33,330 nt of DNA from Marinosulfonomonas sp. (GTDB taxonomy: Bacteria > Pseudomonadota > Alphaproteobacteria > Rhodobacterales > Rhodobacteraceae). The notes beneath the pieces are model-generated. The model did not search any database. It saw nothing but the letters and a program-made list of their open reading frames with translations, and had not been told where the DNA came from. The first letter of the stretch is position 1. Every line of letters begins with the position of its first letter. Position numbers and translations under genes: made by a program. This document shows positions 1-33,330 of this stretch, piece by piece. The stretch lies in NCBI GenBank assembly GCA_030625325.1, contig DAOURA010000010.1, positions 1 through 33,330 on the forward strand. Reading direction: 5' to 3'.

Positions 1-386
1 ACCGTGCGGTAGGCCTTCATATCCGTGGTGCGGATTTTCAGCAGGTAATCAAACGCCCCGGCGATCATGTGACATTGTTCCACCTGCGCCAATTCTTGCA
101 CCGCATCGTTAAATTCCGACAGGGCGCGCTCGGATGTGTCCGACAGTTTGACCTCTACAAATGCCACCTGCTCAAGACGCATCATCGCCGGGTCAATGAT
201 CGCGCGAAACCCTTTGATATACCCATCTGATTGCAGTCGTTTGACCCGCACCTGACAGGGACTTTTGGACAGGCCAACCCGTTTGGCCAGATCGGTAATT
301 GGCAGGCGGCCCTCATGTCCAAGGATTTCAAGGATTTGCCGATCAAAACGGTCAAGTTGACCGATTGACGCTAGAATATCAGTCAT
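1..386 (-). CDS. putR: Lrp/AsnC-family regulator, likely PutR (C-terminus cut by window edge)
   Basis: The visible 128 residues have the Lrp/AsnC layout. An N-terminal helix-turn-helix begins LDRFDRQILEILGHEGRLP and continues through ITDLAKRVGLSKSPCQVRVK. The start of the RAM effector-binding domain follows (VEVKLSDTSERALSEFNDAV, then QCHMIAGAFDYLLKI). The ATG at 386 follows an AAGG about 12 bases upstream. It is transcribed divergently from putA with 117 bases between starts. In alphaproteobacteria this arrangement is typical of PutR, an Lrp-type activator of putA that responds to proline; this assignment rests on family and context. The last few dozen residues lie outside the window. A generic Lrp paralogue is the main alternative. 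Confidence 0.88.
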   Translation of the reverse strand, partial: MTDILASIGQLDRFDRQILEILGHEGRLPITDLAKRVGLSKSPCQVRVKRLQSDGYIKGFRAIIDPAMMRLEQVAFVEVKLSDTSERALSEFNDAVQELAQVEQCHMIAGAFDYLLKIRTTDMKAYRT

Positions 387-503
387 AACGGCTAATAACC
401 TTTCATAAATAGGGAATAAGATCGAAACATAGACAATACTCAGGAAACAAGACCTTGGAAATTTTTCTATGCTGACAGGTGTTACTTGGCAAGGAAAAAC
501 CCG
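387..503. promoter_or_regulatory. putR-putA divergent intergenic control region
   Basis: This 117-base region is AT-richer than its surroundings and must hold both promoters and, by analogy with other PutR systems, Lrp-type binding sites. A run TTGGAAATTTTTCTAT at about 454-469 is the most promoter-like stretch, but I cannot pair a convincing -35 and -10. A good ribosome binding site (AAGGA, 491-495) precedes the putA ATG at 504. Confidence 0.5.
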
Positions 504-3500
504 ATGAACAGCCTCAACCAACTACGCCAGATCATCCGACAGGCCCATTTGGCGAGCGATGGTGAAATCCTGCGCGACCTGCGTGCCACAACAACTGTGA
601 CACAAGAAATTCGCGCCCGGACCACCACGCGTGCCATCGCACTGGTCAGTGACATCCGCGCCCAACCCAACATGGGGTTGATGGAGGTATTTTTGGCTGA
701 ATACGGCCTGTCCACCGACGAAGGCGTCGCCCTGATGTGTCTGGCAGAGGCATTGTTGCGTGTCCCCGACAGCCAAACCATTGACGAACTGATCGACGAT
801 AAAATCACCCCGTCCGCGTGGAACGAACACCTTGGAAAATCCAGTTCGTCCCTGGTGAATGCATCAACCTGGGCGCTGATGCTGACGGGGAAGGTTTTAC
901 AGGACGGGAGGGGGGTTGGGGCATCCCTGAAAGGCGCGATCAAACGACTGGGCGAGCCAGTGATCCGGCGCGCGGTTCATCAGGCGATGAAGGAAATGGG
1001 CCGTCAGTTCGTATTGGGTGAAACCATCGAGGCGGCGATAAAGCGCGGCGAAAAGCAACAGGATAAGGGGTTCACCTATTCCTATGACATGTTGGGTGAG
1101 GCCGCTATGACAGCCGCCGATGCCGCCCGTAATTTTGATGAATACGCGGCGTCCATTCGCGCACTTGCCCCGCAATGCAAATCGGATGACATCCGCGACA
1201 ACCCCGGTATTTCGATAAAGCTGTCGGCGATTCACCCGCGCTATGACGCGACCCAACATGCCCGTGTCATGGCCGAACTTGCCCCCCGTGTGCAGGAGCT
1301 TGCGCAAATGGCGCGTGACGCCGGCATGGGGCTGAACATTGATGCCGAAGAGGCCGCCCGCCTTGACCTATCGCTGGATGTGATCGAAGCAGTGCTATCT
1401 GATCCGTCGCTGGCCGGATGGGATGGGTTTGGCGTTGTGGTGCAGGCCTACGGCAAACGGGCCGCACCGGTGATTGACTGGCTTTATGCGTTGGCAACCG
1501 GGCTGGATCGCAAAATCATGGTGCGGCTTGTGAAAGGCGCCTATTGGGACAGCGAAATAAAGCAGGCACAGGTCGAAGGGTTGAACGGTTTTCCGGTGTT
1601 TTCCCGCAAATCCGCCAGTGACGTTTCTTACATCTGCTGCGCGAAAAAACTGCTGATGATGGCGGATCGGATTTATCCACAATTTGCCACCCATAATGCC
1701 CATACCGTGGCGGCGGTGCTGGAATTGTCCCACGACAGGTCTGCATTTGAATTTCAGCGCCTGCATGGCATGGGCGAGGCGCTGCATGATCTGGTGATGG
1801 CTGATGCAGGGTCGCGTTGCCGTATATATGCCCCCGTTGGGACGCACCGCGATTTGCTGGCCTATCTGGTGCGTCGCCTGCTGGAAAATGGCGCCAACAG
1901 TTCGTTTGTTAATCAGATCGTGTCGGATGATGTGCCGGCAGATGAAATATGTGCCGATCCATTTGGGGCACTGGATGTTGAGCAGGCAAAAACCAATTCT
2001 GCCATCACCCACCCGCGTGCATTGTTCGGTGAAACCCGCGCCAATTCCAAGGGCTGGGATATTCGTGATCGTGACACCACCGCCAAACTGGATGCGGTCA
2101 GAAACCAGTTTAAAACCACCACATGGGACGCGGGCCCGATAACAGTTGCGCCGGTGCAGGGTAGCGAACGCCACCCCATAACAAACCCGGCAAACCCCGG
2201 TGATGTTTTGGGCCATGTTACACTGGCCTCAGCAACCGATGCGCAAAACGCCATTGCCAACGGGGGAGCATGGGATGCGAACCCACAAGTGCGCGCCGAT
2301 ACCCTGCGCCGGACCTCTGAGCTGTTCGAAGAAAACCATGCGGAGCTGTTTGCGGTACTGTGTCGAGAGGTCGGAAAAACCCCCGATGATGCCATTTCAG
2401 AACTGCGCGAAGCAGTGGATTTCTTGCGCTATTATGCCAGCGAAGGTGAGCGCCTGTCTGGCGCTGCGCCGCGCGGGATAATTTCCTGCATATCGCCCTG
2501 GAACTTTCCGCTGGCGATCTTTACCGGGCAGATCGCCGCCGCACTGGCCGCCGGTAACGGCGTGCTTGCCAAACCGGCCGAGCCAACACCGATCATCGCT
2601 CATATTGCTGTAGGTCTGATGCACCATGCCGGGGTGCCGGTGTCGGCGCTGCAATTGCTGCCGGGGCAGGGCGCGGTTGTTGGGGCTGCGATAACGGCAA
2701 GTAATCAGGTGGCTGGCGTGTGTTTCACCGGCTCAACCGCCACCGCCCAAACCATCAACCGGGCAATGGCAACCACCATGGCGCCCGAGGCCCCATTGAT
2801 CGCAGAAACCGGCGGCATCAATGCCATGATTGTCGATAGCACGGCCCTGCCCGAACAGGCGGTGCAGGACATCGTCACATCGGCCTTCAGATCGGCGGGC
2901 CAGCGTTGTTCGGCCTTGCGGATTTTGTATGTGCAGGATGATGTGGCCGACAATCTGCTGGAAATGTTGTTTGGCGCAATGGATGAACTGTGCGTGGCCG
3001 ACCCGTGGGATTACGCCACTGACCTTGGTCCGGTCATTGATGAAGGTGCAAAAAAAACCATTGTTGAGCACATTGAAACCGCGCGCCAGAACGGGCGACT
3101 TTTGAAGCAGGTATCCGCACCTGTGACAGGCACCTTTGTTGGCCCCGCAGTGATATCAGTTGATGGCATCTCTGATATTGAACAGGAAATTTTCGGCCCC
3201 GTGCTGCATGTGGCGCGATTTAGCGCCGAGCAGTTGGATCAGGTCATCGATGATATCAACCAACGGGGCTATGGCCTGACCTTTGGTATGCATTCGCGCA
3301 TTGATGACCGGATTGCAAAGGCAACATCGCGTATTCGCGCGGGAAACACCTATATAAACCGCAACCAGATCGGTGCCGTTGTTGCCAGCCAACCTTTTGG
3401 CGGGGAAGGCTTGTCCGGCACCGGCCCCAAGGCGGGGGGGCCAAACTATGTAGAACGTTTCACCTGCGCACAGGTGCTGCACCCCAAAATGCAAACCGGA

Positions 3501-3983
3501 AATGCAGTCGATGCCAGCCATGTGCAGATGGCCATAAATGCCTGCAAAACACCAAATGAGCCACTTAGCTGCCGCCCTATGGCTGGCCCAACCGGCGAAA
3601 GCAATCAGCTATCAACCTATGGGCGGGGGGTGATTTTGTGCCTTGGTGTCAGTGCGCAAGATGCCCGGATACAGGCGCAAACTGCCCGCCAGAACGGCTG
3701 TGCCCCCCTGATCATCGCACCGGGGGCAAATGAACCCGGTGAAATTGACGGTGTTCTGAACGTCGGTGCCCTGACAACACTTACCGGGTTTGACGGGGTG
3801 GTACTGTGGGGTGAAATTGTGGGGCAGATCATGGCACGCCGCGCCTTGGCTGCGCGCGATGGGGCCATTTTGCCGCTGGTCACTGAGCGGCATTTTGAAG
3901 CCCGCTGCCGGGTTGAACGCCACATCTGCATCGACACAACTGCCGCAGGTGGCAACGTATCCCTGTTGGCGGCTGTGGGTTAA
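504..3983 (+). CDS. putA: Bifunctional proline dehydrogenase / P5C dehydrogenase PutA
   Basis: PutA oxidises proline to glutamate in two steps, with an FAD proline dehydrogenase and an NAD-dependent P5C (glutamate semialdehyde) dehydrogenase. The N-terminal half has proline dehydrogenase motifs: [31 protein letters not shown] and [16 protein letters not shown]. The second half is an aldehyde dehydrogenase with [23 protein letters not shown], the general base Glu768 (ETGG) and the nucleophile Cys802 (GQRCS). A C-terminal extension of about 150 residues follows, as in longer PutA proteins. There is no N-terminal ribbon-helix-helix DNA-binding domain, so regulation is expected from PutR. I chose the ATG at 504 because AAGGA lies 8 bases upstream; a TTG in frame at 486 has no such site. 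Length 1159 residues. Confidence 0.97.
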
Positions 3984-4022
3984 AGTAATTTTGGTTTGCG
4001 CCGCGCTGGCGCGCGTCGCGGT

Positions 4023-4100
4023 GCCTCCGGCGGGGATACTTTTGCAAAGATGAAAGTAAAAGTGGCTTCGAGTTGGCTCAAATATCCCCCGAGCGGAGCG
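4023..4100. repeat. Inverted pair of the dispersed post-stop element between putA and dtd
   Basis: The left arm (4023-4056) begins GCCTCCGGCGGGGATA and continues into TTTTGCAAAGATGAAAG. The right arm (4077-4100) is a related copy on the other strand, whose reverse complement reads CGCTCCGCTCGGGGGATATT followed by TGAG. Each arm therefore reads in the sense direction of the gene it follows (putA or dtd). Related copies lie at 26355-26388 and 30013-30081. I infer a family of dispersed intergenic repeats; its function is unknown, with transcript 3'-end processing or termination as candidates. Confidence 0.6.
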
Positions 4101-4120
4101 AAGTCGCACGAAGTGCTGAT

Positions 4121-4141
4121 AAAAATGCGCCGCAAGGCGCA
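4121..4141 (-). terminator. Intrinsic terminator of dtd
   Basis: On the minus strand the hairpin TGCGCC-TTGC-GGCGCA is followed directly by TTTTTATC. It starts 7 bases after the dtd stop codon. A six-base-pair GC stem, a four-base loop and a U-run fit a rho-independent terminator for dtd and possibly for the whole upstream minus-strand module. Confidence 0.8.
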
Positions 4142-4148
4142 CCGTTTG

Positions 4149-4586
4149 TCAGGTGTCCAGCCAGATCGTAACGGGGCCGTCGTTCACAAGTGATACGGCC
4201 ATGTCGGCGCCAAATTCACCGGTTTGAACCGGTACGCCAAGTTCGTGCAGTTCACGGGCGAAAAGTTCATACAGTTCCCGCCCCCTGTCCGGGGCGGCGG
4301 CGCTGGAAAAGCCGGGGCGATTGCCGCGCGAGGTATCGGCGGCCAATGTGAACTGGCTAACCACCAGTGCGCTGGCGCCAATGTCCAGCAGGGATCGGTT
4401 CATTCGGTCCGCGTCATCGCGAAAAATCCGCAGCTTGGATATTTTGCTGGCCAGAGTGCCGGCGTTTGTTTCTGTGTCGCCCTGCATTGCGCAGATCAAT
4501 ACCAGCAAACCGCCATCAATTTTTGCGATAACATCGCCACCCACAGTGACCGAGGCGTGGCTGACCCTTTGAATTAGTGCCCGCAT
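4149..4586 (-). CDS. dtd: D-aminoacyl-tRNA deacylase (DTD)
   Basis: DTD hydrolyses D-amino acids mischarged on tRNA, a cytoplasmic proofreading step. The 145-residue product has the usual length and opens [17 protein letters not shown]. It carries the family motif [20 protein letters not shown], containing the SQFTL cross-subunit segment. Near the C-terminus [20 protein letters not shown] matches the Gly-cisPro-like NxGPVT region ([11 protein letters not shown]). The reading frame stays open upstream to 4679, but MRALIQRV at 4586 is the family start. It lies 46 bases after the zinc-ribbon gene on the same strand, so it may be the last gene of that operon. A clear intrinsic terminator follows. 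Confidence 0.95.
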
Positions 4587-4632
4587 CAGCCGTGCCCCCC
4601 ATTGCCATTGCTGTTTTGCCGGATCGTGCCTG

Positions 4633-5721
4633 TCATTGCTGGGTTGAGACATAATAGGCGATGGCAGCAATGATTGCACTGATGATCAGCACCGCAAAGG
4701 TGATCTTCCAGGCCGACCAGGGCCGTTCCCCCTGCACCCGCCCGGTGCGCCCGTTCACCACAAAGCGATAGCTTTTGCCCCGGTATTTATAGGCCGCCAG
4801 CCAGACCGGCAGCAGTACGTGTTTAAAGGTCACATCACTGGTCGTGGTCCGGACCTTATGGATCCTTTGGCGATCGCCACCGATGTCATTGCGCACATCG
4901 CCCCGGATTACCCCATCCATGTGGGCGCGGGCCTCGGTATAGGCATCTACCAGTTCAACGGTGTAGCCCTCGGCGCGAAACCCGGCCAGAAATTCGGGGC
5001 GATAGGGGGCCAGTTTGTCCAGATCCCAGGGTTGCAGCGCATCCGTGTATCGTTTCGGAAGCGACTTTGACGCCAGCACCAGCACGTCATTGAACCAGCG
5101 CGCCACCCGCCCGGAAACCGAATTCCACCGTACCTTTTGCACCTGACGTTGTTCAGATTTACCATCACGTTGCACGGTTTCGGTGACGTAGTATTCGGTG
5201 CCCCGTTCGCCGCGATAGGTGCTTTTGGTGTCGGCGTCAAACGTCCAGTAGGGCACGTAAATGCCTTCCAGTTTTCGCCCCTTGCGGGCGTATTCCTGCA
5301 ACCCGTTTGGCGCAAACCACAGGCGGCCCAGCCATTTGGTCATGGCGTCGCGCCCGTCTTTTTCATCCAGGGCGAAGGGTAAAACGCCCTGTGGTTTTAT
5401 CTGGCGGTGGGTGCCGGTGTCGGTGACAACCGGGGTGGCGCAAAACGGGCATTCCGCCGCGTGATCGACCGAATTAAATTCAACATGCGCCCCGCAATTT
5501 GGGCAGGACAGAACCCGAATTTCTTCGATGTCACGGGCGGGCAGGGCGGCATCAATTGCGCGCTGATAATCCAGCTCGGCAATCTTGTCTCCCTTGGCCC
5601 CGCCTGTCGGGATATCCTGATCGCCACCACAATGATCACACGATAATTTGCCCTGATCCGGGGCAAAGCGTAAATCACTGCCGCATGTGTCACAGGGAAA
5701 CCTGTGTTCCTGATTGGCCAT
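4633..5721 (-). CDS. Double zinc-ribbon protein with C-terminal membrane helix
   Basis: The 362-residue product has two N-terminal treble-Cys ribbons. Cys10/13 pair with Cys28/31 (CDTCG and CDHCGG), and Cys73/76 with Cys91/94 (CPNCG and CPFCA). A middle domain of about 200 residues follows ([20 protein letters not shown], then [20 protein letters not shown]). A single hydrophobic segment at the C-terminus ([20 protein letters not shown]) should anchor it in the inner membrane. Close relatives are often misnamed 'primosomal protein N, superfamily II helicase'; no helicase motif is visible. The start at 5721 has GGA 9 bases upstream; it begins 17 bases after the SPFH gene stop. Zinc-ribbon partners of SPFH/TelA genes are known from Ter-type stress neighbourhoods; the biochemical role is unknown. 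Confidence 0.85.
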
Positions 5722-5738
5722 TTGGTTTTCCGATCGGC

Positions 5739-6836
5739 CTATCCGGCAGGTGGCGGCGGTGGGGGCGGCATGACGGTGAACAACTGGGCCAGTTCCATCA
5801 CGTCCTGTGCCTTGATCCATCCGTCCTGTCCGGCAGTCCAGACCATGCTGGCCCGGCTTAGGCCGCCATCACCTGCCATCCGCCCCATTGCGGCCCTGGA
5901 AAATGGTCCTGTGGTTTGGCCGTTCTCGGCCACATGCCAGACCTTTTCAACCGGTGGCGGGGGTGGGGCCATCGCCGCGGGGGCAACCTGTGTTTGCATG
6001 TTTTGCGCCATTGCCATGCCCATGCCCATGCCCATACCGGCGGCCATTCCACCACCGGCGGGGTTTTGGGCGGCTGTGGTCATCGCCTCGGCTGCGGAAA
6101 ACTGGGTGAATTTGCCCAGATCCCCCGCCAGCCCAATTGATGTGCGTTTATCAAGAACTGCTTCAACGGCAGGGGGCAGGCTGATGTTTTCGATATATAG
6201 CTCGGGCATGTTTAGCCCGTATTGTTCCAGCGTGCCGGAAATTTCGGCGGCGATCAGCTTGCTTAGGTCACCCGTGTTGGCGGCCATATCCAGAACCGGA
6301 ATGCCACTGCCCGACACCACGCGCGAAAATTCCTGCACGATGATGTTGCGAACCTGAAAACTAATCTCGTCCATGGTGAATTCGCCGTCTGTACCGACGA
6401 TTTCCGTCAGGAACCTTGCGGCGTCCGACACCCGGACCGAATAGGTGCCATAGGCGCGCAGGCGCACAGGCCCAAATTCGGGGTCACGGGCAATGATCGG
6501 GTTCTTGGTGCCCCATTTCAGATCATTAAAGCGCGTTGTGTTGACGAAATAGATTTCGGATTTGAACGGCGACTGAAACCCGTGATCCCAGTGGTTCAGG
6601 GTGGTCATGATCGGCATGTTATTGGTTTCCAGCATATACATGCCGGGGGTGAACACATCTGCCAACTGGCCTTCGTGGATGAACACCGCCGCCTGACCGG
6701 CCCGCACGGTTAGTTTGGCACCGTATTTAATTTCATGATCTTCGCGTTCAAACCGCCAGACCATGGTATCGCGGCTGTCATCCACCCAGTGGATGACGTC
6801 AATAAATTCGTCGGTCAGAAAATCCAGAATACCCAT
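5739..6836 (-). CDS. SPFH-domain protein (YdjI-like) with C-terminal GYF domain
   Basis: Residues about 1-270 form an SPFH/band-7-like domain of the YdjI type. They begin MGILDFLTDEFIDVIHWVDD, followed by GAKLTVRAGQAAVFIHEGQL and FSRVVSGSGIPVLDMAANTG. A low-complexity linker rich in Gly-Met and Gln (GMAAGMGMGMGMAMAQNMQ) and a proline run (APPPPPVEK) follow. The C-terminus is a GYF_2-type domain (VWHVAENGQTTGPFSRAAMG ... MVWTAGQDGWIKAQDVMELA) ending in a Pro-rich tail. SPFH proteins assemble membrane-associated scaffolds and GYF domains bind Pro-rich peptides, so this protein may recruit partners to a membrane platform; that is inference. AGGAG lies 7 bases before the ATG. Homologues are sometimes labelled 'virion core protein', which is misleading. 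Confidence 0.9.
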   Translation of the reverse strand: MGILDFLTDEFIDVIHWVDDSRDTMVWRFEREDHEIKYGAKLTVRAGQAAVFIHEGQLADVFTPGMYMLETNNMPIMTTLNHWDHGFQSPFKSEIYFVNTTRFNDLKWGTKNPIIARDPEFGPVRLRAYGTYSVRVSDAARFLTEIVGTDGEFTMDEISFQVRNIIVQEFSRVVSGSGIPVLDMAANTGDLSKLIAAEISGTLEQYGLNMPELYIENISLPPAVEAVLDKRTSIGLAGDLGKFTQFSAAEAMTTAAQNPAGGGMAAGMGMGMGMAMAQNMQTQVAPAAMAPPPPPVEKVWHVAENGQTTGPFSRAAMGRMAGDGGLSRASMVWTAGQDGWIKAQDVMELAQLFTVMPPPPPPPAG

Positions 6837-6862
6837 TATTCATCTCCTAATTTTTTGTTGTT

Positions 6863-7813
6863 CTAACTTTGCCCGCCCAGCAGTTCATTGGCAATCACTT
6901 CTGCCTGTACGCGTGCCGTGTCGGGGGACATGCCCGGCACCATTCGGGGGTCATACAGCATGCGCAACAGCAGTTCGTCGTGGTTGGTCAACAGGCCGAA
7001 TTCTTCGTCGTCGTTAAACACCGATGGTCGCGCCGCCGGGCTGTCGTTTGACAGGCCCAGCCCTTGGGCAATTTCTTCGTGGATGCACGACAGGCGCATC
7101 AGGTCGGGGTGTTCACCACGAATGATTGCCAGCGCCTGACTATAGGTGCCGGTTGCACCGGGATCCAGCGCCAGCACCAGACAAAAGGTTGAGCGCGCCA
7201 TATCAATGACGGCTTTCAGGGCGGCTTCGTCAATGCCCGGCAGAATTTCACGAATTTGCGGGGCAAGGGCGCGACGTTCGGCTTCGTTCACCACGAAAAC
7301 ATGGAAATTTGCGCCATCACGCACCTGACGGATGGGCAATTTGGTAACCCGCGACAGGCGGGCCGCGTAAGTCACGATATTGCCGCGGTCCAGCGTCTTT
7401 TGTGCGGCGGGTATGCTGGCGCCAAACTTAACCTTCATGCGGATCGGTTCGGCCCATTTGCGCAGCTGGCTGGACGTTTGGCGCGCCACAATGCGCCCGC
7501 CAATGGATGCATATTCGTCAAACAGGGCGATGCGCACAAAATTATCCACCAGATTGCGGGTCGTGATCGGGGTATCCGGCCCGCCACCGTCCTGACGTAA
7601 CAACCCCTGGGTCAGCAGGCTGGACTGCACCCGGCCGTAATAGCGCGACAAGGCCAGGCTTTCGGCGGTCGGGCCGTTGGTGCCGTCATCCATAATGTCG
7701 GGCGGGTTGGGGGACGCCGGGCCTTGAAATGTGCCAATGTCACACCCGGCCAGCCCCGTTAAAAAGGCGGCCAGAATGACCTTGCGCGCAATGCTTGTGA
7801 ACCCGGTTATCAC
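6863..7813 (-). CDS. DUF2927 lipoprotein with HExxQ motif
   Basis: The product has a lipoprotein signal peptide (basic IARK, then VILAAFLTGLAGC with lipobox LAGC at residues 21-24). A DUF2927-type domain follows. Its best segment is SCIHEEIAQGLGLSND, followed by VFNDDEEFGLLTNHDELLLR and MLYDPRMVPGM. The HEEIAQ stretch resembles a metallopeptidase HExxH site with Gln in place of the second His; catalytic activity is untested. The frame extends to a TTG at 7846 inside telA, but the GTG at 7813, 7 bases after the telA stop, gives a normal signal peptide of 23 residues, so I prefer it (316 residues). Neither start has a strong ribosome binding site, which suggests translational coupling to telA. 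It is probably attached to the outer or inner membrane facing the periplasm. Confidence 0.8.
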   Translation of the reverse strand: MITGFTSIARKVILAAFLTGLAGCDIGTFQGPASPNPPDIMDDGTNGPTAESLALSRYYGRVQSSLLTQGLLRQDGGGPDTPITTRNLVDNFVRIALFDEYASIGGRIVARQTSSQLRKWAEPIRMKVKFGASIPAAQKTLDRGNIVTYAARLSRVTKLPIRQVRDGANFHVFVVNEAERRALAPQIREILPGIDEAALKAVIDMARSTFCLVLALDPGATGTYSQALAIIRGEHPDLMRLSCIHEEIAQGLGLSNDSPAARPSVFNDDEEFGLLTNHDELLLRMLYDPRMVPGMSPDTARVQAEVIANELLGGQS

Positions 7814-7820
7814 CCTGTTG

Positions 7821-9014
7821 TCAGCTTTGCGAAACCGAGGTGCCAACGTTGTCGCCGGTGCCGTCCTTGCGGGCCTTGGCCGAGGCCAGTGTATCCTTCA
7901 GTTCAACCTCCATTTTTTTCAGTTCAACTTCTGCGGCGGTGCGGTTGCGCTTACCTTCGTCCGCGATCGACAGGCTGTCTTCAATCGTGGCAATCAGTTC
8001 TGCGTTGGCAACCTTGATGGCCTCAATATCAAACACGCCGCGTTCCATTTCTTCGCGTACCGTGCGGTTGGCTTGCCGTAGGTTCTTGGCATTGGCTGTC
8101 AGTAATTCATTGGTCAGGTCATTGGCGTCTTTGACGGCGGCTGCGGCCTCGGCTGAACGCTGAATGGTGACGGCCTGTGCCAGTTGGGTTTCCCACAGGG
8201 GCACGGTATTGACCAATGTTGAATTGATCTTGGTGACCAGTGATTTGTCATTTTCCTGAACCAGCCGGATTGATGGCAAGGATTGCATTGTCACCTGACG
8301 GGTCAGTTTCAGATCATGCACCCGGCGTTCCAGATCATCACGCGCAGCACGCAGGTCGCGCAATTCCTGCGCCCGCATCACGGCCTGATCTTCTGGCGCG
8401 TCTTCCACGGCCTTTTCAAGGGCAGGAATATCGCCCCCATCCAGTTCTGCCAGTTTTTCTTCACCGGCCGTTATATACAGTGCCAGTTCATCATAAAATT
8501 CCAGCGTCTTTTCATACAGAACATCCAGTGATTTGATGTCTTTCAGCAGGGTGTGTTCATGGGCCAGCAGATTATCAGTTACCATATCCAGTTGTCCCTG
8601 AACGGTTTCAAACCGGGCCACGAATCTGGCAAACGGGGCTGCGCGCCCCAACAGTTTTTCCCACAGGGAACGCTTGCGCCGCACGTCCAGTTCGCTGATC
8701 GAAAACCCCCGGATGGTGGTGACAATTTCGCGCAGTGAATCCCCCGCAGGGCCGGCGTCTTTGTTGCGCACATCGGCCAGCATGGATTGGCTGATTTCCT
8801 GCAACTCGGCCTGCGCGGCCGAGCCAAAACTGATGATTGACCCGGTGTTTCCCATGTCAATTTCGCCCATGCGCTTTTTGATGCCCGCGGCAAGGGGTGC
8901 GTCGGCCTCGGCCAATGGCACCAGTGCTGTGGCGGGTTCGGGCAAATGGACGGCTGTTACTTCTTCCAGCATTTTCAGATCACTGGCGGCCTTTTGGCGA
9001 ACTGTCTCGGTCAT
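7821..9014 (-). CDS. telA: Toxic-anion (tellurite) resistance protein, TelA family
   Basis: The 397-residue, largely alpha-helical soluble product matches the TelA/KlaA family. Diagnostic stretches are IISFGSAAQAELQEISQSML, ELDVRRKRSLWEKLLGRAAP, VTMQSLPSIRLVQENDKSLV and VNTVPLWETQLAQAVTIQRS. Long helices suggest coiled-coil assembly (QAVMRAQELRDLRAARDDLE). TelA proteins are tied to tellurite and other toxic-anion or envelope stress, but their biochemistry is unresolved. I chose the ATG at 9014, preceded by AAGGA. It follows the XpaC-like gene by 16 bases, and overlaps nothing downstream if the DUF2927 gene starts at 7813. Confidence 0.92.
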   Translation of the reverse strand: MTETVRQKAASDLKMLEEVTAVHLPEPATALVPLAEADAPLAAGIKKRMGEIDMGNTGSIISFGSAAQAELQEISQSMLADVRNKDAGPAGDSLREIVTTIRGFSISELDVRRKRSLWEKLLGRAAPFARFVARFETVQGQLDMVTDNLLAHEHTLLKDIKSLDVLYEKTLEFYDELALYITAGEEKLAELDGGDIPALEKAVEDAPEDQAVMRAQELRDLRAARDDLERRVHDLKLTRQVTMQSLPSIRLVQENDKSLVTKINSTLVNTVPLWETQLAQAVTIQRSAEAAAAVKDANDLTNELLTANAKNLRQANRTVREEMERGVFDIEAIKVANAELIATIEDSLSIADEGKRNRTAAEVELKKMEVELKDTLASAKARKDGTGDNVGTSVSQS

Positions 9015-9030
9015 GGGGTTTTTCCTTATT

Positions 9031-9924
9031 TCAAATGTCGCGGGTACGTACGCCTTCGCGCTCAAGGCGCTCTCGCAGGACGTCAATTTCAATGGTCATG
9101 TCGGATTTATTATCCAACAAAAGGGTCTTGGTGCGGGCGGCAAAGTTTTCTTCCAGATCGTTCAACAGGGCCTCGTAATCTGTGCGCGCACTGGCATCAC
9201 GGGTGCGGGCATAAAGATCGGCAAACTTGGTTGTCGCGTCCCGCGCACCCTGTAAATACACCCCCATAAAGCGGCGCGCGGCTGTCAGGTCACGGGGGTC
9301 TTCTTCCACCGTTCTGAACATGTCGCGCGCGGTGTCGGCAAAGCCATCCACCCGGTTTTCCAGTGCCCTGTCCCCGGCGCGCAAAATCGCGTCTTTCATC
9401 GCCGTCAGATGTTTTTCGCCCTCACCCACAACGCGCGCAACCCGGTCTTGTTGAAAGGTATCGATCCCTTCCATGCCCTTGTCGTGCATCGGGTCAAAGC
9501 CAAACGAAAAACTGTGCAGTATCAGCCCAAGCCCACCAAATATCGCCGGGTTCACCCAGCCGGTGCCAGACGCATAAACAGCCGCAAACAACCCCGCCCC
9601 GGTCAATACTGACCCAAACATTTTGCGGGGCAGGGCAGGGCGGCGGGCAATTTTGCGTGCCTGATATGCTTCCTGTGCCAGAATACCTTCGCGTGTCAGC
9701 CAAGCGGCCAATAACAACAGGCCCAGACCCGCCAGTGTAAAAACCAGTGCGGTCGGTTCCTGCATAAATGCGCGAATTGCCAGTGGTAAAGGCACAATAA
9801 ATAACAGGTTCACCCGCCCGCCAGCCCGCGAACGGCGCTTGCCATGCCACGGGTCGGCCGGGGTCTGGCCATCATCGGGGTCTTGCCCTTCGGGGCTGAA
9901 ATCACCGCCAAAACGTTCTGCCAT
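9031..9924 (-). CDS. XpaC-like (5-bromo-4-chloroindolyl phosphate hydrolysis family) membrane protein
   Basis: The 297-residue product has a short charged N-terminus, then hydrophobic segments LLFIVPLPLAIRAFM, ALVFTLAGLGLLLLAAWL and FGSVLTGAGLFAAVY with a following WVNPAIFGGLGLILHSF. A cytoplasmic helical domain follows (MEGIDTFQQDRVARVVGEGE ... FMGVYLQGARDATTKFADLY ... LLNDLEENFAARTKTLLLDN). This matches XpaC-like proteins, which almost always accompany TelA. The ATG at 9924 has GGGGGGA 5 bases upstream. The start overlaps by one base (TGATG) the stop of a 27-residue upstream reading frame, implying coupled translation. The family's enzymatic name comes from an old phenotype and should not be taken as a known reaction. 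Confidence 0.85.
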   Translation of the reverse strand: MAERFGGDFSPEGQDPDDGQTPADPWHGKRRSRAGGRVNLLFIVPLPLAIRAFMQEPTALVFTLAGLGLLLLAAWLTREGILAQEAYQARKIARRPALPRKMFGSVLTGAGLFAAVYASGTGWVNPAIFGGLGLILHSFSFGFDPMHDKGMEGIDTFQQDRVARVVGEGEKHLTAMKDAILRAGDRALENRVDGFADTARDMFRTVEEDPRDLTAARRFMGVYLQGARDATTKFADLYARTRDASARTDYEALLNDLEENFAARTKTLLLDNKSDMTIEIDVLRERLEREGVRTRDI

Positions 9925-10007
9925 CAGTTCCCCCCGGTCACGGCAACATATAAAACAGTCGCCACCAGCAGAACAAATGCAAGCTTTTGTAACCCTGTTT
10001 CTGTCAA
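9924..10007 (-). CDS. 27-residue single-helix membrane microprotein, TTG start
   Basis: This short frame begins with TTG at 10007, preceded by a perfect GGAGG (10017-10013) 5 bases upstream. It encodes MTETGLQKLAFVLLVATVLY and seven further residues ending GGN, that is a charged/polar start and a 15-residue hydrophobic stretch (LAFVLLVATVLYVAV). Its TGA overlaps the ATG of the XpaC-like gene by one base (TGATG). The strong ribosome binding site has no other plausible start to serve, and the hydrophobic pattern fits a single-pass inner-membrane peptide. I do not recognise a family. It could alternatively be only a leader frame that sets translation of the downstream gene. Confidence 0.65.
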   Translation of the reverse strand: MTETGLQKLAFVLLVATVLYVAVTGGN

Positions 10008-10049
10008 TTATGCCTCCGTTGCAAAACTATTTTTTGTAACAATACCACA

Positions 10050-10077
10050 TATATACATTGCACAGGGCGCTTTTCAC
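10050..10077 (-). promoter_or_regulatory. Candidate promoter for the XpaC-TelA part of the module
   Basis: On the minus strand GTGAAA (10077-10072) and TATATA (10055-10050) are separated by 16 bases, about 43 bases upstream of the microprotein TTG. The stretch is clearly AT-richer than its surroundings. A short imperfect stem (CAGGG/CCCTG, about 10063-10081) overlaps the -35 and could instead be a weak end signal for terC. I treat the promoter as tentative. Confidence 0.35.
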
Positions 10078-10086
10078 CCTGCTGCA

Positions 10087-10908
10087 TCAGCCAGTGCTTT
10101 TCCCGGATGACCGCTCAGCGTTCAGCTTGCGCGAATAGCCCGATTGCAAAACTTCGACCGCCACCAGAACCAGCACTGAAAAGTAAAAGGTCGATTTCGA
10201 CATTGGGATCAGATCATGACCGAACAACTTTATCTGCAAACTGTCGTCATGCATGGCGTGGGCTGCGGCAGGCCCGGCCTCGCCCAGCAGAACAACACCG
10301 ACGATCAGCAAAATAAACAGGCCCAGAACTTCGTACATGCGGTTCTTTTGCAAAAACACCGTCACCCCGTCTGCCAGCGCCAGCATCGCCACCCCGGACG
10401 CCAGAATGGCAATTGCCAACACCGGGAACACATCGGTTATTGCAAGGGCCGACAGGATGGAATCAAAGCTGAATACCAGGTTCATAATAACAATCGTCGT
10501 CACCACGCCCACGGCGGATTTTCCGCGTGATGGGGTCATATCGGTGTGCAGATCCTGAATGGACAGCATATGCCCGATTTCCTTGACGGCCGTATACATG
10601 ATGAACACGCCGCCAACCACGAAAACGCAGGTCGCAAAATTGATGCCGCCTTCGATAATGCCGGGAAAGTTGAACACATAAAACGGGGTGCTCATCGCGT
10701 CGATCAGACCGATCATGACAAACAGTAAAACCACCCGCAGGGCGACGGCGATCAGGATGCCCCAAAATCGCACAGATTTTTGTTGGGCCTTGGGGGCGTT
10801 TTGGCTTTCCAGCGAAATATACAAAAGGTTGTCGAACCCAAGAACCGCCTGCAAAAAGAACAGCATCAGCAGATTACCAAGATTTTCCAGTGTAATTAGA
10901 TCAGCCAT
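10087..10908 (-). CDS. TerC-family integral membrane protein
   Basis: The 273-residue polytopic protein has TerC signatures with acidic residues inside helices: LQAVLGFDNLLYISLESQN near the N-terminus and MNLVFSFDSILSALAITDVF in the middle. About seven to eight hydrophobic segments are visible. TerC-type proteins are implicated in metal (notably manganese) export and tellurite resistance; the conserved intramembrane Asp residues fit metal handling. Three possible starts exist at 10938, 10911 and 10908. I chose 10908 because GGGGG lies 7 bases upstream and MADLITLENLGNLL is the usual family start. It is the first gene of the minus-strand module that includes XpaC-like and TelA genes, 79 bases upstream of the microprotein. 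It may form the membrane centre of that system. Confidence 0.92.
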   Translation of the reverse strand: MADLITLENLGNLLMLFFLQAVLGFDNLLYISLESQNAPKAQQKSVRFWGILIAVALRVVLLFVMIGLIDAMSTPFYVFNFPGIIEGGINFATCVFVVGGVFIMYTAVKEIGHMLSIQDLHTDMTPSRGKSAVGVVTTIVIMNLVFSFDSILSALAITDVFPVLAIAILASGVAMLALADGVTVFLQKNRMYEVLGLFILLIVGVVLLGEAGPAAAHAMHDDSLQIKLFGHDLIPMSKSTFYFSVLVLVAVEVLQSGYSRKLNAERSSGKSTG

Positions 10909-11006
10909 CATCCGGCCCCCTGTTTTTCTTATGAACAAACCAGATCAGATACCCGGCGACAAGGGAAACCCTGTTGGATATTCCCCATATTATCGCGAAA
11001 AACCGC

Positions 11007-11789
11007 TTATTTCCGGCGGCTTGGCTGGCGCTTGCGGACGGGTATCTGGCTTGGGGCCGGGGCCATGCCCAACTGATCGCGTACCACCCGTTGCTTTACC
11101 TCTTCCACGTCCCCCGGTTTCAGGTCGCGCAGCTGAAAGGGGCCGTAACTGATACGGATCAGCCGGTTCACCTTTAGGCCGATCACTTCCATCGCGCGGC
11201 GGATTTCACGGTTTTTGCCTTCGCGGATACCAATTGTGATCCAGGCGTTGGCACCCTGCTGGCGGTCGTATTTCACTTCCATCGGCTGAAATCTTTCGCC
11301 TTCATGGGTGATGCCCGCGCGCAAGGGGTTCAGGGTTTCATCCGTTGGCCGCCCGTTTACGCGCACCCGGTATCTGCGGGTCCAGCCGGTTGATGGCAGT
11401 TCCAGCTTGCGCTTGACCTCGCCATCATTGGTCAACAACAACAACCCTTCGGAATTCAGATCAAGACGCCCGACCGACATCACCCGGGGCAGGGTGTCAG
11501 GCAGCGCATCAAACACCGTGTCGCGCCCCTTTTCATCGGCGGTGGTTGTGACCAGCCCGCGTGGCTTATGATATAGCCAGATGCGCGCGGCGTCCGGTTC
11601 GCCCACTTCTTTGCCATCCACCACGATTTGATCCGCCGCTGTTACGTTCAGGGCGGGGCTGCTGATTTTTTTGCCATTGACCGTAACACGGCCTGCTTCG
11701 ATCATCCGTTCGGCTTCGCGGCGCGAGGCAAGGCCTGCACGCGACATTACCTTGGCGATCCGGTCGCCCTTTGGGGTGTCTTTTTCCAT
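11007..11789 (-). CDS. rluB: 23S rRNA pseudouridine synthase RluB
   Basis: The enzyme isomerises a uridine (U2605 in E. coli numbering) of 23S rRNA. An S4 RNA-binding domain occupies residues about 10-60 (RIAKVMSRAGLASRREAERM and VTVNGKKISSP). The RsuA-type catalytic domain follows with the active-site motif GRLDLNSEG, nucleophile Asp110. Further motifs are KPRGLVTT and EGKNREIRRAMEVIGLKVNR. At 260 residues it lacks the long C-terminal extension of some relatives but ends in a basic tail (QIPVRKRQPSRRK) typical of RluB. RsuA or RluE are less likely given S4 and the tail. It is divergent from tadA, with 74 bases between starts, and lies upstream of terC on the same strand. Confidence 0.92.
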   Translation of the reverse strand: MEKDTPKGDRIAKVMSRAGLASRREAERMIEAGRVTVNGKKISSPALNVTAADQIVVDGKEVGEPDAARIWLYHKPRGLVTTTADEKGRDTVFDALPDTLPRVMSVGRLDLNSEGLLLLTNDGEVKRKLELPSTGWTRRYRVRVNGRPTDETLNPLRAGITHEGERFQPMEVKYDRQQGANAWITIGIREGKNREIRRAMEVIGLKVNRLIRISYGPFQLRDLKPGDVEEVKQRVVRDQLGMAPAPSQIPVRKRQPSRRK

Positions 11790-11863
11790 GGCCCCGCCAT
11801 ACAGGGGCGCGCCCCAAAGGGAAAGTCACTTGGCAATTGATCCCCCAACAGGCATGAAACCCC

Positions 11864-12313
11864 ATGCCATTCGTTAGTCATATGGACGCCGCCCTTGAAC
11901 AGGCCGCCGCCGCCGCCGTTCGGGGTGAGGTGCCTGTTGGTGCCGTGATTGTCGCCCCAAACGGTGAAATTGTTGCGCGCGCCGGCAATCAGACCCGCCA
12001 GACCTGCGACCCAACCGCACATGCAGAGATCCTGGTGATTCGCGCCGCATGTGCCCTTTTGGGCAGTGAACGCCTGCCCGGATACGATATTTACGTAACG
12101 CTAGAACCCTGTCCAATGTGCGCCAGTGCCATATCCCAGGCCCGGATTTCACGGCTGTATTATGGTGCATCTGATAAAAAGTCAGGTGGTGTTTCACAGG
12201 GCCCACGGGTGTTTTCGCACCCCCAAAGCCACCATGTACCCGAAATATACGATGGTATCGGGGCGCAAAAAGCCGAGGTTTTATTGAAGAATTTCTTTGC
12301 GAACAGACGCTAA
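11864..12313 (+). CDS. tadA: tRNA-specific adenosine deaminase TadA
   Basis: TadA converts the wobble A34 of tRNA-Arg(ACG) to inosine. The 149-residue protein has the deaminase zinc site: His53-Ala-Glu55 (PTAHAEI), and Cys83 and Cys86 in LEPCPMCASAI. The family tail YYGASDKKSGGVSQGPRVFS is present. The start at 11864 gives the usual N-terminus (MDAALEQAAAAAVRGEVPVG shortly after); an internal ATG at 11882 is a possible alternative. It is divergent from rluB, an arrangement common in Rhodobacterales. About 310 bases without a recognised gene follow it. Confidence 0.95.
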   Translation: MPFVSHMDAALEQAAAAAVRGEVPVGAVIVAPNGEIVARAGNQTRQTCDPTAHAEILVIRAACALLGSERLPGYDIYVTLEPCPMCASAISQARISRLYYGASDKKSGGVSQGPRVFSHPQSHHVPEIYDGIGAQKAEVLLKNFFANRR

Positions 12314-12371
12314 GCGACCGAAAGTTTCGTACAGGGGGTTTGGCTTGGGGGTTTTGTTGCGGGTGATACCC

Positions 12372-12405
12372 CCGGGTGGTCATAATGCGAATAATGACCG
12401 CCCGG
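12372..12405. repeat. 12-bp inverted repeat
   Basis: CCGGGTGGTCAT (12372-12383) faces ATGACCGCCCGG (12394-12405) across a 10-base spacer, with a single mismatch that would be a G-U pair in RNA. No U-run follows on either strand, so it is not a standard intrinsic terminator. It lies about 160 bases upstream of the predicted promoter of the winged-helix gene. A protein-binding site, a small-RNA stem or a relic of a terminator are possible. Confidence 0.7.
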
Positions 12406-12563
12406 AGGCGCAAACACACAGTGTCGGAAAACACCACGCATCCACAAATAAATAGTCGGCTGCCACCACTCACACATATTTCGCTAGCGGCCGTAATGCG
12501 CGCAACATCGGGGAAACAGGTGCCAGTGTCAATGTGAGACTTAAGATTTCGTGTATTTTTTTC

Positions 12564-12592
12564 TTGCGATCTGCCCTGTGTCTGGTTTAATA
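12564..12592 (+). promoter_or_regulatory. Promoter of the winged-helix/membrane-protein unit
   Basis: TTGCGA (12564-12569) and TTAATA (12587-12592) are separated by 17 bases. Transcription would start near 12600, about 24 bases before the GTG start. The surrounding bases are AT-rich in an otherwise GC-rich neighbourhood. Confidence 0.55.
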
Positions 12593-12623
12593 GAAGGTGA
12601 TTAAATTCAGTAGGTAAATTAAA

Positions 12624-12917
12624 GTGACACGGATTTCAAAGTTAACTGAGCTTAAAAAGCTTATGCGGGGCATGGAATATTCCATGGGTCTGGAAGATTT
12701 GACGACTGTTGAGCGTGATATTTATTGCGCCGCAAGCGAGCTTGCCGCCAGTTCTGAGGGCGCCGAGACCGTGCACATGCTTGAACATGTGCTGGTGACA
12801 AATGTTTCACGACCCACTTTTTTCCGCGCCCTGAAATCTCTGGTCAATAAAGGATATTTGTCGAACCGTGATGAGGCCTGCCGGGGCTGTTACACCGTTC
12901 ACAAGCCCTACGCCTGA
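12624..12917 (+). CDS. Small winged-helix DNA-binding protein (uncharacterised)
   Basis: The 97-residue product looks like a compact winged helix-turn-helix. A helical start (ISKLTELKKLMRGMEYSMG) is followed by LTTVERDIYCAASELAAS, a recognition-helix region VTNVSRPTFFRALKSLVNKG and the turn YLSNRDEACRGCYTVHKP, which would form the wing. The pattern SRPTFFRALKSLVNKGYL resembles MarR-type readers. A CxxC pair (CRGC) sits in the presumed wing and could bind metal or sense redox state; that is speculation. Translation starts at GTG 12624 (no other start fits the promoter), with only a weak AGG upstream. The following membrane-protein gene begins 10 bases after its stop, so the two are probably co-transcribed. 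I do not recognise a named family. Confidence 0.75.
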   Translation: MTRISKLTELKKLMRGMEYSMGLEDLTTVERDIYCAASELAASSEGAETVHMLEHVLVTNVSRPTFFRALKSLVNKGYLSNRDEACRGCYTVHKPYA

Positions 12918-12927
12918 GGTCTGGGGC

Positions 12928-13488
12928 GTGAGTGAACCAGAAGAAAGCTGGTTCAGCTATGGAAAAGAAATTTTCATAGCTTCGGGCATTTATCTGCTCG
13001 CTATCTTTTTGACCTTTGAAGCCGTGATGCCCGTTCAGAGAATACTAATTCCGGACTTTACCAGTTTTGCCAGCCTTCTTTTCCTGCCTCATGGGGTTCG
13101 CATCCTTACCGCATGGCTGTTGGGGTGGCGTTCGGTCATTGCCCTGTTTCCCGGCATCTTTTTGGCATTCGTATATGTCGGTGGCATGAATGTGTTTGAG
13201 CCAAGCCGCCTGACCGCCATTGCAATCACGGTTTTGGTGGCGCCGGGCATTTTCCAAGCAGTCTACTTATTGGGGTGGGATATCAGGCCCCAGGCTGATC
13301 GTATGCCATGCTGGCCCTGTATTATGGTTGTTGGCCTGATCATCTCTTTGGTTGGTTCTGTGCTTATCAATTTTGCCCTTGGCAGTGAAACGGCAAGCTA
13401 TTTTGCCTACCTGATCGGTGACTTTTTCGGGCTGTTCTTTCTGATGCTGATCATGATGTTTATATTTCGCAGCCTGCGCCGGGCCTAG
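12928..13488 (+). CDS. Six-helix membrane protein, MASE1-like, uncharacterised
   Basis: The 187-residue product is almost entirely membrane. Segments are about IFIASGIYLLAIFLTFEAV, FASLLFLPHGVRILTAWLLG, SVIALFPGIFLAFVYVG, LTAIAITVLVAPGIFQAVYL, CIMVVGLIISLVGSVLINFA and FFGLFFLMLIMMFIFRSL. The phrase FLPHGVRILTAWLLGWRSVI resembles the second-helix region of MASE1 sensor domains, but no output domain (GGDEF, kinase) is fused. The frame is open from 12868, but GTG 12928 has GAGG 8 bases upstream, overlapping the stop of the preceding gene, so I use it. Pairing with a small DNA-binding protein suggests a two-part membrane sensor and regulator; this is inference from context. Confidence 0.72.
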   Translation: MSEPEESWFSYGKEIFIASGIYLLAIFLTFEAVMPVQRILIPDFTSFASLLFLPHGVRILTAWLLGWRSVIALFPGIFLAFVYVGGMNVFEPSRLTAIAITVLVAPGIFQAVYLLGWDIRPQADRMPCWPCIMVVGLIISLVGSVLINFALGSETASYFAYLIGDFFGLFFLMLIMMFIFRSLRRA

Positions 13489-13558
13489 GGCCGATTGGGC
13501 GCTCTGTTGGCCGATGAAATAACAGCCGCTTGCCACTTTTCCACCCAGACCTAAGCAT

Positions 13559-13599
13559 AAGTGGGGCGTGGAAATTCAGATTGGAAACGCCCCATACTT
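13559..13599 (+). other. Leader hairpin upstream of gatC
   Basis: AAGT+GGGGCGT (13559-13569) can pair with ACGCCCC+ACTT (13587-13599, with an AT bulge) around a 17-base loop. It lies 54 bases before the gatC ATG, inside the likely 5' untranslated region. No U-run follows. It may be a structured leader or the decayed end of the upstream transcript. Confidence 0.5.
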
Positions 13600-13652
13600 G
13601 CGGGTTTCCTTCTGCGGCGCTAAACCCCAACCCAAGTACACCAGAGGTCCCC

Positions 13653-13940
13653 ATGTCAATTGATACCAAAACCGCCGCACACGTGGCCAAGCTTGCCAGA
13701 ATTAAGGTTGAAACCAGTGAACTACCCGCATTGGCGCAGGATTTCAGCGCCATACTGGGGTTCATTGAACAACTGAACGAAGTGGACGTTGATGGGGTGG
13801 AACCAATGGTTTCCGTCACCCCGATGCGCCTAAAGCGGCGTCAGGACGTTGTTACAGACGGCAATATTCAGGACAAGGTTCTGGCAAATGCGCCGGATGC
13901 GCGCGAAGGCTTCTTTGCCGTGCCCAAGGTGGTGGAATAA
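13653..13940 (+). CDS. gatC: Asp/Glu-tRNA amidotransferase subunit C
   Basis: GatC is the small scaffold subunit of the GatCAB amidotransferase, which converts Asp-tRNA(Asn) or Glu-tRNA(Gln) to the amide forms. The 95-residue product opens [20 protein letters not shown] and continues through [20 protein letters not shown]. It ends with the conserved [20 protein letters not shown] and [11 protein letters not shown]. The frame is open further upstream, but ATG 13653 with GAGG 5-8 bases before it is the family start. The stop overlaps the gatA start (TAATG), so translation is coupled. gatB is not in this window. Confidence 0.96.
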
Positions 13941-15427
13941 TGAGCGATCTCAATAAATTAACCATCGCGGACGCCCGCGACAAACTGCGCGCTGGTGATG
14001 TGACTTCACAGGACCTGACCACCGCCTGTCTGGGGGCGGTTGAAGGGTCTGGCGTGCTGAACGCGTTTGTCCATAACACGCCAGAAATTGCCATGGCACA
14101 GGCCGCGGCGGCGGATGCGCGCCTTCAATCGGGCGACGCGCCTGCGATGTGCGGCATTCCGATTGGGGTTAAGGACCTGTTTTGCACCAAAGCTGTGCCC
14201 AGTCAGGCCGGGTCGGCCATTCTGGCGGGGTTCAGGCCTGAATACGAATCCACCGTCACCCAAAACCTGTTTGACGCGGGTTCTGTGATGCTGGGCAAAC
14301 TGAACATGGATGAATTCGCCATGGGGTCCAGCAATGAAACGTCTGTCTATGGCGATGTGATTAGCCCGTGGCGGCGTGAAAATGATACTGCCCGGCTTAC
14401 GCCGGGCGGGTCATCGGGTGGCTCCGCCAGTGCGGTCGCGGCTGATTTATGTTTGGCTGCGACGGGTACTGATACTGGCGGGTCAATCCGCCAGCCGGCC
14501 GCGTTTACAGGGATAGTTGGGATAAAGCCAACATACGGGCGCTGTTCGCGCTGGGGTGTTGTGGCCTTCGCCAGTTCCCTTGATCAGGCCGGACCGATCA
14601 CCAAATCGGTGCGCGACGCGGCGATCATGCTGGAAGCCATGTGCAGCCATGATGAAAAAGATTCCACCTCTGCCGATATTGCGGTGCCAAACTTTGAAGC
14701 CGCGCTAAGCGGTGACATAAAAGGCAAAAAAATCGGTATCCCCAAAGAATATCGCATGGACGGTATGCCCGACGAAATTGAAAAGCTTTGGGCGGATGGC
14801 ACCGCGATGATGCGTGACGCCGGCGCCGAGATTGTCGATATTTCACTGCCCCACACCAAATACGCCCTGCCGGCCTATTACGTTATTGCCCCGGCTGAGG
14901 CGTCCAGCAATCTGGCGCGCTATGACGGGGTTCGTTATGGCCACCGCGCCAAACTGGCCGAGGGCGACGGCATTACCGAGATGTATGAAAAGACCCGCGC
15001 CCAAGGGTTTGGCCCCGAGGTCAAGCGCCGGGTGATGATCGGCACCTACGTTTTGTCGGCGGGGTTTTATGATGCCTATTACAACCGTGCGCGCCGTGTT
15101 CGGGCCTTGATTAAAAAGGACTTCGAAGATGTTTTCGCCCAAGGGATTGACGCCATCCTGACCCCGGCCACCCCATCGGCGGCCTTTGGGCTGGGGGAAA
15201 TGGCAGACGCAGATCCGGTTCAGATGTATTTGAATGACGTCTTTACCGTCACCGTCAATCTGGCCGGTTTGCCGGGCATTTCGGTGCCTGCGGGTCTGGA
15301 CAAACAGGGCCTGCCACTGGGTTTGCAACTGATCGGGCGACCATGGGAAGAAGGCGATCTGCTGAATGCCGCCTATGTGATGGAACGCGCCGCCGGGTTT
15401 GTTTCCAAACCGGCGAAATGGTGGTAA
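13940..15427 (+). CDS. gatA: Asp/Glu-tRNA amidotransferase subunit A
   Basis: GatA is the glutamine-hydrolysing amidase subunit of GatCAB and supplies ammonia to GatB. The 495-residue protein carries the amidase-signature Ser-cisSer-Lys triad: Lys78 (GVKDLF), Ser158 ([11 protein letters not shown]) and Ser182 ([11 protein letters not shown]). Other family motifs are [35 protein letters not shown] and the C-terminal [20 protein letters not shown]. The start overlaps the gatC stop by one base. The length and all catalytic residues are normal, so the subunit should be active. Confidence 0.98.
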
Positions 15428-15462
15428 AAACAGGCTGATAGTCAGGTTCAGGGATTAGATAG

Positions 15463-16104
15463 ATGCGGTTTGCGGTTGCGGTTATTTCGACGCTTATTCT
15501 TGTGGGGTGTGACCCCCAGGTCCCTGATTCAGGGGGCGGTGTTGGGTTTGACGGGTATAACAACTATCAACAACAGCGCGAAGATGCGCTTGCCGGGACC
15601 GGCCCAATCGTTGTGGGCGCAGAGATTTCGGATGAGGTGGTGCCGGGCGGTGAAACCCCGCCAACAACCGTGGGAACCCAAACCGCCACAGCGCCACTTA
15701 ACCTGAACAACCCGGATATTTCGGACGAACAGGACTTTGGCGCCGTTTCGTCGCGCGAATCAATTGAAAGTGACGCAGAGCGGCTGGCCGCCCAGAAAAA
15801 CGCCTATCAGGTGATCGCGCCAACGGCCCTGCCAACGCGCACCGGTGGGTCGGGCGCGACCGCCGTTGAATTTGCCCTGTCCACCACCAATGCCGTTGGC
15901 CAGACAATATACCGGCGTTCTAACGCACTGGCCGGCAACCGGTTTGATCGCAACTGTGCCAAGTATACCTCTGCTGATCGCGCCCAAGAGGCATTTTTAA
16001 AGGCCGGTGGCCCCAAGCGTGACCCCAAGGGCATAGACCCGGATGGGGACGGTTTTGCCTGTTATTGGGACCCTGCGCCCTATCGGTTCGCGGTTAAAAA
16101 CTAA
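15463..16104 (+). CDS. Lipoprotein with C-terminal Excalibur domain
   Basis: The 213-residue product has a lipoprotein signal (MRFAVAVISTLILVGC, lipobox LVGC with Cys16). A low-complexity region follows, starting GGGVGFDGYNNYQQQRED, a motif also seen in the 36-residue lipoprotein at 17072. The C-terminus is an Excalibur-type calcium-binding domain, with NRFDRNCAKYTSADRAQEAF and the loop DPDGDGFACYWDPAPYR. Two Cys residues (NCAKY and FACYW) are typical of this domain and may form a disulphide. The protein is presumably lipid-anchored in the envelope. It lies 35 bases after gatA on the same strand. The function is not known. Confidence 0.85.
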   Translation: MRFAVAVISTLILVGCDPQVPDSGGGVGFDGYNNYQQQREDALAGTGPIVVGAEISDEVVPGGETPPTTVGTQTATAPLNLNNPDISDEQDFGAVSSRESIESDAERLAAQKNAYQVIAPTALPTRTGGSGATAVEFALSTTNAVGQTIYRRSNALAGNRFDRNCAKYTSADRAQEAFLKAGGPKRDPKGIDPDGDGFACYWDPAPYRFAVKN

Positions 16105-16141
16105 GATACCGGTTCCGGGCCACCTGTGATGCGCTTATCCG

Positions 16142-16170
16142 TTGACCAACCGCCCGCCAGCCCCTAAATC
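16142..16170 (+). promoter_or_regulatory. rnpB promoter
   Basis: TTGACC (16142-16147) and TAAATC (16165-16170) with a 17-base spacer form a near-consensus promoter. It ends just upstream of the RNase P RNA 5' stem, so the start point matches the expected end of the RNA. Confidence 0.75.
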
Positions 16171-16174
16171 ACAC

Positions 16175-16576
16175 AACGCGCGGATGGCTGGATGGCTGCG
16201 GGGCGAAAGCCGCGAGGAAAGTCCGGACTCCATAAGGCAATGGTGCCGGGTAACGCCCGGCCGGGGAAACCCGAGGGAAAGCGCCACAGAGAACAAACTG
16301 CCGCCCGTCGGGTGGTAACGGTGAAAAGGTGCGGTAAAAGCGCACCGCGGGACTGGCAACAGGACCGGCACGGCAAGCCCCACCAGGAGCAATGCCAAAT
16401 AGGGGCCTTACGCGGGGCTGGTCCGGCAACGGAAACCGCCCGCAGGGACGTCTTAGCCCAAAGGCCCGGGTTGGCAGCTAAAGCGTACTGGTAACAGTGC
16501 GCGTAGATGAATGGTCATCCAGGGGCAGGGCAACCTGCCCTGGACAAGATCCGGCTTACAGGCCGTCCGCGCATAT
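16175..16576 (+). ncRNA. rnpB: RNase P RNA (bacterial type A)
   Basis: This is the catalytic RNA that removes 5' leaders from tRNA precursors. Hallmarks are GAGGAAAGTCCGGACTCC near the 5' end (P4 left strand region), ACAGAGAACAAACTGCCGCC in the middle, GGTAAGAG-type variant GGTAACGGTGAAAAGGTGCG, and the conserved 3' segment AGATGAATGGTCATC followed by ACAAGATCCGGCTTACAGG. The ends pair as P1: GCGCGGATGGC near 16178-16188 with GGCCGTCCGCGC at 16561-16572. Ends are estimated to within a few bases. Reading frames across this stretch are not genes. Confidence 0.95.
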
Positions 16577-16652
16577 TTTACCTGATTTTGCCACAGGTGA
16601 CGGGGTTCTTTGCAAATGATGGGCTGGTTTCGCCAATTTGGTGGAATTGTAG

Positions 16653-16680
16653 TTGACTCGGGCACCCATCAGACTAAAAG
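16653..16680 (+). promoter_or_regulatory. rpmG promoter
   Basis: TTGACT (16653-16658) and TAAAAG (16675-16680) with a 16-base spacer lie about 60 bases before the rpmG ATG. A ribosome binding site GGAG follows near 16729. Confidence 0.55.
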
Positions 16681-16741
16681 GCAGAACTTACAGATTTCAC
16701 GGGCGAGTACCATTTGGTGCCCCGCTGCAGGAGTTACGACA

Positions 16742-16909
16742 ATGGCCAAGCCAACCACGATCAAAATTCGTCTGAATTCAACCGCAGACACTGGCCACTT
16801 TTACGTGACCAAAAAGAACGCACGTACAATGACCGAAAAAATGGTTGTTAAAAAGTACGACCCGGTTGTGCGCAAGCACGTTGAATATAAGGAAGGTAAG
16901 ATTAAGTAA
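16742..16909 (+). CDS. rpmG: 50S ribosomal protein L33
   Basis: The 55-residue basic protein [20 protein letters not shown], continuing [20 protein letters not shown], is ribosomal protein L33 of the large subunit. It has no Cys residues, so it is the zinc-independent (C-minus) form. It has its own promoter and an excellent intrinsic terminator, so it is likely transcribed alone. Length and start are normal for the family. Confidence 0.98.
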
Positions 16910-16935
16910 TCTTACCCCGATATTCTGTTTGAAAG

Positions 16936-16960
16936 GCCGCGCTGATCAGCGCGGCTTTTT
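16936..16960 (+). terminator. rpmG intrinsic terminator
   Basis: GCCGCGCTGATCAGCGCGGC is a perfect 20-base palindrome followed by TTTTT, 27 bases after the rpmG stop. It is a classic rho-independent terminator. Confidence 0.9.
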
Positions 16961-17071
16961 CATTTTTGGCGGGTGGTTGCCGGTGCCTGAATATGGTCCC
17001 TTTTGTGCCCCAAGTTCGGCGTGCTGGCGGGGCAGTGTCACGCTGTTTAGATATAACCCCGGAGAAATCAC

Positions 17072-17182
17072 ATGCGCCTTGTCGCTATCGCCCTGATCCT
17101 GTCACTGACCGCCTGTTCGGTCACGCAAAATACTGACCGTCACAGCGGTGTCGGATTTGGGTCCTACAACGTCCCACAGTAA
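17072..17182 (+). CDS. 36-residue lipoprotein
   Basis: The frame has ATG at 17072 with GGAG 7 bases upstream. It encodes MRLVAIALILSLTACSVTQN and then a short tail TDRHSGVGFGSYNVPQ. The lipobox LTAC puts the lipidated residue at Cys15, leaving a mature peptide of only about 22 residues. The tail motif GVGFGSYN resembles GVGFDGYN in the Excalibur lipoprotein at 15463, suggesting a common mature-N-terminal motif of envelope lipoproteins in this lineage. It sits between two terminators, so it is a separate transcription unit. I do not recognise a named family. Confidence 0.72.
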   Translation: MRLVAIALILSLTACSVTQNTDRHSGVGFGSYNVPQ

Positions 17183-17220
17183 ATACTGACTGGCCGGTCC
17201 CAAGATCGGATACCAAATGA

Positions 17221-17248
17221 AAAGGGCCGGCAAATTTGCCGGCCCTTT
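17221..17248. terminator. Bidirectional terminator between the small lipoprotein and the Bax inhibitor-1 gene
   Basis: A perfect 28-base palindrome (arms AAAGGGCCGGCAAA and its complement) lies between the convergent lipoprotein and Bax inhibitor-1 genes. The flanking A and T tracts give a short U-run on either strand, so it can end transcripts from both sides. Confidence 0.85.
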
Positions 17249-17271
17249 CGCATTGTGGTGTTTCGGCTTGT

Positions 17272-17991
17272 CTATTCCCGATTGCCCAGGAAGTGCAGCA
17301 GGAACATGAACAGGTTGATGAAATCAAGATACAGGTTCAACGCCCCCATAATCGCCGACTTACCCAGCCATTCTTCGTCCATTGCGTGGGCGTGCTGCAA
17401 ATAATCAGTTTTGATTTTCTGCGTGTCATAGGCGGTTAGCCCGGCAAAAATCAGAACGCCAATCGCTGAAATTGCAAACATGATTGCAGGCGATTGCAGG
17501 AATATGTTCACGACCATTGCCACCAACAGGCCAATCACGCCCATGATCAGAAATGATCCCCAACCGGAAATATCCTTTTTCGTGGTATAGCCGTACAGGG
17601 ACAGGCCCGCGAACGCGATCGATGTGATCAAAAAGGTCTGCGCCACCGAAAACCCGGTATAGACCGCAAATATCCACGCGATTGACAGGCCCATAGCGGC
17701 CGAAAATGCGTAGAAAAACAATTGTGCGCCAGCGGCGGACATCTTGGCGATCTTGGCCATAAAGACCATGACCATGATAAACGGCAGGAACATCACGATA
17801 TAGCGCGTGTAGCCGGTAAAGATGGTCGACAGCATTGCCTCATTCGTGCCAACGGCCCAGGCAACCCCTGCGGTCAGCAACAGGCCCACAGACATTGTGC
17901 TGTAGACCTTGTTCATGTGGGCGCGAAGGCCTGCGTCTAATTCGGCGGTGCGAACACCTGCGCCCGCATGGGCCGTTTGATAGTCAGCCAT
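17272..17991 (-). CDS. Bax inhibitor-1 / YccA-family membrane protein
   Basis: The 239-residue protein has about seven hydrophobic segments and the family layout. Examples are VYSTMSVGLLLTAGVAWAVG, LPFIMVMVFMAKIAKMSAAG, ALNLYLDFINLFMFLLHFLG at the C-terminus, and GLTAYDTQKIKTDYLQHAHA, which carries the conserved Asp region. Bacterial members (YccA, YetJ) interact with FtsH or conduct calcium; which applies here is unknown. The ATG at 17991 has GGAGG 9 bases upstream; the open frame extends further but without support. It is convergent with the small lipoprotein across a bidirectional terminator. Confidence 0.93.
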   Translation of the reverse strand: MADYQTAHAGAGVRTAELDAGLRAHMNKVYSTMSVGLLLTAGVAWAVGTNEAMLSTIFTGYTRYIVMFLPFIMVMVFMAKIAKMSAAGAQLFFYAFSAAMGLSIAWIFAVYTGFSVAQTFLITSIAFAGLSLYGYTTKKDISGWGSFLIMGVIGLLVAMVVNIFLQSPAIMFAISAIGVLIFAGLTAYDTQKIKTDYLQHAHAMDEEWLGKSAIMGALNLYLDFINLFMFLLHFLGNRE

Positions 17992-18128
17992 TTTGTAACT
18001 GCCTCCTGATATATATCTATTTGTTGCGGCCAAAACGAAAAGGCCGCCCTCGCGCATAATATTGGCGAGAACGGCCCGGTTTTCAAGGATTTCCGCGCAG
18101 ATTTAGTGCGGAATTACCAGTAACTGTA

Positions 18129-18350
18129 TCAGATGCGCCAGTTTGCAGGCGCATCCCATGTTGTGAGTGGTGCTTTGCCCAATGCCTGACGACGTGTCAG
18201 GCCGATATCGTCAAGGGCTGCGGTGTCCAGCCCGCGCAGGGCTGTGCGCTGACGAAAGGCCGCATCTGCGTGCAGAAACAGCGAAATCAGTGAAAACTTA
18301 AATGCGTGGGAAACCGGGGTTGCGAATGCGTTGAATGTTTGAGTTGTCAT
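18129..18350 (-). CDS. DUF1127 small protein
   Basis: The 73-residue product has the DUF1127 core near its middle: LRGLDTAALDDIGLTRRQAL. An N-terminal amphipathic or hydrophobic stretch precedes it (FKFSLISLFLHADAAFRQRT). DUF1127 proteins are small Arg-rich proteins in proteobacteria, some acting with RNA regulation or phosphate and stress responses in other alphaproteobacteria. The start has AGGAT 6 bases upstream. It is divergent from the LysR gene, with 123 bases between starts. The LysR protein probably controls it, by analogy with many LysR pairs. Confidence 0.85.
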   Translation of the reverse strand: MTTQTFNAFATPVSHAFKFSLISLFLHADAAFRQRTALRGLDTAALDDIGLTRRQALGKAPLTTWDAPANWRI

Positions 18351-18401
18351 AATCTCATCCTTTCTGAATGCTGATGTATCGTGCGGGTTTGTTCAAATTT
18401 C

Positions 18402-18428
18402 TTGATGTATATCGCAAAGCGTGATCAA
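18402..18428. promoter_or_regulatory. Candidate LysR binding site between DUF1127 and LysR genes
   Basis: TTGATG (18402-18407) and TGATCAA (18422-18428) form an interrupted dyad in the divergent intergenic region. LysR regulators commonly bind such interrupted dyads near their own gene. The spacing and match are modest. Confidence 0.35.
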
Positions 18429-18473
18429 TTAGTAAAATGAATGTTTCTTACCCCAATCATCAGGATTTGTGAT

Positions 18474-19346
18474 ATGCCGCGAAATTTGGATTTAACCACC
18501 CTTCGATCTTTTGTTGCTGTGTCAGACGCAGGGGGGGTGACGCGCGCCGCCGGTTTGCTGAACCTGACGCAATCGGCGGTTTCAATGCAGTTAAAGCGGT
18601 TGGAAGAATCCCTTGGGCTGCAATTGCTGGACCGTTCATCGCGATCAATTGGCCTGACTGCGTCGGGGGAACAATTACTGGGCTATGCGCGAAAAATGCT
18701 GGCCCTGAATGACGAAGTATATGCCCGCCTGACGCATCAGGCGTTTGAAGGCGAAATTGTTCTGGGGGTGCCGGATGATATTGTCTATCCCGCGATCCCC
18801 AATGTTTTAAAGCGGTTCAACGCCGAATACCCACGGGTAAAGGTGCAATTGGTGTCGTCCTATACCCGGGACCTGAAAAAACAATTTTCCCGTGGGGAAT
18901 GCGATATTATTCTGGCGACCGAGGACAGTTGCGATGCCGGGGGTGAAACATTGACAACCCTGCCGTTGGTCTGGATCGGCGCGCCCGATGGCAGCGCGTG
19001 GAAACAACGCCCCCTGCGGCTGGCGTTTGAACGGCGCTGCATATTTCGCCAGGGGGTTCAGGGGGCACTGAACCGCGCAGGTATTCCATGGGAAATGGCT
19101 GTTGAGTCCGACCAAACCCGCACGATAGAGGCCAGCGTCAGCGCAGATCTGGCGATCCACGCGATGATTGACGGCACCGCGCCGCCCCATGCGGAAACCA
19201 TTCAGCACGGTGGTGCCCTGCCTGAACTGTCATCCGTGAACATAAATCTATACGTGGCTGACCCGTCCAAGGGTGCCATGTGTGACGATCTGGCTGAACT
19301 GGTTCGGCGCGCTTTTCAGGCGCCAAATATTCAGGCGGTCGCGTGA
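18474..19346 (+). CDS. LysR-family transcriptional regulator
   Basis: The N-terminal winged helix-turn-helix is typical: LDLTTLRSFVAVSDAGGVTR, AAGLLNLTQSAVSMQLKRLE and the following LGLQLLDRSS. The C-terminal substrate-binding domain occupies about residues 90-290 (GEIVLGVPDDIVYPAIPNVL ... CDIILATEDSCDAGGETLTT). Length is 290 residues. ATG 18474 is chosen because MPRNLDLTTLR is the usual start; the frame is open back to 18441. It is divergent from DUF1127. The effector is unknown. Confidence 0.93.
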   Translation: MPRNLDLTTLRSFVAVSDAGGVTRAAGLLNLTQSAVSMQLKRLEESLGLQLLDRSSRSIGLTASGEQLLGYARKMLALNDEVYARLTHQAFEGEIVLGVPDDIVYPAIPNVLKRFNAEYPRVKVQLVSSYTRDLKKQFSRGECDIILATEDSCDAGGETLTTLPLVWIGAPDGSAWKQRPLRLAFERRCIFRQGVQGALNRAGIPWEMAVESDQTRTIEASVSADLAIHAMIDGTAPPHAETIQHGGALPELSSVNINLYVADPSKGAMCDDLAELVRRAFQAPNIQAVA

Positions 19347-19637
19347 TCTTGCCAAATACATATTAAATTTGCTATAAGTACAACCAGCAGGAGAGGGGGA
19401 AATTTTGCCCCTTCGCCCGCCCAAGCGATAGTTGGTTCTAAAGAATCACCAGTAAGTAGAGCAATTTATTTTTGACACTTTGTTCTCAAGTACAAATCAC
19501 GCGCGTAAAAATTATGTAAGCAATTGTAATGTAATAATAAACCAAAACTCCATTAAACCTGTCTAAAAAGACAGGTTGAGAAAATAGCGTGAAACCTAGA
19601 CACCGAAACGCACGTTAAAGGAATAAGGAATTATCTC
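19347..19637. other. 291-base noncoding stretch upstream of the XRE gene
   Basis: No gene is supported. The region is AT-rich. It includes TTGACA at 19472-19477 without a well-spaced -10, an imperfect AGGGG/CCCCT dyad at 19394-19412, and the perfect hairpin at 19557-19576. A long 5' leader for the regulator gene is likely. Confidence 0.5.
19557..19576. promoter_or_regulatory. Perfect palindrome upstream of the XRE gene
   Basis: ACCTGTCTAAAAAGACAGGT has two 8-base arms around AAAA and ends 61 bases before the XRE start. No U-run follows on the plus strand. It could be an operator for the regulator itself or an mRNA stem-loop. Confidence 0.6.
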
Positions 19638-20012
19638 ATGAAACATCCTGTGGATGTACATGTCGGCAAAAGAATCAGACACCGCCGCTGGATGGTTGGG
19701 ATGACCCAACAGCAATTGGCTGAAAAAGTCGGCATCAAATTTCAACAGATACAAAAGTACGAAACCGGAATGAACCGCGTAAGCGCATCCCGGTTGTGGG
19801 ACATTTCAGAAACACTGGAAGTGCCTGTCAGCTTTTTCTTTGATGGCATCGAAGAAACACCAGCAGATGGGCGCAGTTCGGGTTCCAGCCTGCCGGTTGA
19901 TATCATGGCCGACAAAGAAGCACTGGAACTGGTTCGTTCTTATTATGCGATTCCCGAAAACCAGCGTCGTCGATTGTTTGACCTGGCGCGCGTCCTGTCG
20001 GACGTCGCCTGA
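19638..20012 (+). CDS. XRE-family regulator, PraR-like
   Basis: The 124-residue protein has a Cro/CI-type helix-turn-helix at residues about 10-65: VGKRIRHRRWMVGMTQQQLA then EKVGIKFQQIQKYETGMNRV and SASRLWDISETLEVPVSFFF. The C-terminal part ends ELVRSYYAIPENQRRRLFDL, as in the PraR-type regulators that are widespread in alphaproteobacteria and govern surface attachment and quorum-related traits in rhizobia. The ATG has AAGGA 9-13 bases upstream. A perfect palindrome upstream suggests autoregulation. PraR equivalence is inferred from similarity, not shown. Confidence 0.88.
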   Translation: MKHPVDVHVGKRIRHRRWMVGMTQQQLAEKVGIKFQQIQKYETGMNRVSASRLWDISETLEVPVSFFFDGIEETPADGRSSGSSLPVDIMADKEALELVRSYYAIPENQRRRLFDLARVLSDVA

Positions 20013-20028
20013 TCAGGCCTTGACCGCC

Positions 20029-20072
20029 GCCCGCGCCACGGCTACCCGAAACGGGTAGAACAGGTGGCGGGC
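20029..20072 (+). other. Nested stem-loop covering the hisN ribosome binding site
   Basis: An inner hairpin CTACCCG-AAA-CGGGTAG (20042-20058) is nested in an outer stem: GCCCG plus CCAC (20029-20039, CG bulge) with GTGGCGGGC (20064-20072). The GGCGGG part that would serve as ribosome binding site for ATG 20077 lies in the outer stem. It may lower or regulate translation, or act as the end of the XRE transcript; no U-run follows. Confidence 0.55.
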
Positions 20073-20076
20073 AGGC

Positions 20077-20889
20077 ATGGCTAATATATCAAAAGATGAA
20101 CAGGAATTCCTGATTTCGGTCGCCAACAGGGCGGCCGATACGGCGCGTGGTATTACCCTGTCGTATTTTCGCGGTCAGGGGCTGGCCACCGAAAACAAGG
20201 CCGCACAGGGCTATGACCCGGTAACAAAGGCCGACCGTGAGGCCGAACTGGCCATTCGTGATGTCCTGCAAGAGCTGCGCCCAAATGACGCCATTCAGGG
20301 CGAAGAACACGGGTTTACACCCGGCACGTCGGGCCTGACGTGGGTTTTGGACCCGATCGATGGCACCCGTGGTTTCATGAGCGGCACACCAACATGGGGC
20401 ACGCTTATTTCCCTGCGCGATGAAACCGGCCCTTTGATGGGGCTGATCGATCAACCCTATATCGGTGAAAGGTTCTTTGGCGGTTTTGGGTTGGCAGAGG
20501 TACGTCACGGGAACGAGCAAAAACAAATTGCCGTGCGCAACACCCAAAACCTGTCTGACGCGGTGCTGTTCACCACCTTTCCCGAAGTTGGCACCAAGGC
20601 CGAAGGTGACGCATTCAAGCAATTGTCGGCCAAGGCCATGCTAACCCGTTACGGCATGGATTGTTACGCCTACGCCTTGCTGGCGTCCGGAAATATTGAT
20701 CTCGTGGCAGAGGCCGGGTTGTTCCCCTATGACATTCAGGCGCCCATTGCCGTGATCCAGGCCGCAGGCGGTATTGTCACCGACTGGCAGGGCGGACCGG
20801 CCCACGAAGGTGGCCGGGTGCTTGCCGCCGCCAATGCCGAATTGCACGGGCAGGCGCTGGAAATTCTGTCAACCGCACCTGCCGACTAG
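20077..20889 (+). CDS. hisN: Inositol-monophosphatase-family phosphatase, likely histidinol-phosphatase HisN
   Basis: The 270-residue product has the metal-dependent IMPase motifs: DPVTKADREAE, GEEHG (Glu76/77) and WVLDPIDGTRGFM (Asp92, Asp95). The C-terminal metal motif is YDIQAPIAVIQAAGGIVTDW, a variant of the usual WDxAA. Members with this pattern in alphaproteobacteria are annotated as histidinol-phosphatases, completing a step of histidine synthesis; inositol or 3'-phosphoadenosine phosphatase activity is the alternative. It starts 64 bases after the XRE gene and is preceded by a strong stem-loop. No other histidine gene is in the window. Confidence 0.82.
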   Translation: MANISKDEQEFLISVANRAADTARGITLSYFRGQGLATENKAAQGYDPVTKADREAELAIRDVLQELRPNDAIQGEEHGFTPGTSGLTWVLDPIDGTRGFMSGTPTWGTLISLRDETGPLMGLIDQPYIGERFFGGFGLAEVRHGNEQKQIAVRNTQNLSDAVLFTTFPEVGTKAEGDAFKQLSAKAMLTRYGMDCYAYALLASGNIDLVAEAGLFPYDIQAPIAVIQAAGGIVTDWQGGPAHEGGRVLAAANAELHGQALEILSTAPAD

Positions 20890-21010
20890 GCTTGCCTGCC
20901 GGGGGGCGCGTGGATTAACCTGTTCGCAGGTGGCCCGAGTCCTTCCCCGTTCTGTCGCACCCTGATTTTCGTACACCGAACCGGGCAACGTAAAAGCGTG
21001 AGGTGACGAA

Positions 21011-22357
21011 ATGCCCAATGAAATTCTGATCAAAAATGCCCATACCGTCCTGACAATGGATGACGCGCGGCGCGAAATTGCCGGTGGTGATATCCTGATC
21101 CGAGACGGGGTGATTGTTGCTGTTGGGCAGGGTTTGCAGGGCGGTGATGGCGGTAAGGTGATCAACGCCAAAAATTGTGTGGTGACGCCGGGCCTGATAA
21201 ACACCCACCACCATTTGTTTCAAACCCTGACCCGCGCGGTGCCCGGCGGGCAGGATGCGCTGCTGTTTGGCTGGTTGCAGACACTGTACCCAATCTGGGC
21301 ACGGTTCGGCCCCGAAGAAATGCGTATTTCCACGCTGGTCGGGTTGGCAGAACTGGCCCTGTCGGGTTGCACGCTTAGTTCGGATCATTTGTACCTGTAC
21401 CCAAATGGTTCACGGCTGGATGATACCATCGATGCGGCCCGCGACATTGGGCTGCGGTTTCATGCGACACGCGGTTCAATGTCGATCGGGCAAAGTGATG
21501 GCGGCTTGCCGCCCGATGGTCTGGTGGAACGCGAAAGCGATATTTTGAACGACTGCATTCGGGTGGTCGATACGTTTCACAACCCCAACCCCGGCGCGAT
21601 GGTGCGCGTTGGTCTGGCCCCCTGTTCACCGTTTTCCGTCAGCCGAGATCTGATGCGCGACACCGCCATTCTGGCCCGCGATAAGGGGGTCATGCTGCAC
21701 ACCCATCTGGCGGAAAATGACGAAGACATTGCCTATTCACTGGAAAAGTTCGGCTGTCGCCCCGGCCAGTACGCGCAGGATCTGGGCTGGACCGGGGACG
21801 ATGTTTGGCACGCCCATTGTGTCAAACTGGATAGTTCGGAAATTGATCTTTTCGCCCGTAGTTCTACAGGCGTTTCCCACTGCCCTTGTTCGAATTGTCG
21901 CCTTGGTTCCGGCATTGCGCCGGTGCGAAAAATGCGCGACCGGGGTGTAAAAGTTGGCCTTGGCGTGGACGGATCGGCGTCAAATGACACCGGCAACCTG
22001 ATGGCCGAGGCACGCCAGGCGATGTTGTTGCAACGTGTTGAAAACGGCGCAGATGCCATGCCCGCCCGCGAAGCCCTGGAAATCGCCACACGGGGTGGCG
22101 CGCAGGTTCTGGGGCGCGATGACTGCGGCCAGATTGCCCCCGGAAAACGGGCCGATATCGCCATTTGGGACGTGTCAGGAATTGACAGCGCCGGCAGTTG
22201 GGACAAGGCCGCAATTCTGCTGGCCGGGCCGATGAAGGTGCGCGATCTGCTGGTCGAAGGCCGCCAGATCGTGCGTGATGGTGTGTTGACCAGCATTGAT
22301 TTGCCACGGGTCGTGGAACAGCAAAATACCCTGGCGCGCCGTTTGGCGGGGGGCTGA
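21011..22357 (+). CDS. 8-oxoguanine deaminase (amidohydrolase superfamily)
   Basis: The 448-residue metal-dependent amidohydrolase has the zinc-binding TPGLINTHHHLF (His66, His68), then HTHLAEND, HAHCVKLD and GVDGSASND with the catalytic Asp. The stretch GGQDALLFGWLQTLYPIWAR is typical of the 8-oxoguanine deaminase and hydroxy-s-triazine group. 8-oxoguanine deaminase converts 8-oxoguanine to urate and so recycles oxidised purine bases. A close paralogue acting on triazines or isoxanthopterin cannot be ruled out from sequence alone. GAGGTGACGAA precedes the ATG. Guanine deaminase lies less than 1 kb away on the other strand, which supports a purine role. Confidence 0.85.
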   Translation: MPNEILIKNAHTVLTMDDARREIAGGDILIRDGVIVAVGQGLQGGDGGKVINAKNCVVTPGLINTHHHLFQTLTRAVPGGQDALLFGWLQTLYPIWARFGPEEMRISTLVGLAELALSGCTLSSDHLYLYPNGSRLDDTIDAARDIGLRFHATRGSMSIGQSDGGLPPDGLVERESDILNDCIRVVDTFHNPNPGAMVRVGLAPCSPFSVSRDLMRDTAILARDKGVMLHTHLAENDEDIAYSLEKFGCRPGQYAQDLGWTGDDVWHAHCVKLDSSEIDLFARSSTGVSHCPCSNCRLGSGIAPVRKMRDRGVKVGLGVDGSASNDTGNLMAEARQAMLLQRVENGADAMPAREALEIATRGGAQVLGRDDCGQIAPGKRADIAIWDVSGIDSAGSWDKAAILLAGPMKVRDLLVEGRQIVRDGVLTSIDLPRVVEQQNTLARRLAGG

Positions 22358-22468
22358 ACCGCGGGAGACCGCCCATAGCAAAAAACCTTAATGCGCGGCC
22401 TGAATTATTCCTTATTTGACTGGCATGACTATGTTCACAAAAACAACCCGACCAATTGGACCCCTGCA

Positions 22469-22987
22469 ATGAAACCAAATGCAATTGTCGCCGTTTTAGC
22501 CGCCAGTTTCCTGAGTGCCTGTATTGGCAACCCGGCGGTGACACTTACCCCAACAGGAACAGTCCCGGTTGTGAATGCCACCGGCCTTGCCAGTGATCCG
22601 TTCGCAGCGTTCAGCATGGATGTGAACCAGTACCGCGCTGCGGCGGTACTGGACCCGGCACCGGCACTGAACCCGCTAACCTATAACAGCCTGTTGCAGG
22701 GCGCAGCACAGACCCACGCCAATGATATGTCCGCCAATGACTTCTTTTCCCACACCGGCTCAGACGGCAAAAGTGTTGCCGATCGTGTGACGGCGCAGGG
22801 GTATAACGGGACGACGGTCATGGAAAATATTGCCATGGGCCAGACATCGGCGTCCGCGGCATTGGATGGCTGGCAAAAATCATACGACCATAACCAGGCA
22901 ATCCTGTCATCTGTCCCAACGGAATTTGCGCTGGCCTGGGCACCGGGAAATTACTGGGTCATGGTTTTGGCCAAACCGGCCCCCTAG
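22469..22987 (+). CDS. CAP (SCP/PR1)-domain lipoprotein
   Basis: The 172-residue product has a lipoprotein signal (MKPNAIVAVLAASFLSAC, lipobox LSAC, Cys18). A bacterial CAP domain follows with conserved patches ALNPLTYNSLLQGAAQTHAN, FFSHTGSDGKSVADRVTAQG, VMENIAMGQ and NYWVMVLAKP. Family members are extracytoplasmic and of mostly unknown function, with some peptidase-like or lipid-binding roles. The frame is open from 22391, but ATG 22469 gives the signal peptide directly. Its TAG stop interlocks with the guanine deaminase stop in a CTAG. There is no strong ribosome binding site. Confidence 0.87.
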   Translation: MKPNAIVAVLAASFLSACIGNPAVTLTPTGTVPVVNATGLASDPFAAFSMDVNQYRAAAVLDPAPALNPLTYNSLLQGAAQTHANDMSANDFFSHTGSDGKSVADRVTAQGYNGTTVMENIAMGQTSASAALDGWQKSYDHNQAILSSVPTEFALAWAPGNYWVMVLAKPAP

Positions 22988-24276
22988 GGGCGCTTTTGCC
23001 CGTTAACCCAGACCGATTTGATCGCACGATCGTCCCCCATCATGATGGTGGGAAACAGGTTTTCCCAAAAGTCATTGGCGCGTTCCGAACGCTGGGCAAT
23101 GGCCGGGGTTGATGCCAGATCCAGCACCACCAGATCGGCCTCGGCCCCGACGGCAAGATTTCCAATTTTATCCCCCATACGCAGGGCGCGCGCGGACCCT
23201 GCCGTTGCCAACCAGTACAATTGCGCTGGGTGCAAAACGGTCCCGCTTAACTGGCCCACTTCATAGGCCGCAGCCATGGTGCGCAGCATCGAAAAGGACG
23301 ACCCACCCCCGGTGTCGGTGGCCAGCCCAATACGGTGCCCCGCCGCCATCAGCCCGGCCATGTCAAACAGACCCGAGCCAATAAAAGTGTTGGACGTGGG
23401 GCAATGAATAAGGGACGCATCCACCTCTTTCAGGCGGTCCCGTTCGCGGGGTTTCAGGTGGATCGAATGGCCAAACAATCCGCCCGCCCCCAGCAGGCCA
23501 AATTTTTCATAGGTGTCCAAATAGTCGCGCGCATCCGGGAAAAGTTCTGCCACCCATTCGATTTCATCGACCTGTTCGGACAGGTGGGTTTGCATAAGAT
23601 AACCGGGTTTTTCCGCCCACAGCGCACCCAGTGCTTCCAGTTGTTCAGGGGTTGATGTGGGCGAAAACCGCGGCGTAACCGCATAGGACAACCGCCCCAC
23701 CCCATGCCATTTTTCGCCCAATGCCTTGCTGTCGTCATAGGCCGATTGCGCCGTGTCACGCAGGCCATCCGGGGCATTGCGATCCATGCAGGTTTTACCG
23801 GCAATAACCCGCAGATCACGCGCCTGTGCCCCGGTAAAAAAGGCATCCACACTTTCGGGGTGAATAGTACAAAAGCTGCAAACGCTTGTGGTTCCGTTGG
23901 AAAGCGTCAAATCAAAATAGGACTCAGCAATCAATCGTGCATATTCCGGATCACTGAACCGGGTTTCTTCGGGAAAGGTATAAGTGTTCAGCCAGTCGAT
24001 CAGCCGTTTACCCCAACTGGCGATAATTCCGGTTTGTGGATAATGGGCGTGGGCATCAATAAACCCGGCCGTGATCAGGCCATCGCCATAGTCAGTAACA
24101 TCCGCGTCCGGGTATTTGGTGCGCAGGTCATCCGCCGCGCCAAGATCAATTATTTTTCCGTCACACAAGGCCACGCCGCCCCGCCGGACCCATGTGGTGG
24201 CCTGATCAACCGGCACCTGAAACGGGTCATCTGAAAATGCCAGAGTCTGGCCCAATAGCAGTTTTGTGCTTTGCAT
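22984..24276 (-). CDS. guaD: Guanine deaminase
   Basis: Guanine deaminase converts guanine to xanthine in purine salvage or catabolism. The 430-residue amidohydrolase has zinc-binding GFIDAHAHYPQT (His76, His78), the family-specific FFxxE-like region SWGKRLIDWLNTYTFPEE, MQTHLSEQVDEIEW, FGHSIHLKPRERDR and the catalytic Asp in LATDTGGGSSFS. The loop CPTSNTFIGSGLF is also diagnostic. The ATG at 24276 has AAGGGG 9 bases upstream. It is convergent with the CAP lipoprotein and divergent from mgtE. Confidence 0.95.
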   Translation of the reverse strand: MQSTKLLLGQTLAFSDDPFQVPVDQATTWVRRGGVALCDGKIIDLGAADDLRTKYPDADVTDYGDGLITAGFIDAHAHYPQTGIIASWGKRLIDWLNTYTFPEETRFSDPEYARLIAESYFDLTLSNGTTSVCSFCTIHPESVDAFFTGAQARDLRVIAGKTCMDRNAPDGLRDTAQSAYDDSKALGEKWHGVGRLSYAVTPRFSPTSTPEQLEALGALWAEKPGYLMQTHLSEQVDEIEWVAELFPDARDYLDTYEKFGLLGAGGLFGHSIHLKPRERDRLKEVDASLIHCPTSNTFIGSGLFDMAGLMAAGHRIGLATDTGGGSSFSMLRTMAAAYEVGQLSGTVLHPAQLYWLATAGSARALRMGDKIGNLAVGAEADLVVLDLASTPAIAQRSERANDFWENLFPTIMMGDDRAIKSVWVNGQKRP

Positions 24277-24342
24277 GATCTTGCCCCTTTGTTGTTTTTG
24301 ATCCTAATGGTCACGAAACGTCTGGTAAATCACCTATTGGCT

Positions 24343-24359
24343 CTGTTTCTTTGAAACAG
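24343..24359. promoter_or_regulatory. Palindrome in the guaD-mgtE divergent region
   Basis: CTGTTTC-TTT-GAAACAG has perfect 7-base arms and is followed on the plus strand by TTTTGTT. It lies in the 117 bases between guaD and mgtE starts. It could be an operator shared by both genes, or a weak attenuator hairpin ahead of mgtE. Confidence 0.45.
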
Positions 24360-24393
24360 TTTTGTTAATATGGCAGAACCAAAGGGGCCGAGC

Positions 24394-25776
24394 ATGGGTG
24401 ATAACTTCGTCACAGAGGAAGAGCGTGAAGAAGACGCTTATGTGCTTGATAAGGGCACAGTTCAGGCCATTCTGGGTGCGGTTCAAACCGGTGATTCTGA
24501 CGGCCTGACGTTGTTGATGGAACCCCTGCACGCGGCTGATATTGCCGACCTTCTGGAACAGATCAGCAGGCCCGATCGCCGCGATCTGGTACAGCTGTAC
24601 GACCGGGAATTTGACGGTGAAATTCTGTCAGAGCTGGACGAAGGCCTGCGCAAAGAAGTTATCGATGCGTTGCACCCACAGGTTCTGGCCGATGCGGTCA
24701 GGGACCTGGAATCAGACGACGTTGTTGACCTGCTTGAGGACATGAACGTCCCCCAGCAGGTTGCCCTTTTAGATGTTTTGGAAGACGTTGACAGGGTCGC
24801 GGTTGAACAGGCGCTGACCTATCCAGAATATTCCGCCGGGCGTTTGATGCAGCGCGAAGTCGTCATGGCGCCAGAGCATTGGAATGTGGGTCAGGCCATT
24901 GATTTTCTGCGAAAATCAGCCGTTCTGCCCGAGCAGTTTTATCACCTTCATCTGGTTAACCCAAAGATGGAGCCGGTGTCCTATGTTACCCTTGGTCGCC
25001 TGCTGTCGTCCAAACGCGGTTGCCCGCTGGTTGATATCACCGAAGACAGTTTTCGCACCTTCGACGCCACCGAGGACGAGGCCGATGTTGCCTATGCCTT
25101 CAACCAGTACCACCTGATTTCAGCGCCGGTGGTGGACGAAAATCAGCGCCTTGTGGGCATGATCACCATTGACGATGCGGTGCAGGTTCTGGACGAAGAA
25201 CACGAAGAAGATATCCTGCGTCTGGCCGGGGTGGGCGAAAGCAGTCTGTCGGACAAGGTGATTGATACGACCAAGCGGCGTTTTCCGTGGTTGGCGGTTA
25301 ATCTGGTGACATCAATTTTGGCGTCACTGGTGATTGCCCAGTTTGAAGAACTGATCACGCAGTTTGTGGCGCTGGCGGTGTTGATGCCGATTGTGGCGTC
25401 GATGGGGGGCAATGCGGGCACGCAATCCCTGACGGTGGCGGTGCGTGCGATTGCCACGCGGGATTTGACCGGCGCCAACGTCTGGCGGGTGATGCGGCGC
25501 GAAGTTCTGGTTGGTCTGGTCAACGGTATGGTTTTTGCGGTCGTGATGGGGGGCGTTGGTGCGATTTGGTTTGGCACCCCGGTTTTGGGGGTGGTGATTG
25601 GGCTGGCGATGCTGGTCAATCTGGTGATTGCAGGGCTGGCCGGAATTTTGGTGCCGGTGACGCTGGAAAAAATCGGTATCGATCCGGCGCTGGCGTCGGG
25701 GGCGTTTGTGACAACTGTAACGGATGTGGTTGGTTTCTTTGCCTTTCTGGGGCTGGCCGCAATGATGTTGTTATAG
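24394..25776 (+). CDS. mgtE: Magnesium transporter MgtE
   Basis: MgtE is a magnesium-gated Mg2+ channel of the inner membrane. The 460-residue protein has an acidic N-terminal superhelical domain (HAADIADLLEQISRPDRRDL ... DDVVDLLEDMNVPQQVALLD). Two CBS domains follow (SAGRLMQREVVMAPEHWNVG and YHLISAPVVDENQRLVGMIT). The membrane part has about five helices with the pore signature LMPIVASMGGNAGTQSLTV and ends in GIDPALASGAFVTTVTDVVG. I chose ATG 24394, which has AAGGGG 6 bases upstream, over ATG 24370, which has none. The next gene starts 2 bases after the stop. Confidence 0.95.
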   Translation: MGDNFVTEEEREEDAYVLDKGTVQAILGAVQTGDSDGLTLLMEPLHAADIADLLEQISRPDRRDLVQLYDREFDGEILSELDEGLRKEVIDALHPQVLADAVRDLESDDVVDLLEDMNVPQQVALLDVLEDVDRVAVEQALTYPEYSAGRLMQREVVMAPEHWNVGQAIDFLRKSAVLPEQFYHLHLVNPKMEPVSYVTLGRLLSSKRGCPLVDITEDSFRTFDATEDEADVAYAFNQYHLISAPVVDENQRLVGMITIDDAVQVLDEEHEEDILRLAGVGESSLSDKVIDTTKRRFPWLAVNLVTSILASLVIAQFEELITQFVALAVLMPIVASMGGNAGTQSLTVAVRAIATRDLTGANVWRVMRREVLVGLVNGMVFAVVMGGVGAIWFGTPVLGVVIGLAMLVNLVIAGLAGILVPVTLEKIGIDPALASGAFVTTVTDVVGFFAFLGLAAMMLL

Positions 25777-25778
25777 GG

Positions 25779-26348
25779 ATGGGCGATCTGAGCGCACAAA
25801 AAGATGCGGCCCGCAAGGCGGCGTTTGGGCGGCGAAAGGTGGCCCATATGTCAGGGCTTGGTCAGGCCGCCTGTGCCAATCTGACGGAATTTCTTGCGCC
25901 CTATCTGGGTCAGCCAATATCGGCCTATATGGCGATCCGCACCGAAGTTGACCCCCTTGAGGTGATGAAAAAGCTGGACCTGATCGGCCCGGTTGGGGTG
26001 CCGGTTATTCAGGGTGCGCACAGGCCGTTGGAGTTTCATCGCTGGCGGGACGGCTGTGACATGCAGGACGGCCCCTTTGGGGCGCGTATTCCACGGGTTG
26101 ATGAGTTGGTTGTACCAAAGGTGGTGATTTTGCCGATGCTGGCGTTTGACTTGGCGGGGCACAGGCTGGGCTATGGTGGTGGGTATTATGATCGCACGCT
26201 TGAATTGCTGCGCGCGGCGGGTCCGGTTCTGGCCGTGGGGTTTGCCTATGGGGCGCAACAGGTTGAAAGCCTGCCGGTTGAGCCGACAGATCAGCCATTG
26301 GATGTGATTGTTACTGAGGCGGGGGTGTGCTGGTTCGGGCGCGAATGA
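25779..26348 (+). CDS. 5-formyltetrahydrofolate cyclo-ligase
   Basis: The enzyme converts 5-formyl-THF to 5,10-methenyl-THF with ATP. The 189-residue protein has the family N-terminus (KDAARKAAFGRRKVAH), the central YMAIRTEVDPLEVM and the signature VILPMLAFDLAGHRLGYGGG followed by YYDRTLELLRA. The ATG at 25779 is 2 bases after the mgtE stop, with AGGG very close, so translation is probably coupled to mgtE. The reading frame is open well upstream inside mgtE, but the family start is here. Confidence 0.94.
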   Translation: MGDLSAQKDAARKAAFGRRKVAHMSGLGQAACANLTEFLAPYLGQPISAYMAIRTEVDPLEVMKKLDLIGPVGVPVIQGAHRPLEFHRWRDGCDMQDGPFGARIPRVDELVVPKVVILPMLAFDLAGHRLGYGGGYYDRTLELLRAAGPVLAVGFAYGAQQVESLPVEPTDQPLDVIVTEAGVCWFGRE

Positions 26349-26354
26349 TTTCTT

Positions 26355-26388
26355 GCCTCCGGCGGGGATATTTGGACCAATTCGAATG
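26355..26388 (+). repeat. Single copy of the dispersed post-stop element
   Basis: GCCTCCGGCGGGGATA matches 4023-4038 exactly over 16 bases and continues TTTGGACCAATTCGAATG. It begins 6 bases after the cyclo-ligase stop, in the sense direction of that gene. The next gene is co-directional, and here only one arm is present. Confidence 0.6.
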
Positions 26389-26448
26389 TGGGTTTTTTGT
26401 CGGTAGGCAGGTCTTGCCAAGGCCGGTTGGGCGCAATAGGCCGGTGGT

Positions 26449-27261
26449 ATGAGAATACTTTTTTTAGGGGATGTGGTTGGGCGCGCAGGGCGCACCGCCA
26501 TCATAGAACGTCTGTCGCGGTTACGTGAAGACTGGCGTTTGGATTTTGTCGTGGTGAATGGCGAAAATGCCAGCAACGGGATCGGTCTGACCGGGGCCCA
26601 TGCCAAGGCGTTGCTGGGGGCCGGGGCGGATTGTGTCACCCTTGGGGATCACGCCTTTGATCAGCGCGACATGATGCAGTTTATTGATAGCGAGCCACGG
26701 GTGCTGCGCCCGCTGAATTATGCAAAAACCGCGCCGGGTAAGGGCGCGCGGGTTTTTGATGTGCCGGGGGGGCGCAAAATTCTGGTGGCGCAGGTATTGG
26801 GGCAGGTGTTCATGAAGCGCGCCTTTGATGATCCGTTTTCGGCCGTTGATCAGGTGATGCGCAGTCATCCGCTGGGCGGGCTGGTGAATGCCAGTCTGAT
26901 CGATATCCATTGCGAAGCCACATCTGAAAAGATGGGCATGGGGCATTATTGCGACGGGCGCGCCAGCGTGGTTGTCGGCACCCACACCCATGTGCCCACG
27001 GGGGATGGGGTGATCCTGCCCGGTGGCACGGCGTTTCAAAGTGATGCGGGCATGTGCGGCGATTATAATTCCGTCATCGGTATGGATAAGGTTGAACCAA
27101 TGCGCCGCTTTGTCACTGGTATGTCAAAGGGCCGGTTCAGCCCCGCCGAGGGCGAGGCAACATTGTCAGGCCTGTATGTCGAAACCGATGATCGCACCGG
27201 CAAGGCCAGCCGGGTGGTGATGGTGCGACAGGGCGGCCTGTTACAGCAATCAACACCGTGA
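26449..27261 (+). CDS. YmdB-family metallophosphoesterase
   Basis: The 270-residue product belongs to the YmdB/TIGR00282 family of calcineurin-like phosphoesterases, with 2',3'- or 3',5'-cyclic nucleotide phosphodiesterase activity in Bacillus YmdB. Metal-site motifs are visible: FLGDVVGRAGR (Asp8), VVNGENASNG (residues 37-40), LGDHAFDQ (66-68) and GTHTHVPTGD. In many relatives the third motif is GNH; GDH here is a substitution. The start at 26449 gives MRILFLGDVVG, the family N-terminus. The stop overlaps the next gene by 4 bases (GTGA), so the two are translationally coupled. Confidence 0.93.
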   Translation: MRILFLGDVVGRAGRTAIIERLSRLREDWRLDFVVVNGENASNGIGLTGAHAKALLGAGADCVTLGDHAFDQRDMMQFIDSEPRVLRPLNYAKTAPGKGARVFDVPGGRKILVAQVLGQVFMKRAFDDPFSAVDQVMRSHPLGGLVNASLIDIHCEATSEKMGMGHYCDGRASVVVGTHTHVPTGDGVILPGGTAFQSDAGMCGDYNSVIGMDKVEPMRRFVTGMSKGRFSPAEGEATLSGLYVETDDRTGKASRVVMVRQGGLLQQSTP

Positions 27262-28142
27262 ACCCGCGTTATGTGCCATTTGTAATACTGGCCCTGTTGG
27301 GGGCGGGTTGGGGGTTGTCCCAGCCGCTGGCCAAGATTGTGGTCTCGGGGGGATATCGCCCCATCGGTATGATTTTCTGGCAGTTTGTTATTGGTGCACT
27401 GGTGATGGCGATAATAACCTATGCACGGGGTAAACGGTTGCCCCTTGGCTGGCCGCAGGTGCGCCTGTATCTGATTATTGCCTTTGTTGGCACGCTGATC
27501 CCCAATTTCACGTCTTATGAATCGGCCCGGCATTTGCCATCGGGGGTTATTTCAATTTTGATTTCGACCATGCCGATATTCGCCTTTCCGCTGGCGCTGG
27601 CCTTTGGGGTGGATCGGTTTAGCTGGGTGCGCCTGTCTGGTCTGGTGTTGGGCTTGATCGGGGTGTTCCTGTTAATCGGGCCAGATGCCCTGCCGGACGC
27701 CGCAATGGTCGCCTTTATTCCGCTGGCGATTGTTGCGCCGCTTTTCTACGCGCTTGAGGGCAATATCGTTGCCAAATGGGGCACCTATGATTGCGATCCT
27801 ATTCAGGTTTTGTTGGGGGCTTCGATCATCGGGGCTGTTATGTCAGCCCCGCTGGCCCTGATCAGTGGCCAGTGGATTGACCCGCGCCTGCCCTGGGAAA
27901 CCATAGACTGGGTGCTGCTGTTAATGGCCGTGATCCATGTGTTTGCCTATTCCGGTTATGTTTGGCTGGTGGGCCAAGCGGGCAGCATTTTTGCAGCGCA
28001 GGTATCTTATCTGGTGACGGCGTTCGGGGTTGTCTGGGCCATGCTGATCCTGTCGGAAAGTTATTCAAGCTGGATATGGGCCGCCCTTGGCCTGATATTT
28101 ATCGGTATGTTTCTGGTGCAACCAAGGGCGCGTAAAAGTTAG
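27258..28142 (+). CDS. EamA/DMT-family transporter
   Basis: The 294-residue protein has about ten hydrophobic segments in two EamA repeats. Repeat one opens YVPFVILALLGAGWGLSQPL; the second repeat region includes MVAFIPLAIVAPLFYALEGN and ends LGLIFIGMFLVQPRARKS. Members export or import small metabolites; the substrate is not predictable. The GTG start overlaps the YmdB stop (GTGA). Conservation of this coupling in relatives would suggest a shared role, but I cannot test that here. Confidence 0.9.
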   Translation: MNPRYVPFVILALLGAGWGLSQPLAKIVVSGGYRPIGMIFWQFVIGALVMAIITYARGKRLPLGWPQVRLYLIIAFVGTLIPNFTSYESARHLPSGVISILISTMPIFAFPLALAFGVDRFSWVRLSGLVLGLIGVFLLIGPDALPDAAMVAFIPLAIVAPLFYALEGNIVAKWGTYDCDPIQVLLGASIIGAVMSAPLALISGQWIDPRLPWETIDWVLLLMAVIHVFAYSGYVWLVGQAGSIFAAQVSYLVTAFGVVWAMLILSESYSSWIWAALGLIFIGMFLVQPRARKS

Positions 28143-28198
28143 CTTGATACGCCCCCCGCAGTCGGCGAAGATACGACCATATTTTACAGGGTGGATAA

Positions 28199-29980
28199 AT
28201 GATCGATCTCTTTTCCATCAGCCCCACGGGTGAGGCATTATTGGCGCTGGCCGTTGTTGGGCTGATGTTCGTTCTGTTCTTTCGGGAAACCTATCCAACT
28301 GAGGTGGTGGCGATCTCGGGGGTGGCGCTGATGCTGGTGCTGGGGGTGCTGCCCTATGAAAACGCCCTGAACGTGCTGTCAAACCCGGCGCCCTGGACAA
28401 TTGGGGCCATGTTTATTGTGATGGGCGCACTGGTGCGTACCGGGGCACTGAACTGGTTTACGAAAATTGCCGAACGTAACGCGCAAACCCGGCCCAAGCT
28501 GGCCATTGGGGCACTGATGGGCTTTGTGGTTATTGCCTCGGCGTTTGTATCCAACACGCCGGTTGTGGTGGTGATGATCCCGGTCTTTGTTCAACTGTCA
28601 CGCAAGATGAATATCTCCGCCTCCAGGCTGTTGATACCGCTGTCATATGCGGCCATCCTTGGGGGAACAATGACCCTGATTGGCACATCGACCAACCTGC
28701 TGGTGGACGGGGTTGCACGGGCCAATGGAATGGCGGCGTTTTCGATATTTGAAGTCACCCCCCTAGGCATAATTCTGGTAATCTGGGGGATGATTTATCT
28801 GCGCTTTATCGGCCCGCGCCTGTTGCCCGAGCGTGACAGCATGGCGACGTTGCTGTCGGGCAAATCAAAGATGAAGTTTTTCACCGAAGTGGCGATCCCC
28901 CATGACAGTGAACTGATCGGACAAGAGGTGTCCAAAATTGACCTGTTTCGCCGTGACGGGGTGCGCCTTATTGACGTTTTGCGCGGCGATGCATCGCTGC
29001 GGCGCAACCTTGCCGGGGTTACGGCTGCCGCCGGTGACAGGGTGGTTTTGCGCACCGAAATGGCCGAGGTTCTGGGCCTGCAACAAAACCCGCAATTGCG
29101 GATGGTGGATAAGCTTAGCTCAGTTCAGACATCAACGGTTGAGGTGCTGATTTCACCGGGCTGCAAAATGATCGGCCGCTCGCTGGGGGCGCTGCGGTTG
29201 CGGCGGCGTTATGGTGTTTATCCGCTGGCGGTGCACCGGCGAAACCAGAACATCGGGCGGCAACTGGACGATCTGGTGGTGCGGGTCGGGGACACCCTGT
29301 TACTGGAAGGGGCCCCCGAAGACATTCAGCGCCTGTCGGCAGATATGAACATGGTTGATATCAGTAAACCGTCCGAACGTGCCTACCGGCGCAGCCACGC
29401 GCCGCTGGCCATTGCTGCCCTGATTGGCCTTGTGGTTCTGGCTGCGATGGGTGTTGCGCCAATATTTTTTCTGGCGATACTGGCCGTTGCAATTGTGCTG
29501 GTTACGCGCTGCATTGATGCGGACGAAGCCTTTTCGTTTGTTGACGGACGCCTGCTGACACTGATCTTTTCGATGCTGGCAATCGGCGCCGCACTTGAGG
29601 CATCAGGGGCGGTTCGTCTGATCGTTGGCGGCGCGGCGCCCTATCTGGGCAACCTGCCGCCATTTTTGATTATCTGGGTGATCTATCTGCTGACCTCGGT
29701 TTTGACGGAACTGGTGTCAAACAATGCGGTGGCGGTCGTGGTCACGCCTATTGCAATTGGCCTTGCGGACGCCTTGGGTATTGATGCGCGCCCGCTGGTG
29801 GTGGCGGTGATGGTGGCGGCGTCGGCGTCTTTTGCGACGCCAATTGGGTATCAGACCAATATGCTGGTCTATGGTCCGGGGGGCTACAGGTTTTCAGATT
29901 TCATGCGGATCGGCATCCCGCTGAACCTGTCGGTGGGACTGCTGTCTTCGGCGCTTATCCCGGTGTTCTGGCCCTTGTGA
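28199..29980 (+). CDS. SLC13-family permease with two central TrkA_C domains
   Basis: The 593-residue protein has two membrane halves around a soluble insert. The N-half holds SNTPVVVVMIPVFVQLSRKM and GGTMTLIGTSTNLLVDG; the C-half holds TELVSNNAVAVVVTPIAIGL and TPIGYQTNMLVYGPGGYRFS, the paired SNT/TPIG-type motifs of DASS transporters. Residues about 210-390 hold two RCK/TrkA_C-like domains (IGQEVSKIDLFRRDGVRLID and IGRSLGALRLRRRYGVYPLA). Such proteins move anions or dicarboxylates, sulfate or related ions with sodium; the substrate is unknown. Its 3' end faces a same-length paralogue at 30091. Confidence 0.9.
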   Translation: MIDLFSISPTGEALLALAVVGLMFVLFFRETYPTEVVAISGVALMLVLGVLPYENALNVLSNPAPWTIGAMFIVMGALVRTGALNWFTKIAERNAQTRPKLAIGALMGFVVIASAFVSNTPVVVVMIPVFVQLSRKMNISASRLLIPLSYAAILGGTMTLIGTSTNLLVDGVARANGMAAFSIFEVTPLGIILVIWGMIYLRFIGPRLLPERDSMATLLSGKSKMKFFTEVAIPHDSELIGQEVSKIDLFRRDGVRLIDVLRGDASLRRNLAGVTAAAGDRVVLRTEMAEVLGLQQNPQLRMVDKLSSVQTSTVEVLISPGCKMIGRSLGALRLRRRYGVYPLAVHRRNQNIGRQLDDLVVRVGDTLLLEGAPEDIQRLSADMNMVDISKPSERAYRRSHAPLAIAALIGLVVLAAMGVAPIFFLAILAVAIVLVTRCIDADEAFSFVDGRLLTLIFSMLAIGAALEASGAVRLIVGGAAPYLGNLPPFLIIWVIYLLTSVLTELVSNNAVAVVVTPIAIGLADALGIDARPLVVAVMVAASASFATPIGYQTNMLVYGPGGYRFSDFMRIGIPLNLSVGLLSSALIPVFWPL

Positions 29981-30012
29981 CCAAAAACCTTTCGCCCTGC
30001 GGGCGATTTGCG

Positions 30013-30081
30013 CTGCGCGCGGATATTTAGACGAAAAAGAAACCCCGGTTTTTTCTTTGCTCAAATACTCCTGCCAGGGGC
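30013..30081. repeat. Inverted pair of the post-stop element between the two permeases
   Basis: The left arm (CTGCGCGCGGATATTTAG followed by ACGAAAAAGAAACC) and the right arm (reverse complement CGCCCCTGGCAGGAGTATTT then GAGCAAAGA) face each other around CCGG. The pair forms a long imperfect hairpin rich in A/T at the centre, suitable for ending transcripts from both convergent genes. A short CGCCC/GGGCG dyad precedes it at 29994-30006. It mirrors the putA-dtd element. Confidence 0.6.
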
Positions 30082-30090
30082 GAATTTGGT

Positions 30091-31872
30091 TCAGAACGGC
30101 CAGAAGAACAGGATTGACGGGATCGACACCACGATCACCAGAATTTCCAGTGGCAGGCCCATTCGCCAGTAATCCCCAAACCGATAGCCACCGGGACCAA
30201 GGATCAGGGTGTTATTCTTATGGCCGATCGGGGTAAGGAATGCACAGGATGCCGCCACGGCCACGGCCATCAAAAACGGATCAGGTGACACCCCAAGGGA
30301 TTGGGCCATCTGAATGCCAACGGGGGCCGCGACAATTGTCGTGGCGGTGTTGTTAAGGACATCTGACAGGGTCATCGTCACCACCATCAGTACCGTCAAA
30401 ATGGCCCATGGCGCCATGCCTGCCGTCAAATCACCAAGGGCCCCGGCAATCAGTTCGGTGCCACCGGATGTTTGCAACGCGCTGCCCAGCGGGATCATTG
30501 ACCCCAGCAACACCACCACCGGCCATTCGATGTGATCATAGATTTCGGAAACCGGGATAATCTTGGCCAGAACGAACGCCACAACCACCAGTCCCAGTGC
30601 CACCGGCAGATAGATCAACCCGAAACTGGCCGCTGCAACGGCCGCCCCGAACAGGCCGATGGCCAGCCAGACCTTGGTGTTTTCGGTAACGGCAAGGCCG
30701 CGATCTGCCAGCGGCAGACAGCCGAGCCAGTCAATCACATCGTTGCTTTGGTCCTGTGGTACCAGCAGCAATAATATGTCACCTGCCCGGATTGGGGTTT
30801 GGCGCACATGATCGGTGATGCGTTTTCCCTGTCGCGACACCCCCATCAAAACCGTGTTGCGCCGCCAGGACAGCCCGATGGCCTGTGCGGTTTTCCCGCG
30901 AATGCGGGACCCATCGGTCACCACCACTTCGATCACGTTCAGCCCTTCGCCATCGGCGCGCAGGCGGTCCTGTCGGGCCTGATCGGCAAAGTCCAGCGTC
31001 AGGGCGGCGCGAAATTCGTCCAGCGCGTCAGGTGTTGCTTCCAGCACCAGTGCGTCGCCCGCTTGCAGGGCGGTATTTTTCTGTGTGCCATAGCGCCGCT
31101 TACCCCCACGCACCAACCCCAGGATCGCCACGTCATTTTTTTCGGCCACGTCATAAAGTTCGCCAATTCGCACCCCGATATGCTCGGACCCTTCGGGGAT
31201 GGTCAGTTCGGCAATATATTGCGCCAACTCATCCATCGCGTCGCGTGCGGGTTTTCCGTCTGTATGGTTCGGGATCAGCCGCCAGCCGACCAGCGCCACA
31301 AAAATCAACCCGGCCAGTGCCGTGATCCCGCCCACCGGGGCGAAATCAAACATCCCGAACGGTTCGCCCAGTTCGTCAGCGCGGATTGAGGCGATGATGA
31401 TATTGGGCGGTGTTCCGATCATTGTGACCATGCCACCCAAAATGGTGGCAAATGACAGCGGCATCAGTGACAGCCCCGGTACCCGCCCGGCCTTGCGCGC
31501 GGTCTGCATGTCCACCGGCATTAACAGGGCCAGCGCCGCAACGTTGTTCATAAACGCCGATAAAACCCCGCCGATTGCCCCCATCAGGGTGATATGCCCG
31601 GCAAGCGAGCGGGTTGAATCCACCAACGTTCGGGTGATCAAAAACACGGCCCCCGAGCGCACCAGCCCCGCCGACACCACCAGCACCAGTGCCACCACCA
31701 GTGTGGCCGGGTGGCCAAACCCGGAAAATGCCGCCTTGGTGGGAACAACCCCCAACACAACACCCGCCATCAGCGCGCTAAACGCCACAAGGTCATAACG
31801 AAACCGCCCCCATAACAGCATACCGAACACGGCGCCGAACAGGCAAAACAGAATAATTTGATCAGTGGTCAT
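30091..31872 (-). CDS. SLC13-family permease with two central TrkA_C domains (paralogue)
   Basis: The 593-residue protein has the same architecture as the gene at 28199. Helical motifs are FMNNVAALALLMPVDMQTAR with GGMVTMIGTPPNIIIASIRA, and later LNNTATTIVAAPVGIQMAQS with TPIGHKNNTLILGPGGYRFG. Two TrkA_C-like domains sit between (IGVRIGELYDVAEKNDVAIL and IRGKTAQAIGLSWRRNTVLM). ATG 31872 has AAAGGGG 7 bases upstream; a longer frame to 31914 lacks support. The ends of the two paralogues are clearly alike (GPGGYRF then D, followed by FWP), but the rest diverges. The substrate is unknown. Confidence 0.9.
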   Translation of the reverse strand: MTTDQIILFCLFGAVFGMLLWGRFRYDLVAFSALMAGVVLGVVPTKAAFSGFGHPATLVVALVLVVSAGLVRSGAVFLITRTLVDSTRSLAGHITLMGAIGGVLSAFMNNVAALALLMPVDMQTARKAGRVPGLSLMPLSFATILGGMVTMIGTPPNIIIASIRADELGEPFGMFDFAPVGGITALAGLIFVALVGWRLIPNHTDGKPARDAMDELAQYIAELTIPEGSEHIGVRIGELYDVAEKNDVAILGLVRGGKRRYGTQKNTALQAGDALVLEATPDALDEFRAALTLDFADQARQDRLRADGEGLNVIEVVVTDGSRIRGKTAQAIGLSWRRNTVLMGVSRQGKRITDHVRQTPIRAGDILLLLVPQDQSNDVIDWLGCLPLADRGLAVTENTKVWLAIGLFGAAVAAASFGLIYLPVALGLVVVAFVLAKIIPVSEIYDHIEWPVVVLLGSMIPLGSALQTSGGTELIAGALGDLTAGMAPWAILTVLMVVTMTLSDVLNNTATTIVAAPVGIQMAQSLGVSPDPFLMAVAVAASCAFLTPIGHKNNTLILGPGGYRFGDYWRMGLPLEILVIVVSIPSILFFWPF

Positions 31873-31936
31873 GTGGGGCCCCTTTGTTGTGGCCAACACA
31901 AGCGGATTAGCCAATGAATTGCAACGCTGTCGCGGG

Positions 31937-31966
31937 TTGCAGCACAGGGTGGCCCTGTCCTATAGA
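31937..31966 (+). promoter_or_regulatory. yebC promoter
   Basis: TTGCAG (31937-31942) and TATAGA (31961-31966) with an 18-base spacer precede yebC by about 33 bases. The spacer contains CAGGG-TGG-CCCTG, a small palindrome that could be an operator. Confidence 0.5.
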
Positions 31967-31998
31967 GACCGGGCAACACAAACCGACGGAGAACGCTT

Positions 31999-32739
31999 AT
32001 GGCCGGCCATTCAAAATGGGCAAATATCCAGCACCGCAAAGGGCGTCAGGACGCCGTGCGCTCCAAGCTGTTTTCAAAGCTGTCCAAGGAAATTACCGTG
32101 GCGGCCAAAATGGGCGACCCGGACCCCGATAAAAACCCGCGCCTGCGCATGGCCGTCAAAGAAGCAAAATCAGTGTCTGTTCCAAAGGACGTGATTGATC
32201 GCGCGATCAAAAAATCAGAGGCCGGGGATGGGGACGATTTCGAAGAAATCCGTTACGAAGGCTATGGCCCAAACGGCGTTGCGGTGATTGTCGAGGCAAT
32301 GACAGACAACCGCAACCGCACCGCGTCGACCGTGCGCTCCACCTTTACCAAAAACGGCGGCAATCTGGGGGAAACCGGGTCGGTCTCTTTCATGTTTGAA
32401 CGCACTGGCGAAGTCACCTATCCCGCCGAAGTTGGCGACGCCGACACCGTCATGATGGCCGCCCTTGAAGCTGGCGCCGATGATGTTGAAAGCTCAGAAG
32501 ACGGGCACACGATTTATTGCACCGATACGGACCTGAATGACGTTTCAACCGCGCTTGAAAAAGAACTGGGCGAAACCACATCGACCAAGCTGATCTGGAA
32601 ACCCAACATGACCACCGAGATGGATCTTGAAGGCATGCAAAAGCTGATGAAACTAATTGATGCGCTGGAAGACGACGACGATGTACAGCGCGTGACATCG
32701 AATTTCGAAGCCTCGGACGAGGTAATGGAACAGTTGTAA
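31999..32739 (+). CDS. yebC: YebC/PmpR-family protein
   Basis: The 246-residue protein is a typical Yeb[21 protein letters not shown] at the N-terminus, then [40 protein letters not shown] and [20 protein letters not shown]. Family members are DNA-binding regulators in some bacteria, and YebC-type proteins also relieve ribosome stalling at proline-rich stretches in others. The start has GGAG 7 bases upstream. It is divergent from the permease at 31872. Its usual partner ruvC is not adjacent here. Confidence 0.97.
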
Positions 32740-32790
32740 GCACCGTATTTCGCGCTTGTCACGGCGCGGGAATTGGGATTGGTTGCGCCC

Positions 32791-33330
32791 ATGACCAACA
32801 GCCCTGATCGCCCCGTTGCCGGGATGTTATACATGCTTTTAACCGGGGCGACGTTTGTTGCGGTTATTGCCATTGTTAAACATCTGGGTGGGGGGCTGCC
32901 GGCAGCCCAATCGGCGTTTTTGCGGTATTTTCTGGGGCTGGTGTTTCTGATCCCGATGATCCGGCCAATTTTGCGCGCGCATCTGAACCGCAGCGACCTG
33001 AAATTGTTTGCGCTGCGTGGGGTGGCACATACGGTTGCGGTGATCTTGTGGTTTTACGCAATGACCCAGATACCGATCGCCGAAGTTACGGCGATGGGAT
33101 ATATGTCGCCGGTTTATGTGACCATCGGGGCGGCGCTGTTTTTGGGGGAAAAACTGGCGGCGCGCCGCATACTGGCGGTGGTGGCGGCCCTGCTGGGGGC
33201 CATGGTGATCCTGCGCCCCGGTTTTCGTGAAATATCCACCGGCCATCTGGCGATGATGGGGACGGCGGCACTGTTTGGGGTGTCTTATCTGGTGGCCAAG
33301 GTGATGACCGGACGGGTCAGCCCGGTTGTG
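32791..33330 (+). CDS. EamA/DMT-family transporter (C-terminus cut by window edge)
   Basis: The 180 visible residues contain several membrane helices: MLYMLLTGATFVAVIAIVKH, FLGLVFLIPMIRPIL, VAHTVAVILWFYAMTQIPIA, MSPVYVTIGAALFLGEKLAA and ILAVVAALLGAMVILRPGFR. The EVTAMGYMSPVYVTIGAALF pattern with LGEKL is typical of the EamA superfamily. The frame is open through the window end, so the second repeat is incomplete. ATG 32791 is preferred over 32824 because it keeps the first helix complete; no strong ribosome binding site is visible. The substrate is unknown. Confidence 0.85.
   Translation, partial: MTNSPDRPVAGMLYMLLTGATFVAVIAIVKHLGGGLPAAQSAFLRYFLGLVFLIPMIRPILRAHLNRSDLKLFALRGVAHTVAVILWFYAMTQIPIAEVTAMGYMSPVYVTIGAALFLGEKLAARRILAVVAALLGAMVILRPGFREISTGHLAMMGTAALFGVSYLVAKVMTGRVSPVV

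Follow-up and report, generated by a model that had tools for sequence, protein, structure and literature searches.

The locus and its gene products

The window, i.e. the complete stretch of 33,330 nucleotides from Marinosulfonomonas sp. that was analysed, contains a compact gene block on the minus strand, in the order rluB, terC, microprotein, xpaC, telA, DUF2927, SPFH/GYF, zinc ribbon and dtd. The terC gene (10087..10908, start alternatively at 10911 or 10938; Pfam TerC, 121.6 bits) encodes a TerC-family metal membrane protein. After a gap of 79 bases comes the reading frame of a 27-residue, single-TM microprotein (9924..10007) with a TTG start and GGAGG ahead of it; its stop codon overlaps the ATG of xpaC (PF10112, XpaC/Halogen_Hydrol; 9031..9924; 89.3 bits vs. 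a cut-off of 29.8). Then follow telA (PF05816; 7821..9014; 350.4 bits vs. a cut-off of 30), the gene of a DUF2927 lipoprotein (PF11150; 6863..7813; 201.8 bits; GTG start, LAGC lipobox), a gene combining an SPFH domain (Band_7_1, PF13421) with GYF_2 (PF14237; 5739..6836; 330.9 and 64.8 bits), and the gene of a double zinc-ribbon membrane protein (4633..5721), recognised by its Cys pattern and a hydrophobic C-terminal segment. From xpaC onwards, the intergenic gaps are 16, 7, 26 and 17 bases. A first-pass annotation of this DNA had described the seven genes from terC to the zinc ribbon as tightly packed on one strand, and all seven were found again at the same positions. To these we add the two flanking genes, upstream of terC an rluB-type pseudouridine synthase (11007..11789), which is a kept neighbour, and downstream, 46 bases from the zinc-ribbon gene, the D-aminoacyl-tRNA deacylase gene dtd (4149..4586; TIGR00256, 179 bits). 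A promoter and terminator scan returned site numbers close to those of shuffled sequences (5 vs. 4.6 and 15 vs. 11.5).

Proteins of the TelA and XpaC types occur widely and owe their names to accidental phenotypes. In the hydropathy profile, XpaC has four hydrophobic segments and then a soluble C-terminal part. A single plasmid record matching XpaC carries no annotation. TelA is a soluble long-helix protein, the model of which (mean pLDDT 75.2) has helices at residues 127-205, 208-323 and 330-384. When this model was compared with known structures, the best Foldseek E-value was 6.4e-3, and the top VIA rows were ClyA/Ahl-type and other helical bundles with Z <= 12.4, which is below the informative level for long-helix proteins. 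The model shows no specific resemblance to PspA, and the fact that PspA is missing from the structural listing is no evidence.

The SPFH protein consists of the Band_7_1 domain, a Pro-rich linker, the GYF_2 domain and a poly-Pro C-tail. The proposed link to YdjI-type SPFH proteins was borne out by the Band_7_1 score, the assignment being one by Pfam family. That a Pro-rich tail stands beside the GYF domain was likewise correct, since PPPxP is invariant in 15 of 15 alignment rows. The GYF profile matches that of the bacterial GYF_2 domain of Myxococcus AgmX (7z3c) with an E-value of 8.7e-9; the difference is that the domain is here fused to an SPFH scaffold and lies between Pro-rich stretches. 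In the zinc-ribbon protein, eight Cys are invariant in 17 of 17 rows, and 122 of 140 loci encode four CxxC within residues 1-170. Its own Pfam zinc-ribbon matches are below the cut-off; judged by layout (two zinc ribbons plus a TM segment), the protein appears YdjG-like.

Conservation of the gene block

The first-pass annotation had regarded the genes as one unit, unless adjacency should prove rare in relatives. In the Rhodobacteraceae, a family of mostly marine bacteria, 67 of 81 loci (72 genera) contain the core of XpaC, TelA, DUF2927, SPFH and zinc ribbon arranged in this sequence, as do 63 of 80 named loci, the named and the other genome sets being partly overlapping. TelA is present in 147 of 149 family genomes. 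Adjacency is thus not rare in relatives, and the genes of the block form one conserved, linked unit. Its surroundings are also kept: rluB lies upstream of xpaC in 65 of the 79 xpaC-bearing family loci, and dtd belongs to the locus in 54 of the 70 that have the zinc-ribbon gene, at a median gap of 957 bases. The latter is a conserved neighbour and probably not part of a machine.

This raises the question of whether the whole block is not one machine but a conserved neighbourhood in which rluB, dtd, DUF2927, xpaC-telA and SPFH-zinc ribbon have unrelated functions. Several observations point in this direction or otherwise count against one machine. The gap between SPFH and zinc ribbon exceeds 150 bases in 34 of 70 family loci, and in some loci extra genes are inserted there as well as between zinc ribbon and dtd. 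The operon of Paracoccus is broken up, xpaC and telA lying on separate contigs, and in one further genome (G006) XpaC likewise lies away from TelA. SPFH has been relocated in two genomes (about 13 kb off TelA in G110, on a different contig in G124), and one (G081) has XpaC-TelA without SPFH. Four of the 81 family loci (L039, L047, L077 and L086) have no DUF2927 at the site, and at least two DUF2927 matches are listed in 139 of 149 family genomes. The gene also outlives the loss of XpaC, TelA and SPFH, persisting by itself in G106 and together with terC in G011. However, XpaC, TelA and SPFH are all missing together in these two genomes, and G085, which lacks XpaC and SPFH, keeps only a fragment of TelA. 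Unrelated neighbours would also not be expected to show gaps of 7-26 bases, or to stay joined as telA-DUF2927-SPFH-zinc ribbon in 4 of 4 Paracoccus loci on a contig other than that of xpaC.

The order also recurs outside the family, which again argues against mere neighbourhood. Sixteen other XpaC loci of the same class were fetched, and five of them, from four other families, contain XpaC-TelA-SPFH-zinc ribbon without DUF2927. Two more have the XpaC-TelA pair (L116, L124), and in four a weak XpaC lies 1.7-1.9 kb from TelA (L115, L117, L121, L122). Three have XpaC alone (L119, L123, L125), L126 has nothing but a weak TelA, and L127 has a weak XpaC at most. Of 14 loci outside the family, 13 have SPFH followed by the zinc ribbon (2 of them weak), and the two also exist as a stand-alone pair, which the earlier annotation had missed. 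Taking both sides together, we consider a neighbourhood of unrelated functions rather unlikely.

A microprotein associated with xpaC

The microprotein, 27-29 residues long and forming one helix, stands ahead of xpaC in every family locus that has this gene (79 of 79) and in every named one (80 of 80), although the scan often gives a start that lies inside the ORF. Control scans upstream of other genes gave 1/185 for TelA, 1/146 for DUF2927, 0/153 for SPFH and 1/129 for RluB; the background was higher upstream of the zinc-ribbon gene (16/140) and dtd (10/90). With sequence pairs that are not independent of each other, pN/pS is 0.21-0.40 in frame vs. 0.78-3.0 in the other two frames. One column is Leu in 76 of 79 sequences, another Phe or Tyr in 76 of 79, and the hydrophobic helix is retained throughout. 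In Paracoccus, the microprotein accompanies xpaC in 8 of 8 cases and is absent from the telA-DUF2927-SPFH-zinc ribbon contig in 4 of 4 tested. The microprotein proposed at first sight is therefore real: it is fixed before xpaC, has a coding signature and travels with xpaC. It also appears new. A Pfam and NCBIfam scan of three short forms yielded no match.

In most loci, the stop codon overlaps or almost touches the xpaC start, as would be expected of a short leader ORF which couples translation into xpaC and does not yield a working protein. The conserved residues, the low in-frame pN/pS and the constant helix do not fit such a leader, and neither do 7 of 8 Paracoccus loci, where the stop lies 10-18 bases ahead of the xpaC match and the sequence is still kept. 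We thus regard a pure leader function as unlikely.

In four loci from outside the family (L112, L113, L118 and L120), no microprotein was picked up by the scan. L114 has a dissimilar ORF of 38 amino acids, and L118 a hydrophobic one of 26 amino acids farther upstream. The origin of the microprotein may be older than the family. Derivation from a detached TM helix of XpaC is disfavoured; XpaC has 4 hydrophobic segments in five outside loci vs. 3-4 inside.

DUF2927: a predicted matrixin fold with an altered zinc site

The lipoprotein had been credited with a peptidase-like motif. The sequences do not support an ordinary peptidase: HExxHxxG occurs in 0 of 146 DUF2927 sequences, and the HExxH reading of the lipoprotein in the window, HEEIAQGLGLSND, was rejected. 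So was the HE of HEEIAQ as a zinc motif, since this His is never present in 17 distant loci, 16 of which keep EE..Q (19 of 20 loci overall, L290 being the deviating one). Conserved instead is the pattern C..EE..Q..G..ND, which is found in 140 of 146 sequences.

The model of the protein (pLDDT 87.7) predicts a matrixin fold. Its VIA comparison with MMP7 gave Z 12.1 and an rmsd of 2.6 over 147 aligned residues, and all 50 rows listed by VIA were MMP-type. Foldseek returned probabilities of 0.98-1.00 for the best ten listed, but with weak E-values (2.4e-3 at best, none <= 1e-3) and query TM values of 0.24-0.36. Unlike the matrixins of family M10 (MMP7, karilysin), with which it would share this fold, DUF2927 has the three zinc histidines replaced, so that in the register set in this analysis HExxHxxGxxH reads as EExxQxxGxxND. 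It also lacks similarity at the profile level: hhalign against ten bacterial matrixins gave a probability of 0.1 and an E-value of 0.69. Most likely, the lipoprotein would face the periplasm and act as a peptide-binding sensor that is non-proteolytic (or differently metallated). If DUF2927 does have a matrixin fold whose metal site has been rewritten, it becomes a defined biochemical question of which metal, if any, and which ligand it binds.

TerC is an optional accessory

TerC was rejected as a core member of the block, as no more than 17 of the 81 family loci contain it; it is an optional accessory. The designation of the module as Ter-like is for this reason a misnomer, and among the ten proteins scanned with Pfam no TerD-domain protein was found beside TerC. 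The association that exists is close: TerC proteins of the operon class (122-136 bits) occur in 22 of 81 genomes, in 21 of them within about 4 kb of TelA, the exception being G011, which is without TelA. Together with the metalation of exported enzymes by B. subtilis TerC proteins, as described in the excerpted text of PMC10550928, this could indicate a module for Mn homeostasis or exoenzyme metalation in which TerC and the Sec translocon would be assisted by TelA, XpaC and SPFH. Yet no TerC scores above the Pfam cut-off in 41 of 81 genomes, while TelA is nearly always present, and no Mn riboswitch was detected before terC, or elsewhere in the window, at Rfam gathering thresholds. A module around TerC is therefore improbable. 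A classical ter-type tellurite resistance operon, suggested by the gene names TerC and TelA, is very improbable given the lack of a TerD-type member among the ten scanned proteins and an occurrence in almost all family genomes that points to housekeeping.

Comparison with known systems and proposed function

The closest parallel is the pspA-ydjGHI operon of B. subtilis, which likewise unites a YdjI-type SPFH protein, a TM protein with two zinc ribbons (the layout of YdjG) and a helical protein of the cytosol. In Bacillus, YdjI and the TM proteins YdjG and YdjH are needed for PspA localisation, according to excerpts of PMC8581546. The operon studied here differs in having TelA where Bacillus has PspA, in a SPFH tail made up of GYF and poly-Pro instead of a zinc ribbon, and in the additional XpaC, microprotein and DUF2927. 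Bacillus YdjH carries a TPM domain, whereas no TPM match to Pfam was obtained at E 0.01 among the ten proteins scanned. PspA/IM30 (PF04012) was not found in the assembly to which the window belongs (91% complete), and of the 149 family genomes 48 have it (47 above the cut-off), which fits a module that has TelA in the place of PspA. In these 48 genomes, however, it coexists with the TelA module, which counts against TelA standing in for it.

XpaC and TelA also share an operon in Lactococcus lactis (llmg_1115-1116). In the excerpted text of PMC3139573, the XpaC-like gene is up 10.3-fold and telA1 3.4-fold on membrane-protein overproduction, and both are listed as putative members of the CesSR envelope-stress regulon. 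Joint deletion partially impaired growth under these conditions. However, the membrane protein was still made at about the normal level, which speaks against a machine of this kind; most mutants showed no significant difference in yield, and those in ftsH, oxaA2 and rmaB were affected (PMC3139573). Unlike in the present operon, the genes that the same excerpts name next to XpaC and TelA in this Gram-positive organism include none for SPFH, zinc ribbon or DUF2927.

By analogy with these systems, we lean towards the view that the locus is an inner-membrane maintenance or stress module which would act like Bacillus PspA-YdjGHI, built around TelA. The interactions, localisation and stress function that we infer for its products would be as follows. 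XpaC, with its four TM helices, and the TM microprotein would form the platform in the membrane on which the long-helix TelA sits. Held in place by the double zinc-ribbon TM protein, the SPFH protein would oligomerise at the membrane. Its GYF domain might bind the poly-Pro tail of the same or a neighbouring molecule, net the scaffold together in this way and help to recruit TelA to membrane that is damaged or crowded with protein. TerC, where present, may contribute to the handling of metal (Mn) at the translocon (Sec). More tentatively, and with appreciable doubt, the Rhodobacteraceae might have in this module a membrane-repair machine that is based on TelA and independent of PspA, in which the microprotein is an obligatory partner of XpaC and a periplasmic pseudo-matrixin lipoprotein, with E, Q and N in place of the zinc histidines, serves as a peptide sensor or other-metal enzyme.

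Among the matches listed in a literature search, there was no paper on this operon, on the combination of TerC, TelA, XpaC and SPFH, or on DUF2927. Two parts look new, namely the xpaC-linked microprotein and the predicted matrixin fold of DUF2927 with its changed zinc site. The position of the microprotein is as constant as that of its neighbours, and with no Pfam or NCBIfam model matching the three forms, annotation may miss a standing subunit. For the Rhodobacteraceae, the block represents a nearly fixed genetic unit, which provides a testable list of partners for TelA and XpaC.

Gene order and conservation in the Rhodobacteraceae

The window is an entire contig of 33,330 bases; the assembly to which it belongs measures 2.28 Mb and is 91% complete. 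The first-pass annotation had described a run of closely spaced genes on one strand from terC to a zinc-ribbon gene, and all of them are confirmed. Behind rluB (11789-11007) lie terC (10908-10087), a microprotein ORF of 27 aa (10007-9924; TTG start after GGAGG) whose stop overlaps the ATG of xpaC (9924-9031), then telA (9014-7821) and the genes for a DUF2927 lipoprotein (7813-6863), an SPFH-GYF protein (6836-5739) and a double zinc-ribbon protein whose C-terminus is hydrophobic (5721-4633), followed by dtd (4586-4149), all on the minus strand. From terC to dtd, the successive spacings are 79 bases, the overlap, 16, 7, 26, 17 and 46 bases. Elsewhere in the window there are a bacterial class A RNase P RNA (16180-16574, plus strand, 279.9 bits) and a strong GC skew (0.21-0.24) at 25001-27000 that stands out against the remainder of the contig.

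TelA (PF05816) was found in 147 of 149 Rhodobacteraceae genomes and 72 of 73 genera. We fetched 80 TelA loci, each at most 20 kb long; 71 genera are represented by one locus each, to which nine more were added, and the window brings the set to 81. XpaC is present in 79 of them, DUF2927 in 77, SPFH in 77, the zinc ribbon in 70 and TerC in 17, and the window's order of the five core genes (XpaC, TelA, DUF2927, SPFH, zinc ribbon) is kept in 67. Median gaps, which are slightly too long as they were measured from profile starts, are 36 (XpaC-TelA), 56 (TelA-DUF2927), 29 (DUF2927-SPFH) and 146 bases (SPFH-zinc ribbon). Among the 14 exceptions, three loci reach a contig end (L045, L071, L083), four have no zinc ribbon in the fetched stretch (L038, L103 and L104, from one genus, and L048), and two lack DUF2927 only (L039, L047). 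XpaC lies about 200 kb from the locus in L037, SPFH about 13 kb further on in L086 and on another contig in L090; the genome of L075 has no SPFH match, and L077 is a decayed site.

A second set, the named loci, consists of the best 80 of 93 XpaC relatives and is apparently nearly all Rhodobacteraceae; the nearest named relative in it is a Marinosulfonomonas MAG (71% identity). The core order is found in 63 of these. The other 17 comprise eight Paracoccus loci, two Amylibacter loci without DUF2927 and seven loci without the zinc ribbon, one of which also lacks DUF2927 and SPFH.

Of 81 genomes, 22 have a TerC that scores like the one in the window (122-136 bits), and in 21 of these it lies within about 4 kb of TelA; the remaining carrier, genome G011, has no TelA. 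TerC is an accessory of the operon. The SPFH-zinc ribbon gap holds inserts in many family loci. Three gene types recur there or between the zinc ribbon and dtd (placed by median position), in 17, 34 and 17 loci, which we take to resemble a cytochrome b561-type membrane protein, a PfkB-type sugar kinase and a nitroreductase, respectively.

Natural deletions and splits

Three genomes (G106, G011, G085) gave no match for SPFH or XpaC; TelA is absent in the first two and a fragment in the third. The site retains rluB-DUF2927-dtd in G106 and rluB-terC-DUF2927, up to the contig end, in G011. At loci L292, L293 and L077 the XpaC-TelA(-SPFH) part is naturally deleted, with rluB, terC or DUF2927 still there. 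Genome G081 keeps XpaC and TelA without SPFH, which counts against a strict unit.

In none of the eight named Paracoccus loci was TelA found near xpaC, in fetched stretches reaching up to 6 kb to either side. Four of these genomes were searched, and all four contain TelA, on a contig that differs in length from the one with xpaC and in the order telA-DUF2927-SPFH-zinc ribbon. In these split loci (L178, L183, L192, L205, L208, L210, L212, L219), xpaC and the microprotein stand away from the other core genes. Directly after xpaC in L205 comes a gene that is presumably truA-like.

A microprotein linked to XpaC

A scan for hydrophobic ORFs with a stop at most 12 bases from the candidate start detected the microprotein ahead of xpaC at 79 of the 81 family loci and at 75 of the 80 named loci. 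Neither of the two family loci missed has xpaC; the five named loci missed are all Paracoccus, where the microprotein ends 10-13 bases before the xpaC match. Within genera, 20 of 20 loci have it. As a control, the same scan upstream of other genes gave 1/185 (TelA), 1/146 (DUF2927), 0/153 (SPFH), 1/129 (RluB), 16/140 (zinc ribbon) and 10/90 (dtd).

In-frame pN/pS is 0.40 (78 pairs), 0.21 (28 pairs), 0.34 (3 pairs) and 0.29 (410 pairs, 72-97% identity), against 0.78-0.99 and 2.1-3.0 in the two other frames, and differences by codon position number 2154, 820 and 3884. The 79 family sequences have a C-terminus rich in Gly; 76 of them share a central Leu, 76 an aromatic residue (Phe/Tyr) and 55 a Gln ahead of the helix. 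At 23 of the 79 loci the ORF could be longer, with 46-80 codons, and the long forms inspected contain an additional hydrophobic segment; in 32, an upstream stop within 45 codons permits the shorter form only. As both forms are found in one genus, it is the short part that is general. Three short forms had no Pfam or NCBIfam match up to E 10, and two long forms had sub-threshold matches only.

In Paracoccus, the microprotein stands directly before xpaC in 8/8 loci and was not found upstream of telA in the four telA loci of those genomes. In genome G006, where xpaC lies about 200 kb from telA, a similar ORF is found just upstream of the xpaC match, and no such ORF was found at three loci that lost xpaC. 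From these cases we infer that the microprotein serves XpaC as a subunit or stabiliser. Upstream of xpaC in L118, from another family of the class, a hydrophobic ORF of 26 aa that carries ATGW close to its end may be a distant form.

The DUF2927 lipoprotein and the SPFH-zinc ribbon pair

The predicted DUF2927 model (40 sequences) has a mean pLDDT of 87.7 and aligns to MMP7 with Z 12.1 and rmsd 2.6 over 147 residues (VIA-align); all 50 of the VIA-align matches listed are MMP-type. MMPs also hold the top Foldseek ranks, with one snapalysin among the 50 listed (probability 0.98-1.00 for the first ten, best E 2.4e-3, query TM 0.24-0.36). A profile comparison with ten bacterial matrixins found no similarity, so that the link is one of predicted fold alone. 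HExxHxxG occurs in 0 of 146 DUF2927 loci; C..EE..Q..G..ND occurs in 140, and EE..Q in five more. In 17 distant loci, His precedes EE in none and EE..Q is kept in 16. When aligned through the shared LGL, the matrixin ligand positions would become E246, Q250 and N256, and the catalytic Glu would be kept as E247. Cys211 and Cys243 are invariant (40/40 rows). The protein may be either zinc-free (a pseudo-protease that binds peptides) or a carrier of another metal. Further copies exist besides that of the operon, as 139 of 149 family genomes list at least two DUF2927 matches. One genome has seven matches in about 20 kb (G306:C1:46652-66787), some of them perhaps fragments of a single gene.

All 15 SPFH proteins aligned, among them five from outside the family, share an invariant C-terminal PPPxP. 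At 148 of 153 loci PPP falls within the last 25 residues, and the genes at the other five look truncated. The GYF domain gave matches to those of Myxococcus AgmX (E 8.7e-9) and human GIGYF2 (0.0035), and self-ligation between GYF domain and poly-Pro tail would be plausible. The zinc-ribbon protein has eight invariant Cys (17/17 rows). According to PMC11237479, B. subtilis YdjG combines a pair of zinc ribbons with a YpeB-related domain and a TM segment.

Gene sets outside the family

XpaC (PF10112) occurs in 15 of 240 genomes of the class sample, three of them Rhodobacteraceae. XpaC-TelA-SPFH-zinc ribbon is found in five of 16 fetched class loci from outside the family (L112, L113, L114, L118, L120; four families), in which neither DUF2927 nor TerC was recognised; the other 11 lack the four-gene set. 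In the phylum sample, 32 of 200 genomes match the SPFH profile; some of the matches cover no more than the GYF part, others the SPFH part but not GYF. Of the 15 strong SPFH loci found outside the family, 14 were fetched. Thirteen of these have the zinc-ribbon gene after SPFH (two of them as weak matches) and the remaining one is cut off by a contig end; neither TelA nor XpaC was recognised beside SPFH at any of the 14. As the pair occurs without TelA/XpaC outside the family and the four-gene set without DUF2927 in the class, SPFH-zinc ribbon looks like the older pair. XpaC-TelA would have joined it in Alphaproteobacteria, and DUF2927 and the microprotein would have been added in Rhodobacteraceae.

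A possible role in envelope maintenance

TelA, XpaC, TerC, SPFH and zinc ribbon are known families, and their combination looks like a new version of a known type. As far as the literature searched reaches, the XpaC-linked microprotein and the predicted matrixin fold of DUF2927 with a rewritten site are new. The TelA model (pLDDT 75.2, long helices) shows a helical protein and nothing more specific.

B. subtilis YdjI, an SPFH protein with a predicted soluble nature, requires YdjG and YdjH, and deleting ydjI, ydjG or ydjH abolishes PspA membrane foci (PMC8581546). During membrane-protein overproduction in L. lactis, an XpaC-like gene is up 10.3-fold and telA1 3.44-fold; both appear in a list of genes that putatively belong to the CesSR envelope-stress regulon, and the double deletion partially impairs growth under overproduction, without being among the mutants named for lower membrane-protein yield in the accessible part of that source (PMC3139573). 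PspA itself occurs in 48 of 149 family genomes and was not found in the window's assembly (91% complete). Given the role of YdjGHI, the L. lactis data and this distribution, TelA would take a PspA-like place at the membrane. It would sit on XpaC and its microprotein and be scaffolded by SPFH-GYF and the zinc-ribbon anchor, and the DUF2927 lipoprotein would serve as outer sensor. By analogy with these systems, we lean slightly towards reading the locus as an envelope-maintenance module.
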